Shown here piece after piece: positions 1-64,000 of a DNA stretch of 64,000 bases. Both the position numbers and the translations under genes were made by a program. The notes beneath the pieces were generated by a model. The model had not been told where the DNA came from, did no database searches, and saw only the letters and a list, made by a program, of their open reading frames with translations. Source of the DNA: Lachnospiraceae bacterium (GTDB lineage Bacteria > Bacillota > Clostridia > Lachnospirales > Lachnospiraceae); assembly GCA_022483465.1 (NCBI GenBank), contig JAKVNF010000004.1:1-64000 (forward strand), in the 5' to 3' direction. The number at the start of each line of letters is the position of its first letter. Position 1 is the first letter of the stretch.

Positions 1-1400
1 TTGAACGTCGCAAGGCAGATCTTGAAGTCCTCTGCAAGACTCGGTCTGGAGATATACATGAGATCCATGAGAAGCTTGTCATACGGTGTGGTGTTGTATT
101 TCCCATACACCTGGGCATAGCCTGTGAGGCCGCACTTGCACTGCAGGCGCAGATCAAACTCCGGGAGGAATTCCTTATACTGCTGGGCAATCTCCGGTCT
201 CTCGGGTCTTGGACCCACGATAGACATGTCTCCCCTCAGGATGTTGATAAGCTGCGGCAGTTCATCCATCCGGCAGGCACGGATGAAGTGTCCAACCTTT
301 GTGATTCTGGGATCCCTCTCCCCGGTGGAGAGTCTTGCAACGCCGTCCTTCTCCGCGTCCATCTTCATGGAGCGGAACTTCAGGACCTTAAAGACCTTTC
401 CGTCCTTCGTGAGCCGGTCCTGTCTATAAAATGCCGTTCCTCCATCTGAGCGGATGATCAGGGCCAGTACGATCATCAGGGGGCTCAGGATCACCAGGGC
501 AAGGCCGCTGAGGAGGATATCAAAGAACCGCTTTAAGAAGAGGTATTCCGGTGTCGGGTTGTACCTTCCCACCTGCAGGATCGGCAGATGGAACAGATGA
601 AGCTTGTCTGCGCTCGCCATGATGACATCCCCGATTCTGGGGATCGTATACGTTGCGATGTCATTGGCGACGCAGTACTTCACGATCTGGTTCCGGTCAT
701 GGGAGTGAAGGCCATAGAGGAAGACCACCTCTGCCTGTCCGATGGCTTTCCGGATTCTGGGATCCTCCACCGAGTTCCGGTTTTTATCTGCGCTGTAGTC
801 CACGGTTCTAACTGGAAAGATGTCGCTGATATGGATCCTGCTGATGACCTCGAAGTGTGTCTGAACACTCCCCTCTTTGATGAAGCTGTCCAGGTTCTGC
901 TCCTCGTCATAGATCAGTACGGTCTTCTTGGCAGGATAGTGGCGGAAGTACCACTGATGGCTGCCGTATGCCCAGAGCGTGATGATCAGGATCTGCACGG
1001 CAAGCACCAGGAGCAGATACAGGACATTGGGCAGCCGAAAGATCAGCAGCCAGATCACGATGTAGGCAAAAAAGTTCGTCAGGACCGCGGAGAGGGTCTG
1101 CGAATAGATGATCTCCGAGATGGAACTGAGGTGGATGAGATATCCGTGATACAGATGGGATATGAGATAGTACAGGATCACATACAGCCCGATCATCAGA
1201 TAGTTTCCCATGCGGTAATAGGGAATCCTCATCTGATGGGAGTAGTACAGGTTCCAGGCGAGAATGAACGGTATGGCAACGCCGATGACATCGAGGAGTT
1301 TGACCAACCGGAGCACAAGACGGTGCTCCGTTGCATTTCTTCCATCTATATCCTTCTTCGCTGCGCCAGAATAGTGATAGGTATTCTTCGTCTCCGTCAT
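1..1400 (-). CDS. Undecaprenyl-phosphate sugar phosphotransferase (bacterial sugar transferase), 3' end outside window
   Basis: Manual reverse translation: starts MTETKNTYHYSGAAKKDIDGRNATEHRLV; contains KVFKVLKFRSMKMDAEKDG, MDELPQLINILRG and CGLTGYAQVYGKYNTTPYDKLLMDLMYI; open at window edge. Confidence 0.85.
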   Translation of the reverse strand, partial: MTETKNTYHYSGAAKKDIDGRNATEHRLVLRLVKLLDVIGVAIPFILAWNLYYSHQMRIPYYRMGNYLMIGLYVILYYLISHLYHGYLIHLSSISEIIYSQTLSAVLTNFFAYIVIWLLIFRLPNVLYLLLVLAVQILIITLWAYGSHQWYFRHYPAKKTVLIYDEEQNLDSFIKEGSVQTHFEVISRIHISDIFPVRTVDYSADKNRNSVEDPRIRKAIGQAEVVFLYGLHSHDRNQIVKYCVANDIATYTIPRIGDVIMASADKLHLFHLPILQVGRYNPTPEYLFLKRFFDILLSGLALVILSPLMIVLALIIRSDGGTAFYRQDRLTKDGKVFKVLKFRSMKMDAEKDGVARLSTGERDPRITKVGHFIRACRMDELPQLINILRGDMSIVGPRPERPEIAQQYKEFLPEFDLRLQCKCGLTGYAQVYGKYNTTPYDKLLMDLMYISRPSLAEDFKICLATF

Positions 1401-2315
1401 TTCTATATACTCCCCGTTGCCTGTCTCCCGCTGCCCCACATTTGTTTCTGGCTCACCCTGACCGGTGCAACGTCAGTGTTCTCATCAGGGAAGCCTATTG
1501 CATGTGCAATCAAACCATGCCATTACCTGAGCCAGCGTATCAGCCGCTCTCTAGCTCAGGCCACAAGAAAAGGAGAGGCGCCAGCTGCGTCCCTCCTCAG
1601 CGTATAGAGCGGCCAGTCGGCATACAGGCATATTACTGCGCAAATTTCTGTCCGCTCTCTTCATAATTTCGTTCCTTACCTACTCCCAACAAACCGCCTG
1701 ACGGAGCCATCCGAATGCCCCTATATTTACGGATATTTCTGTCTATTCCGTCCTTTGTGTCTGCCAAGGCAAATTACGTCTTTGCAGTCAGTACAGCGTC
1801 CTCCTGCTGCCTCCCCGTGATGTCTTGCTGCATCGAATTTCTCTGCATCTTTCCCTGGCTCTCAGGCCGCGGCATCAACCGATGTGATGATGTGATGAAC
1901 GATTCCGGAATTCGTGGTGCCTATTTCTCGGAACCATGCCTTGAAATGTGAGACAGGTCCAACGCTATGTCATATATTATATGATCTGCCTTCCTTGCTC
2001 AAGAAGAGAACTATCCAAATGTGCCAAACGCAGTTCCTGATTTTTTGACACTTTCACGGATCATTTCTTTTCTCGTACAGATAGCAGTACAATCCCCTTC
2101 CTAGGTCCTGCGAGATTTTCCCCTTGCTTGTCCTGCTCCTGTTCTCATTAGCCCCTGTATCTCCGGAGCATGCCGTTCCTTTCCATGGCTTCGTTCCATG
2201 AAACGAATGCCGTTTATCTGCTGCCGATCTGATGCCGATAGGCCAATGCCAAAGGCTTGGCTTACTGCTTCCCCTGCAAAGCAAAAATCATAGAGAAAAT
2301 CACATTTTCTTCATA

Positions 2316-3529
2316 GGCGTTAGTAAGAAAACGGGTTGATAAGCAATAAGTGCATCTTGTAGTCATCAAATTGCAAGCAGATTGAGCTCCTTAACATCTC
2401 CATAATGGTGTACCTTCTTGGGATTCCTGGATGCAAAGAGAGCGTCCGCAAGTTCCCCAATCGTGGTCCTCTGCCTGTACGCTGCCCGGAATACGAGGTT
2501 GTAACGGTTCAAATACTTGGTAGCCACGCCGCGATATTCGATATAGCGGTGCTTGATAAAGGAGTGAAGGTTGTTCACAGTGTTCAGATTGAAGAAACTT
2601 GCCGACTCCTTCTTCACATTCATGACCGTGATTCCCAGGATCTTGCCCAGTCTTGGATACACATTCATGCCGTCCGTCAGGAAAAGTGTTCCCTTCTGGA
2701 CATGACCAGTATAGATATCAACAACATCCGCACTGGAAGGCCTTGCCCGGTTCTCGGATTTCACGATCAGATCGCCAGTCTTGCGCTGTACTGCGGTGCA
2801 GATACAGATCTGCTCGTCTGAAAGGCCGCGTTTGGATGCGGGAGTGCCACGCTTGCGGGGCTTTCGACTGGCATCAGGGCCAAATTTCGTACCTTTTTTG
2901 GACTCCGGAACGTAGGTTTCATCCGCTTCCACGACATCTTCCACCGTGGCTGGCTGCTCCACCTGCATGTCCTCGAGAGCAAGCATGATCTTATGCCGCA
3001 TGAAGAACAGACTGCTATGGCTGATCTTGCATCCATGGCTGGCAAGTGACTTGACCGTCTTATCCAGAGAGGTCCCCCTGAGCGTCTCTTCCAGAACCTT
3101 GGTCCAGATCTCAGTACCAAAGTGTGAGCCTGAGAGCAAAGTGTTGCTCGTTGTAACAAATGACGTTCCACATTGCCTGCAGATGTATGCCTGTTTTCCA
3201 TGTTTGTGTCCATTCCTAACAACATGAGCATTGGAATGGCAGATCGGACAATCCAAACGGGGAGCAATCATCTTCTTCGGAGAAGAGGTTGCACTCTCAT
3301 GGGAGAAGCCCTCCATGAGCTTGTTAACAAGAAGAATCAGGTCGTCCCTGGAAAGATCTCTGGCTTCGGTCAGTATGCGCTCAATGCAGCTCATAGTCTT
3401 GCCCTCCTGGCAAGACTATTGTAGTTCAAGTTAGAGAAGGCCGTTGTACAGCAGAATGTACAAAACGGCATATTTTATACTTCTGCTAAAATGCTTTGGA
3501 GCTTATCAACCCGTTTTCTTACTAACGCC
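2316..3529 (-). mobile_element. IS1595-family (ISXO2-like) insertion sequence, complete
   Basis: Perfect 29-bp terminal inverted repeats GGCGTTAGTAAGAAAACGGGTTGATAAGC (2316-2344 / 3501-3529) flanked by 9-bp direct repeat TTCTTCATA (2307-2315 / 3530-3538). Confidence 0.9.
2366..3394 (-). CDS. IS1595-family transposase (zinc ribbon plus DDE)
   Basis: 342 aa; CPICHSNAHVVRNG...YICRQCGTSF zinc ribbon; VEADETYVPESKKG; NLHSFIKHRYIEYRGVATKYLNRYNLVFRAAY. Confidence 0.85.
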   Translation of the reverse strand: MSCIERILTEARDLSRDDLILLVNKLMEGFSHESATSSPKKMIAPRLDCPICHSNAHVVRNGHKHGKQAYICRQCGTSFVTTSNTLLSGSHFGTEIWTKVLEETLRGTSLDKTVKSLASHGCKISHSSLFFMRHKIMLALEDMQVEQPATVEDVVEADETYVPESKKGTKFGPDASRKPRKRGTPASKRGLSDEQICICTAVQRKTGDLIVKSENRARPSSADVVDIYTGHVQKGTLFLTDGMNVYPRLGKILGITVMNVKKESASFFNLNTVNNLHSFIKHRYIEYRGVATKYLNRYNLVFRAAYRQRTTIGELADALFASRNPKKVHHYGDVKELNLLAI

Positions 3530-4092
3530 TTCTTCATATTTTGTTAAGCGGTGCTCATTATACCACATCACCCGGGATTTGAAATATCCTTTTTGTCGAT
3601 CACTATCGTCGCTGTTGTGCTGTGTATTGTAAACAGCATTTATGAAAATGTTTTTACCCGTTTCTCGGCCCCCACAACAAAAAGCCGGCACAGTCAGAAG
3701 ACAGGCAGACGTTCTGTCTGCCCGATTTCCAACTGTGCCGGCATTTGAAATTCCAGGTTCTCTATACGATTTTCCCTGTACGATCGCCTCTATATGATCT
3801 TACCGATGCGGTCTTCTCCGCATGATCTTCTCTGCGCAGATGCAGAGTCCTGGACGCTCTCCTTGTCCATCCTTCCCGGGATACAGGCTTGACTGAGCGT
3901 GACTTCTCTGCATCCATTGACCCAGTCTGCAGGATCCCGTTACCGTACCTGTATCGCGCTCCGTCTCTGCTTCGTCAGTTCTTTCTGCCTTGCGAGCTTT
4001 GTGAGCTTTGTATTCTGCGATTCTCCGCAGACATCGCGGTCAAAAAATACACCCGCAGTGGTCCCGCTCCCGGCTATCCCACAGCTCTGATC

Positions 4093-6504
4093 TCACTTTT
4101 CTTTTCTTCTGGTGCACACGCCAAGAAGAATGCGCAGATCCAGGAGCAGGGAGTAGTGCTGCACATAGGAAAGATCCATCTTCAGGGCATTCTGGTTTGC
4201 AAGGGAGCCGAATCTTGCTCTGCTCTCCGGATCCCTTTCCCTGCTCTCCGGAATCACGCCTCGACTCTCCGGAATCCCGTTCCTCCTCTTTGCCATGCTT
4301 CCTCTGCTCTCGCCTTCTGTCTTTTCAGCTGTCCTTTCCACTGTATTCTCAACTGCCTTTTTATCTGTCTGATTCACTGCATTTTTCCCTGCCTTTTGTT
4401 CTCTCTGAACCTCGGCAGACAGTCCGGTCCGGGAATCCTGCTGTGTGACGTTGCGGTCCTTGGTCATTCCCGCCGCTTCGTCATAGAAAATCCCCTTCTT
4501 CTGCGCATAGCCTGTGTAGCCGGGCTTCACCCGGAGGCGATAGAAGTAGTCCGGGTTCACCTGCATCAGGTCTTCCTGCTGTGCTGCCGGCAGGGGCTGC
4601 GGTCCCACAAGGCTGAGCCTCCCGGCAAGGACATCAGCAAGCATCGGAAGGCTCTTTCCAAAGCCGTCCTTCCGGAACCTGTGGCACACGGTCTTTCTGC
4701 CGCCCTGTCCCAGGATCCGGATGGTCTCCACAGCGGGTTCTCCCTCTCCCCCGTCCCGGATCTTTTTCGTGATCCAGACAGGGCAGGTGACCGCCAGGGC
4801 GGCAACACTCCCGATGATGTCGAACAAGCGCTTTACAATGCGCTTCTCCCAGCGGATGCTGTACTCCTTGAGTTCCAGGATCGGGGTATCAAAGAGGTCC
4901 ATCTGCTCTGCGCCCTCCACCAAGAGGTCCGAGACATCCGGGATCAGGTAGACGCGGATGTAGTGGCCGTAGCAGAACTGCAGGAGCTCCTCCTTGACTC
5001 TGCCGTGCAGGCCGCAGATGACAACGCAGCCGTACCAGCGAAGGCACTCCTCCTCGAGTTCCGACCAGGACTTCTGCCCGGCGTGGAGGATCCGCATGAC
5101 CCGGAACCGGTCCTGCCGGGTCTCGAAGCTCTGCACCATGTGATCCGCAAGGTCATCATCCTCTCCGGTGATGAACAGGGTATCCCTGGCAGGGAACACA
5201 TGCCGGTAGACCGCATCGGAGAGATAGGCGGTCAGGAGTGCCAGCAGGACCTGCACCACGGAGAGACACAGCATCGGAACAGCAGGGAGCAGCCAGTTCG
5301 CCATCAGGGACAGCTGGGCATAGGTGATGAGGTTGGTGATGGCAATGCCGATCACAAGGCCGGTGAACACCGCGGAGGGGCGGTGGTACCCGGTCTTCAT
5401 GCCGCCGTTTGCCCTGGTGGCAAAGAGCAGCACCAGGAAATAGATCACCAGGATGAGGAGATGCCCCCGAAAGTAGAGCTTGATGCCATAGCCGAAGTTG
5501 TAGCCGTCCTGGCTGATACGGGGGCCGCTGACAATGGGGTAGTAGGTCTGAAACCACAGGAGGGCATACAGCACCGTCTGCAGGATGAGGCCAAGGACGC
5601 TCAGCTGTACGGTCAGGAAGCGCTTTACGGACTCCATGTGATTGACGACAGCGTCGTCAATCGCCCTGCGGAAGGTCGCGCGGAAGGCCCACTGCACAAG
5701 GTGCCAGGCGCTGCCTGCCACAGACAGCTGCGCCACGTTCCGGTACAGGTTCCAGATGCGCTTGATGGCGGTGCCCTTGTTGCTCGAGAGGCTCTTTCCC
5801 GGTCTTCGGTACACCGCAAGCGGGGTGTCAAGGCCGTAGGCCGTGATGCCGCTCTTTAGGATCTGCCACCAGGCTGCCATGTCCTCGGAGCCGATATCCG
5901 GCATCCTGCAGAGATCCTTTGCGACAATCTCCGTGTCGATGAGAACCGTGCTGGTGAAGATCACCGTGCGGGAGAGTGCCTTCTCATAGGTCAGCGTCCT
6001 GGGGACCCTGGTCCTCTTCCCGGTGGGGTGTGCGTTCTCATCGCCGAAGTAGTACGACGTAAAGACAAAGCCCGCGTGATACTTCTCCATGTAGGAGAGG
6101 GAAAGCTCCAGCTTTCTGGGATCCCACAGGTCATCCGCATCCAGGAAGGCAATATACCTCCCCTTCGCCGCATCGACACCGGTGTTTCTCGCCCTCGCTG
6201 CGCCCTCGTTCTTCTCCTTTCGGATCAGGTGGATCTTTGCCGCCGTCTCCTTGGGGAGGCTCTCCAGGGTCTTTTCGATCACCTCTGCAGAGTGGTCCGG
6301 GCTCCTGTCATCCACGAGCAGGAGCTCCCAGTCGGTGCAGGTCTGCTGCACCACCGTCCGGATGGTATCTGCGATATAGTTCTCCGCCTTATATACTGGC
6401 ACAATGATGGATATCACGTCTGTCGTTCTCCACATGTATTCCGGCGGCACGTCTCTTTGTCTCCTCCGGAACGATTCAAAAAGGCTGCCGGATGGCGATC
6501 CCAC
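4093..6504 (-). CDS. Fusion protein: GT2 glycosyltransferase + membrane domain + degenerate bacterial sugar-transferase domain
   Basis: 803 aa; N-term ISIIVPVYKAENYIADTI...FLDADD; C-term KRLFDIIGS...LSLVGPQPL...VKPGYTGYAQKKG...LDLRILLGV. Confidence 0.8.
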   Translation of the reverse strand: MGSPSGSLFESFRRRQRDVPPEYMWRTTDVISIIVPVYKAENYIADTIRTVVQQTCTDWELLLVDDRSPDHSAEVIEKTLESLPKETAAKIHLIRKEKNEGAARARNTGVDAAKGRYIAFLDADDLWDPRKLELSLSYMEKYHAGFVFTSYYFGDENAHPTGKRTRVPRTLTYEKALSRTVIFTSTVLIDTEIVAKDLCRMPDIGSEDMAAWWQILKSGITAYGLDTPLAVYRRPGKSLSSNKGTAIKRIWNLYRNVAQLSVAGSAWHLVQWAFRATFRRAIDDAVVNHMESVKRFLTVQLSVLGLILQTVLYALLWFQTYYPIVSGPRISQDGYNFGYGIKLYFRGHLLILVIYFLVLLFATRANGGMKTGYHRPSAVFTGLVIGIAITNLITYAQLSLMANWLLPAVPMLCLSVVQVLLALLTAYLSDAVYRHVFPARDTLFITGEDDDLADHMVQSFETRQDRFRVMRILHAGQKSWSELEEECLRWYGCVVICGLHGRVKEELLQFCYGHYIRVYLIPDVSDLLVEGAEQMDLFDTPILELKEYSIRWEKRIVKRLFDIIGSVAALAVTCPVWITKKIRDGGEGEPAVETIRILGQGGRKTVCHRFRKDGFGKSLPMLADVLAGRLSLVGPQPLPAAQQEDLMQVNPDYFYRLRVKPGYTGYAQKKGIFYDEAAGMTKDRNVTQQDSRTGLSAEVQREQKAGKNAVNQTDKKAVENTVERTAEKTEGESRGSMAKRRNGIPESRGVIPESRERDPESRARFGSLANQNALKMDLSYVQHYSLLLDLRILLGVCTRRKEK

Positions 6505-6696
6505 CGGCGGCAGCTTGTCTTCTGTGATTCCATCTTATCATCTTGCCCGGCGGTTGGAAACCGCGCGGCAGGATCCGGACTCCTCCGGGCTTTTTGTCAG
6601 GCAGCTCTGCTCTCCCACGCTCCCGGTCTTCTGATCACCGGGTCTTTTGCTCTTTGCGGGATCCCCACTGTATCACGCTGCTGCGCCTTTCCGCTG

Positions 6697-7482
6697 TCAG
6701 TCTCCGAAGACATATCCCGTCATGGCGATGGCACCCAGGCTGCAGACGTTGTTGAACGCCCGGGCCGCGTCGCCGTCCGCCGCCCCGAGACAGTAGCAAA
6801 GGGGCAGGAAGTGGTCCGGCGTGGGAACCGCGTAGGAGGCATCCGGGTGGGTCCCGTAATGCAATACCTGATTGGTATCCCCGGCAAGAACAGCCTCGGT
6901 GATGTAGTCATTGAAGCGCTTGCAGGCCGGGGAGCCGTCCTCGTTGTCCCAGTCCACCATGCGCAGGTTGTGAACCACGTTGCCGCTGCCAAGGATCAGG
7001 TACCCCTCCTCCCTAAGCGGCGCGAGCTTCCTGCCAAGGTCGGCGCACTTTGCCGGGGTCAGTCTCCCGTTGACCGAGAGCTGCACCACCGGGATGTCCG
7101 CCTTCGGGAACATGTGGACCAGCACGGTCCAGATGCCGTGGTCGATCCCCCAGCTGTCATCCACCCGGACCGCGCCGCCGAGGAGGTTCTTCACTTCCTC
7201 CGTCAGCGCCGGGCTCCCCACCGCGTTGTACCTGACTTCATAGAGCTCCTCCGGGAACCCGTACATGTCGTAGATCTGCCTGGGGTGCGCCGCGCTCTGG
7301 ACCAGGGTCTCCCCCTGATACCAGTGGGCCGAGACCGCAAGGATGGCCTTCGGCTTTCCCTGCGAGGCGAGCAGCTGCTCTCCCGTCTCCCGCAGTGTCC
7401 TTGTGATGTCATTGTGCTCCAGTGCCAGCATCGGGCTTCCGTGCCCCGAAAAGATCACCGGCATCCTCGTCTTCTGTGCCAT
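6697..7482 (-). CDS. ygiD: Class III extradiol dioxygenase (4,5-DOPA dioxygenase-like)
   Basis: MAQKTRMPVIFSGHGSPMLALEHN...AVSAHWYQG...DDSWGIDHGIWTVLVHMFP; start chosen downstream of ORF-track start. Confidence 0.8.
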   Translation of the reverse strand: MAQKTRMPVIFSGHGSPMLALEHNDITRTLRETGEQLLASQGKPKAILAVSAHWYQGETLVQSAAHPRQIYDMYGFPEELYEVRYNAVGSPALTEEVKNLLGGAVRVDDSWGIDHGIWTVLVHMFPKADIPVVQLSVNGRLTPAKCADLGRKLAPLREEGYLILGSGNVVHNLRMVDWDNEDGSPACKRFNDYITEAVLAGDTNQVLHYGTHPDASYAVPTPDHFLPLCYCLGAADGDAARAFNNVCSLGAIAMTGYVFGD

Positions 7483-7690
7483 TTCTTCGTCCCTCCACTC
7501 CCGTCCCGCGACGGGCATTTCCATAATACTTCATTTTTCATACTTGCTATTTGTTTCCGATCGGCTATCATGAGAATAGTCCCTGCCGGGAAGGCCCGCA
7601 AGAGGGATCTTTTGCCATAGCAGGTATGTTTTGCCATACGATTGGCCAAAAACCGATGCCTGCTGATTCTGCACACGAGGAACACCATTC

Positions 7691-8080
7691 ATGAAGAAAG
7701 AAACCTGCAAAAAGGCGGATCAGTTCGGGATCTGCCCCTATGTCACCGCCCAGGAGCTGCTGCAGGGCAAGTGGGCCATCCTGATCCTGCATGAGCTGGA
7801 GGGCGGCCCTCGACGGTTCAACCAGCTGCAGAAGGCCATCGATGTCACCCAGGCGACGCTCTCCTCCCAGCTGCGGAAGATGGAGGCGGAGGGCCTCGTC
7901 AGCCGCACCGTCTACGCCGAGGTGCCGCCCCGGGTGGAATATCAGCTGACCGAGATCGGGCGGACCTTTGTGCCGGTCCTTGCCAGCATCCGCAGCTGGG
8001 GCGAGCAGTACATCGCCTATCTCCACGCCAAAAACCACAGCGAAAACAAGGACGCAGTCCAGGAGGAGAAGGCGCAATGA
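7691..8080 (+). CDS. HxlR-family transcriptional regulator
   Basis: CPYVTAQELLQGKWAILILHELEGGPRRFNQLQKAIDVTQATLSSQLRKMEAEGLVSRTVYAEVPPRVEYQLTEIG. Confidence 0.9.
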   Translation: MKKETCKKADQFGICPYVTAQELLQGKWAILILHELEGGPRRFNQLQKAIDVTQATLSSQLRKMEAEGLVSRTVYAEVPPRVEYQLTEIGRTFVPVLASIRSWGEQYIAYLHAKNHSENKDAVQEEKAQ

Positions 8081-8811
8081 AGATCACGATCCTCACCCTG
8101 TTCCCGGAGAGCTTTGACGGCTTTCTGCAGGGGCCAGTGCTGCGGCGGGCCGTCCGAAACGGCGCCCTTGCCATCGAGGTGGTGGACATCCGCAACTATG
8201 CGGACGGGAGCTTCCGAAAGCTCGACGACAACACCTTCGGCGGCGGTGTGGGGCAGGTGATGCGGGCAAAGCCGGTGCTCTCCGCCCTCGCGGCCGTGCG
8301 GCAGAAGGACTCGGTTGTCTGCGCCATGACCCCGGTCGGGGTGCCCTACACCCAAAAGATGGCAAGAGAGCTCTCCGATCTCTCCCACCTCATCCTCCTC
8401 TGCGGCCACTACGAGGGGATCGACGAGCGGGTCTACAAGGCGGTGGACCGCAGGATCTGCCTCGGGGACTTTGTCCTGACGGGCGGTGAGATCGCCGCCT
8501 GCGCCGTGGCGGACTCGGTGATTCGGCTTCTCCCCGGCGTTTTGAAGGAAGCTGCCACCCGGGGCGAGTCCTTTGAGAACGGCCTTCTCGAGTACCCCCA
8601 GTACACCCAGCCGGCAGACCTGGACGGGGACCTGGTGCCCCCAGTTCTTCTCTCTGGCGATCACGAAAAGATCCGGAAATGGCGGCTCGAGGAGTCTTTG
8701 CGCGCAACCCTCCGGTACCGCCCGGACCTTCTCAGGGACCGGCCCTGCACCCCCAAGGAGCAGGCGATCCTGGAAAGGATCCGAAAAGAAAAGCCCGGGG
8801 AACGGCAATAA
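8077..8811 (+). CDS. trmD: TrmD-like tRNA (guanine-N1) methyltransferase
   Basis: MKITILTLFPESFDGFL; LLCGHYEGIDERV; GDFVLTGGEIAA; VLLSGDHEKIRKWR; 4-bp ATGA overlap with upstream HxlR gene. Confidence 0.85.
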   Translation: MKITILTLFPESFDGFLQGPVLRRAVRNGALAIEVVDIRNYADGSFRKLDDNTFGGGVGQVMRAKPVLSALAAVRQKDSVVCAMTPVGVPYTQKMARELSDLSHLILLCGHYEGIDERVYKAVDRRICLGDFVLTGGEIAACAVADSVIRLLPGVLKEAATRGESFENGLLEYPQYTQPADLDGDLVPPVLLSGDHEKIRKWRLEESLRATLRYRPDLLRDRPCTPKEQAILERIRKEKPGERQ

Positions 8812-8858
8812 AGGCGTGCCCCTTGCTTCCCTGTTTTCCAACGACAACAGGCTATAAC

Positions 8859-8896
8859 AAAGCCGGCATCTTCCCATTCCGGAAGATGCCGGCTTT
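8859..8896. terminator. Intrinsic terminator hairpin (could act bidirectionally)
   Basis: AAAGCCGGCATCTTCC/GGAAGATGCCGGCTTT 16-bp perfect stem, T-rich downstream. Confidence 0.85.
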
Positions 8897-8934
8897 GCAT
8901 TTGTCTTTTTTCTCGCGATCGGACTGCGTCTGGT

Positions 8935-9525
8935 TCACCAGCACTTGCGGCAGGGCTCGTACCCCTCGGCTTCTGCCTCCTTGCGGGTCACCTGGTATGC
9001 CTTGTTCGGGTTCATGCGGCCGCAGTGGTCGATGCTGTGGTACTTGCTCCCAGTCGCGGAAAGCCATACCATGTCGGCATCACTGCCCGCGGAACCGCCT
9101 CCGCCCGCACTCGTTGTGGTGCTGCTGCCGCCTGCGCTGGTACTGGTACTTCCACCTGAGGACCTGGAAGTGGACACGCTGCCCATCTCCCCGAGATACT
9201 TCGCCGCAACATAGGCGGTGGTCCCGTTGTAGGAGACCTTGGCCCAGTCCCCGTCGATGGAATACACGCTGACCGTGTCGCCCTTGACATAGCCGCCCAG
9301 GATCTTGCCGCTCTTACTCGCCTTGCTGCGGACATTGAGGTCCGCCGTCGCCTGGTAGTCGGTGGTCTCCTTCGCCTTTGCGCAAAGCACGACGCCCGTC
9401 TCCTGTGCCAGTGTCTGCACGGGCGGCAGGGCACCGGCTCCGCCTCCCGCAAGCCACACGGACAGCAGAACTGCCGTGACGACCGAAAACAGCGCAGAAA
9501 ATCCCCTTGGTCTCCTCCGTTTCAT
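8935..9525 (-). CDS. Secreted SH3b-domain protein
   Basis: Signal peptide then DLNVRSKASKSGKILGGYVKGDTVSVYSIDGDWAKVSYNGTTAYVAAKYLG. Confidence 0.75.
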   Translation of the reverse strand: MKRRRPRGFSALFSVVTAVLLSVWLAGGGAGALPPVQTLAQETGVVLCAKAKETTDYQATADLNVRSKASKSGKILGGYVKGDTVSVYSIDGDWAKVSYNGTTAYVAAKYLGEMGSVSTSRSSGGSTSTSAGGSSTTTSAGGGGSAGSDADMVWLSATGSKYHSIDHCGRMNPNKAYQVTRKEAEAEGYEPCRKCW

Positions 9526-9618
9526 CCCTTACCCCTCCTAATGAATATTAATGACAGGTGATAAGTTGATTTTAAGAGGGTTGTGCGGCATCTGCAATAT
9601 TCTGTCGCGATTTTGCAG

Positions 9619-11386
9619 AAATTTTGGCCCTTTCACTTTTTTTGTGGGATGAGCCCTTCCTGACCGTCTCCGAGGTCCTCTGCCCCGGTCCTCCACAGGT
9701 GCCTTCTGCTCTCCGTGCATCTGTACTCCCGGGCGGACCGTGGGAGCATCGCCGAGGGGCCCACGGTCTCGGAACAGCTTTATCCATCAGATCCTCTTGT
9801 ACGGATTTCTGGATGCATCCATGATCTTTAGGAAAAAGTACTCATCATCTGGAAGGCCATAGGCTTTCCTGCGAATGACCTTGATGTGTGCGTTGATCCC
9901 CTCTATCTTCCCGGAGCTGATCGGATAGAGCCCGTATCCCACAATGCCGTCAAAGTGGTTCTCAATGAGCCTGGCAAACCAGAGAAAGTGCTCATTTTTC
10001 GTGCCCCTGCACCAGTCGATGATATCTGTAAACTTCTCGATCATCGTCGCCTGATTGGCTGAGGCATATGCTTCCTGCATGGCCTGCTTGATCAGATCAC
10101 AGGTGAACAGCAGCTTGTTCGAGTTGATGATGTCGTCGTATCGCCGCTCGAAATCGTCATGGGTATGCCTGTAATCGGTCGTACCGAAGATCGCAGATCC
10201 CTTGCGGCACACCTTGCCCTCACGGGCTTCCTGATCGTGTTTCTGCAGGGACTCCCTGCTGGCACAGAGTATCTTCCTTGACCCCTTCAGAACAGTAGCT
10301 TCCTCGACCAGGCCTTCCTTCTTCAGGCGGATCTGTTCCTCCTTCCGAACCTCGGCAATGACCTTCTCGTTGAAGTTCTTGACGATGTGGAAATGATCAT
10401 AAACGATCTGGATCCAACCGCATTTTGCCTTGAAAGCCTCCTGGAAGTCGCTGTTCATATCCATGGCAACGGCCTCTACATGATGCATCCAGTCGTCACC
10501 CACCAGCTCCATGAATTCTTCTACAACGGCCTTTGTTTTGCCTGCTCGGATGAACAGCACCGCACCGGTTATCAGGTCTATGATGTGCGTCGCATATTTG
10601 TGTCCGTTATGCAGCTTGAACTCGTCAATGGCAAGATACCTTGCATAGGCGGCAGGCTTTTTGAGCTTGCCATTCTCATCCGCGTAAAGACCCTTCAGAC
10701 GCTTAAGATCGATCTTCTTGATCGTATTGATGTTGACGCCAGTAATGATTGCCGTGTCCGTAAGGGTAAATTCATCCATAGAAAGATAGCGGATGATCAG
10801 CTGCTCAAGCTCCTTTGTAATCATCGAATCATCTGCCTTGAACGCGACATCCGGTGTGATGGTCTTGCCACAGAGATTGCATCTCCACTGGTACTTGTCG
10901 CACTCAATGATGGTTTGGCATGCCTGAAAGGGAATGTGTTTGATCTTCGTGTGGTAGGTCTGATTCTTGTACATCCTGCGCCCGCAGCAAGAGCATACAG
11001 GATGGTCCAGCTGGTCCAATTTACCGCGCAGAATATAAGCCCTTTTGAAGGTATTCTCACTCAGTTTGCTCTTCCGCATGGAGTGGAAGGGCCTGACGTC
11101 TCGAATAGGAACCTCTTCAACGCTCTCCTGCTGGAACCCCGTCAGGTGGCTTGGGAACATCAGATAGTCATTTTGAGTCCGGGCAGCAAAAGACATTTGC
11201 CCATTCGCCTCGGTGTATGTATAATTCTGATTCATAAGAGGTTTCCTTTTTATCCCGTATTGCATATCTTGGGCGACGTGCAATCGAGATGATATCAGGA
11301 AATCTCTTTTTGTAAATAGATGATATTCTCTATAGGCTGCCTTCTTTTAGTGCATCACACAAGAAAAATGAAAGACCCGAAATTTT
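9619..11386 (-). mobile_element. ISL3-family insertion sequence (ends approximate)
   Basis: Imperfect IRs AAATTTTGGCCCTTTCACTTTTTTTGTGGGATG (9619-9651) and reverse complement of 11353-11386; encloses an ISL3-like transposase; no clear TSD seen. Confidence 0.65.
9787..11283 (-). CDS. ISL3-family transposase
   Basis: 498 aa; CSCCGRRMYKNQTYHTKIKHIPF, AVAMDMNSDFQEAFKAKCGWIQIVYDHFHIVKNFNEKV, GKIEGINAHIKVIRRKAYGLPDDEYFFLKI. Confidence 0.9.
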   Translation of the reverse strand: MHVAQDMQYGIKRKPLMNQNYTYTEANGQMSFAARTQNDYLMFPSHLTGFQQESVEEVPIRDVRPFHSMRKSKLSENTFKRAYILRGKLDQLDHPVCSCCGRRMYKNQTYHTKIKHIPFQACQTIIECDKYQWRCNLCGKTITPDVAFKADDSMITKELEQLIIRYLSMDEFTLTDTAIITGVNINTIKKIDLKRLKGLYADENGKLKKPAAYARYLAIDEFKLHNGHKYATHIIDLITGAVLFIRAGKTKAVVEEFMELVGDDWMHHVEAVAMDMNSDFQEAFKAKCGWIQIVYDHFHIVKNFNEKVIAEVRKEEQIRLKKEGLVEEATVLKGSRKILCASRESLQKHDQEAREGKVCRKGSAIFGTTDYRHTHDDFERRYDDIINSNKLLFTCDLIKQAMQEAYASANQATMIEKFTDIIDWCRGTKNEHFLWFARLIENHFDGIVGYGLYPISSGKIEGINAHIKVIRRKAYGLPDDEYFFLKIMDASRNPYKRI

Positions 11387-12879
11387 TACAGTACCACGCC
11401 GTCCTTGAAGATGGAGATCTCGCGGAAGCCGTTCACCTCAGAGCGGGTCTTCTTTCCGCCTGCGATCTCCAGCACAAGATCCATCAGCTTCTCCCCGGCT
11501 TCCTCCAGGGTGAGCGTCCCGTCTGCGACCTGGCCGGCGTTGAAGTCGATCCAGTTCTTCTTTTTCTCATAGATCTGCGTGTTGGAGCTGATCTTCAGGG
11601 TCGGTGCCGGCGCTCCGAAGGGCGTACCCCGGCCGGTGGTGAACAGGATCAGGTCGCACCCTGCTGCCGTCAGCGCCGTGGCGGAGACCAGGTCGTTTCC
11701 CGGGCCGTACATCATGTTCAGGCCGTGGGTGTGCACGGGATCCGCATAGCCCAGCACATCCGAGATCGGCGCGGTGCCGCCCTTCTGGACGCAGCCGCAG
11801 CTCTTATCCTCCAGGGTGGTGATGCCGCCCGCCTTGTTTCCCGGGCTCGGGTTGTCGTAGACGACCTCGCCGTGGGAGAGGAAGTAGTCCTTGAAGCCGT
11901 TGAGCATGTGACAGGCCTTGTCAAAGACCTCCTCGCTCCGGCATCTTCCCATCAGCATGCTCTCGGCGCCGAACATCTCCGGCACCTCGGTCAGGATGGT
12001 GGTGCCGCCCATGGAGACCAGAAGATCCGAGAACCGGCCGACGGTCGGGTTCGCGGTGAGGCCCGACAGGCCGTCGGAGCCGCCGCACTTTAAGCCCACC
12101 ACCAGCTTGTCCGCGGAGAGCTCCGTTCTCGAGAACTTCCCGGCATAGGCAGCGAGCTCCTTGAGGATCTTCCGCCCTGCCTCGAACTCATCCTCCACAT
12201 CCTGGCAGGTCAGGAACTTCACCCGCTCCGGGTTGTAGGGTCCCAGCTCCTTCAGGAACTGCTCGTGCGTCAGGTTCTCGCAGCCAAGGGAGAGCACCAG
12301 CACTGCCCCCGCGTTGGGATGGCGCGCCAGGGCTGCCAGGAGCTTTCTCGTCTGGGCATGATCTGCCCCGGTCTGGGAGCAGCCGAAGGGATGGGGAAAG
12401 GTGTAGAGGCCTTCAATGGTGCCCTGCACCAGATCCTGGTTCTGCTCCACCAGCTTCTTGGCGACGTCGTTGACGCAGCCGACCGTCGGAATGATCCAGA
12501 TCTCATTCCGAACGCCCGCTCTGCCGTCCTCTCTAAGGTACCCCTGGAAGGTCCTAGGCGTCTTCTTCTCCAGCTCCTTCCAGAAGGGGTGATAGGTGTA
12601 GGCCACCTCTCCGGAGAGGTTGGTTGCCATGTTGTGCGTGTGGACCCAGGCCCCCGCCGGGATGTCCTTGGTGGCATGGCCGATGGCATTGCCATACTTG
12701 AGAACCTGGCCGCCCTCCTTGATCTTTTCCAGGGCCATCTTGTGGCCCTGGGGGATGTCCTCGAGTGCGGTGACGGTCTTGCCCGCCACCTCGACAGCTG
12801 TGCCCTTTGCGATCGGGTGGAGGGCAACCACCACGTTGTCATGATCTGTGATTCGGATATACTCCGCCATGTTGTTCAC
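11386..12879 (-). CDS. uxaA: Altronate dehydratase (UxaA family)
   Basis: 497 aa; GYLREDGRAGVRNEIWIIPTVGCVN, HPFGCSQTGADH, GLKCGGSDGLSGLTANPTVG, REISIFKDGVVL at C-terminus. Confidence 0.9.
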   Translation of the reverse strand: MNNMAEYIRITDHDNVVVALHPIAKGTAVEVAGKTVTALEDIPQGHKMALEKIKEGGQVLKYGNAIGHATKDIPAGAWVHTHNMATNLSGEVAYTYHPFWKELEKKTPRTFQGYLREDGRAGVRNEIWIIPTVGCVNDVAKKLVEQNQDLVQGTIEGLYTFPHPFGCSQTGADHAQTRKLLAALARHPNAGAVLVLSLGCENLTHEQFLKELGPYNPERVKFLTCQDVEDEFEAGRKILKELAAYAGKFSRTELSADKLVVGLKCGGSDGLSGLTANPTVGRFSDLLVSMGGTTILTEVPEMFGAESMLMGRCRSEEVFDKACHMLNGFKDYFLSHGEVVYDNPSPGNKAGGITTLEDKSCGCVQKGGTAPISDVLGYADPVHTHGLNMMYGPGNDLVSATALTAAGCDLILFTTGRGTPFGAPAPTLKISSNTQIYEKKKNWIDFNAGQVADGTLTLEEAGEKLMDLVLEIAGGKKTRSEVNGFREISIFKDGVVL

Positions 12880-12936
12880 GCTTTCCCCTGCAGCGCACGC
12901 TGCCTGCAGGCATTCTTTTGGTGGCTTTCGTGTCTC

Positions 12937-13386
12937 TCAGAGCCGGATCTTGAAAACGGCCTTCTTGTCCTTCTCCCCGGTTCCCTCTCCCAGAAGGCTC
13001 GGTGCGTGGGCATCCTCCGGGAAGAAGACGGCAAAGCTCCCCGCCGGTACGCGGAGGGAGGTGAAGGGTCCCCGGTAAAAGGCGATGTCCTTTCCCTCGG
13101 GATCCCGCACGGGATCTCCCAGAAAGGCAAGCGGCGCATAGCCCATATACTCGGAGCCGGACAGAACCAGCTGCAGATCCGCATAGAGCTTGTGGGCCTC
13201 CGGCTCCGCCCCCTTCGGATCCTTCAGCGTCGGGTTCTGCACCATGACGTACAGGTTCTGGCCGTCAATCTCGTAGGTTCCCTCCGGCATCGACGCCAGA
13301 TCGTGCTCTGCCAGATAGGCAATGATCTTTTCCATCCCCGGAAGTGCCCGGTAGGTCCCCATGTGGTCACAGGTATCCAGTATCAT
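12937..13386 (-). CDS. YhcH/YjgK/YiaL (DUF386) family protein
   Basis: MILDTCDHMGTYRALPGMEKIIAYLAEHDL...EAHKLYADLQLVLSGSEYMGYAP...FFPEDAHAPSL. Confidence 0.85.
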   Translation of the reverse strand: MILDTCDHMGTYRALPGMEKIIAYLAEHDLASMPEGTYEIDGQNLYVMVQNPTLKDPKGAEPEAHKLYADLQLVLSGSEYMGYAPLAFLGDPVRDPEGKDIAFYRGPFTSLRVPAGSFAVFFPEDAHAPSLLGEGTGEKDKKAVFKIRL

Positions 13387-13445
13387 ATGTGTAACCCCTT
13401 TCTTTTTGCGTGTGACATGTTCGCATCATTTCGATGTTTTCTTTG

Positions 13446-13459
13446 TGTAAGTGCTTACA
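13446..13459. promoter_or_regulatory. Candidate operator dyad TGTAAG-TG-CTTACA
   Basis: Inverted half-sites in the divergent intergenic region between the YhcH/uxaA genes and the PfkB kinase gene. Confidence 0.4.
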
Positions 13460-13647
13460 TTATAGACCGGAGTCACGGCCTTGGCAATGGCAAAACGACG
13501 CGGAATGGAGAATCCCTCACTTTCTTTTCCCGCTCTCCCCATTTCCCGCGGCTTCCGGTGCCGGCACGTTGGCGTTTTGTCCGGATTCTGCTATACTCTT
13601 TGGAATCGCCTGCGGGCAGAATCAGAATTGAGACGGAAGGACATTTC

Positions 13648-14607
13648 ATGGGCATTGTGGTATTCGGAGCGGTGTTTGTCGACATCAAGGGCTATCCCCT
13701 GTCGCAGTATATCCCGGGCGGCCGGAACGTCGGCCGGGTGGTGGAGGTGCACGGCGGCGTCTCCCGAAACGTGGTGGAGGACATCGCAAATGTGGAGCTG
13801 CGGCCCACGTTTGTGAGTCTCGTGGATGAGACCGGCACCGGAGCGGACGTCATCGCCAAGTTAAAGCGCCACCAGGTCAACACCTCCTACATGCGCCGCG
13901 TCAAGGACGGCCTGGGCAGCTGGCTTGCGATCTTCGACAACTCCGGGGATGTGGTGGCATCCATCTCCAAGCGCCCGGATCTCTCCGAGATCGGGCGGAT
14001 CCTGGATGAACAGGGAGACGAGATCATTGGAAACGCCGACAGCGTGGTCGTGGAGATCGACATGGACTCCTCGCTCCTTCGCAAGATCTTCACTCTGGCG
14101 GACCGCTATCACAAGGAGGTCTACGCCGTCGTCTCCAACATGTCCATCGCCATGGAGCGAAGAGATCTCCTCTCCCGCTGCGGCGTGGTGGTCTGCAACC
14201 GGGAGGAGGCCGGGCTCCTGTTCTCCTGTGACTATGAGGACAACTCCCCGGAGGAAATGGTCGCCATCCTCAAAAAGCTGGTTGATGCCTCCGGCATCCG
14301 GCGGATGGTGGTGACCCTGGGGAGCGAGGGCGCTGTGTACGCGGAGAAGAACGGCCCCTCCGGCTATGTTCCCGCCTGGCGGGTGGACGTCATCGACACC
14401 ACGGGCTGCGGAGACGCCTTCTTTGCGGGAACGGCCATCGGCCTGACCTACGGAAAGACCCTGGAGGAGGCCTGCGGCATCGGCACACGGCTTGCGGCCT
14501 CGGTCATCGCAACCAGGGAGAACGTCTGCCCCAGGTTCCTCCCCTCGGAGTTTGGCCTTGCAATAAGTCCGGCGCCTCTGTCCCAGAAGGAAGAGGGAAG
14601 CCTGTGA
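13648..14607 (+). CDS. PfkB-family carbohydrate kinase
   Basis: MGIVVFGAVFVDIKGYP...GGVSRNVVEDIA...VDVIDTTGCGDAFFAGTAIGL; start inside a longer track ORF. Confidence 0.85.
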   Translation: MGIVVFGAVFVDIKGYPLSQYIPGGRNVGRVVEVHGGVSRNVVEDIANVELRPTFVSLVDETGTGADVIAKLKRHQVNTSYMRRVKDGLGSWLAIFDNSGDVVASISKRPDLSEIGRILDEQGDEIIGNADSVVVEIDMDSSLLRKIFTLADRYHKEVYAVVSNMSIAMERRDLLSRCGVVVCNREEAGLLFSCDYEDNSPEEMVAILKKLVDASGIRRMVVTLGSEGAVYAEKNGPSGYVPAWRVDVIDTTGCGDAFFAGTAIGLTYGKTLEEACGIGTRLAASVIATRENVCPRFLPSEFGLAISPAPLSQKEEGSL

Positions 14608-15308
14608 GGAAGCTGTCCCGGGATGAGGTCAAGTATCTTGCCGCCTTCACCATGGTGTTGAATCACCTGGCCAACGCAGGGCTCATACCGGCAGGGACCT
14701 TGCTCCATGACGCCTTCGTCAACATCGGATACTTCACGGCGATCACCATGTGCTGGTTTCTCGTGGAGGGCTTCTACCACACGAGGAGCGTTTCGCGGTA
14801 TCTGGGGCGGATGGTGCTCTTTGCCTGCCTCGCCCAGGTTCCCTATGAGAGGCTCCTCTCCCTGCATCAGCTGAACATGCTCTTTTCCCTCACCCTGTGC
14901 CTCCTGCTCCTCTGCGTCCTCTGCTTTGTCCGGGACGGGTTTCTCAGGCAGTTCCTGGTGCTTGTGATCTTTCTTGCCTCCCTCTTTACCGACTGGGCCC
15001 TATTGGCACCGCTCTTTACCGCGGTGTTTGCAAGGTATCGGACGGACAGGAAGGCTCTCCGCATTGCCTGGCCCATCCTGGCTGCGCTGGTGTCCTTAAG
15101 TTCCCTACCTGCTGCCATATCCCCCTATGGCATTCTGAATGCCATCCTTGCCGGGGTCTTTCCGCTCCTTGCAGGGGTTGTTGTGCTCTATGGCTGCAGC
15201 GGGGAAAAATCTCCGAATCACCAGACCTTCCACAAGTGGTTCTTCTACGTCTTCTATCCCGCGCACCTTGCGGTGCTTCTCCTCATCAAAACAGCAGCAG
15301 GGCTCTGA
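14604..15308 (+). CDS. TraX-family membrane protein
   Basis: KYLAAFTMVLNHLA...YFTAITMCWFLVEGFYHTRSVSRYLGRMVLFACLAQVPYERLLS...FYVFYPAHLAVL; GTG start overlapping kinase stop. Confidence 0.8.
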   Translation: MRKLSRDEVKYLAAFTMVLNHLANAGLIPAGTLLHDAFVNIGYFTAITMCWFLVEGFYHTRSVSRYLGRMVLFACLAQVPYERLLSLHQLNMLFSLTLCLLLLCVLCFVRDGFLRQFLVLVIFLASLFTDWALLAPLFTAVFARYRTDRKALRIAWPILAALVSLSSLPAAISPYGILNAILAGVFPLLAGVVVLYGCSGEKSPNHQTFHKWFFYVFYPAHLAVLLLIKTAAGL

Positions 15309-15395
15309 TTTCTCAGAGTTCTGCTGCCGTTTTCGTCTTACCGTATTCCCGCTCTTATCCTGTCCTGCATCTCTTCCCGCAGGGCTCCACGCCGC

Positions 15396-16721
15396 TTACT
15401 GGCCTTCTTCTTCCGCAGCTTCCGCCCTCTCCGCGGAAGCCTCTGCAGAAGCGGTCTCCCCGGTGCCTGCGCTCTCCTTCACCGCCTCGCTCCCGTCCGC
15501 ACTCAGGACCTCGCCGGTATCCGGATCCACCTCGCGGTAATAGATCTCGATGATCATGTCGTAGAGGGACCGCTCGTCGTAGACGAACTCCTCATGCTCC
15601 GTCTTTGCCTTCTCGGCGGGGGTTGTGGTTCCTGTCATCGAGTAGATGTCGGTATTCAGCGTGTAGCCCCCGATGTGATCCGCCAGATAAACGATCTCTG
15701 TCATGTCGATATCCGTCACGACGTAATCCTTAATGCTGTTGTAGAGGGTCACGATGCTGGTCGGATCCTTCTCCACACTGGACTTGAGCTTTGCGACAAA
15801 GTTCTGGAGGAAGCGCTTCTGCTTCTCCAGGCGGTAGGTCGCCGCATCGTAGTCGTTCCCCCGGGTGCGCACAAACGAGATGGCATCGTCTCCTGTCACC
15901 GTCTCATCCTCCCCGTAGATGATCTCCCCGTTCTCATAGGTCATTCTCGGTACCGTCACGCCTCCCACGGCATCGGCGAGCGCCCCGACGGCATCCATGC
16001 CGATGGAGCAGTAGCCGCTGATCGGCAGGCCGTAGAACAGGTTGGAGACGGCCTTTTCCATACGCTCGCAGCTCTGCTGGAGCCCATCTCCGTAGCCGTG
16101 CTGCAGGCAGATCTGGCCGGGGCCGGTTCCCACGTAGTTGCCGTCCTCGTCGTAGACATCGATGTCCGTCATGGTGTTCCGGTTGATGGCAATGATGTCG
16201 ATCTGTTTGGTGTCTGGGTTGACAACCAGCAGGAAGTTTCCATCGGACTGCCCGCCATCGATGCCGTTTTTGCCGGCAGCTGCAGGGCCGCTCTTGTCGA
16301 TCCCCATAAACAGGAAGGTCAGGATGTCCCGGTTGTACTCCATGACCTTTCCGTTGTAGTTGACCCAGCCCGACTTCCAGTTCTCCTGGTCCGCTGTGCT
16401 TCCCTGGGCCGCGGTCTCGGTGAGATCCGGGGCAGTCTCCTTCTGCGCCCCATAGAGTCTGGACCTTCCGACATCATTGGCGATACGCCAGCCGGCGAAC
16501 AGGACCAGCGCCGCGGCTGCAAGGATCAGTATCACCCTGCGCGCGGTGTGCTTTTTCCTGCGCGCTCCTCCTCCCCGTTTCCCGCGTTTTTTTCTGTGCG
16601 GCTGGTGCTCCGGGGGCGTCTCCGGCACGATGTCCGCATCCTCTCCCGGTTCGACCGGATCCTCCTCCCCGATCTCCATGAACTGTATTTCGTCATCCAT
16701 CGCGTTCTTCCCGTCTTCCAT
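15396..16721 (-). CDS. LytR-CpsA-Psr (LCP) family protein
   Basis: TFLFMGIDKSG...DGGQSDGNFLLVVNPDTKQIDIIAINRNTMTDI...YCSIGMDAVGALADAVGGV...FVRTRGNDYDAATYRLEKQKRFLQNF. Confidence 0.85.
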   Translation of the reverse strand: MEDGKNAMDDEIQFMEIGEEDPVEPGEDADIVPETPPEHQPHRKKRGKRGGGARRKKHTARRVILILAAAALVLFAGWRIANDVGRSRLYGAQKETAPDLTETAAQGSTADQENWKSGWVNYNGKVMEYNRDILTFLFMGIDKSGPAAAGKNGIDGGQSDGNFLLVVNPDTKQIDIIAINRNTMTDIDVYDEDGNYVGTGPGQICLQHGYGDGLQQSCERMEKAVSNLFYGLPISGYCSIGMDAVGALADAVGGVTVPRMTYENGEIIYGEDETVTGDDAISFVRTRGNDYDAATYRLEKQKRFLQNFVAKLKSSVEKDPTSIVTLYNSIKDYVVTDIDMTEIVYLADHIGGYTLNTDIYSMTGTTTPAEKAKTEHEEFVYDERSLYDMIIEIYYREVDPDTGEVLSADGSEAVKESAGTGETASAEASAERAEAAEEEGQ

Positions 16722-16739
16722 CCATGCGCTGACATGAAA

Positions 16740-16772
16740 AAGGGCTTCGCCTCCTAAGACAGCGAAGCCCTG
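16740..16772 (-). terminator. Intrinsic terminator-like hairpin
   Basis: Minus strand GGGCTTCGCTGTCTTAGGAGGCGAAGCCCTTTTTC, directly upstream of the LCP gene. Confidence 0.6.
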
Positions 16773-16925
16773 ACCACATTTGACAGAGTAAACTGGACCA
16801 GTGCTGTTTGCCAGCCTGTCCCCCTATCTTACATGACAAGTATGTAACCGGTCTCTGCAGGGAGAACCTGACGTCGCTCCTGCAGAGCCTTAGATTGTGA
16901 TGATCGGATTCTCTCTGACCCCGGA

Positions 16926-17537
16926 TCAGTCAAGCACGATGGTGACAACACCCATGACTTCCATGGGAACCACTGCCTGGCCGTTCACGATGGTGACCGG
17001 AACTGCGGTAACCGTTCCATCGATCGCATAGATGTATGCGGTTGCGGTCTTTCCGTTGTACTTTGCACCGACACCGACCTTTGCGGTAAAGGTACCGAAG
17101 CCGTTCTTGATGGAGGTCTTTCCATCATACATCCGGAATCTGACACCGGATGCAAGGACCTGCTTGCCGGGAGCGATGGTGTTCACATACTCCTGAAGGG
17201 CATTGTAGGTCTTGGTATCTGCGGGATACACGGTGACGGTTCCCTTGTGGGTTCCTGCAGCTGCTGTACTGCTGCTTGCGCCCGTGCTCTTGTTCGGAAT
17301 GGAAACTGCGCTGTAATCTGCAGCGACGCGGACGGTCTCACCGGCAGTTGTCGTGGTAACAGCTGCTCTGGTGGTTGTGCTGCTGCTTCCCCTTTCAAGG
17401 ACGTGCTGCTGCTCCTGCTGCGTGATTGCACTTGCATTGGTGTTCGTGGTCGTTGAGCTCTCTGCAGCGCAGACATTCATGCCAAACGCCAGCGAAACTG
17501 CCAGCACAACGGATGACATAGCCTTGAGATTCTTCAT
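16926..17537 (-). CDS. Secreted hypothetical protein
   Basis: MKNLKAMSSVVLAVSLAFGMNVCAAESS signal peptide; T/S-rich linker; compact C-terminal part. Confidence 0.6.
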   Translation of the reverse strand: MKNLKAMSSVVLAVSLAFGMNVCAAESSTTTNTNASAITQQEQQHVLERGSSSTTTRAAVTTTTAGETVRVAADYSAVSIPNKSTGASSSTAAAGTHKGTVTVYPADTKTYNALQEYVNTIAPGKQVLASGVRFRMYDGKTSIKNGFGTFTAKVGVGAKYNGKTATAYIYAIDGTVTAVPVTIVNGQAVVPMEVMGVVTIVLD

Positions 17538-17920
17538 TTGTTTTGCAACTCCTTTTCTCTCACAAATGTGGTATACCGGGCCCCTTGGGCGGGATATTGT
17601 TTGGATCGAAGCAGGTCGGAAGCCGGCCTATCTTCTTTCTCTGACAAGGATAGCACAGATTATTCGAATTTTGTAGTCCTTTGGCAAAAGCAGATGGATG
17701 GAATATTCCCCAAAGAGTCTCTTATTTTTGTCACATCTGACAAAATTCTTTATTTCAACAGATTATTTTTGACATTCTCCGGGGAAAAGTCCTCTGTCTT
17801 CCTGCCTCTGAGATCAGGAGCTGTTTCTCCTTCTCCTCCGCCTTTTGGCCGCTTCGTCGCTCCTTCCCGGCCTCTGCGTGCGCTTTCTTGGACTTCCGAT
17901 CCGCGGCGAAGAGGACAGCG

Positions 17921-18724
17921 CTACTGTCCGTCTGCGCCTGCCTTTGCCGTCCCGGTTGCCGTCAGCGTCGCCTGCAGCAGGAAGTCCTGCCCGCTCTCCC
18001 CATCCTCCTTTGCCTGTATCGTGAGGATCTGCCAGTTGTTCAGGACGTCTGTCTGCATCGAGGCGTCGATATTTGCTGTCATGGAGCGCATGGTAAAGAT
18101 GCCGTCCACGTAGCTCTGGAACGTGTCATAGTCATAGCAGTTGTAGGTGACCAAAAGGTCCTGGTCCTGCTCCTCGTAGGAGGCAAAGACGCGGAAGGTC
18201 ATGACCTGTCCGTCCTCTGTGTAGACATACAGGTCCGGATGATCCGAGAAGAACTGGCTGTCCCCGTAATCCATGATGCCGGAGAGGGCCGCTCCCTCCT
18301 TGGTGCTCCCGTGGAAGATCGTCTGGGGATCGGTAAAGGAGGCGTTGTTTCCGGGATCCAGCCATGCCCCGGTATCCGATTCTGCGGACGAGATCGCACA
18401 GTCGATGTCCGTGTCCGGGACATAGAGCCAGGCGACTGCATCGGGAGTCTGGCTCTTTACCGCTGCCCAGTCGATGGTCTTTCCGGTATCAATTGTGCCG
18501 TCCGTGTAGTAGTTGCCCCCGTCTGCGACGACACTCTCCCCGCTCTCAAGGTGGGAGGGGAGCGCCGTGGCCTCCGTACTGGCGCTCTCAGCCTCTGTAG
18601 CATCGGTTGTCACGCTTGCTGCTCCGGAGCTGCAGGCTGTGAGGAGCGGAATCAGGAACAGGGCCGCCGCGGTGCGGCGGACTCTGGAATTGTGCCTTCT
18701 TCTGCTGCCTGCTCCCATCGCCAT
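17921..18724 (-). CDS. Sortase-B-like lipoprotein lacking recognisable catalytic residues
   Basis: Lipobox LIPLLTACSS; AWLYVPDTDIDCAI, QTIFHGSTKEGAALSGIMDYGDSQFFSDHPDLYVYTEDGQ, ILTIQAKEDGESGQDFLLQATL; start chosen near MAMGAGSRRRHNS inside a longer track ORF. Confidence 0.65.
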   Translation of the reverse strand: MAMGAGSRRRHNSRVRRTAAALFLIPLLTACSSGAASVTTDATEAESASTEATALPSHLESGESVVADGGNYYTDGTIDTGKTIDWAAVKSQTPDAVAWLYVPDTDIDCAISSAESDTGAWLDPGNNASFTDPQTIFHGSTKEGAALSGIMDYGDSQFFSDHPDLYVYTEDGQVMTFRVFASYEEQDQDLLVTYNCYDYDTFQSYVDGIFTMRSMTANIDASMQTDVLNNWQILTIQAKEDGESGQDFLLQATLTATGTAKAGADGQ

Positions 18725-18825
18725 TTTCCTGCTCTTTTCCTGCATCCTGCTGCCATCCCGGTTCATTGCACTATCTCCCATCGTCTTGTCGTTTTGCCTT
18801 TCTTCCTTTTGTCCCTCGCCCGGCA

Positions 18826-19230
18826 TTACGGCATCTCTGCCCTGGCTTCTTCCTGTTTTCCCGCAGTGCTGTTCCCGTATGTCCGGGCCTTGTTTCCCTC
18901 TATTGCCCTGCGTGTCTCGATCACGGCATCCAGTTCCCGCTGATTGCCCAGCAGCAGACTGTAAGGCCGTGTCGGATCCCCCGCACCATTTGGCATCATG
19001 CGCAGATCCGTCCCGGATTCGATAGCATCCCTTGCCTGCTTCTGGCAGTTCACCCGGACGGCGCCGTCTCTGCACTTCCAGTTGAACGATGTCCGATCGG
19101 GCAGGTATATACAGTTCTGCGCGCTGTAAAGTACGCTCCAACTGACAACGTTCAGATCCCTCATGACAAGATATTTCAGCAGTGACACACCGCTGCCTAT
19201 GGTTATGCAGACTTTCATTGCATTTTCCAT
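18826..19230 (-). CDS. Hypothetical protein (weak)
   Basis: Open frame MENAMKVCITIGSGVSLLKYLVMRDLNVVSW...; no recognised domain. Confidence 0.3.
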   Translation of the reverse strand: MENAMKVCITIGSGVSLLKYLVMRDLNVVSWSVLYSAQNCIYLPDRTSFNWKCRDGAVRVNCQKQARDAIESGTDLRMMPNGAGDPTRPYSLLLGNQRELDAVIETRRAIEGNKARTYGNSTAGKQEEARAEMP

Positions 19231-19447
19231 TCCCTTCCCCCTCTGTGATCTCTCGCGTCCCATGCGGCGGGAACGCCCGCATGTATCTTATACACCTGCA
19301 ACCCGGTGGATGGCCAGCAGATTTGTGACACTCCTGCAGGTCTCTTCCTGCAGAAAGGCCGCTCCTCTTCTTTTCTCCTCCTCCTTCTTCTTTCCTTCTT
19401 CCTCTTTTCTTCTCCTTTTCTCCTTTTCTTCTCTCCGTCACCGCAAA

Positions 19448-19488
19448 AACCGGTGCAGGATTCCAGCCACGTGGATTCCTGCACCGGT
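19448..19488. terminator. Intrinsic terminator hairpin
   Basis: ACCGGTGCAGGATTCC ... GGATTCCTGCACCGGT followed by TCTATTCTTTTC. Confidence 0.65.
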
Positions 19489-19546
19489 TCTATTCTTTTC
19501 TCTTGTGTTTGCTTTCTGTCTGCTGGGCAGTCCTCTGCTGACAGGA

Positions 19547-21316
19547 TCACTCCTGCTGCGGGCTGGGCTGTGCCTTACCTGCCTGCACGGTACGGCCTGC
19601 AGCAGCTGCCTTCTTGTCTCTTGCCTGCTGGATCATGGTGCGGATCGCGTTGACGGCGAGGACGATAGAGAGAACGATCAGGACGGCAGCGATGATGGTG
19701 CGGCAGACATCCCAAAAGGGATCTGCAGCGGTGCCGCTGGCAAAGTCAGCCAGGTTCTTCATGATCGTCTGGACCAGTGCGGTCACCGTGACGACCATCA
19801 TGAAGATCATCGGGATGAAGAACATCTTGTTCTCCTTGCCCTCACTGCCGAGCCATGCGGCCACAGCGAGGAGACCGACGGCGGCGAGCAGCTGGTTGGA
19901 AGCACCAAACAGCGGCCAGATCTTGAGGTAGCCGGTCATGCCCAGGCCAACGCCCAGGACCACCGTGATGGCCGTGGCGACGTAGGGGTTCGTGAGGATC
20001 TTCTTGTAGCCCTTGGCATCCTTGACGGTCTGTCCGGGCTCAAGCCACATCTCCTGGAAGGTGTAGCGGGCAAGTCTGGTTGCCGTATCCAGGGAAGTCA
20101 GGCAGAAGACGGAGATGGCGAGGATCAGCATGGTCTGCAGCACGTTCTGGACTCCGGAGAGACCGGGGATCGTGGCGACCATGGAGGCGATGCCGATGGA
20201 GAAGACCTGCATCGGGTTGGTGACATCACCGCTGGAGAACTTGTCCCACATAAAGCCGACAGCGCAGATCGTGCAGATGCCGAGCACGCACTCAATCAGC
20301 ATGGAGCCGTAGGCAATCGGAAGGGCATGCTTCTCATTGTCCAGCTGCTTGGAAGTGGTGCCGGAGGAGACCAGTGAGTGGAATCCGGAAATGGCGCCGC
20401 AGGCAACCGTGACGAACAGGGTCGGGAAGAGGTATCCGGAGGATGCCTTGAAGCTGGTGAATGCCGGCATCGCGCTGATGCTCACATGGGAGCCGAAGAT
20501 GCCGATGACTGCGACGATCATCATGAAGTAGAGCAGGAAGCTGGAGAGATAGTCGCGGGGCTGCAGAAGGATCCACACCGGAACCACGGAGGCAACGGCG
20601 ATGTAGATGCCGATGACGATCATCCAAGTGTTGTTGGACAGATACAGCGGATGGAAGTTCAGTCCGATCAGGACGACGGCCACAATGCCGACGCAGCCGA
20701 TGATCGAGGAGGCCAGGAGCGGCGTATTTCTGCGGTAGACGCAGAAGCCGAAGACGATGGCCAGAAGGATGAACAGCAGCGAGATGATGGCCGTGGAGGC
20801 GTTGGCCGCACTGGCGGCTACATCCACCGCGCCGGTGTCCGTGTAGGTTGCCTGGAACGTGCCAGCCACCATGGACGAGAAGGCTGCCACAACAAGGAGC
20901 AGGGTCAGATAGGCGAAGACCAGGAACATCTGCTTCATCCTGCGGCCCATCGTGTCGGCGATGATCTCGCCGATGGACTGTCCTCTGTTGCGGACGGAGG
21001 CGAACAGGGCGCCGAAGTCATGGACGCCGCCGAAGAAGATGCCGCCGATCAGAATCCACAGCATGACCGGGACCCAGCCGAAGACGGCTGCCTGCACCGG
21101 GCCGGTGATGGGGCCAGCGCCTGCGATGGAGGAGAAATGGTGCCCCATCAGGACCGCGGGCTTGGCGGGGACGTAATCGATGCCATCGTACTGCTCCTCA
21201 GCCGGGGTCTTGCGTGTGGGATCCACACCCCAGACCTTTGCGAGCCATCTTCCGTAGAAGATGTAGCCGCAGGCCAGAATGACGATGCCGATCAGTAAGA
21301 TAACTGCTGCATTCAT
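19547..21316 (-). CDS. cstA: Carbon starvation protein CstA (peptide/pyruvate-type transporter)
   Basis: PAKPAVLMGHHFSSIAGAGPITGPVQAAVFGWVPVMLWILIGGIFFGGVHDF; LFVTVACGAISGFHSLVSSGTTSKQL. Confidence 0.92.
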   Translation of the reverse strand: MNAAVILLIGIVILACGYIFYGRWLAKVWGVDPTRKTPAEEQYDGIDYVPAKPAVLMGHHFSSIAGAGPITGPVQAAVFGWVPVMLWILIGGIFFGGVHDFGALFASVRNRGQSIGEIIADTMGRRMKQMFLVFAYLTLLLVVAAFSSMVAGTFQATYTDTGAVDVAASAANASTAIISLLFILLAIVFGFCVYRRNTPLLASSIIGCVGIVAVVLIGLNFHPLYLSNNTWMIVIGIYIAVASVVPVWILLQPRDYLSSFLLYFMMIVAVIGIFGSHVSISAMPAFTSFKASSGYLFPTLFVTVACGAISGFHSLVSSGTTSKQLDNEKHALPIAYGSMLIECVLGICTICAVGFMWDKFSSGDVTNPMQVFSIGIASMVATIPGLSGVQNVLQTMLILAISVFCLTSLDTATRLARYTFQEMWLEPGQTVKDAKGYKKILTNPYVATAITVVLGVGLGMTGYLKIWPLFGASNQLLAAVGLLAVAAWLGSEGKENKMFFIPMIFMMVVTVTALVQTIMKNLADFASGTAADPFWDVCRTIIAAVLIVLSIVLAVNAIRTMIQQARDKKAAAAGRTVQAGKAQPSPQQE

Positions 21317-21345
21317 GGTAAACCTCTCTTTCTTGCTGCGTGTCT

Positions 21346-21966
21346 CTATTCGCAAACGCTGTCTGTGGCAGCGTGTTGCCTGCTGATTTGCTGGGCGCTC
21401 TTCCTATTCAGCACCTTCCAGATCTGCTTCAGGTGCTTTTTGTCGCCGTGCCCGCCCATGTTGGTGCAGATCCTGCCGGAATCCAGCACCACCAGGTTCG
21501 TGTGAAAGTCCATCCAGCCGTCCAGTCCCAGGCGGAATTCCCTGTGGAGCCGGCAGTGCCGGGCCGCTTTGACGGCCTCCTCGTCGGCGCTTACGCACAC
21601 GATGGAGAGGATCAGGTTGGTGGACATGTGGCCGTTTCCGGGGGTGATCCGCGCCATCCCGTCGTCCAGGACCGCCTTCTCAAACCGCCGATAATCCGAA
21701 AGGGTCAGGTGCTCCACCCGGAACAGGTACCGGTACTCGAAGTTCTGGGTGCTGTAGAGGACGTTTCTGCGAAGGAGCACCGAGGTGTCGTTGCGCACGT
21801 GGAAGTCGCACCGCGCCGCCAGGGGAAAGTCCTCCTTTCGGGGAAGCCGCTCGGGGAGCTTCTCCTCCCCCAGGGGATTCTCCTCCCCCTCCGTCAGATG
21901 GATGTCGTAATAGGGTCCGTAGGACCGCAGCATCATGTTCAAAAAGCTCTGGGTTGTGACCGCCAT
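21346..21966 (-). CDS. Conserved hypothetical protein, first gene after T-box
   Basis: MAVTTQSFLNMMLRSYGPYYDIHL...HLTLSDYRRFEKAVLDDGMARITPGNGHMSTNLILSIVCVSADEEAVKAARHCRLHREFRLGLDGWMDFHTNLVVLDSG. Confidence 0.7.
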   Translation of the reverse strand: MAVTTQSFLNMMLRSYGPYYDIHLTEGEENPLGEEKLPERLPRKEDFPLAARCDFHVRNDTSVLLRRNVLYSTQNFEYRYLFRVEHLTLSDYRRFEKAVLDDGMARITPGNGHMSTNLILSIVCVSADEEAVKAARHCRLHREFRLGLDGWMDFHTNLVVLDSGRICTNMGGHGDKKHLKQIWKVLNRKSAQQISRQHAATDSVCE

Positions 21967-21999
21967 GTTCCCTGCCGTCCTTTCTGTCTCGGGAAAACC

Positions 22000-22315
22000 A
22001 AAAAGGTTCCCGCCTCCGGACACGCTCTGTCAGATCGATCCAAAGGCGAGAACCTTTCCATTCCCGTGGTACCACTTTGATTGCCGCGAACCCGCGGCCG
22101 CTCATCCCCATCTTGGTTCGGCCTTGTCCGACCCGCAACGGGCTGTCATATCACGGTGACAACCGGCGATTCCTACTGACTCCTGGACGGGGCGTTGGGA
22201 ATGCGGCTCACAGAGGATCCTGTCCGATGTCTTCCCCACCGCCTCGCACCACCCGGCGGCTCTCTTTGGGGTCCACACCTCAGCCTGTTCTGCTCATAGC
22301 CTTTCATGATTGCTT
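22000..22315 (-). promoter_or_regulatory. T-box riboswitch leader with terminator
   Basis: Minus strand AAAGTGGTACCACG T-box motif (22078-22065); AGAGAGCCGCCGGGTGGTGCGAGGC stem I apical motif; downstream 19-bp terminator stem AAAGGTTCTCGCCTTTGGA/TCCGGAGGCGGGAACCTTT followed by T run. Confidence 0.85.
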
Positions 22316-22638
22316 TATTGTTCTTTATTCTTTTTTAAGATTTCGTTTTGAAATTGCTTATAAATTAGTACCGGGCTCCGGGGGTGTCAAGCTTTACCAT
22401 GGTAACGCGATAGTAGAATCTATTTCCCGATCCGGAATATCTTTTGTGCATATTTTAGTATACGGATCGGATATGAATCATTGAAAGAACTCCGCGCGGC
22501 CGGTACTCACTCCAAACTGGGTGTATCAAATAATTCGTTTCTGGCTCTATCCAGCAGGTCACATTGGGGCTATCGTTGTGCCATCCCGCCGGTGGGATGG
22601 AAAGCAACTCGATCGGAATACCAGAAAGAAGGCTCATC

Positions 22639-23202
22639 ATGACTTACCAAGACCGCACCAACGGGCGGGACGGCGCCGACTCCCTCCGGGACCTTGCCGT
22701 CACCGCCATCTTCATCGCACTGACCTACGTCTTTACCTGGCTGATCAACATCCGGCTCCCGCTTCCCGGCTCCGGCGGACTGATCCACTTGGGGAGCGTG
22801 CCGCTTTTTCTCGCCGCTCTCCTTTTTGGCAGGAAGACCGGCGCCCTGGCGGGCGGCATCGGCATGGGGCTCTTTGACCTGACCAGCGGCTGGACGGCCT
22901 GGGCGCCGTTTACCTTCGTCATTGTCGGCCTCATGGGATACGTGGTCGGCCTCTTTGCGCAGAAGCACCCGTTTCAAAGTGACCCCGCGAATGTTGTCGC
23001 CGCGATCCTGGCAGCCCTTGCCATCAAGGTGGGCGGCTACTACCTGGCGGAGGTGATCCTGACCGGAAACTTCCTCTCCCCCATCGGCTCGATCCCCGGA
23101 AATGTCCTGCAGATCGCCTTTGCCGCAGCCATCATCCTGGCCGTCTATCCGGCCTGCCGCCGCGCCGCCGCGCGCATCTTCCCGGTGAGGAGGGCAACAT
23201 GA
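22639..23202 (+). CDS. ECF transporter S component
   Basis: DLAVTAIFIALTYVFTWLINIRLPLPGSGGLIHLGSVPLFLAALLFGRKTGALAGGIGMGLFDLTSGWTAWAPFTFVIVGLMGYVVG. Confidence 0.8.
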   Translation: MTYQDRTNGRDGADSLRDLAVTAIFIALTYVFTWLINIRLPLPGSGGLIHLGSVPLFLAALLFGRKTGALAGGIGMGLFDLTSGWTAWAPFTFVIVGLMGYVVGLFAQKHPFQSDPANVVAAILAALAIKVGGYYLAEVILTGNFLSPIGSIPGNVLQIAFAAAIILAVYPACRRAAARIFPVRRAT

Positions 23203-24362
23203 CAAGACAACTCCCCCTGCAGGCGGACTGCTCTATCATGACCCCCGGCCCCACCCAGGTGGCGGAGAATGTCCGGGCGGCCCTCTCTCTTCCCTGCACC
23301 AATCCGGATCTGGATCCCGCGTTCTATCCCTTCACCCGGGGCATCTGCAGCGACCTGGAAGAATTCTTCCACGCAACAGACCAGGAGGCCCTCATCCTCT
23401 CCGGCGAGGGGATCCTCGGCCTCGAGGCCGCCTTTGCCAGCCTGACCGAGCCCGGGGACCGGGTGCTCGTCCTCGACAACGGCGTCTACGGCCGGGGCAA
23501 CGCGGACTTTGTGAAGCTCTACGGCGGGACCCCGGTGCTGTACTCGAAGGACCCCCACGTCCCCCTCGATCCGGCTGCCCTTGCCGCCTATCTGGCGCAG
23601 GACCACGACTTTGCCTACGCAAGCCTCGTCCACTGCGACACGCCCTCCGGAATTCTCAACGACATCGGGGCGCTCCTTCCGATCCTCCACCGCTGCGGGA
23701 TCCTGACCGTGGTGGATGCGGTCTCCTCGGCCTTCGGCATGCCGATAGACCTTGGCAAGGAGCCGGCAGACATCCTCTGCCTCGGCTCCCAGAAGGCCCT
23801 CTCGGCGCCTCCGGGACTCTCCATGCTCCTTGTCGGCCCCGCCGCCTGGGACAAGATGGCCCGCCGCAAGACGCCGATTGCCTCGTTCTACGCCAATCTC
23901 CCCGCCATGCGGGACTATTTCAAAAAACAGTGGTTTCCCTACACGATGCCATCCGCCGATCTCAACGGCCTGCGGCAGGCGCTCAACAACGTCCTGAACG
24001 ATCCCGGGATCTTCGAGCGGCACCGGAAGATCGCCAAGGCGGTTCGAAAGGCGCTTGTCTCCTCAGGTCTTACTCTCTATGAGAGTGCGGGCTATTCCGA
24101 CACCGTCTCGGTCTTTCTCGTCCCGGAGGGGACCACGGACCGGGCCATCCTGGACGGCTGCCGGAAAGAAGGGGTGATGTTTGCCGGCTCCTTCGGCTTT
24201 CTTTCGGGCAAGGTGATCCGCATCGGCCACATGGGCGAGAACGCAAGAAAGGAGAAGGTGGCAGACGCGCTCCGGGTCCTGGACAAGGTTCTTGGGGACC
24301 TGCATGTTCCCCTTCAGGCGGATCTGGAACAGGTCTTCTTGTCAGAGCTTTCTTCTTCATGA
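23199..24362 (+). CDS. Class V PLP-dependent aminotransferase (alanine-glyoxylate / pyridoxamine-pyruvate type)
   Basis: MTPGPTQVAENVRAAL...LVHCDTPSGILNDI...VDAVSSAFGMPID...LGSQKALSAPPGLSML; 4-bp overlap with ECF S gene. Confidence 0.85.
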   Translation: MTRQLPLQADCSIMTPGPTQVAENVRAALSLPCTNPDLDPAFYPFTRGICSDLEEFFHATDQEALILSGEGILGLEAAFASLTEPGDRVLVLDNGVYGRGNADFVKLYGGTPVLYSKDPHVPLDPAALAAYLAQDHDFAYASLVHCDTPSGILNDIGALLPILHRCGILTVVDAVSSAFGMPIDLGKEPADILCLGSQKALSAPPGLSMLLVGPAAWDKMARRKTPIASFYANLPAMRDYFKKQWFPYTMPSADLNGLRQALNNVLNDPGIFERHRKIAKAVRKALVSSGLTLYESAGYSDTVSVFLVPEGTTDRAILDGCRKEGVMFAGSFGFLSGKVIRIGHMGENARKEKVADALRVLDKVLGDLHVPLQADLEQVFLSELSSS

Positions 24363-24375
24363 CGCGCATGCAAAA

Positions 24376-24416
24376 CGGGCAGGAACTGCGTATCTGCAGC
24401 TCCTGCCCGATTTTTG
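24376..24416. terminator. Intrinsic terminator hairpin
   Basis: GGGCAGGAACTGC...GCAGCTCCTGCCC followed by GATTTTTGT. Confidence 0.7.
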
Positions 24417-24432
24417 TATTCTCAAACCATTT

Positions 24433-25809
24433 TTACAATGCGTAGCGCTTGATCTTGCCGCTGACGGTGCGGGGGAAGGGATCGTCCCGAAGGACCACCT
24501 GCTCGATCCGGATGCCCTCCCGGTTGGTCTCGTTGAACGCCCGAACCTTCTCCTCGATGTCCTTTTGGAACCGGCTCCCCGCGATCGCGACCAGGGTGAG
24601 CTTTCCGCCTTGGAGCGTCAGCGCGACCTGGGTCTCCACGGTCTTTGCCAGCTCCCGCTCCACCTCGGTGCAGGCAAGCTTCCTGCCGCCGGGGAGGGTC
24701 AGCACATCGTTGAGCCGCCCCTCCACAAACAGGCGCCCCTCCGGGTCCAGATACCCGGTGTCCCCGGTGTAGAGGACTCCGTCCCGGATCTTCTCCTTTG
24801 TCGCCGCCTCGTCGTGCCAGTAGCCGTCCATGAGGCCGCCGCAGGTGACCAGGATCTCCCCCTGGTCGGAGATCGAGACCCTGGTACCCGGGCAGATCCG
24901 AAGGGCGTGGGGATCCCCGATGCCATCGCTCATGGCGATGCCGCTTGCTGCCTCCGTGAGGCCGTACCCGTAGTACACCGCGATGTGGCGCGCCCGGGCC
25001 GCCGCAAAGAGCTCTGCCGGTGCGGACTCCGCCCCCACCAGGATGTGCTTGAGCTCCGGGTTCAGGGCTCCCCTGGAGAGCAGGTACTGGAGCTGGGCGG
25101 GCACAAGGCACATGAACTCCGGCCGGAACAGGTTCGTGTCATCCGCCATGTACCGAAGGCCCCGGCCGATCGCCACGGCCACGCCGTTGACAAGAGGCCA
25201 GAGCAGGCAGCAGACGAAGCCGAAGATGTGGCTGAAGGGGATCATCGCCAGGCAGGTCTCCCCGGCGTGCACCGGGATCATGCTGTTGCCCCAGTACACC
25301 CGGTCCAGGATCGCCGCCTGGGAGAGGACGCAGGGCTTCTCCTCCCCGGTGGTGCCGGAGGAATAGAAGATGAACGACCCGCCGCCGGGGATGGTCTCAT
25401 CCCCTGCCTCCTCCTTCTCCCGCACCAGCGCCTGGTTGCGGTCCACCGCGCTGCGAACAAGCTGGTACTTGGCCCGGTTATCGCAGTAGAGAAAGTCGAC
25501 GCCGGTCTCCCGGATCACCCGGGCGGTCTCCTCGGCGGAGAGCATCGGGTCGATCATGACCACCCGCTTGCCCTGGATCACCTCCGCAAAGGCATGGAGA
25601 ATCCAGGAGGGGGTCATCTCGCCGCACAGGCCAAAGCACTCCCGCACGTTCTCCCGGTGGCCGGTCACCTTGGCCATCACCGCCTCATAGAGCTGCCGGT
25701 AGGTGATCCGCACCTTCTCGTTGTGCACCGCCGACAGGATCGCCGTGCGGTCCCCGTAGATCGCGCAGATGTCCTGCAATAGCTCCTTGAGATCTAAATA
25801 CTGCTTCAT
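24433..25809 (-). CDS. AMP-binding (acyl-CoA synthetase-like) enzyme
   Basis: FIFYSSGTTGEEKPCVLSQ; YGLTEAASGIAMS; YTGDTGYLDPEGRLFVEGRLNDVL; FPRTVSGKIKRYAL. Confidence 0.88.
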   Translation of the reverse strand: MKQYLDLKELLQDICAIYGDRTAILSAVHNEKVRITYRQLYEAVMAKVTGHRENVRECFGLCGEMTPSWILHAFAEVIQGKRVVMIDPMLSAEETARVIRETGVDFLYCDNRAKYQLVRSAVDRNQALVREKEEAGDETIPGGGSFIFYSSGTTGEEKPCVLSQAAILDRVYWGNSMIPVHAGETCLAMIPFSHIFGFVCCLLWPLVNGVAVAIGRGLRYMADDTNLFRPEFMCLVPAQLQYLLSRGALNPELKHILVGAESAPAELFAAARARHIAVYYGYGLTEAASGIAMSDGIGDPHALRICPGTRVSISDQGEILVTCGGLMDGYWHDEAATKEKIRDGVLYTGDTGYLDPEGRLFVEGRLNDVLTLPGGRKLACTEVERELAKTVETQVALTLQGGKLTLVAIAGSRFQKDIEEKVRAFNETNREGIRIEQVVLRDDPFPRTVSGKIKRYAL

Positions 25810-25839
25810 CGCATGCCTCCTGCTGTCAAACCAAAGCTG

Positions 25840-27303
25840 TCAGTCTTGTTTCGGTGCAAGGACCCGAATCCGTCCCGCCCCGCTCCCGCTCGAATGCCAA
25901 ACGGTGCTGCCGCTCTTTGCATAGGAAGCAAGGCGCAAAAGGTCCTCCTCTTGGATGCGCTCCCCCGGCACCAGCACCGGGATCCCCGGGGGATAGGGAA
26001 AAACGTACTCCGCGCAGATCCTTCCCGCCGCAGCCTTCTCCGGCACCTCCTCGAAGGGCGCATCCAGCGCCTCCCCGATGGGGCAGACCGCCTCCCCGGA
26101 CAGGTCCGGCGCCTCCTGCAAAGCGGGGGCCTTCTTGTCGGAATTCCCCTGCGCCTTTGTCTCCAGATCAAAGAGGGCGTTTTCCAGAAGGGCAAAGCCC
26201 TCGTCCGTGTCCGCGCAGCTGGTCATGAGAAGGACGTTCCGCCCAAGGTGCATCTCCGATTCCAGGTGGTAGCGCTCCCGGAGGACCCCGGCGAGGGCGC
26301 CGCCCGAAACGGCGGGGTCCGCGGCACGCAAAAGGACCTTGCTCCGGTCAAAGCCAAAAAAGGCGGGGTGGTTTTCCAGCGTATCCCGCCCGTGGCAGAG
26401 GACCTCCAAGTGGGCAAGTCCTGCTGCCTTTTCATCCAAGTGGGAGAGCCGCTTCCCCCAGGCGGCAAAGAGGGCGGGGCCCTTCGTCTGCAGGAGCCTC
26501 GTGCAGCCATCCAGCGATGCCATCAGGGGGTAGGAGGGGGAGCTCGTCTCAAAGACGTCAAGCTGCCGCTCCACCTCCTTGGGGGATACCAGCCCCGGAT
26601 TTGCGTGCAGAAGCGCTGTCTGGGTCAGGGAGGGCAGGGTCTTGTGGGCGCTCTGCACCACAAGGTCCGCCCCCAGGGTGATGGACCCTTTGGGGAATCC
26701 CCCCTCCGCAAAGAGTCCGAAGTGGGCGCCGTGGGCCTCATCCACAACAAGGGGCACCCCGTGGGCATGGCAGATCTTAGCGATCGCCCCGATGTCCGAG
26801 ACGACGCCCTCATAGGTGGGGCTGGTCAGCACCACACAGGAGCTCTGCGGATGGGCCGAAAGCGCTGCCTCCACATCCTCCGGCCGGATGCTGCCGAAGA
26901 TCCCCCAGTCCGCGTCCCATGCGGGGACCAGCCAGTGGACTGTGAGGTTGGAAAGCTCGATCGCGTGGTAGACGCTCTTGTGGCAGTTTCGCGCGGCGAT
27001 GATCTCCCCGTTTCGGTGACTGCAGGCGCGCACGGCGGCGAGGTTCCCCACCGTGGAACCGCCGACCAGGTACCAGGTCCTCTCCGCATGAAAACAAAGC
27101 GCGGTCCGCCGCATGGCCTCCAGCAGGATCCCCTCTGCGTGATGCAGGTCGTCCGCCCCCTCCACCTCCGTGAAGTCCCAGGCAACGGGAAGGTCCGGGG
27201 CGGGGGAGAGCCTCCGCTTATGCCCCGGCATGTGGAAGGGGTATGCTGTCTTGGCCAGGCTGCGAAGCTGCGCTTCCAGGTTGGTTTCCGGATTGTTCAA
27301 CAC
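25840..27303 (-). CDS. Orn/Lys/Arg decarboxylase family protein
   Basis: YPFHMPGHKRRLSPAPDLP...FLVGGSTVGN-like YLVGGSTVGNLAAVRA; VVDEAHGAHFGLF; VVQSAHKTLPSLTQTALLH. Confidence 0.88.
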   Translation of the reverse strand: MLNNPETNLEAQLRSLAKTAYPFHMPGHKRRLSPAPDLPVAWDFTEVEGADDLHHAEGILLEAMRRTALCFHAERTWYLVGGSTVGNLAAVRACSHRNGEIIAARNCHKSVYHAIELSNLTVHWLVPAWDADWGIFGSIRPEDVEAALSAHPQSSCVVLTSPTYEGVVSDIGAIAKICHAHGVPLVVDEAHGAHFGLFAEGGFPKGSITLGADLVVQSAHKTLPSLTQTALLHANPGLVSPKEVERQLDVFETSSPSYPLMASLDGCTRLLQTKGPALFAAWGKRLSHLDEKAAGLAHLEVLCHGRDTLENHPAFFGFDRSKVLLRAADPAVSGGALAGVLRERYHLESEMHLGRNVLLMTSCADTDEGFALLENALFDLETKAQGNSDKKAPALQEAPDLSGEAVCPIGEALDAPFEEVPEKAAAGRICAEYVFPYPPGIPVLVPGERIQEEDLLRLASYAKSGSTVWHSSGSGAGRIRVLAPKQD

Positions 27304-27309
27304 GGAGCC

Positions 27310-27756
27310 TTACTTCGTCTTTGCTTTCTTCTCTTCCGTCAGCATCGAGGTGCAGTGCGGGCATCTCGTCGCATCGATCGGAATCTCAGACTTGCAGTAC
27401 GGGCACATCTTGGTGGTAGGTGCCTTGGGCTTCTCCTGGGTGCCGGCGAGCTTCTTGACATCCGCGGTGGCCCGGTTCATGAACTTGACGATCAGAAACA
27501 GGATCAGCGCCATCAGCAGGAAGTTGATGACCGCGTTGATGAAGTTTCCGATGTTGATGTAGGAGTCCCCGGTGAGGTGAAGCTTCACCGCCGAGAAGTC
27601 AACGCCCCCCGCAATGCCCAGGATCGGGCTGATGATGTCATTGACCAGGGAGTCGACGATGGCCTTGAAGGCAGCGCCGATGATGACACCGACGGCCATG
27701 TCCATGACGTTCCCCTGGTTGATGAACTTGCGGAACTCTTCCATAAATTTCTTCAT
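27310..27756 (-). CDS. mscL: Large-conductance mechanosensitive channel with C-terminal zinc ribbon
   Basis: MKKFMEEFRKFINQGNVMDMAVGVIIGAAFKAIVDSLVNDIISPILG; C-term CPYCKSEIPIDATRCPHC. Confidence 0.92.
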   Translation of the reverse strand: MKKFMEEFRKFINQGNVMDMAVGVIIGAAFKAIVDSLVNDIISPILGIAGGVDFSAVKLHLTGDSYINIGNFINAVINFLLMALILFLIVKFMNRATADVKKLAGTQEKPKAPTTKMCPYCKSEIPIDATRCPHCTSMLTEEKKAKTK

Positions 27757-27861
27757 ATCTCTCCTCTCCGCCTTCCGGCAAAAAGACGCTCTGCGCCCCA
27801 AAAGACTTGCTATGTCTTTTTTCTTATCTTACACGCTTCCCGGCAGTCCCGGCAAGCGATC

Positions 27862-29088
27862 TCACGCTTTCTTCTCCGGCTCCCGGACACCTGCCAGCAC
27901 CTGGAAGGCATCGCCCCGCTCCTCGAAGTTCTTGAAGTAGCCGTAGGATGCGGCGGCCGGGGAGAGGATGACGGCCTTTCCCTTCGGCGTCACTTCCTTT
28001 GCCCGCGCAACCGCCCCGGCAAGGTCCTCCTCCAGATAAATGCCCGGGACGGAGCCGCTTAACTCCTTTGCAATCCGCGCCCCCGAGGCGTAGCAGAGGA
28101 CGTAGGTGTACTCCGGGTGCTGCCGCATGAACTCCTCCAGGGCGTCGTACTCGATGCCCCGGTCCATGCCGCCCAAAATCAGCGTCCCGGCGTTTGGCAC
28201 CGAGCGGACCGCCCGCATGGCCGCCTCCGGGATCGTGGAGATCGAGTCGTCGATGTAGGCGATCCCGTCCTTCTCCCCGCAGTACTGCAGCCTGTGGGGA
28301 AGGCCGGGGAAGTTCTCGATGGCGTGCTCCACCTTACTGGCATCCGCGCCGAAGACGTCCACCGCGATCTTCCGGACAAATTCCGCGTTGTAGAGGTTGT
28401 GGGCCCCGGGGATCCGCATCGGAACCTGCGGCGCCATGTCCGGGGTAATCCGGGACTGCTTTGCCCTGGTGGTGATCTTCGGCACATCCGCCCCGACAAA
28501 GAGAAGGTCATCTTCTGTCTGGTGTTTTGTGATGCCGAGCTTTGCGTCAAAGTAGTGATCCATCGTGTGGTAGCGGTCCAGATGGTCCTCGTAGAGGTCC
28601 AGGAACACCGCGACGTGGGGATCCGCCTGCAGCCGCTGGCACTGGTGGCAGGAGAGCTCAAAGACCGCCGTCGTCTCCGGCGTCATCCGATCGATGAACG
28701 CAAAGCAGGGAAGGCCGATGTTGCCCATCAAAAAGGCGGTCCGGCCCGCCTCGTTCAGCGCGGCGGCCAGCATCGAGGAGGTGGTGGACTTTCCCTTGGT
28801 GCCGGTGATGCCGACAGTCTGGCTCCCGTACTCCTCCAGAAAGAGCTCGGTCTGGGAGGTGAACTTGCGGTTTCCGAAGTCCGGAGCGTCCTCCTCAAAG
28901 GGGATGCCGGGGCTCACAAACACCCAGTCGTAGTTCTCCTCGTGCACCCCCTCCCGGGGGCCCTCATAGATGTCCAGGGCTGCCGGCTGGCAGTACTTGC
29001 GGAGCACGCGCTCCGTGCTCTTTCCCTCCCTGCCGTAGCCCCAGATCAGGATCTTCTTCCCCTTCAGCTTGTTTATGGTTTCTTCCAT
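27862..29088 (-). CDS. murD: UDP-N-acetylmuramoylalanine--D-glutamate ligase
   Basis: VGITGTKGKSTTSSMLAAALNEAG; ELSCHQCQRL; GAHNLYNAEFVRKIA; LILGGMDRGIEYDAL. Confidence 0.85.
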   Translation of the reverse strand: MEETINKLKGKKILIWGYGREGKSTERVLRKYCQPAALDIYEGPREGVHEENYDWVFVSPGIPFEEDAPDFGNRKFTSQTELFLEEYGSQTVGITGTKGKSTTSSMLAAALNEAGRTAFLMGNIGLPCFAFIDRMTPETTAVFELSCHQCQRLQADPHVAVFLDLYEDHLDRYHTMDHYFDAKLGITKHQTEDDLLFVGADVPKITTRAKQSRITPDMAPQVPMRIPGAHNLYNAEFVRKIAVDVFGADASKVEHAIENFPGLPHRLQYCGEKDGIAYIDDSISTIPEAAMRAVRSVPNAGTLILGGMDRGIEYDALEEFMRQHPEYTYVLCYASGARIAKELSGSVPGIYLEEDLAGAVARAKEVTPKGKAVILSPAAASYGYFKNFEERGDAFQVLAGVREPEKKA

Positions 29089-29127
29089 CTGTTGTCTGTC
29101 GCTTTCTCCGGCAGTGCCGGTCGTATT

Positions 29128-29985
29128 CTACTGGTTCCAGCTCTTTACGAGGGCGATCTCCCTCCGGTACCCGGCATCGTCGTTCGGCGTCTCCAGGATA
29201 AAGGGCCGCCCCTGGAGGGCAGGGTGCTGCACGATGCGCTCCAGCGCCTTCGCGCCAAGATATCCCTCCCCCAGCTTCTCGTGGCGGTCCTTCGCCGCTT
29301 CCAGGGGATTCTTGCTGTCATTGAGGTGCACGGCAAAGAGCCTCTCCAGGCCGATCTCCCGGTCGAACGCGGCAAAGACCCCGTCCGGATCATAGACCAG
29401 GTCATACCCCGCATCCCAGGTGTGGCAGGTGTCAAAGCAGACCCCAAGGTGCGCCGCCTTCTCCGGCTCCACAAGATCCATGATCCGTTTGAGCTCCTCA
29501 AAGGTCTTTCCGATCTCCGAGCCCTTGCCCGCCATGGTCTCCAAGAGGACCGTGGTGTGCTGGTCAGGCCGGATCACCCGGTTTAGGACCTCTGCGGTCT
29601 CCTCGATGCCCCGGTCCACGCCCTGGCCCGTGTGGCTTCCCGGGTGGAAGTTGTAGTAGATCGGCTCCTCCGGGGAGAGGGCCGCCATCCGCTCCATCTG
29701 GGCAAGGTCCTCCGTCATCATGGTCACCGCCAGCTCCCGGATGTCCTCCCTTGCGGAGCAGGGGTTCATCGTGTAGGGGGCATGGGCGACCATGGGGCCG
29801 AAGTGGTGCTCGGCCCGGATCTTCTGCATTTTGACAAGATCCGCCTCCTCCGGGACCTTTGCCTTCCCGCCCCGGGGACTGCGCAGAAAGAACGCGTAGG
29901 TATTGCCGTGGTAGTCCTCTGCCATCTTTTCTGCCATCGCGGCATAGCCCGCCGAGACGGACAGGTGGCTTCCGATATAGATCAT
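29128..29985 (-). CDS. nfo: Endonuclease IV
   Basis: IGSHLSVSAGYAAMAEK; YNFHPGSHTGQG; LGVCFDTCHTWDAGYD; AVHLNDSKNPLEAAKDRHEKLGEGYLG. Confidence 0.92.
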   Translation of the reverse strand: MIYIGSHLSVSAGYAAMAEKMAEDYHGNTYAFFLRSPRGGKAKVPEEADLVKMQKIRAEHHFGPMVAHAPYTMNPCSAREDIRELAVTMMTEDLAQMERMAALSPEEPIYYNFHPGSHTGQGVDRGIEETAEVLNRVIRPDQHTTVLLETMAGKGSEIGKTFEELKRIMDLVEPEKAAHLGVCFDTCHTWDAGYDLVYDPDGVFAAFDREIGLERLFAVHLNDSKNPLEAAKDRHEKLGEGYLGAKALERIVQHPALQGRPFILETPNDDAGYRREIALVKSWNQ

Positions 29986-29997
29986 TGCCTTCCTCCC

Positions 29998-31188
29998 TCA
30001 GGAGAGATCCGCGTCCATGACCGCATCCACCTTAAAGTCGGGATAGGCCGACCGGACCTCCGCCAGGATCGCGCGGTACTCCCCGGCGCGGTCCTTGCAG
30101 CCAAAGGAGATGACCATGTCAAAGCGCATCGTCTTCTTCTCGAGATCCGCAAAGAAGCCGTGCATCTGCAGCACGCTGTCGTGGCTCGTCACGATGCGGC
30201 GCACGTTCTGGTAAAGTTTTGCCTCCTCGTTGTCCCGGGTGTTCCGCGCGTAGACGCTGATGCCGGTGAGCAGGACCCCGTAGTCCTGGAAGATCTTTGC
30301 CGATACCTTCCGCTCCAGCACATCCAGCTCCTCGGCCGTCAGGTAGTCCGGCACCTCCAGGTGGATGGAGCCCAGGTACCGGTCCGGGCCGTAGTCGTTG
30401 AGCACCAGATCATAGGCGCCGTAGACGTTCGGGAAGGTGCAGCAGGTCTTCTTGATCTCCCCCACCAGTTTGCCGTCGGCCCGCTGGCCCAGGATCTGGC
30501 TGATGGTGTCCCGCAGCAAACCGATGCCGGACTTGATGATGATCACCGCGATGACCGCGCCGAGCCAGGCCTCCAGGGAGATGTGGGTAAGCAGGAACAC
30601 CGCCGCCGCGGCCAGAGTGGAGGCGGAGATCACCGCGTCCATCCTGGCATCCTCACCGGAGGCAATGAGGGACCCGCTGTTGACCTTCTGCCCTGTCTTT
30701 TTCACGTAGGTGCCAAGCAGGATCTTGACCAGCACCGCCGCGGCCACGATGACCAGGGAGATCGCGGTATAGTTCGGCAGCTCCGGGTGCAGGATCCCCT
30801 TGATGGAGGACTGCAGGGAGGTGATGCCGGCGTAGAGCACGATGACGCTGATGATGACCGCGGTCAGGTACTCGATCCTGCCGTAGCCAAAGGGGTGCTT
30901 CTTGTCCGGCTGGCGCCCTGCAAGCCGCGTTCCCACGATGGTGATCAGGCTCGATGCCGCGTCGGAGAGGTTGTTGACCGCGTCCATCACGATGGCGATG
31001 GAGCCCGTCGCCGCCCCGATGACCGCCTTGAAGGCGGCAAGGAGCACGTTTGCCCCGATGCCGATGACCGAGGTCCGGATGATCACCGCATTGCGGGGCT
31101 GCTCTTTGTCCGTCCCGACCGTCTGGATTTTCTCCTCATTTTTCCTGTTATTGCTCTCTTCCATTCCTAATTCACTCCTATCCATCAC
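29998..31188 (-). CDS. Cation diffusion facilitator family transporter
   Basis: AATGSIAIVMDAVNNLSDAASSLITIVGTRLAGRQPDKKHPFGYGRIEYLTAVIISVIVLYAGI. Confidence 0.9.
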   Translation of the reverse strand: MMDRSELGMEESNNRKNEEKIQTVGTDKEQPRNAVIIRTSVIGIGANVLLAAFKAVIGAATGSIAIVMDAVNNLSDAASSLITIVGTRLAGRQPDKKHPFGYGRIEYLTAVIISVIVLYAGITSLQSSIKGILHPELPNYTAISLVIVAAAVLVKILLGTYVKKTGQKVNSGSLIASGEDARMDAVISASTLAAAAVFLLTHISLEAWLGAVIAVIIIKSGIGLLRDTISQILGQRADGKLVGEIKKTCCTFPNVYGAYDLVLNDYGPDRYLGSIHLEVPDYLTAEELDVLERKVSAKIFQDYGVLLTGISVYARNTRDNEEAKLYQNVRRIVTSHDSVLQMHGFFADLEKKTMRFDMVISFGCKDRAGEYRAILAEVRSAYPDFKVDAVMDADLS

Positions 31189-32066
31189 ACCGCCATGGTT
31201 TCTGCGGTATACTGATTCTGTAACGTGCCGTTTGGCGCACCTTATTGTAGCGCGGCCGGAGCCATCCTGCCAGTTGTCCGCGCCGGTTTGTATTCCTGGA
31301 AAGGTCTGCCATGTCTGCGTACTTCTGGCTCGAGGGGGATGACATTCCCGCGGGAGTCGGCTTTGGCCACTTCACCCCGCTCCACTTTCTGCAGCTGTTC
31401 TTCTGCTTCGTCCTGTGCCTGGTACTGTGCCTGACCTTTTGGCGCTGCAGCTTTTCCGGGCAGACGAAGTACTTAAAAGTCCTTGCCGTCTGCATGCTGG
31501 CGGGGAACCTGGCAAGGGATGCCTTTCTCTTTTCCATCGGGCGGATGAGCCTTGCCTTCCTCCCCCTGCACCTGTGCAGCTTTTCGATCTTCGTCTACCT
31601 GCTGCACGCCTTTCTCCCGGAGCGGCAGGACGAAAAGACCGGCGCCGTCATCCAGTCCCGGTTCCGCGAGTACCTCGGGGAGACCGGCTTTGTGCTGCTT
31701 CTTCCCGGCACGGTGAGCGCGCTCCTCTTCCCGGACTGGACGAACTACCCGGTGCTCAACTTCATGAACCTGCACAGCTTCCTCTGGCACACGGTGCTGT
31801 CCGCCTATCCGATCCTCCTGTACCTGAGCCACCGGATCCGGCCCAGCATCCGGCACATCTGGTTTCCCGTGTGCTTTCTTCTTGTCATCACGCCGCCCAT
31901 CTATGCCTTTGACGCGGCCTTCGGGTACAACTACCTGTTCATCAACTGGCCCCTGAAGGGGACCCCGATCTGGGCCATCTACGAGAAGATGGGTGAATTC
32001 TGGCGCATCGGCTATGCGGCCCTTGTCATCGCCGTCATTCTCGCCGTCTACCTTCTCATCGAGGGC

Positions 32067-34346
<2,280 letters not shown>

Positions 34347-34571
34347 ATCTGATCCCCTTTCTGACTCCCGTTTGCAACGGGGGGTATTGTACCATATCCC
34401 GGCCCCGGGGGCGCTCCCGATTCGGGATTTGTCCCAGCGCGCCACCTGGCTGGAATTTTTCGGGTTTTTGCACGGATTTGTTTCCAATTTACCCACAAAC
34501 ATTTGATCTTTTCCGGTTTTTGGGTAAGATAGCTGTAGCCGGCAGAGCCGGCTACAGGAGGAGATATCACA

Positions 34572-37031
34572 ATGGATAAATGGGTCAGAGAGCGTTTTCT
34601 CCCGAACCTGCCGCTTGGGGAGGGCGGGACACGGGTGACCGCTTCGAAGGAGCACATCCGGATCTCCCGCGAGGCCGCGATGGAGGGCATGGTGCTGCTC
34701 AAGAACGACGGCGGGGTGCTGCCCCTGGCAAAGGGATCGAAGATCGCCCTGTTTGGCAAGGGAACCTTTGACTATGTCAAGGGCGGCGGCGGCTCCGGCG
34801 ACGTGCACGTCCCCTATATGAAGAATCTCTACGACGGTCTGAGCGCCTACCCGGAGGAAGTCAGCATCTTCCCCGGGACCGCGCAGTTCTATCAAAAGTA
34901 CGTCTCAGAGTGCTACCGCGAGGGCGGCATTCCCGGCATGATTGCGGAGCCGCAGCTGCCGGAGGAGCTCCTCTCTGAGGCGGCTTCCTTTGCGGACACC
35001 GCCGTGCTGTCAATCAGCCGCTTCTCCGGGGAGGCCTGGGACCGGGGCTCCAGCATGGGGCAGCCCGGAACCTACGCCTGCGATGACCAGGCCACCATTG
35101 ACCTGGAGAACCGGCTCTTTGCCCGGGGCGACTTCTACCTCACGGACGCCGAGCGTGCCCTGGTGGACCAGGTGCTGTCGGCCTTCCGCAAGGTGGTCGT
35201 CGTGCTGAACGTCGGCGGTGTGGTGGACAGCGCCTGGTTTGCCGACGAGCCGCGCATCAGCTCGGTATTTCTCGCCTGGCAGGGCGGCATGGAGGGCGGC
35301 GCTGCAGAGGCGGAGCTGATTCTGGGACACCGGAACTTCTCCGGAAAGCTCGCGGACACCTTTGCCGCCAGTCTCGAGGACTACCCCTCCACCACAGGCT
35401 TCCACGAGGCCGGAGACCACGTGGACTACACGGAGGACATCTACGTCGGCTACCGCTACTTTGAGACCCTGCCCGGCAAGGCCGTGCGGGTCAATTATCC
35501 CTTCGGCTTCGGCCTCTCCTACACGGACTTTGCGATCTCGCCGGAGGGGGCCGCGTGTGCCACTGTCCCCACCGGGGCGGAGGATCCCGAGGCGCCCAAG
35601 GAGAAGGACGTCATCACCGTGCGCCTTGCCGTGATGAACATCGGGGACTACCCGGGGCGCGAGGTGGTGCAGCTCTACTTCGGAGCGCCCCAGGGACAGC
35701 TGGGAAAGCCCGCAAGGCAGCTGATCCGCTACCACAAGACGGCCCTGCTGCCGCCGGGCGGTTCTGAGGAGATCACCTTCACCCTCGATGCCAGTGAGCT
35801 TGCGTCCTACGATGACACCGGACGGATTCAGAAGTCCTCCTGGGTGCTGGAGCGGGGCGACTACAGCTTCTATCTCGGAACGGATGTGCGCAGCGCCAAG
35901 AAGCTCTCCTTCACCTACCACCTGGATCAGGACGTGGTGACCGAGCGCCTCGTCTCCCGGATGACGCCCACACAGCTTTCGATGCGCCTTCGCGCGGACG
36001 GAAGCTTCGAGGCCCTTCCCCTGGGAGCGCCCCACGATCCCAACGCGGACGGCCTGCAGCACCTGACCGACGAGGAGATCGAGGGCCGGGAGCCCGGCAT
36101 CCGGGCACAGGATCCCTGGTACCGGTTTGGACCGAAGATGCAGACGGTCATCACGCTCCAGGATGTGGCAGACGGAAAGGCCTCGCTGGACGACTTTCTC
36201 GCCCAGCTCTCCGATGAGGACCTCTGCTGGCTGGTCGGCGGACAGCCCAATGCCGGCGTGTCCAACACCAACGGCATCGGAAACCTGCCGGCCTACGGCG
36301 TTCCCAACGTGCTGACCGCGGACGGCCCTGCGGGCGTGCGCATTGACCCGAAGACCCGCATCCGCACCACCGCCTTCCCCTGCGCAACGCTCCTTGCCTG
36401 CACCTTCGACCCAGAGATCTGCTATCAGGTGGGCCGCGCCGGTGCCGAGGAGGTCAAGGAGAACAACCTGAGCATCTGGCTGACCCCGGCCGTCAACATC
36501 CACCGCTCTCCGCTGTGCGGCAGGAACTTTGAGTACTACTCGGAGGACCCGTATCTGGCGGGCACCCAGGCAGCTGCCATGGTGCGCGGCATCCAGAGCA
36601 TGCACATCGGCGCCTGCGTCAAGCACCTGTGCTGCAACAACAAGGAGACCAACCGCAAGAACTCCGACTCCCGCGTCTCGGAGCGGGCCATCCGGGAGAT
36701 CTACTTGAAGCAGTTCGAGATCATCGTCAAGACCGCCCACCCGTGGATTATCATGACCTCCTACAACGAGATCAACGGCTGGCGCGCCTCGGAGAACCAC
36801 TCTCTCCTCGACGGAATCCTGCGCCAGGAGTGGGGCTTTGACGGGTGCTTTTCCACCGACTGGTGGAACTACGCGGAGCAGTACCAGGAAATCAACGCCG
36901 GAAATGACCTGCGGATGCCAAGCGGCTATCCCGACCGGCTCATGACGGCTCTGGAGAAGGGACTCCTCACCAGGGGCAAGCTCGAAAAGGCCGCCCGCAA
37001 CATCCTGAACCTGATTCTGAAGCTCGACTGA
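34572..37031 (+). CDS. GH3 beta-glucosidase-type enzyme with permuted domain order
   Basis: 819 aa; C-type domain and FnIII motifs (YPFGFGLSYTDF...YPGREVVQLYFGAP) precede catalytic motifs (ADGPAGVR...WLTPAVNIHRSPLCGRNFEYYSEDPYLAG...KHLCCNNKETNRKNSDSRVSER...GFDGCFSTDWW). Confidence 0.9.
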   Translation: MDKWVRERFLPNLPLGEGGTRVTASKEHIRISREAAMEGMVLLKNDGGVLPLAKGSKIALFGKGTFDYVKGGGGSGDVHVPYMKNLYDGLSAYPEEVSIFPGTAQFYQKYVSECYREGGIPGMIAEPQLPEELLSEAASFADTAVLSISRFSGEAWDRGSSMGQPGTYACDDQATIDLENRLFARGDFYLTDAERALVDQVLSAFRKVVVVLNVGGVVDSAWFADEPRISSVFLAWQGGMEGGAAEAELILGHRNFSGKLADTFAASLEDYPSTTGFHEAGDHVDYTEDIYVGYRYFETLPGKAVRVNYPFGFGLSYTDFAISPEGAACATVPTGAEDPEAPKEKDVITVRLAVMNIGDYPGREVVQLYFGAPQGQLGKPARQLIRYHKTALLPPGGSEEITFTLDASELASYDDTGRIQKSSWVLERGDYSFYLGTDVRSAKKLSFTYHLDQDVVTERLVSRMTPTQLSMRLRADGSFEALPLGAPHDPNADGLQHLTDEEIEGREPGIRAQDPWYRFGPKMQTVITLQDVADGKASLDDFLAQLSDEDLCWLVGGQPNAGVSNTNGIGNLPAYGVPNVLTADGPAGVRIDPKTRIRTTAFPCATLLACTFDPEICYQVGRAGAEEVKENNLSIWLTPAVNIHRSPLCGRNFEYYSEDPYLAGTQAAAMVRGIQSMHIGACVKHLCCNNKETNRKNSDSRVSERAIREIYLKQFEIIVKTAHPWIIMTSYNEINGWRASENHSLLDGILRQEWGFDGCFSTDWWNYAEQYQEINAGNDLRMPSGYPDRLMTALEKGLLTRGKLEKAARNILNLILKLD

Positions 37032-37053
37032 GCAGTTCCATACGAAAACAACA

Positions 37054-37091
37054 AAGCGGAGAAGGCAGATGTACTGCCTTCTCCGCTTTTA
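37054..37091. terminator. Intrinsic terminator hairpin
   Basis: AAAGCGGAGAAGGCAG ATGTA CTGCCTTCTCCGCTTTT. Confidence 0.85.
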
Positions 37092-37097
37092 TGATTC

Positions 37098-37445
37098 TTA
37101 GTATCCCCGCACGCGAAAGTCCCGCTCCCCGGGAACCGTCGGGATCCGCTCCCGCAGGGTGTCGGTGACCTCAATCCAGCTGCCGGAGGAGATCTCCCGG
37201 ATCAGGGCCTCGATGGCCTCCGGCGTTCCCTGCACCTCCATGTCAACGGTTCCGTCCGGCTCATTCTCCACCCAACCGGTGCAGTCAAGGTCCCTGGCCG
37301 CATAGACCGCCCGGTACCGAAAGCCCACGCCCTGGACCTGGCCAAAGAACGTGATCTTCTCCCGAACCGCGCCCGCCGGCGTCTTTGCCCCCGCCTCGTC
37401 TCGTTTCTTTTTTCCGCCCGCAAACCAGCTCCGAAAATCTGACAT
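37098..37445 (-). CDS. acyP: Acylphosphatase-domain protein
   Basis: ITFFGQVQGVGFRYRAVYAARDLDCTGWVENEPDGTVDMEVQGTPEAIEALI. Confidence 0.85.
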   Translation of the reverse strand: MSDFRSWFAGGKKKRDEAGAKTPAGAVREKITFFGQVQGVGFRYRAVYAARDLDCTGWVENEPDGTVDMEVQGTPEAIEALIREISSGSWIEVTDTLRERIPTVPGERDFRVRGY

Positions 37446-37565
37446 GCTATGCTTTCTCCCTGCCCACACTTTTTTCTGCGCTGTTCATAATTTGTTAACG
37501 ATTGTATTTTATTCTGTAGATGAAGTGCCACAAAATCTTTCAAATGTCAGGAGGATTACATTCAG

Positions 37566-38540
37566 ATGGGTGTTCCCAGTACGAAGGACCGCATCCGATC
37601 CGCGTTTCCGGCGGTCTGCACCGTCGCGATGATGGCCGGCATGGCGCTCGCGGCAGAGCTCACCGGGCAGCGCGAGATCCTGTTCCCGGAGATCGCCGCG
37701 CTCTCCTTCGGGTACCTGCTGTCCCCGACCCGCGCCTGGGTGGTGAACAAGAAGCGGATGCTCCTTCTCATGTCCTGCTGCGCGGTGGTGGGCTATCTCT
37801 ACTCCGTCTTTCTGCCCCTTCCCTACTGGGGCCGGATCGCCCTCGCCTTTGCGACCACCCAGGTGGTCTTTCTCTACGCCGGGACCAGCCTTGCCCCCCT
37901 CGTCTCCGCGATCGTGCTGCCGGTGGTGCTGCGCACAGACTCCCTGGTGTATCCCATCGCCGCCTTTGTCCTGACGCTCTGCGTCATCCTGCTTCGGACC
38001 CTCCTCGAGAAGCTGGGCCTTCGAAGCCGGGAATCCTTCGTCCCGCTCCCGCGCCCCTCGGCGGGCGCCGTTGTGATGGCCATCGTCCGGACGGCGATGA
38101 TCTTCGTGCTCGCCTTTTTCTGCGTGCGCATCGGCATCCTCTACGTGATCGCACCGCCCCTTCTCGTGTTCTTCACCGAGGTCACCTCGGCGAAGGACAG
38201 CAGGGCCCTGCACGCCCCCGTCTCCACGGTGCTGTTTCTGACGCTCTGCGCCCTCTCGGGTGCCAGCGCAAGGCAGCTTCTCGCGGTCCACTTCCACCTG
38301 CCGCTTACACTGGCCGCGCTGGCGGGCTCGCTTCTTAGCCTGATCATTGTCTACATCTTCGGCATGTATGTGCCGCCCGCGGGGGCGCTGTGCATGCTCG
38401 CCTTCCTGATCCCGGCGGAGAGCCTTCTCACCTATCCGCTGCAGGTTTTGACCGGCGCTGCCCTGTTCATGCTGACCGCGCACATCCGCGCAGCCGGTGC
38501 CGCAAGAGCCGGCCGAAAGCGTGCACTGCCAAGACGATGA
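37566..38540 (+). CDS. Polytopic membrane protein, function unknown (HPP/FUSC-like appearance)
   Basis: 324 aa, many hydrophobic segments; ELTGQREILFPEIAALSFGYLLSPTRAW. Confidence 0.55.
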   Translation: MGVPSTKDRIRSAFPAVCTVAMMAGMALAAELTGQREILFPEIAALSFGYLLSPTRAWVVNKKRMLLLMSCCAVVGYLYSVFLPLPYWGRIALAFATTQVVFLYAGTSLAPLVSAIVLPVVLRTDSLVYPIAAFVLTLCVILLRTLLEKLGLRSRESFVPLPRPSAGAVVMAIVRTAMIFVLAFFCVRIGILYVIAPPLLVFFTEVTSAKDSRALHAPVSTVLFLTLCALSGASARQLLAVHFHLPLTLAALAGSLLSLIIVYIFGMYVPPAGALCMLAFLIPAESLLTYPLQVLTGAALFMLTAHIRAAGAARAGRKRALPRR

Positions 38541-38546
38541 CGGTTG

Positions 38547-38585
38547 CCAAAGGCACCTGCCGCACACAAGCGGCAGGTGCCTTTT
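38547..38585. terminator. Intrinsic terminator hairpin
   Basis: AAAGGCACCTGCCGC ACACAA GCGGCAGGTGCCTTTTT. Confidence 0.85.
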
Positions 38586-38587
38586 TG

Positions 38588-39667
38588 TTATCCCAGAACC
38601 TCGATGTCCTTCGGGTAGTCGTTGAGGCGGCGGTAGCCGTCCTCCGTGATCAGCACCAGATCCTCGATCCTGGTGCCCGGGCCCTGCGGCAGGTAGATGC
38701 CGGGCTCAATGGAGAAGGTGTTGCCCACCTCGGTCAGATTTTGGAAGGCGCTGGAGACGTCGCCGTACTCGTGGTCCTCGATCCCGATGAAGTGCCCAAG
38801 CCTGTGGGTGAAGTAGGGACCGTACCCGGCCTCCGTGATGATGTCCCGGGCCTTCTTGTCGATGCTGCTAAGCGGAATGCCGGGGCGAAGCATCGCCTCC
38901 GCCTCCTCGTTGGCGCGCCGCACGGTGTTGTAGATCGTGCGCTCCTTTACTCCTGGCTCGCGCTTATAAAAGAAGGTCCGCGTCATGTCGGAGCAGTAGT
39001 TCTCGTACACGCAGCCCACATCGAAGAGGACGATGTCGCCCTCCTGCAGGCGGGTGTCATCCGGCTCGTGGTGCGGGTCGGAGGCGTGGGGGCCGAAGGA
39101 GACGATCGGCGGGAAGGAGTGGGCGGTGGCGCCAAGGGACTGATAGATGGAAAGCATCTGGTCCGCGATCTCCTGCTCCGTGACGCCCTCCTTCACCAGG
39201 GTCTTGAACTGCGCCATGGCGGCATCGTTGATCTTCGATGCCTGAATCATGCGGCGCTGCTCCTCCCTGTCCTTGATGGCCCGCGCCCGGTCCACCGCCG
39301 GGGAGCCGTTGCGAAAGCCCGCCGCCGTGTGGTGCTCCATCATGGCAAGCAGGAACTTGGCCTGCATGGTCTTGTCGATGCCGAGGAGTTCACCCGGATC
39401 CACGATCCCCGAGAGGACCTTGGTGATGTCATCGGTGTCCTTGATCAGGCGCTTTTCCACGCCGATGTCCTCCGGGAACTGGAAGAGCTCATTCAGGATC
39501 AGCACCGGCTCGGCGCCGGCGCGCAGGTACAGGGCCAGAAACCGCTCTCCGGGGTGAATCCACTTGCCAGTCATATAGAAAATCGCCGCCGGGTCGCTGA
39601 CCAGCATCTGGGAGAGCCCCAGCTCCTGCAGAAACCCGAGCGCCTTATTTACTTTTTCTCTGTCCAT
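38588..39667 (-). CDS. M24-family Xaa-Pro peptidase
   Basis: ILFDVGCVYENYCSDMTRTFFYK; YFTHRLGHFIGIEDHEYGDVS; GNTFSIEPGIYLPQGPGTRIEDLVLITEDG. Confidence 0.88.
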   Translation of the reverse strand: MDREKVNKALGFLQELGLSQMLVSDPAAIFYMTGKWIHPGERFLALYLRAGAEPVLILNELFQFPEDIGVEKRLIKDTDDITKVLSGIVDPGELLGIDKTMQAKFLLAMMEHHTAAGFRNGSPAVDRARAIKDREEQRRMIQASKINDAAMAQFKTLVKEGVTEQEIADQMLSIYQSLGATAHSFPPIVSFGPHASDPHHEPDDTRLQEGDIVLFDVGCVYENYCSDMTRTFFYKREPGVKERTIYNTVRRANEEAEAMLRPGIPLSSIDKKARDIITEAGYGPYFTHRLGHFIGIEDHEYGDVSSAFQNLTEVGNTFSIEPGIYLPQGPGTRIEDLVLITEDGYRRLNDYPKDIEVLG

Positions 39668-39756
39668 AAACGAACCTCTTTTCCTATGGTATAATTCGAG
39701 AGGCCTTGCACGGCCCCATACTCCGTCATTGTAGCGCAGAAGAAGGGAGAGCGGAA

Positions 39757-41034
39757 ATGAAATTACGGGACAGAATGGACCCCAGGTACACAAGGATCTC
39801 CCTGTATGTCATCGGGACCTGTGTCATCATCTACCTGCTCGGCTATATCATCCGCAATCTCCCCGCAGTCAGCGGCGCGATCGCGGTGGCCTTTCGCTGG
39901 TGCGTCGGGATCTTCACCCCGGTGTTCTGGGGGTTTCTGCTCGCCTACCTGCTCTTTCCGGTCAACACCCTCTTTGAAAAGCTGGAGGATCGGCTCCACA
40001 TCTTCCGAAAGTCCGCGCGCAGAAAGCGGGCCCTCTCGGTGGGCCTGACCGCCATCGTGGTGGTGGCCGTCCTGGTCGTTCTGATGTCCCTGATCGTCTC
40101 CGCCTTCTCCCGGCAGCTCTCCGTGATCAACACCGAGAGCTTCATGAACCTCGTCAACATGGCCACCCGCTCCATCGACTCGTTCTACACGACGGCGGTC
40201 AAGTGGCTCTCCCAGCTCAACTTCGAGTCCACCGAGATCAACGACTACGTGCAGCACATCGGCACGGACATCGCCTCCCTCATCACGGACTGGGGCCAGA
40301 CGGCCCTGGGGGCGCTCAAGAACATCCCCTCCTTTTTCTCCAACCTGATCTTCACGATCATCTTTGCGGTCTACTTTCAGCTCGACCATGAGGGGCTGCG
40401 CAAGTACTGGGGCCGCGCCTTCCGGGCGCTCTTCCCACGGCGCTTCAACAAGGGCCTTCGGATCTTTATCCGGGACGCGGACCGGGTCTGCTCCGGCTAC
40501 ATCCGGGGGCAGTTCCTGGATGCGGTCCTGATGGCCATCACGGTCAGCATTGCCCTGTCCCTGGCGGGGGTGCGCTTTTCCGTTCTCATCGGCATCTTCA
40601 CCGGCATCGGCAACCTGATCCCCTACGTGGGACCCATCGTGGGCTACGGCTCCACGATCCTGATCTGCCTGATCAACGGCGACTTCGTGCGGCTTGCCAT
40701 CGGCGTCGCGATCGTGTTCGTGATCCAGACCATCGACGGAAACGTGGTCAATCCCAAGCTCCTCTCTTCCAACATCGATGTCCACCCGATGCTGGTCATC
40801 ATCGCCCTGATCATCGGCAGCTCCGCCGGCGGCATCATCGGCATGCTGGCGGCCGTCCCGGTGGCAGCGCTGCTCAAGATCCAGTTTGAGCGTCTGGTGG
40901 ACTATCTCATCAAGAAGCGGGGCATCGCGGATCTGAAGCAGGAATCAGCGCAGGAGGAGAAGGCCGCCGAAACGAAAAAGAAGCGCCCCTTCCAGCGCAC
41001 CCAGGCCGGGCGGATGAATCAGGACCAGAACTGA
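39757..41034 (+). CDS. AI-2E family transporter
   Basis: GLRIFIRDADRVCSGYIRGQFLDAVLMAITVSIALSLAGVRFSVLIGIFTGIGNLIPYVGPIVG; VVNPKLLSSNIDVHPMLVIIALIIGSSAGGIIGMLAAVP. Confidence 0.9.
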   Translation: MKLRDRMDPRYTRISLYVIGTCVIIYLLGYIIRNLPAVSGAIAVAFRWCVGIFTPVFWGFLLAYLLFPVNTLFEKLEDRLHIFRKSARRKRALSVGLTAIVVVAVLVVLMSLIVSAFSRQLSVINTESFMNLVNMATRSIDSFYTTAVKWLSQLNFESTEINDYVQHIGTDIASLITDWGQTALGALKNIPSFFSNLIFTIIFAVYFQLDHEGLRKYWGRAFRALFPRRFNKGLRIFIRDADRVCSGYIRGQFLDAVLMAITVSIALSLAGVRFSVLIGIFTGIGNLIPYVGPIVGYGSTILICLINGDFVRLAIGVAIVFVIQTIDGNVVNPKLLSSNIDVHPMLVIIALIIGSSAGGIIGMLAAVPVAALLKIQFERLVDYLIKKRGIADLKQESAQEEKAAETKKKRPFQRTQAGRMNQDQN

Positions 41035-41059
41035 CGCGCGGCATCCAAGGAGGTTTTTT

Positions 41060-42436
41060 ATGACAGCATCTGACAACTTACAGCACCCCAATCTCTCCCT
41101 GCAAGGCGGGGATCCCGATCTTGCCATGACCGGGGAGCTCCTCACCTTTCTCGAGAAGAGTCCTACCTGCTTTCAGGCGGTGGAAAACTTCAGCAAGGCC
41201 CTGCACTTCAAGGGCTACACCTATCTTGCGGAGGAGACCGTCTGGAACCTCGTCCCCGGCGGAAAGTACTACACCACCCGGAACGGCTCCTCTGTGATCG
41301 CCTTCCGCATCCCGGAGGGCAGCATCTCCGGCTTCCAGATCGCCGCCTCCCACAGCGACTCCCCGACCTTCAAGATCAAGGCCAATCCCGAGCTCACAGA
41401 GGGGTCGGCCTATGTCCGCCTCAACGCGGAGCCCTACGGCGGCATGCTGATGTCCACCTGGTTTGACCGGCCCCTGTCCGTGGCAGGAAGGGTCCTTGCC
41501 AGGGACGGCAAAGACGGTGTCCGGGAGATCCCGGTGGTTGTGGACCGGGACCTTCTCCTCATCCCCTCGGTTGCCATCCACATGAACCGGGAGGCCAACA
41601 CCGGCTTTGCCTACAACGCGCAGACGGATCTTTTGCCCCTTCTGGGGGAGGGCTCCGATGCCGGTTCCCTTGCCAAAATCGTCGCCAGTGCTGCCGGCGT
41701 GACACCGAAGGATATCCTCTCCAGCGATCTCTTCCTCTATGTCCGGGGCCGTGGGTGCGTCTGGGGCGCTTCCTCCGAATTTGTCTCCGCGGGACACCTG
41801 GATGATCTCCAGTGCGCCTTTTCAACCTTCCGGGGCTTTGTCTCCTCAGAGGGCAGGAAGGCCTCCTGCGTCCCAGTCTTTGCCTGCTTCGACAACGAGG
41901 AAGTCGGAAGCCGCACCAAGCAGGGTGCCGACTCCACCTTCCTCTCCGACGTGCTCTCCAGGATCGCGGAGGCCACGGGCCTTTCCGGTGAGGGGTATCA
42001 CGCGGCCCTTGCAAGGAGCTTCATGATCTCCGCGGACAATGCCCACGCCGTGCACCCGAACCACCCGGAAAAAGCTGATCCCGCCAACCGTCCCCTCATG
42101 AACCACGGCATCGTGATCAAGTACCACGCGGGGCAGAAGTACACGACGGACGCCGTCTCCGCCGCGCTGTTCAAGCTCCTGTGCCAGAAGGCGGAGGTCC
42201 CCTTCCAGGAGTTCACAAACCGCTCCGACATGGCAGGCGGCTCCACCCTTGGAAACCTCTCCAACGCCCACGTCTCCCTGAACACCGTGGACATCGGCCT
42301 GCCGCAGCTTGCCATGCACTCGGCCTTTGAGACAGCTGGCGTGCGCGACACCGGGTATCTTGTCCGGGCCTTGCGGCTGTTCTACTCTGCAAGTCTTCAG
42401 CGGGAGGGAAACCGGCTCTCCTGGGTCACCGACTGA
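41060..42436 (+). CDS. M18-family aminopeptidase
   Basis: IAASHSDSPTFKIK; CFDNEEVGSRTKQGADSTFL; SADNAHAVHPNHPEKADPANRPLMNHGIVIKYHAGQKYTTD. Confidence 0.9.
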   Translation: MTASDNLQHPNLSLQGGDPDLAMTGELLTFLEKSPTCFQAVENFSKALHFKGYTYLAEETVWNLVPGGKYYTTRNGSSVIAFRIPEGSISGFQIAASHSDSPTFKIKANPELTEGSAYVRLNAEPYGGMLMSTWFDRPLSVAGRVLARDGKDGVREIPVVVDRDLLLIPSVAIHMNREANTGFAYNAQTDLLPLLGEGSDAGSLAKIVASAAGVTPKDILSSDLFLYVRGRGCVWGASSEFVSAGHLDDLQCAFSTFRGFVSSEGRKASCVPVFACFDNEEVGSRTKQGADSTFLSDVLSRIAEATGLSGEGYHAALARSFMISADNAHAVHPNHPEKADPANRPLMNHGIVIKYHAGQKYTTDAVSAALFKLLCQKAEVPFQEFTNRSDMAGGSTLGNLSNAHVSLNTVDIGLPQLAMHSAFETAGVRDTGYLVRALRLFYSASLQREGNRLSWVTD

Positions 42437-42449
42437 AACGTTTCCCAAA

Positions 42450-42488
42450 TGGTAGCGGAGCACTTCCCGAAGGAGGTGCTCCGCTTTT
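42450..42488. terminator. Intrinsic terminator hairpin
   Basis: AGCGGAGCAC TTCCCGAAGGAG GTGCTCCGCTTTTTTT. Confidence 0.8.
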
Positions 42489-42507
42489 TTTCATTTCACT
42501 GTTTGAT

Positions 42508-43449
42508 TTATGATGCCTTTGCCGGAAGGTGCCCGTCCAGGAAGGCGATGATGCCGTCTGCAACCTCGGCCTTGATGTCCCGGTAGTTGTGGATCTCATG
42601 GCGGTAGCCGCTGTAGAGCTTTGTGGTGACCTCATGGCCCGAGTCAATCAGCCAGTTGGAGACCTCATAGACACCCTTTCCGTACTGACCCACCGGGTCC
42701 TGGTCGCCGGCAATGTTGTAGATGGGAAGAGCCTTCGGGACCTTTGCCGCCCAGTCCGGTCCCGTGATGTCAAGCAGCATCTGGATGAAGTACAGCATGG
42801 CCTGATTCGTGGTGGGTCTTGTGAAGGCGTCAAAGGGATCCATCGCGTGGTCCTTCTGGACATAGGGATCCGAGCAGATCCACTCATTGCCAAGCTTCAC
42901 GCCCTCGGTGCACCGGCCGAACATCCAGCCCATCATCTGATTTGCGATCTCCGGGTCGGAGCGCTTGGCACCGCCCTCGTCGCAGATCTTCTGTGCAAGC
43001 TTCTCCGCCTCCTCGCCGTTTGGCCAGGTGCCGGAGGTGCCGCAGATCACAATGCCGTCCAGCTCGTCCCCATAGGCTGCGGCAAAATCCCTGGTGATGA
43101 AGGAGCCCATGCTGTGCCCGTACATAAAATACGGCAGGTTCGGGTACTTCTCCTTTGTGAGCTTCATGAGGGTGTGCTCATCCTCGCGCATCGTGTGGCA
43201 GCCCTTGTCGCCCCAGTCTCCCCAGGTGTTGTTCTCCATGGCGGTCTTGCCGTGACCCACATGGTCATCTGCCGTCACAATATAGCCCGCCTCACACAAG
43301 CGCACGATCAGGTACAGATACCGGCGGGAGTGCTCGCCGAAGCCGTGCACCAGCTGAACAATCCCCTTCGGTTTGGCCGCCGGAACATAGATCCACCCCT
43401 GTACGGTATCACGGCCATTGTAAGACGGAAAACTCACTTCATGCAGCAT
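42508..43449 (-). CDS. Alpha/beta hydrolase (lysophospholipase-like)
   Basis: GIVQLVHGFGEHSRRYLYLIVRLCEAGYIVTADDHVGHGKTA; YFMYGHSMGSFITRDFAAAY. Confidence 0.85.
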   Translation of the reverse strand: MLHEVSFPSYNGRDTVQGWIYVPAAKPKGIVQLVHGFGEHSRRYLYLIVRLCEAGYIVTADDHVGHGKTAMENNTWGDWGDKGCHTMREDEHTLMKLTKEKYPNLPYFMYGHSMGSFITRDFAAAYGDELDGIVICGTSGTWPNGEEAEKLAQKICDEGGAKRSDPEIANQMMGWMFGRCTEGVKLGNEWICSDPYVQKDHAMDPFDAFTRPTTNQAMLYFIQMLLDITGPDWAAKVPKALPIYNIAGDQDPVGQYGKGVYEVSNWLIDSGHEVTTKLYSGYRHEIHNYRDIKAEVADGIIAFLDGHLPAKAS

Positions 43450-43701
43450 GGAAACCCTCCTTTTCCCACCCCGAGGAAGTCAAAAAGAGCAGGGACCACC
43501 GGGCTGTCATCAGCCTGTGTCTCCTGCTCTCTCTTCTCGCGGGTCGTGTCTGAAATTGTCCTACATCCCCATTCTACCTGCCGTCTCCGACAATGTAAAC
43601 AGAAATCAGGCAACTTTGCAGGACATTTTTGGAGATCTGCACAAATTCGGAGTAAACAAAGAACGGACTGCCGGTTTCCGGCAATCCGTTCTCCTGATCA
43701 T

Positions 43702-44124
43702 TCAGTTCAGCTGCTTTCCCTTGAACTTGAGTCGTGACAGGGCTCTTGCAAGGGCAGCCTGGGTCGTGCGGTACTCGACCATGGACTGCTTCTGGCGCAG
43801 CCGCTCCTTGGCGCGGTCCAGTGCTTCCTGCGCTCTGCGGGCATCCAGCTCGTCCTTGGTCTCGCAGGTCTCCACCAGGCAGGTGGCACGGTTGTTGGCA
43901 AACACCATGGAGCCGAAACCCGCGACCACGCGGATCCAGCTGCCGTCCTCCTGCTGGATGGCCAGCTCTCCGGGCTCGAGCGCCACGATCATCTCCTGAT
44001 GGTGGGGCAGGAAGGAGAGACTTCCGTCGACCGTATTCACGATGAGATTTCTTGCTCTCCCCGCGTAGAACTGCTTTTCCTCGGCAATCACGCGCAGGTA
44101 GAACCATTTGGATGTTTCAGCCAT
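43702..44124 (-). CDS. atpC: ATP synthase F1 epsilon subunit
   Basis: FYLRVIAEEKQFYAGRARNLIVNTVDGSLSFLPHHQEMIVALEPGELAI; last gene of the operon. Confidence 0.9.
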   Translation of the reverse strand: MAETSKWFYLRVIAEEKQFYAGRARNLIVNTVDGSLSFLPHHQEMIVALEPGELAIQQEDGSWIRVVAGFGSMVFANNRATCLVETCETKDELDARRAQEALDRAKERLRQKQSMVEYRTTQAALARALSRLKFKGKQLN

Positions 44125-44140
44125 ATGTCCCCCTGACCGC

Positions 44141-45529
<1,389 letters not shown>

Positions 45530-45542
45530 TCAGGCTCCTTTC

Positions 45543-46466
45543 TTATGACTTTGCAGCCTTTGCGGCGCGCTCGAGCTGCTCTTTCCTTGCCCGTGCGCCG
45601 GCAGCCACCTCCGTGATCTCCTGGGTGATGGCCGCCTGTCTCTCCCGGTTGTACGCGATCTGCAGCTGGGAGAGGAGCTTCTGGCCAGCCTTGTTTGCGG
45701 AATCCATGGCCTGCATGCGGGAGCTGTGCTCCGAGCAGTAGGACTCCACCAGGGCGCTGTAGATGTAGCCGGACAGGAAGTCCGGGACGATGTTGTCGAG
45801 CAGAGTCTCCGGGTCCGGATACATGGCGAACTCCTCCTGCCGCGCCGCGCCGACAGGCTGGGCGAAGATCTTGCTGTTGAGACGGACCAGGGGCAAAAGC
45901 TGCACAATCTCGGTCTGCGTCTCCATGGAGTTCTTCATGCGGGTGTAGATGATGTACACCTCATCGATCTTGCCGGTGGTGAACAAATCCAGCATGATCG
46001 CAGCGATCTGGCGGGACTTGTCCAGCGTCGGCTTCTGGGCCGTGTAGTGGAACTGCTCATCCACGTTGACGCCGCGATGGGCGAACCAGGCACGTCCGAC
46101 CTCGCCGATGACGTACAGGCGGTCGTTGGTGTCCGGACGGAACTGGTCCATCGTCAGCTTCAGGACGTTGTGGTTGTAGGCACCGGCCAGGCCCTTGTCG
46201 GCGGTCACACAGATCACCGCGCGCCGCGCATTCGAGGTGTTCACCTCCTGGCGGCTGTCCAGGAACGGATGGTGGAACTCCGGCGGAAGATGGCGCAGGA
46301 CGCGGGCGAACATGGACTCCAGAGCCAGGAAATAGGGCTCTGTCGCCGCCAGCGATGCCTTGGCGTTGTTCATTTTTGTGGAGGAGATCAGGTACATCGC
46401 ATTCGTGATCTTCAGGGTGTTCTGAATGCTCCCGATCCGCTCCTTGATCTCACGTGTTGAGGACAT
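45543..46466 (-). CDS. atpG: ATP synthase F1 gamma subunit
   Basis: MSSTREIKERIGSIQNTLKITNAMYLISSTKM; VTADKGLAGAYNHNVLK; AYNRERQAAITQEITEVAAGA. Confidence 0.95.
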   Translation of the reverse strand: MSSTREIKERIGSIQNTLKITNAMYLISSTKMNNAKASLAATEPYFLALESMFARVLRHLPPEFHHPFLDSRQEVNTSNARRAVICVTADKGLAGAYNHNVLKLTMDQFRPDTNDRLYVIGEVGRAWFAHRGVNVDEQFHYTAQKPTLDKSRQIAAIMLDLFTTGKIDEVYIIYTRMKNSMETQTEIVQLLPLVRLNSKIFAQPVGAARQEEFAMYPDPETLLDNIVPDFLSGYIYSALVESYCSEHSSRMQAMDSANKAGQKLLSQLQIAYNRERQAAITQEITEVAAGARARKEQLERAAKAAKS

Positions 46467-46478
46467 CTTCGCCTCTCT

Positions 46479-48281
46479 TTACTGTGCTGCCGGTGCGGCG
46501 GCTTCCTGCTTTCCTGCCTGATAGCTCTTGTCGAACTCGTCGCAGTCCTTCAGGATCTCGTCCTTCACCGGGTCCTCGAGGCGTCCCGTCTTTGCCAGCT
46601 CATTTGCCACTTCCGGGTGCTTCTCCGCAAAGAAGGCCAGGAGCTTGCCCTGGTAGTCCTTCACTTCCTTGGCCGGCAGGTTCATGAACTTCTTGCCCTC
46701 GCCGGCAACCAGCGTGATGACCTCATCTGCCATGGACATCGGGTGCTCCAGGGGCTGCTTCAAAAGCTCCATCAGCGCCGCGCCCTGGCGCAGCTGGTTT
46801 GTGGTGGCCTCATCCAGATCGGAAGAGAACTGGGTGAAGACCTGCATGTCGCGGTACTGGGCCAGGTCGATACGAAGGGAGCCGGAGGCTTTCTTCATGG
46901 CCTTGGTCTGGGCGGCACCGCCGACACGGGAGACCGAGAGACCGACGTTCACGGCAGGGCGCTGGCCCTCGAAGAACAGGTCGGACTCCAGGAAGATCTG
47001 GCCGTCGGTGATGGAAATGACGTTGGTCGGAATGTAGGCAGACACATCGCCATCCTGGGTCTCGATGATGGGCAGGGCCGTGATGGAACCGCCGCCGAGC
47101 TCATCGGAGAGCCGGGAGCTCCGCTCCAGAAGTCTGGAATGGAGATAGAAGACGTCACCGGGATATGCCTCACGTCCCGGGGATCTGCCGAGCAGCAGGG
47201 ACAGGGCACGGTATGCAACCGCGTGCTTGGACAGGTCATCGTAGACGATGAGCACGTCCCGTCCCTTGTGCATGAAGTACTCGGCAAGGCTGGTCGCTGC
47301 ATAGGGTGCGACGTACTGGAGCGGTGCCGGGTCACTTGCGGTGGAGCTCACGACGATGGAGTAGTCCATTGCGCCGTGGGTGCGCAGCGTATTCACCAGG
47401 GTCGCAACCGTGGAGGCCTTCTGGCCGATTGCCACGTAGATGCAGATGCAGTTCTGGCCCTTCTGGTTCAGGATCGTATCGATCGCGATACTGGTCTTTC
47501 CGGTCTGGCGGTCGCCGATGATGAGCTCACGCTGGCCTCTGCCGATCGGGAACATGCTGTCGATGGCGAGGATACCGGTCTGCAGGGGCTCGGAGACGCT
47601 CTTTCTGTCCACAATGCCCGGTGCCGGCTCCTCGATGGGACGGTACTCGCCGCCCTCGAGGGCGGGGCCGCCGTCGATCGGTGCGCCCAGCGCATTGACT
47701 ACACGGCCGAGGTAATCCTCGGAGCAGACGATGCCGGCGCGCTTGCCGGTACCCGTCACCCGGGAACCCTCACCGATCGTGCCCTCCTCATCGAAGAGGA
47801 TGGCGCCGATGTTGTCGCGGCCGATGTTCTGGACCATGCCCTTGACGCCGTTCTCAAAGACGACGATCTCGCCGTACTGGGCATGCTCAAGACCCTTGAT
47901 GGTGACGATGCCGTCACCGGCGGTCTCCACAAAGCCAACCTCGTTCTTCTCCGCGATGACCTTGAAGTCATCCACTGCGGAGCGAAGGATCGACATGATG
48001 GCCTTGTCGGAGCGCTCGGCGGCTGCCTTCTGCCTTGCGGCATCGATGCGGTTCTCAAACTGCCGCTCCCGGCCTCTGGTGCTCCAGTCGTACTCATCCG
48101 AGCCCACATCCAGGATGAAGCCGCCGTGGACAGCGGGCTCAATGCGGACGTCGATGAGGACATCCGCCACCTTATATTTCTTCTGTAAAAAGTCCCTGAA
48201 TCCCTGCAGCTGATCCTGTGACGGCTCCGTCACACAGCGCAGCACGGCCTTCAGGGCGCCATTGTCTAACTTTTCGCTCAT
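46479..48281 (-). CDS. atpA: ATP synthase F1 alpha subunit with N-terminal delta-C-terminal-like extension
   Basis: 600 aa; IGDRQTGKTSIAIDTILNQKG P-loop; N-term RCVTEPSQDQLQGFRDFLQKKYKVADVLIDVRIEPAVHGGFILDVGSDEYDWSTRGRERQFENRI precedes alpha core KNEVGFVETAGDGIVTIKGLEHAQYGE. Confidence 0.93.
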   Translation of the reverse strand: MSEKLDNGALKAVLRCVTEPSQDQLQGFRDFLQKKYKVADVLIDVRIEPAVHGGFILDVGSDEYDWSTRGRERQFENRIDAARQKAAAERSDKAIMSILRSAVDDFKVIAEKNEVGFVETAGDGIVTIKGLEHAQYGEIVVFENGVKGMVQNIGRDNIGAILFDEEGTIGEGSRVTGTGKRAGIVCSEDYLGRVVNALGAPIDGGPALEGGEYRPIEEPAPGIVDRKSVSEPLQTGILAIDSMFPIGRGQRELIIGDRQTGKTSIAIDTILNQKGQNCICIYVAIGQKASTVATLVNTLRTHGAMDYSIVVSSTASDPAPLQYVAPYAATSLAEYFMHKGRDVLIVYDDLSKHAVAYRALSLLLGRSPGREAYPGDVFYLHSRLLERSSRLSDELGGGSITALPIIETQDGDVSAYIPTNVISITDGQIFLESDLFFEGQRPAVNVGLSVSRVGGAAQTKAMKKASGSLRIDLAQYRDMQVFTQFSSDLDEATTNQLRQGAALMELLKQPLEHPMSMADEVITLVAGEGKKFMNLPAKEVKDYQGKLLAFFAEKHPEVANELAKTGRLEDPVKDEILKDCDEFDKSYQAGKQEAAAPAAQ

Positions 48282-48308
48282 ATCTTACCTTCCCGGCCAC
48301 GCGCACGA

Positions 48309-48812
48309 TCAGTTCTGCTTCGGATCTTTGCTGACCTGCTTCAAGAAGTCATCGTAGAGCTTCTCGTCGCTCTGCGCCTCTGCGATCTTGGCAGCGGCGT
48401 CCTTGACCATATCGGAGATCTCCTCCTCGGCCTTGTGCTTCTCCTGATCGGCTGCCGCCTGGGCCTTCTTTCTGGCCTCTGCGACGATCTCGTTGGACTT
48501 GCCGTTGGCATCGGCAACGATGCGGTCGTACTCCGCACCGGCATCCTTTCTGGCCGCAGCGAGCTTTTCCTGACGATCCGCCTCGATCTCCTTGATGGAG
48601 TTCTCGTACTGATCCTTCAGGGCATTGGCATCCTGACGGGTGCGCTCTGCATCGGCGTACTTCGCCTTGATCTCCTCATCCCGCTTGTTCAGGATGTTGT
48701 GGACCGGCTTGAACAGGAACTTCCTGATCAGTACGTAGAGGATCAGGAGGTTGATGATGGTCCACAGAATGTCGATATCAATACGTAACATTTTTTCGTT
48801 TCCTTTCCGCAC
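48309..48812 (-). CDS. atpF: ATP synthase Fo b subunit
   Basis: IDILWTIINLLILYVLIRKFLFKPVHNILNKRDEEIKAKYADAERTRQDANALKDQYE. Confidence 0.92.
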   Translation of the reverse strand: MRKGNEKMLRIDIDILWTIINLLILYVLIRKFLFKPVHNILNKRDEEIKAKYADAERTRQDANALKDQYENSIKEIEADRQEKLAAARKDAGAEYDRIVADANGKSNEIVAEARKKAQAAADQEKHKAEEEISDMVKDAAAKIAEAQSDEKLYDDFLKQVSKDPKQN

Positions 48813-48854
48813 GTTCTACCGGAAAGCCCGAGGCTCCCCTTGCCCGGTACCAGA

Positions 48855-49073
48855 TCAAAGCATGAAGATGATCAGAATACCGAGAACGAAACCGTAGATG
48901 GCGGTTGCCTCTGCGAGTGCGGAACCAAGGAGCAGGATTCTCATGATCTTGTTGTCCGCCTCAGGCTGTCTTGCGATGGCATCCACGGCGTGGGCTGTTG
49001 CCATGCCGATACCGATACCTGCACCGATGCAGGCAAGTGCTGCGATTCCCGCGCCAATTGCTGTTAAACTCAT
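48855..49073 (-). CDS. atpE: ATP synthase Fo c subunit
   Basis: 72 aa; [52 protein letters not shown]. Confidence 0.95.
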
Positions 49074-49142
49074 AGTTTTTCCTCCTGTGCCTGTTCTCAG
49101 GCATCTGTATCTAACGACCGATTGATCGAAAGCTGTTGCATG

Positions 49143-49889
49143 TTATGCGGCCAAAGCCTTCTGTTTCTTTTTCTTCTTTTCCTTCTTCTCGGACGGTGCC
49201 GCGGGCTCCACAGCCTCCTGGATGAACAGGCCGGTCAGGAACACGAAGACATATGCCTGGATGAAGCCATCGAAGATATCGAAGTAGAGTGAGAAGATAA
49301 TGGGAACGCCCACCGGAATCAGCATCTCAATCAGCTCCATGATGACAAAGGAGCCGAGGACGTTGCCGAACAGTCGCATGCAGAGCGAGAGCGGACGGAT
49401 GAAGATCTCCAGGACATTGATCGGTGCCACGATGGCGATGGGCTCTGCAAAGCTGTGTGCCCAGCCCTTGACGCCTCTTGCACGGATGCCGGCGGCCTCG
49501 ATGAGGACGATGCTCATCACGGCCAGGCCGATCGTGACGTTCAGGTCCTTGGTCGGCGGCTTCATGCCCAGAAGGCCCATGATGTTTGCCAAACCGATGT
49601 AGATCAGGACCGTGCCCAGATACTCACTGTACTGCTTGCCGTAGGGCCCGAGGATCTCCCCGGTGAAGTTGTCGATAAAGGTCACGAAGGCCTCCACGAC
49701 GAGCTGCTTCTTTGACGGGTTCTGCACCGTCATCCCGTGGGTGAGCCAGATTGCGAGGAGCACCAGAATTGCCATCACCACCCACGTGATCACCACCGAC
49801 TCGGCGACCGGAATGCCGCCGAAGAGCGGGATCGTGAAGGCGGTGTCGACGTTCAGCCGCTCCACCAGTTCACTTGCCATTGACTTCAT
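49143..49889 (-). CDS. atpB: ATP synthase Fo a subunit
   Basis: PLSLCMRLFGNVLGSFVIMELIEMLIP; FDGFIQAYVFVFLTGLFIQEAVE. Confidence 0.95.
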   Translation of the reverse strand: MKSMASELVERLNVDTAFTIPLFGGIPVAESVVITWVVMAILVLLAIWLTHGMTVQNPSKKQLVVEAFVTFIDNFTGEILGPYGKQYSEYLGTVLIYIGLANIMGLLGMKPPTKDLNVTIGLAVMSIVLIEAAGIRARGVKGWAHSFAEPIAIVAPINVLEIFIRPLSLCMRLFGNVLGSFVIMELIEMLIPVGVPIIFSLYFDIFDGFIQAYVFVFLTGLFIQEAVEPAAPSEKKEKKKKKQKALAA

Positions 49890-50014
49890 GTGTTTACCTT
49901 CCTTCTTGCGGAAATGGCGCGAACGCGCGCCATTCGCTATTCTATTCGCTTTCCAGCGAAAAACCCGCCAGATTCTGCAGCCCGTGCGACAAAACAGGAC
50001 TTATTTCCTAATCA

Positions 50015-50690
50015 GTACCACCAGCTTTGCTGGTGGTCTGTGTTCGCCCCTCCGGGGCTTACCGGTGCGTTTCCGCCTAAAGGCGGTCTAGCAAACCGTT
50101 CTTACATTACTGGTGGCCGCCTAAAGGCGGCTCCCTTTTTGACTACTTTTCGGGATCTCCTTCCAGTCGATCCCTTTCGTACTGTTCTGCAATATACTTC
50201 TTGATTGTCTCTTCATTGACATTTCCCACCGTTTCGCAATAGTAGCCTCTTGCCCAGAAATGTCTGTCGTATCTTTGGCGATATTCTGGATGCTTGTCGA
50301 AGATCATGAGAGAACTTTTTCCTTTGATGCGGCCAACTACCTTTGCCACACTCATTTTCGGTGGGATCGACACATACATATGTACATGATCAGGCAAGGT
50401 GGCCGCTTTGATAATCGTGACTCCTTCCATCTTGCAGACCTTCCCTATAATTTCGCCTATTTCCTTCCGCAGCTCCCCGAACATTACTTTTCGTCTATAC
50501 TTCGGAATGAACACTATATGATATGTGCAGTTATATCGACTGTGTGCTAAACTCAAATCGTCCATGGGCGCCTCCGCTGTCTTGAAGTGGTTTGCTAGAC
50601 CTACTTCATTGTACAGCGGAGGCTGTTTTTTGTTACTCCGCTTGCCGCCACGGGCTTCTGTCACTCCCCCAGCTCCGCTGGGGGATTAAG
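50015..50690 (-). mobile_element. IS200/IS605-type element (tnpA only), ends approximate
   Basis: TnpA gene flanked by multiple hairpins (ACCACCAGCTTTGCTGGTGGT; CCGCCTAAAGGCGG; CCCCCAGCTCCGCTGGGGG) and by inverted GGTCTAGCAAACC / GGTTTGCTAGACC. Confidence 0.7.
50143..50565 (-). CDS. tnpA: IS200/IS605 TnpA (Y1 HUH transposase)
   Basis: MDDLSLAHSRYNCTYHIVFIPKYRRKVMFGELRKEIGEII...LPDHVHMYVSIPPKMSVAKVVGRIKGKSSLMIF. Confidence 0.93.
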   Translation of the reverse strand: MDDLSLAHSRYNCTYHIVFIPKYRRKVMFGELRKEIGEIIGKVCKMEGVTIIKAATLPDHVHMYVSIPPKMSVAKVVGRIKGKSSLMIFDKHPEYRQRYDRHFWARGYYCETVGNVNEETIKKYIAEQYERDRLEGDPEK

Positions 50691-50716
50691 ATCTGTTTCA
50701 TTTAGTGCAGCCCGCT

Positions 50717-51259
50717 TTACGGCTGGGCCGGATCCCTCTGAAAGACCAGCGATTGGACGTTGTCATCCGCGTCATACTGGATCCAGAGCAGGTACGCGGT
50801 ATCCTCCGCATCCTGGTAGAAGTCGACGCCGCCCGCCTTCTCGGCGGAGGCAGCAAGGACAAAGGCCTCACCCAGTTTTCCCGCAACGATCGATCTGGGA
50901 TCGCCCACCTTCACGTTGTGAAAGCGCACGGCACCGGAGTCAGCCGTCACCACCAGGGGGAGCTGACCCTCCGTTCTCGTGTAGTAGAGATCGTCCGCAT
51001 CCAGCACGGTAAGGCTCCGAAGTACGGTCTCATCGACCTTGCTGGTCTTGGACGAAGACGAACTGCCGCCGGAGGCCGCCTGTTCCATCGCCTTGTTTAG
51101 GGTCTCCTGGTCGGTGACCAGGCCCTTTTTCGTCAGCGTGACCCCCGGCGGAACCGGGGCGGTCTTTGCCTTTGCCGATGCGGCAAGGCTGTTCTGGGCA
51201 ACAAGGAGCGCCGCTGCAAGAAGCAGTGCCGCGCCCCTTTTGAATGGGATCCTTTGCAT
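50717..51259 (-). CDS. Secreted hypothetical protein
   Basis: MQRIPFKRGAALLLAAALLVAQNSLAASAKA signal peptide; no domain recognised. Confidence 0.6.
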   Translation of the reverse strand: MQRIPFKRGAALLLAAALLVAQNSLAASAKAKTAPVPPGVTLTKKGLVTDQETLNKAMEQAASGGSSSSSKTSKVDETVLRSLTVLDADDLYYTRTEGQLPLVVTADSGAVRFHNVKVGDPRSIVAGKLGEAFVLAASAEKAGGVDFYQDAEDTAYLLWIQYDADDNVQSLVFQRDPAQP

Positions 51260-51572
51260 CACCTGCCCCCTCCCCCCGGGGCCCTTGTGACAGCACCCGG
51301 CTTGACGGCTTGCATTATAGCACAGGCGCGGATGGGAAGTCATCCGGGCGGGTTAGGATATGTTCAGAATTTTTCTACATTCTTAATATTTTCACCGACG
51401 GTTTCAGTGACATCTGACGATTTTGCCTGGGTCAATGCCGCTTCTGCCGCCGACCGGTCTTTCCCGCTTGCCCCGACAGTGAAACCCATTATACTGAAGC
51501 CGTAGGGATGCGTAAAACGCATTTTTGACATAGTCATCATCAGGATTTGATATTTCAGAGAGTGAGCGCGGG

Positions 51573-52469
51573 ATGGACGTCAACTACGAATACTACAAGA
51601 TCTTCTACTACGTGGCCAGGTACGGGAACTTCACCAGAGCCGCAAGGGCCCTTGGCAGCGGACAGCCCAACGTCACCCGCGCCATGAACTGCCTGGAGGA
51701 GCAGGTGCACAGCACCCTGTTCATCCGCACCAACCGCGGCGTGCGGCTGACCCCGGAGGGGGAGCTGTTATACCGCCACGTGGAGTCCGCCATCTCCCAG
51801 ATCCAGGCCGCGGAGGCCTCGCTCCACGAGGCAAGCAGCCTCGAACACGGCAGCATCTCCATCGGGGCCAGTGATACCGCCCTGAACATCTGCCTGCTGC
51901 CGATCCTGAAGACCTTTCACGAGGCCCATCCCAGGATCCGCCTGAAGCTGGAGAACCAGACCACGCTCCAGGCGATCCCGTCGGTGAAAAACGGCGAGGT
52001 GGACTTTGCCGTGGTCTCCACCCCCACCGGCGTGACGCCGCCGCTCCAGGAGGTGCCGCTCACCACGTATCAGGAGATTCTCGTGGGCGGCAGCACCTTC
52101 TCCGCCCTGGGCGGCCAGGTGCTGACCCTCGACGAGCTGCTCCACTACCCCATGATCAGTCTCGGGCGGCAGACCATGACCTGGCAGTTCTACCACCAGT
52201 GGTTTCTCGCCCACGACCTGGAGTTTTCGCCGGACACGGAGGTGGCCACCGCGGACCAGATCCTGCCGCTTGTCAAGTGCGGGCTGGGGCTGGCCTTTCT
52301 CCCGGAGCCGATGGCGCAGGCGGCGCTCGCCTCCCATAAGATCGTCCGGATCTTCCTGCCAGAGGACGTCCCTGAGCGGCAGATCTGCCTGGTCTTTGAC
52401 CGGCAGCTCCCCTTCAGCGCCGCCGCCCAGAAGCTGACAGACGACATGCTGGGGAGAAAGTCCGGTTAA
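51573..52469 (+). CDS. LysR-family transcriptional regulator
   Basis: FYYVARYGNFTRAARALGSGQPNVTRAMNCLEEQVHSTLFIRTNRGVRLTPEGELLYRHVE. Confidence 0.92.
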   Translation: MDVNYEYYKIFYYVARYGNFTRAARALGSGQPNVTRAMNCLEEQVHSTLFIRTNRGVRLTPEGELLYRHVESAISQIQAAEASLHEASSLEHGSISIGASDTALNICLLPILKTFHEAHPRIRLKLENQTTLQAIPSVKNGEVDFAVVSTPTGVTPPLQEVPLTTYQEILVGGSTFSALGGQVLTLDELLHYPMISLGRQTMTWQFYHQWFLAHDLEFSPDTEVATADQILPLVKCGLGLAFLPEPMAQAALASHKIVRIFLPEDVPERQICLVFDRQLPFSAAAQKLTDDMLGRKSG

Positions 52470-52680
52470 CCGCGGACCGGCGCCTGCCCCCGCCGAAACA
52501 GAAGGCGAAAGATGGCGCGCACCAGGGGCCCGACAAGAAAGATCTGGAGAAGGAGCGCCACAGGAAAGCACCTGACCGCCGTCGTGATCCAGAGGACAAA
52601 CCAGCCGGCACCCGCCCCGTTGTGGAGCAGGACGGAGAAGAGGGGCACCAGCGGGACGACGCAGCAGAACGCATTCCCCG
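52466..52680 (-). pseudogene. 5'-truncated small membrane protein (DUF2798-like remnant)
   Basis: MPLFSVLLHNGAGAGWFVLWITTAVRCFPVALLLQIFLVGPLVRAIFRLLF; upstream part joined to a transposase fragment. Confidence 0.45.
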
Positions 52681-52871
52681 CATATTCGCATAGGTAACTA
52701 CAGCATACATCATAATTGGGTTGTACCCGGTTCTTCCCTTATTGAACAATTGGCTAACAAGCCAGAAATGTCTAATTTCTCCATCACTTTTTTCAGGATA
52801 TAGACTGGATCGTCGTCAGGTAAACTCAATTCGAAGAAACTAAAGTTAATTTTCTGTTGCCTTAATTCAAA
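52680..52871 (-). pseudogene. IS1182-like transposase N-terminal remnant, frameshifted and truncated
   Basis: LRQQKINFSFFELSLPDDDPVYILKKVMEKLDISGLLANC then frameshift to KGRTGYNPIMMYAVVTYANMRGMRS. Confidence 0.65.
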
Positions 52872-53041
52872 CTGGAGAGTTGAAAGTTCTCCCTTTGTAA
52901 GTGAATAAAGCAACTCCATTTTGACGACAAATAGACACGCGGATGGTACAATTATAGTGGTAAATGAATGACTAATGGTCACTATTTTGTAGTAGCGCTA
53001 TGAATAGTGAATATGATACAATACCACTATGGAGGTGCCGC

Positions 53042-53766
53042 GTGGGCTATATTTACAAAAGGCGTTAGTTAAGAAACGGGTTGATAAGCGATCGCCTAGC
53101 ATGAGACCACTAATACCTCACTTTGAGCTCGAGCTGGGTACACTCCTATCCGTGCTGTGTTGCATCATGTAACAAAGCATCACCTAGATTGCCTAAACAC
53201 ATACACTCACTTGCCGAGTATGTGACTATAAATAACAAGATAGGCATTATGCGGAGAAGAAAAGAGCTCCAAATGGGGATTCTATATCTTCATCGGACAT
53301 TATCGCGTCGAGAGTTCACCATGGAGGTTGTGGTATGGAACCCATCAACCCGGTTCTTTACTAACGCCTTTACAAAAAAACCAAAAATGGAACAACGTAT
53401 GTTTATGACAATGTAAGCTATTGGCGTAAGGACATCAAACAGCCTCGCTCGAAGCGTAAACTGATTGGCAAGCTCGACCCGGATACAAGGGAAATCGTCC
53501 CTACCTCCGGAAGAGGCAGAAAGCGCAAGGTCCAGCCAGACAGCACTACAACTGTTGCAGTTACCACTGCTTCATCAGCACCAAAGGCCTCTGGATCAGG
53601 TTCACAAAACTCTGATGATCTCCGCTATCAATATGAGGAATGCCGACGTCAGCTTCTTGAAACACAGGCGGAACTGGCAAAGGCTCGAAGTCAGGCAGAC
53701 GCATACCGTGCAGAAGTTGAGAAGTTCAAGGCTGATCTGGAGTCCTTTTTCAGAAAGTACCATTGA
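53042..53766 (+). pseudogene. Small upstream IS ORF interrupted by MITE
   Basis: GTG start after GGAGGT; VGYIYK-[MITE]-KTKNGTTYVYDNVSYWRKDIKQPRSKRKLIGKLDPDTREIVPTSGRGRKRK...coiled coil...FFRKYH; excision of MITE plus one TSD restores the frame. Confidence 0.75.
53061..53368 (+). mobile_element. 308-bp MITE-like element, copy 1 (IS1595-type ends)
   Basis: Ends GGCGTTAGTTAAGAAACGGGTTGAT / ATCAACCCGGTTCTTTACTAACGCC; 9-bp TSD TTTACAAAA (53052-53060 / 53369-53377). Confidence 0.85.
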
Positions 53767-53816
53767 CACTAGGAAAGCATTGCTCTCCTGGGTTTGTGCC
53801 ACGCGGCTGACAACTC

Positions 53817-55259
53817 ATGGCCGAATATCTGGAAAAGTCACTGCAGTCGTTCCGCTCCTGCTTCTTCAAGGAGAGGGCTTTCCGCTGGTTCGTCCTCGTC
53901 ATCCTCATGTTTATCCTGAGGGAGGATCACCTCGGAGTAACTTCAACCATCCGAGCTTTGTCACTAAACCATGGATGCTACGACACGCTCATCCACTTTT
54001 TCCATTCATCAGCCTATCAGACGCAGATGGTGAGGCTGGCGTGGTATCGTTTTGTCCGTGACTCGGCAAACTTTCTCCTGGCAGACGGCCGTACGATTCT
54101 CATAGGTGATGGAGTCAAGCAGTCCAAGGAAGCAAGATACATGCCGGGAGTAAAGAAGCTTCATCAGGAGTCGGAAGATTCCTCCAAGGGAGAGTACATC
54201 TTCGGCCACATGTTTGGCGCCATCGGCGTCCTCATTGGCACCAAACAGCATCACCTGTGCCTGCCACTCCACATGAGCATTCAGGACGGACTTCGAGATG
54301 CTGCAGGCTGGGAGAACAGCGGCATCAGTGCAGAAAGCCATGTGGTTCAGATCATCCGTAACGCTTATGATGCCGCCAGGACACTGGGAAGAAGCTTTCT
54401 GATCCTGGACCGTTACTTCCTGACTGTACCTGCCATCAGCGCGATGAATGAGCTGAACTCGTCAGATGGAGGCAATCGGATTGCCATCATCACCAAAGCA
54501 AAGAGGAATGTCATCGCTTACCGCCAGCCAATCCCGACACTCCGGAAAACCCGCGGCCGCCCCCGTAAGAAGGGAACACCCGTCAAACTGAACGACCTGT
54601 TTGATTCGAAGAAAAGTCATTTCGAGACCGAGGTCATGTACCTTTACGGGAGAAAACGGACCGTGCGCCATATGTATCTGGATCTTCTCTGGGGAACAAA
54701 GCTTTACCAGGAGCTCCGCTTTGTCCTCGTAGAGTACGAAGATGATGGAGGCCCCAAGCGGGGAATCCTTGTATGCACCGAAAAGTATGCGCCCAATCTC
54801 ATCATTACACTGTACGCATACAGATTTTCGATTGAAGAATTCTTCCGCGAATTCAAGCAACGCTTTGGAGGCTTCGGGTACCACTTCTGGACCAGAAGCA
54901 TTGCGAAGCTCAACCACTTCAAGAAGAAAGATGAGCCTGATCGTCTCAGCCATGTAAAGGATCCGGCAGCGCAGAAGAAGATCCTGAATACCGTCGACGC
55001 GATAGAGCGCTTCGTTCTGTTTGCAGAGATCGCCATGGGGCTTGTTCAGCTGATGACGTATCGGATCCAGGACGTCAGGAAGATACAGGACTTCCGGTAT
55101 GTGAGGACACAGAGAGATGGGTACATCTCAGAAGCTACGTTGTTGTACTATCTGCGCCACACATTTTTGGGCAGTTTGCTCTCGAGGCCGGAGTCCTTCC
55201 TAACCCGGTATATTTCTGCACTGCAGGCCCACTATTCGGATGAAGACCTGGTCTCATAG
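53817..55259 (+). CDS. IS4-group DDE transposase
   Basis: 480 aa; TILIGDGVKQSKEARYMPGVKKLHQ, RSFLILDRYFLTVPAI, YAYRFSIEEFFREFKQRFGGFGYHFWTRSI. Confidence 0.8.
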   Translation: MAEYLEKSLQSFRSCFFKERAFRWFVLVILMFILREDHLGVTSTIRALSLNHGCYDTLIHFFHSSAYQTQMVRLAWYRFVRDSANFLLADGRTILIGDGVKQSKEARYMPGVKKLHQESEDSSKGEYIFGHMFGAIGVLIGTKQHHLCLPLHMSIQDGLRDAAGWENSGISAESHVVQIIRNAYDAARTLGRSFLILDRYFLTVPAISAMNELNSSDGGNRIAIITKAKRNVIAYRQPIPTLRKTRGRPRKKGTPVKLNDLFDSKKSHFETEVMYLYGRKRTVRHMYLDLLWGTKLYQELRFVLVEYEDDGGPKRGILVCTEKYAPNLIITLYAYRFSIEEFFREFKQRFGGFGYHFWTRSIAKLNHFKKKDEPDRLSHVKDPAAQKKILNTVDAIERFVLFAEIAMGLVQLMTYRIQDVRKIQDFRYVRTQRDGYISEATLLYYLRHTFLGSLLSRPESFLTRYISALQAHYSDEDLVS

Positions 55260-55433
55260 GCGAAAAAGCAAGCAATAACTTAGCTTTTACAATAGAAGCA
55301 ATAACACTACTTTTAAAAGAGCTGGAGACGTTTGCGCTTTTTCAAGTCAAACTTTCAACTCTCCAGAATTCAAAAATTTCATTATAATAATTATTGCTTA
55401 GCATAGTTACATTATAGCATGTAATGGAGAGAA

Positions 55434-55460
55434 AGATGGTTGTCGTTAGCCATCTTTTTT
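55434..55460 (+). terminator. Intrinsic terminator-like hairpin
   Basis: AGATGG TTGTCGTTAG CCATCTTTTTT. Confidence 0.55.
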
Positions 55461-55555
55461 CAGATAAACTTCAGGGAGGATATGACTCGGTGCGAGTCAT
55501 ACCCTCTCTGTTTCGGAACTATCTATTTCCCGACAGCCCCTATAATTCCTGTGTG

Positions 55556-55599
55556 ACGGTTCAGTGTCTTCACAATGGCCACTGAACCGTTACTTTTTT
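55556..55599 (+). terminator. Intrinsic terminator hairpin
   Basis: ACGGTTCAGTG tcttcacaatggc CACTGAACCGT TACTTTTTT. Confidence 0.6.
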
Positions 55600-55612
55600 G
55601 CTTTCTACAGGC

Positions 55613-56679
55613 CTATTGAAAAATCATCTGCACAAATTCCGCAAAGCAGGGTCTCCACACATTCCGGTCATGTCCGCCGGGATAGATTTTCCTGATTTCA
55701 TGAACCCCTTTCTCCTGGATGATCGCATCCTCTTCCAAAAATCTGGAAAGGAAACAATCATTATTTCCGATACAGCGGAAAAAAGTATGAAAATAATTAT
55801 TAAAATCCGGATCGTCCATTGCCTTCAGATAGGTCTGCTCATAAGGTTTTCCTCCAACCGCATCCCGTTCCGGATTCCCTTCGATGTTGTCTCTTATAAA
55901 ACCTGAGAAAATGCCAACTTCACTGAACAGATCGGGATGATCGCATATCGTCCGGGTTGTCTGTACAGAGCCCATAGACAAGCCAGCCATACCTTTCTTT
56001 TCCTTACAACCGCCAAACTGATATTTTTTCTCTACCATCGGAATAATTTCCTCTACCAGCATCCGTTCCAGCAAAACATGGTTTAATCGTTCTTCTGAAC
56101 CGACCTTTTCCTGTACCATACCGTCACTCATCACAAGTGCAAAAGGTTTTATTTTCCCATTTCAATCAGGTTATCCAGTATGATATTGGCTTTTCCAGTT
56201 GTTGTCCAGGAAATCTCACTCTCACCGAATCCATGCTGCAGATACAGAACCGGAAGGCCTGCAGATGGTACGCATGGTGGGAGGTAAACGATGAATCGTT
56301 CCCAGTTATTGAAAATCTCAGACTTATAGAATTCATGTGTCAGCGTTCCATGTGGGATATCACGAATCTCAGCCAGCTTCTTTTCATCCGGCAGTTCAAT
56401 ATAGTTATATAAGCGGCCATATCCGTGTCCGATCGGCAGCTCAGGAAGCAGAACCTCCTGTCTGTCCACACAGATCTGCACATAATTCACAGCTGTGGTA
56501 AATGGGAGTTCCAGGATCCACTTTTCTCCGTCTTTTGCAAATGAATAGGTTCTGTCATCCCATTTTAAAGAAAGCTCTTTTACGTTCTCACAGTCCAGCT
56601 GCAAAAATACTTTCCGTCTTTTCGAAAAAGTATACTCTTTTGTTCCATATTTCACCTCTAGAATTTCATCTGTTTGCAT
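55613..56679 (-). pseudogene. CE1-like (feruloyl/acetyl) esterase, single-base frameshift
   Basis: Two abutting frames: MQTDEILEVKYGTKEY...VLYLQHGFGESEISWTTTGKANIILDNLIEMGK* and ...VMSDGMVQEKVG...GLSMGSVQTTRTICDHPDLFSEVGIFSGFI; one missing A near 56145 would restore IEMGKIKPFALVMSDG. Confidence 0.75.
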
Positions 56680-58359
56680 GTTCTGACGCCATTGACATAA
56701 ATATCGTTTGCCAGTTCTGTGACAAGCCGCATATCCTGCCAGATTGAACACTTTTCTCCCATAAAGGTAATGTTATCAAAGTGAATATCATGGACACGCA
56801 CTTCTTCTGTCGGTGTCTGGAATCCACGGATCGTGGAAACCGGGATATCTCCGTTTAATACCTGAATATTGTCAAAATAGATGTCATGGATTTCCCCTTT
56901 CGCAATCTGCTCTGTGTATCTGCAAAGCAGAACCTTGATATCAAACAGTTTCTGTTCCGCCTGCTCTACTCTGATATTTTTATAATGGATGTCATGAACG
57001 TGGCCTCCGTCTGCCTGATGGATAGAAAGTGCAGCACCGCCCATATTTCCTTCGTACTGGCAGTGGATAATATCACAGTCTTCGAATACCAGATCATGAA
57101 TCTCACTCTGAAGAGCATAACCAAGCTCTATGGCATTGCCTGGCTCTGCATTCCAGATCACGTTATTGTGAACGCGCACTTTTGTTACATCTCTTACTGT
57201 TGAAGGATCTTCAAACAATCCCTGCGATTTGATACAGATACTGTCATCGGTGGAACGGACAAAGCAGTTTTTCACCTCTACATCCTGGCTGCTGGTGATA
57301 TCAATTCCGTCTCCTGTTACGATTCTTGACATGATGTTCATATCGTCAATGACAACATGATCACAGGCTGCCGGAACCACATGCCAGGATGGTCCGTCTA
57401 CTGCAGTAATTCCTTTTGGCGTTAGTAAAGAACCGGGTTGATGGGTTCCATACCACAACCTCCATGGTGAACTCTCGACGCGATAATGTCCGATGAAGAT
57501 ATAGAATCCCCATTTGGAGCTCTTTTCTTCTCCGCATAATGCCTATCTTGTTATTTATAGTCACATACTCGGCAAGTGAGTGTATGTGTTTAGGCAATCT
57601 AGGTGATGCTTTGTTACATGATGCAACACAGCACGGATAGGAGTGTACCCAGCTCGAGCTCAAAGTGAGGTATTAGTGGTCTCATGCTAGGCGATCGCTT
57701 ATCAACCCGTTTCTTAACTAACGCCTTCCTTTTAAAAGGATTTTCTTACACCACTTGATGTAGATAAAGAAACGATGTGCATTGCTGTCCGGCAGATGCC
57801 AGCAGGCTCCGTTGACAATTCCGTTTCCCACGATGGAAATATTTTCGCTGTGTTCTGCATATATGCATCCGGAAACAACAGCTCCTTCCTCGATATAAAC
57901 CGTATCATTTGATTTCAGGGTAAGAACTCCTACATTATATGCTTTACCTTTTTCAAAACATATGGTGGTATTTTCCGGTTTTTCGATTCTGCGAGAACAG
58001 AATACAAACAGGGCATCATGAAGCCCCCCGTCTGTCTCTACTGTGAATTTTCACGGTTCATCCAGATGAATACGTACTGTCCCTCCTTTTATGGAAGGTG
58101 CTATTCCGAAACTGGTGGGCCGGATGGCCAGTTCCTTAAATGGTGTATGGATAGAAATTTCCAGATCATATGCTTCATTATCTACTACTACTACATAATC
58201 GAATGAGTCTGTATGGTATACCACACGCTCTGTTCCGTTGCAGATCACACTGTATTTTTCTGATTTTTCCAGCTCATCTACAGAATTCAGGGTAAATCTC
58301 GGTTCCTCAATCGGATCCGGATTGGGATAATAAATCAAATCTTTTTCAAAATCTTTCAT
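56658..58359 (-). pseudogene. GH28 polygalacturonase-like gene with nonsense codon and MITE insertion
   Basis: MKDFEKDLIYYPNPDPIEEP...RIHLDEP-TGA-KFTVETDGGLHDALFVF...KWCKKILLKG-[MITE]-ITAVDGPSWHVVPAACDHVVIDDMNIMS...NTDG-like GDGIDITSSQDVEVKNCFVRSTDDSICIKS. Confidence 0.85.
57418..57725 (-). mobile_element. 308-bp MITE-like element, copy 2, inverted relative to copy 1
   Basis: Reverse complement of copy 1 by inspection; flanked by 8-bp TSD TTCCTTTT. Confidence 0.85.
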
Positions 58360-58516
58360 CAGTCTCTTCCTTCTCCTTATACTTAAACTGTATCGATAAA
58401 TTTAGGGACGCTATTACGCCAGCTAGGTAAGCTAAAAGTAATCCCGATTTTCATTAATATCTCAACGTTTTTCGTGTAAAAGAAATTGCATTGCAAGCAC
58501 GATTGTGTCACATTTA

Positions 58517-58540
58517 TGGCGTACCTAAATAGGTACGCCA
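58517..58540. promoter_or_regulatory. Palindrome directly upstream of IS1634-type transposase start
   Basis: TGGCGTACC TAAATA GGTACGCCA, 13 nt before ATG at 58554; contains GCGTACCTAAAT also found in the right end of the element. Confidence 0.6.
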
Positions 58541-58553
58541 TGGGGAAAGCAGA

Positions 58554-60182
58554 ATGAACACAGTTGCTTCTAATGCAAAACCGGATTTTGTGGTCAATTT
58601 TCAAAGGCCTGCCAATACCGAGATCAAGCATATCAGCGGTCACTGGTACCTATATGAGCGTACCAGCAAGTATGATCCAAAGATCAAGCGCTCAAGAAAG
58701 GTCTCCGGAAGATGTCTTGGCAAAATCACAGAGAGCGGTCTTGTGCCAAGCAGGAATAAGACTGCCGAAATTCTGAGGGCCTCTCTTCCTTCTTATCACC
58801 TGAATGATGTTGTGGAAGTAGGCGCAGTAAATTACTTTTATCAGCGTACCGCGAAAATGCGGGACAGACTGAAAAGTTTTTTCCCGGACAACTGGCAGAT
58901 GATCTTTACGGTCGTGCTGCTGCGAACAATCTATGATGCCAGGTTCAGAAGACTCGAAGTCCATTATGAGAATAGCATCCTGTCCTATCTGTATCCGGAT
59001 ATGGTGTTTACACCGCCTGCTGTAAAGAACTTTCTTACAGAACTTGGACACCAGAGAGACTCGATCTCATCCTATATGAAAGAATCCCTGAACCAAATGG
59101 GTGACCGTTTTGTCCTCTTTGACGGCCATCGGCTTCTATCCGCTTCCAAGACTATGGAAAATGCAGAAGTCGGGTATGACTCAAAATGCCGATATAAGCC
59201 ACAGATCAACGTGATTTATTTGTATACCCTGGGAGAAAACACCGGGTTCCCGGCTTACTATAAGCAGTACATCGGAAGCACCCCGGATATCAGTGCGTAT
59301 ACGGACATCCTGAAGGAGAGCGGTCTCAATGGAAACGGCAATGTCGTAACGGTTGTCACGGACAAGGGTTTTGCCAGCAGCGAAAGCTTCGAAATCCTGG
59401 AAGACAGCGGGCTCAAATACATCGAACCGCTCAAGCGCGGAAATCAGTATGTCAGCGGAAAGGTTCCGTCCTCTCCATCGGATTATGATGATCTGTTCAA
59501 TTATCACAACCGGGCTGTGCAGTCCAAAAAGATATCCAGTGAAAATGGTGTCGATATATATTTGCTTTTCGACACTCAGCTCTTCGAAGATGAAATTTCT
59601 GACTTAGCATCCAGAACAGAGAAGCATAACAACACAGTAGAGGCCAGCCGCTCAAGAGAGGCAAAGCGTCGGAGTAACAACAAAGGCAGGCTCACAGATG
59701 AGCAACTTGCCGAATTGGCCCCCCTTACAGTAAAGGATGTACTTGCCGACAAACAGGAAATGGGCACCATTACCATCAAAACGAACCGGACGGATTTGAA
59801 TGGTGAACAGATCTACGCAATCTGGAAGCAACGTCAGAACATCGAACAGTATTTCAAGACCTATGACGATACACTCGACTATGAGTCATCCTACATGAGA
59901 GATAATTCATCCGAAGAAGCGTGGCTTTTCCTAAACCATTTGTCCTGCACAATTGGAATCAGTGCCATAGAGGAGATCAACTCGATTGGACAGTCGAAGG
60001 ATATCTCTCTCAAGGATCTGATTCAGACGCTGCGGAAAATCAGTGCATGCAGGATCGATGAAAAATGGACCATTCCGCCGGTAAAGCGGTCAGTGCAGAC
60101 GCTAGGGAATAAACTGGGGGTAGATTTAGTACACCTTGTTATCCCTTTACAGGAAACTACAAAATCCACAAGCAATCCGTAG
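58554..60182 (+). CDS. IS1634-family transposase
   Basis: 542 aa; KHISGHWYLYERTSKYDPKIKRSRKVSGRCLGKITESG; VVTVVTDKGFASSESF; YAIWKQRQNIEQYFKTYDDTL. Confidence 0.88.
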   Translation: MNTVASNAKPDFVVNFQRPANTEIKHISGHWYLYERTSKYDPKIKRSRKVSGRCLGKITESGLVPSRNKTAEILRASLPSYHLNDVVEVGAVNYFYQRTAKMRDRLKSFFPDNWQMIFTVVLLRTIYDARFRRLEVHYENSILSYLYPDMVFTPPAVKNFLTELGHQRDSISSYMKESLNQMGDRFVLFDGHRLLSASKTMENAEVGYDSKCRYKPQINVIYLYTLGENTGFPAYYKQYIGSTPDISAYTDILKESGLNGNGNVVTVVTDKGFASSESFEILEDSGLKYIEPLKRGNQYVSGKVPSSPSDYDDLFNYHNRAVQSKKISSENGVDIYLLFDTQLFEDEISDLASRTEKHNNTVEASRSREAKRRSNNKGRLTDEQLAELAPLTVKDVLADKQEMGTITIKTNRTDLNGEQIYAIWKQRQNIEQYFKTYDDTLDYESSYMRDNSSEEAWLFLNHLSCTIGISAIEEINSIGQSKDISLKDLIQTLRKISACRIDEKWTIPPVKRSVQTLGNKLGVDLVHLVIPLQETTKSTSNP

Positions 60183-60207
60183 CGTACCTAAATCATACCG
60201 TTACAGC

Positions 60208-62361
60208 TTAAATATATATCTCACTGCTCCCCCATTCATGGTCACTGCTGTTTCCTGCACTGATTCGAAGTTTCATTCCGTTGCTGACGATTTCCATATT
60301 TTTACCATAATAAGAAAATTCTTTCGGATCAATATAGAAATCCACATTTTTCTTTTCGCCCGGATTAAGAAAGACTTTTTGAAAACGGGCAAGTTCTTTC
60401 TTCGGACGCACCACAGATGCATGTAAGATTTCGTAATAACACTGAACGACCTCTGCCCCCGCAACATTGCCTGTGTTACTTACCTTACAATGGACATGCA
60501 CTCTTTTGTCCTGTTCTATCTTGACTTCAACATCCGAAATATCAAACTCTGTATAGGATAATCCAAAACCAAATGGATATAATGGTGTATTGGGAATATC
60601 CATATATCTGCTGGTGAAACGGTTCTCCAGGTTATCCGCAGTAAGCACATGTCCGGTTTTTATATCCCAGTAACTGATCGGCACCTGTCCCACACACCAG
60701 GGAATACTTACAGCCAGTTTTCCCGAAGGATTGGTTATACCATACACAAGATCTGTGATTGCTTTCGCTCCCATGGTTCCCGGTCTCCATGCCATGATGA
60801 CGGCCCTGGATTTTTCTGAGATTCTCCGCAGATCCAGCGGTCTTCCTGAGATGACCACTGTGACGATATTATCTGTGCGTTTTGCTATTTTTTCAAAAAG
60901 CATCTGCTGCTCTTCCGGTAAAGTCAGAAATGCTCTGCTGGCAGCCTCTCCGGACTGAGATTCATGTTCCCCAAGTACACATACAACTGTATCTTCCCGG
61001 GTTATCGTTTCCAGCCACTGCTCATCCGTTTCCTCATCCGAACACTCTTGTTCCACCTGCCAGATCTTACATTCTTCCCCGGTAAGCATCCTGCATCCAG
61101 GAATACATTCCCCATTGATCTGTTTATTTTGAAGAATGTCTTCGATCGTTTCAACGGACTCATGCTCACCAAAGATTGCCCAGCGGCTCAGGAATTCCCT
61201 GGATGTCACATAAGGTCCTGCCCAGATGACTTTCTGTTTCTGGCTCAAAGGCAAAATTTTTTCATTTTTCAAAAGGACACAGCTTTCGCTGGCCATCTGA
61301 TATGCTTTCGTCCGGTTATACAGCGTAAGTTTTTCACTTTTTCCGAGACCTGCAAAGGGATTTTCAAAAAGTCCCAGCTGATTTTTCATCATCAAAACCC
61401 GGAATGCGCTTTCGTCGATAAAGGATTCCGGAATCTGCCCGTTTTTCACCAGTTCTTCCAGTCGGAACATATAAGCAGGACTCATCATATCTATATCCAC
61501 TCCGGCTTCTATAGCCTGAACCGTCGCTTCATCCATATCGGCTGCCACACCCTGTTCTTCCAGCTGTCCGATGGCACCCCAGTCTGAGATCACCGTGCCA
61601 TCAAATCCTTCTTTATCCCGCAAAAGGTCTCTGAGAAGTTCCTTATTCCCACTGATCGGTTTTCGGTCTATGGCATTAAAAGCGGTCATAACCATAGCAG
61701 GTTTTGCCTTCAAAGCCATGCGGAAAGGTTTTACATACTGTTCCAGGAATGTCCGTTGGGATATTTCAACATCGTTATATTCCCGGCCTGCATTCACTGC
61801 TCCGTAACCTGCAAAATGTTTCAGACATGCTGCGATTCCTTCATCGCTTTTCTGCTGATAGCCGTCTACCATGGCCTCTCCCATGACGCCGTTCACATAG
61901 GGATCTTCACCAAAGGACTCCATCATCCTGCCCCAACGGGGATCCCTTGAAACATCGATCATCGGAGAAAAGGTTGCCTTAAGTCCTTCGGAAGATGCCT
62001 CTGAGGCAGCTATCGCTGCTGCCTCAGACACCAGTTCCGGATGAAAGGAACATGCCTGCCCCAGCGGAATCGGAAAAATAGTCCGACACCCATGGATCAC
62101 ATCTGCCATAAAGAGAAGAGGAATATGATGGGGATGCTGCTCCATATATTTGCTCTGAATATCATATATTTTTTCTTTACCGATCACTCCCAGCACGGAG
62201 CCCGCATACTGAATGACCCATTCCGGCGGTAATTGTTCGCCGACAACACCGGTAAGCACTGCCTCTTTGTCAAAATACACACCGGTAAGCTGTACCATCT
62301 GTCCTATTTTTTCCTGCAAAGACATTTCCGACAGCAATTGTTGCAATTTATGTATTTCCAT
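60208..62361 (-). CDS. GH3 beta-glucosidase/xylosidase-type enzyme, canonical domain order
   Basis: 717 aa; LQEKIGQMVQL, FSPMIDVSRDPRWGRMMESFGEDPYVNG, KHFAGYGAVNAGREYNDVEISQRTF, GTVISDWGAIGQL, YPFGFGLSYTEFDIS. Confidence 0.92.
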   Translation of the reverse strand: MEIHKLQQLLSEMSLQEKIGQMVQLTGVYFDKEAVLTGVVGEQLPPEWVIQYAGSVLGVIGKEKIYDIQSKYMEQHPHHIPLLFMADVIHGCRTIFPIPLGQACSFHPELVSEAAAIAASEASSEGLKATFSPMIDVSRDPRWGRMMESFGEDPYVNGVMGEAMVDGYQQKSDEGIAACLKHFAGYGAVNAGREYNDVEISQRTFLEQYVKPFRMALKAKPAMVMTAFNAIDRKPISGNKELLRDLLRDKEGFDGTVISDWGAIGQLEEQGVAADMDEATVQAIEAGVDIDMMSPAYMFRLEELVKNGQIPESFIDESAFRVLMMKNQLGLFENPFAGLGKSEKLTLYNRTKAYQMASESCVLLKNEKILPLSQKQKVIWAGPYVTSREFLSRWAIFGEHESVETIEDILQNKQINGECIPGCRMLTGEECKIWQVEQECSDEETDEQWLETITREDTVVCVLGEHESQSGEAASRAFLTLPEEQQMLFEKIAKRTDNIVTVVISGRPLDLRRISEKSRAVIMAWRPGTMGAKAITDLVYGITNPSGKLAVSIPWCVGQVPISYWDIKTGHVLTADNLENRFTSRYMDIPNTPLYPFGFGLSYTEFDISDVEVKIEQDKRVHVHCKVSNTGNVAGAEVVQCYYEILHASVVRPKKELARFQKVFLNPGEKKNVDFYIDPKEFSYYGKNMEIVSNGMKLRISAGNSSDHEWGSSEIYI

Positions 62362-62419
62362 GATTACTCCTTATGTTTGATCTGTTGTAACTGTGAAGGT
62401 ACCGAACAGTTACCATCTG

Positions 62420-62880
62420 TTTTTTCATTTTTTTCCACTATGGGCTTGCCAGAATCGAGAAGTTCTCGTACGAGTCCTACAACGAGGCCGAGACTCTGCA
62501 GGGGGGCGGTCGAGCACCATCGCGCTCGAATCGGTCACTACCCGGAACGGGTCCTGGTCGACCAGATCTATCGGACGAGAAAGAACAGGACGTACTGCAA
62601 AGAGCATGGCATACGGATGTCCGGGCCGAGACTTGGCAGAAAGGCATCTGACCCCGACCTGGCGGAAGCCGAGAAGAAAGTAGAGTATCAGGACAACACG
62701 GATCGCATAGCAGTCGAGCGGTCGTTCAGCCTGAGCAAGCGTTGCTACAAGATGGGGTTGGTCATGGAATACCTGGACGATACTGTCCATACGGCAGTCA
62801 GCCTCTCGGTTCTGGCAACCAATCTGTTTGAGATTCTTGACGCGATCCGGTCTCTTTTTTGCCTTTTTTATTGGAAGGTA
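62420..62880 (+). pseudogene. IS5/IS1182-type transposase C-terminal remnant
   Basis: GLARIEKFSYESYNEAETLQ then frameshift to AVEHHRARIGHYPERVLVDQIYRTRKNRTYCKEHGIRMSGPRLGRK...DRIAVERSFSLSKRCYKMGLVM; no intact ORF. Confidence 0.75.
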
Positions 62881-63041
62881 CGAAACTTCGCGGTTTTCGG
62901 TTGGGAGGCCCTTCCGTCGGCGGCTTGAGTGGCCAAACATTCATCGCAATTGCATAACGATCAAGAAATATTCACTTTGGAATTTAAGGCCGGGTTATTC
63001 AGCTGACACTATTTACACTGGTGTGTAGGTCAAATCACCTT

Positions 63042-64000
63042 TTAATCAAAATAAATCGTCTTACCGCTCTTTGCAGACTCATAGATTGCTTCCAGTACAC
63101 GGGTAACCACTGCAGCCTGTGCAGGTTTTACTACCTGTTCAGCTCCGTCAGCAACGATATGGTAGAACAGTTCCTGTTCATAATCTCCTGCCGTTTTTTC
63201 TTCTCCTGAGAAGAATGCTACTCCTTCACCGGATAATGCCGGTTTCTCTACGACCTGTTTATTGTGGTGGATATAGTTGATCCGCAGGCCGTCTTTCATA
63301 TCTGCTCCGGCTTTTGTTCCGCACAGACTTGTCTTGGCCTCGTCAACCTCCAGTGTATTCAGTGCCCAGGCAGCTTCCAGCTCGATCACTGCACCGTTTT
63401 TCATACGGATGAATCCGAAGGCGGAATCTTCTACACAGAATTCCTTCGGATCCCAGTTTCCAAAGGCATTTCCCTGATTGGTCTGGTCAGCCAGTTTGTG
63501 GAAGGTCTGTCCTGTTACAGACTCTACTTCATAGTTGTCCATCATCCATAAGGTCAGATCCAGGGCATGGGTTCCGATATCGATCAGCGGACCGCCGCCC
63601 TGTTCTTCTTCATTTAAGAATACGCCCCAGGTAGGAACTGCTCTTCTTCTGAGTGCATGGGCTTTTGCAAAGTAGATCTCTCCCAGTTCGTCAGCCTTAC
63701 ACATTTCTTTCAGATACAGGGAATCTGCACGGTAACGGTTCTGGTATCCGATGTTCAGGATTCTGCCTGTTTTCTCTGAAGTCTCCACCATCTTCTGTGC
63801 TTCTGCATAATTCTTTGCCATCGGTTTTTCACACATAACATCTTTTCCTGCTTCCATAGCTGCGATAGAGATCTCTGCATGGGAGCGGTTCGGTGTGGTT
63901 ACATATACAACATCCAGGTCCTCTTTGATAAGTTCCTGATAATCTTCAAATACTTTTGCATCCTCTGTGCCATATTCTTCTTTTGCTTTCTCTGCACGCT
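63042..64000 (-). CDS. Gfo/Idh/MocA-family oxidoreductase, 5' end outside window
   Basis: DVVYVTTPNRSHAEISIAAMEAGKDVMCEKPMAKNYAEAQKMVE; GGGPLIDIGTHALDLTLWMM; frame open upstream to window edge. Confidence 0.9.
   Translation of the reverse strand, partial: RAEKAKEEYGTEDAKVFEDYQELIKEDLDVVYVTTPNRSHAEISIAAMEAGKDVMCEKPMAKNYAEAQKMVETSEKTGRILNIGYQNRYRADSLYLKEMCKADELGEIYFAKAHALRRRAVPTWGVFLNEEEQGGGPLIDIGTHALDLTLWMMDNYEVESVTGQTFHKLADQTNQGNAFGNWDPKEFCVEDSAFGFIRMKNGAVIELEAAWALNTLEVDEAKTSLCGTKAGADMKDGLRINYIHHNKQVVEKPALSGEGVAFFSGEEKTAGDYEQELFYHIVADGAEQVVKPAQAAVVTRVLEAIYESAKSGKTIYFD

Follow-up and report, generated by a model that had tools for sequence, protein, structure and literature searches.

A lipoprotein of predicted sortase fold without the catalytic triad adjoins a secreted protein without a sorting signal at capsule-cluster remnants in a Lachnospiraceae bacterium

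We describe a lipoprotein of sortase fold that is predicted to be non-catalytic and has links to a known type of capsule locus, in a Lachnospiraceae bacterium (GCA_022483465.1, contig JAKVNF010000004.1, positions 1-64,000 of the forward strand; the whole stretch of 64,000 nucleotides is called here the window, and its genome G000). Its relatives suggest a more general event: it is possible, at somewhat less than an even chance in our estimate, that in Lachnospiraceae capsule loci the catalysis of the class B sortase (SrtB) and the sorting signal of its substrate have repeatedly been lost together while both proteins were kept, the pair having become, on several independent occasions, a membrane-anchored surface complex that is not covalent and is used in capsule assembly. 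The features of the window on which the argument rests are the following:

17921..18724, minus strand: pseudo-sortase lipoprotein, 267 aa; signal peptide with lipobox (Cys31), linker and predicted class B sortase-fold domain (about residues 82-255)
17659..17687, minus strand: promoter-like TTGCCA-17-AATAAT upstream of the partner gene; a consensus match only, as the region has 2 such matches where chance would give 1.3
16926..17537, minus strand: small secreted partner, 203 aa; signal peptide, Ser/Thr-rich N-terminal stretch and C-terminal beta-type domain
15396..16721, minus strand: LCP (LytR-CpsA-Psr) family glycopolymer transferase (PF03816, E=8.7e-16; TIGR00350), adjoining the partner gene
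2366-3394 and 9787-11283, minus strand: two transposases, the first IS1595-type and the second ISL3-type, that part the priming transferase from the LCP, partner and pseudo-sortase genes
3..1472, minus strand: exopolysaccharide priming glycosyltransferase (Bac_transf; PF02397, E=1.6e-58, and synteny), truncated by the contig start

The reading frame of the pseudo-sortase is intact and runs from 18724 to 17921. Its composition is that of coding DNA, with a GC content of 0.76 at third positions against 0.48 overall in the adjoining intergenic stretch. Just upstream on the same strand is a frame of 145 aa (18826-19263) that has no Pfam match and may or may not be a gene. Residues 1-31 of the protein (RRTAAALFLIPLLTAC) are a lipoprotein signal peptide with the lipobox LLTAC, in which Cys31 is the presumed lipidation site; with this peptide and the lipobox Cys the protein is assigned to the bacterial lipoproteins, its lipidation being predicted. 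A low-complexity linker comes next, and the class B sortase-like domain begins at about residue 82. Because Pfam, PF04203 included, had no match to the protein, we rested family membership on NCBIfam, alignment and fold. The NCBIfam model TIGR03064 (sortase_srtB) matches it with E=2.1e-10 and 40.3 bits, which is below the equivalog cut-off of 153.75; this cut-off is also missed by L088:9746-10666, a capsule-type relative that is intact and scores 127.9 bits. The top phmmer matches in the PDB were sortase B chains, at E of about 0.001. An AlphaFold2 model of the trimmed domain, computed from only four sequences, reached a pTM of 0.67 and a mean pLDDT of 63, and when it was compared with the PDB by Foldseek the first 19 matches were class B sortases without exception, the best at E=3.9e-10 with a probability of 1.00, and each of the 50 matches listed was a sortase. 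When the full mature chain was modelled the quality was lower (pTM 0.53), yet SrtB was again the first match. We therefore assign the protein a class B sortase fold, as modelled.

The active site is a different matter. Alignment to intact relatives replaces the catalytic His by Ser (YGHN to FHGS), the Cys by Lys (LSTC to IQAK) and the Arg by Asp (RYLVQ to DFLLQ), and since the triad is absent we do not count the window protein among the class B sortase enzymes. A triad in shifted positions was sought in the seven homologues from the genus, the window protein included, and the lipobox Cys proved to be the only invariant residue among Cys, His, Ser, Lys and Arg; the invariant polar residues are Glu63, Asp155 and Tyr166. 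The genome of the window has several other sortases, class B types with intact His and Cys among them. Some class B sortase relatives (L007, L008 (own genome), L067, L068 and L075) keep His and Cys and have Asn at the position of the catalytic Arg, in the motif CYGTGHTDNFV and similar ones. The original prediction had called the protein a sortase-B-like lipoprotein, with an altered His context (IFHGS), QAK in place of the Cys and no apparent Arg, and each of these points is confirmed by the analysis. Its two ways of being wrong, a predicted fold other than sortase or catalytic residues conserved elsewhere in the chain, did not occur. Three findings support its broader suggestion of a non-catalytic, membrane-anchored sortase fold, namely the predicted fold, the missing triad and the persistence of the dead, lipobox-bearing form in seven divergent species.

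Those species came from a search for homologues that covered all 62 genomes of the genus, and six of them besides the source of the window carry lipobox-bearing homologues without His and Cys (L040-L043, L056, L066). The seven sequences have diverged to 26-40% identity, the closest being at about 40%, and the lipobox is present in all of them; most also have a two-residue insertion with Trp before strand 7, and GDSxFF. His and Cys are both kept in about 115 other SrtB relatives of the family. The occurrence of the dead form in seven species led us to reject the reading of the window gene as an isolated pseudogene. A scan of genome contigs with the single pseudo-sortase protein as query returned no relative; the seven-member alignment was too divergent for scanning, and a four-member alignment used in its place brought up three named relatives, uncultured Lachnospiraceae RUG304, Firmicutes bacterium CAG:791 and Clostridiales AS07pgkLD_94. 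The compared genomes are mostly drafts or metagenome-assembled, and the locus survey took the best-scoring matches first and is not exhaustive.

We dropped the idea that dead copies are confined to one genus when 40 more family matches gave three further dead sortases in other genera. One of these bears a lipobox (G292). The other two, L201 6109-6990 (G391) and L202 6310-7083 (G335), are of the membrane-helix type, so a lipid anchor is not essential to the pattern; in them His has become Gln or Pro, Cys has become His in both (LSTH) and Arg is retained. That the same Cys-to-His change stands at two separate places of the tree is curious. A first tree grouped six of the seven dead members of the genus with a support of 99/98, and all seven at 93/91. 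In a second tree, from which the long G228 row was left out, the dead sortase of G190 paired with that of G292 (100/97) and the other five members of the genus formed a starred set of their own. By its starred branches the tree requires no fewer than three switches between intact and dead sortase, and catalysis, as predicted from the aligned residues, would thus have been lost at least three times independently.

The flanks of the relatives share one module, whose gene order and completeness vary: CpsB (PF19567), CpsC (Wzz), CpsD (BY-kinase, TIGR01007), LCP (PF03816), a sortase, a small secreted protein and a priming transferase (TIGR03025). Capsule genes adjoin the sortase relatives in G170, G179, G190 and G292, and in the first three the dead sortase sits within such a module locus; in G224 it adjoins CpsB and, as read from sequence, a putative polysaccharide ABC transporter. 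The window has, in minus-strand order, the pseudo-sortase, the 203-aa secreted protein and the LCP. In G170 and G179 the partner is followed by a homologue of the window's priming transferase; in the window this gene lies 16 kb from the pseudo-sortase, with two IS transposases and unrelated genes between. One protein of that interval (4093-6504, minus strand, 803 aa) has an N-terminal family 2 glycosyltransferase domain and, near residue 640, part of a bacterial sugar transferase domain, covering profile positions 91-140 of 179. The CpsB, CpsC and CpsD genes of this genome were found on other contigs, and together with the intervening transposases this makes the capsule cluster of the strain seem rearranged. 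The pseudo-sortase gene probably belongs to a Lachnospiraceae capsule/exopolysaccharide cluster of which the window holds remnants. The capsule context and the signal-less partner were absent from the original prediction, which also gave no strand.

Each of the 23 intact capsule-type loci has, within the region retrieved, a gene for a small secreted protein that bears a PKTG-like motif at its C-terminus (SPKTG, APKTG, APATG, APQTG and the like). In 19 cases the motif is followed by a hydrophobic stretch and a basic tail, and in four the protein ends just behind it. This tagged protein adjoins the sortase or the LCP at most of the loci; in G010 its gene is on the opposite strand. Partners that end in [SA]PKTG plus one or two residues, without hydrophobic stretch or basic tail, are L127 5975-6565, L128 5257-6072 and 6126-6920, L130 4732-5385 and L141 5617-6420. 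At the dead loci, a sorting motif was found in none of the seven neighbouring secreted proteins (the window, G154, G170, G179, G292, G335, G391). The difference, 23/23 against 0/7, gives a Fisher p=4.9e-7 with kinship ignored; three independent pairs of intact and dead sortases on the tree agree that the tag is lost with the dead sortase, a number (n=3) that cannot reach significance in a kinship-aware sign test. The cleanest case is G335, which has an intact pair and a dead pair in one genome: the partner of its intact sortase (L114) ends in APQTG, a membrane stretch and KKSRR, and at its second locus a sortase with YGPN and LSTH stands with a paralogous partner (47% identity) whose chain ends ahead of the signal. 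A dead sortase beside an untagged neighbour in the relatives suggests that the pair now works by binding and not by chemistry.

The partner of the window holds the same locus position as the PKTG-tagged proteins of intact loci, and its C-terminus (...MGVVTIVLD) was searched for a PKTG-like motif and has none. The search of neighbours for sorting signals that had been proposed at the outset found none in the partner of the window, and found tagged counterparts at the loci of intact relatives. Homologues of the partner adjoin the pseudo-sortase in G154 and G170 and lie near it in G179; in G224 a motif-less homologue is on a different capsule contig, beside CpsC/CpsD, in G228 a contig end cuts the partner off, and at the dead-sortase locus of G190 no partner was seen. 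Altogether the partner was found in five of the seven pseudo-sortase genomes and in one other genome among the 62 (Fisher p=1.9e-5, kinship ignored). A homologue without a sorting signal, L157 1501-2274, occurs in G225, where no pseudo-sortase was detected, and adjoins a gene read from its sequence as a putative acylneuraminate cytidylyltransferase.

Whether the partner is homologous to tagged proteins was approached with profiles. An HMM of four untagged partners matched, among 4245 ORFs, the tagged neighbour of an intact sortase at L143 (E=2.4e-5, compositionally biased). Against a broad set of tagged proteins, HMM-HMM comparison gave a weak match (probability 1.7%); when the C-terminal domains were compared with those of a closer tagged subset, the probability was 38% and the score 26.4, and none of 200 column shuffles scored above 15.9. 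As the closer subset was picked after the first weak comparison, we call the case for homology between the window partner and the tagged proteins moderate.

How these elements may work together can be put as follows. The pseudo-sortase would be lipid-anchored on the outer face of the membrane, as is expected of lipoproteins, and its sortase fold would still bind the former substrate, the partner at 16926-17537, or the LCP that would act on this partner. Holding the partner non-covalently at the site of capsule assembly would replace covalent anchoring, and the presentation of the polysaccharide would then no longer depend on transpeptidation to peptidoglycan. We give about an even chance to this role, in which the pseudo-sortase would keep its former substrate, or the capsule machinery, at the membrane without a covalent bond. 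The parts of it that can be read from the genes are a predicted sortase fold without a triad, a lipobox, conservation in divergent species, capsule loci in the relatives and an untagged neighbour. The original prediction had left the role at "binding, chaperone or decoy"; the neighbours favour binding or escort in capsule assembly.

A rather unlikely alternative is that the protein has its target in the capsule machinery (LCP, CpsC/CpsD or the polysaccharide) and no relation to its neighbour, whose signal was lost because no sortase remained to use it. An unused tag would indeed be lost even without binding, and the dead members of G190 and G224, one with no partner seen and the other with its partner on another contig, are still in capsule loci; the tendency of partner and pseudo-sortase to occur in the same genomes, and the retention of both proteins in three separate lineages, speak for a connection between the two. 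We regard as improbable that the pair is a decaying relic, an inactivated sortase and an abandoned substrate that survive by chance in a rearranged capsule cluster. The transposases that split the locus from the priming transferase and the long branches of the tree would fit decay, which does not lead one to expect open frames of coding-type composition, invariant residues, a conserved partner, or a dead form found in seven species with its lipobox in every one.

The other two readings give the protein a different activity. As a decoy or inhibitor it would compete for the substrates of the cell's other sortases, of which this genome has several, with His and Cys in class B types; its neighbours, however, are capsule genes and an untagged partner, no PKTG-tagged proteins, and the residues of the substrate groove are not retained, so that we consider this role quite improbable. 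It is hardly to be expected that the pseudo-sortase is still an enzyme and does its chemistry with other residues: the fold is retained and Glu63 and Asp155 are invariant, but the seven members of the genus offer no invariant Cys, His, Ser, Lys or Arg outside the lipobox, and the residues at the catalytic positions vary from member to member.

The preferred reading, a binding role in capsule assembly, is supported by analogy with three described systems. The closest known is SrtB4 (RGna_12035) of Mediterraneibacter gnavus ATCC 29149, a human gut member of the Lachnospiraceae in which candidate tagged proteins are encoded near the sortases; its gene is part of a capsule cluster that also has LCP and BY-kinase/phosphatase genes, and capsule presentation depends on it (PMC13121745). 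The likeness, a class B sortase gene within a Lachnospiraceae capsule cluster with an LCP, is drawn from the description of the locus, and SrtB4 is treated as a working sortase whose mutant loses capsule presentation (PMC13121745), whereas the window protein has no triad, a lipobox and an untagged partner. SipA of the Streptococcus pyogenes pilus operons resembles a signal peptidase without catalytic residues, is essential in a sortase-built pilus system and was proposed to bind (PMC4049620). It too would be a dead enzyme fold with a binding role at the cell surface, in a sortase-linked assembly operon; its fold is that of a signal peptidase, however, and the pilus sortase beside it is active. 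In Actinomyces oris, LcpA glycosylates a sortase-anchored protein (PMC6381275), and LcpA, GspA and SrtA thus join an LCP enzyme, a surface protein and a sortase in one pathway that links glycan to protein. Unlike the window pair, SrtA works there as an active housekeeping enzyme and the surface protein carries a sorting signal. To the TIGR03064 family as a whole the window protein is tied by its sequence match and predicted fold; it differs in lying far under the equivalog cut-off, in lacking His, Cys and Arg, and in having a lipobox instead of a membrane helix.

Pseudoenzymes are well known in other families. Our literature search, limited to open-access papers, found no described pseudo-sortase. 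Natural variants that lack the chemistry and keep both proteins would allow a direct test of whether a binding role is sufficient for capsule presentation. If the proposal is true, the sortase fold would have a function in binding that can be separated from catalysis, perhaps also in the intact capsule sortases.
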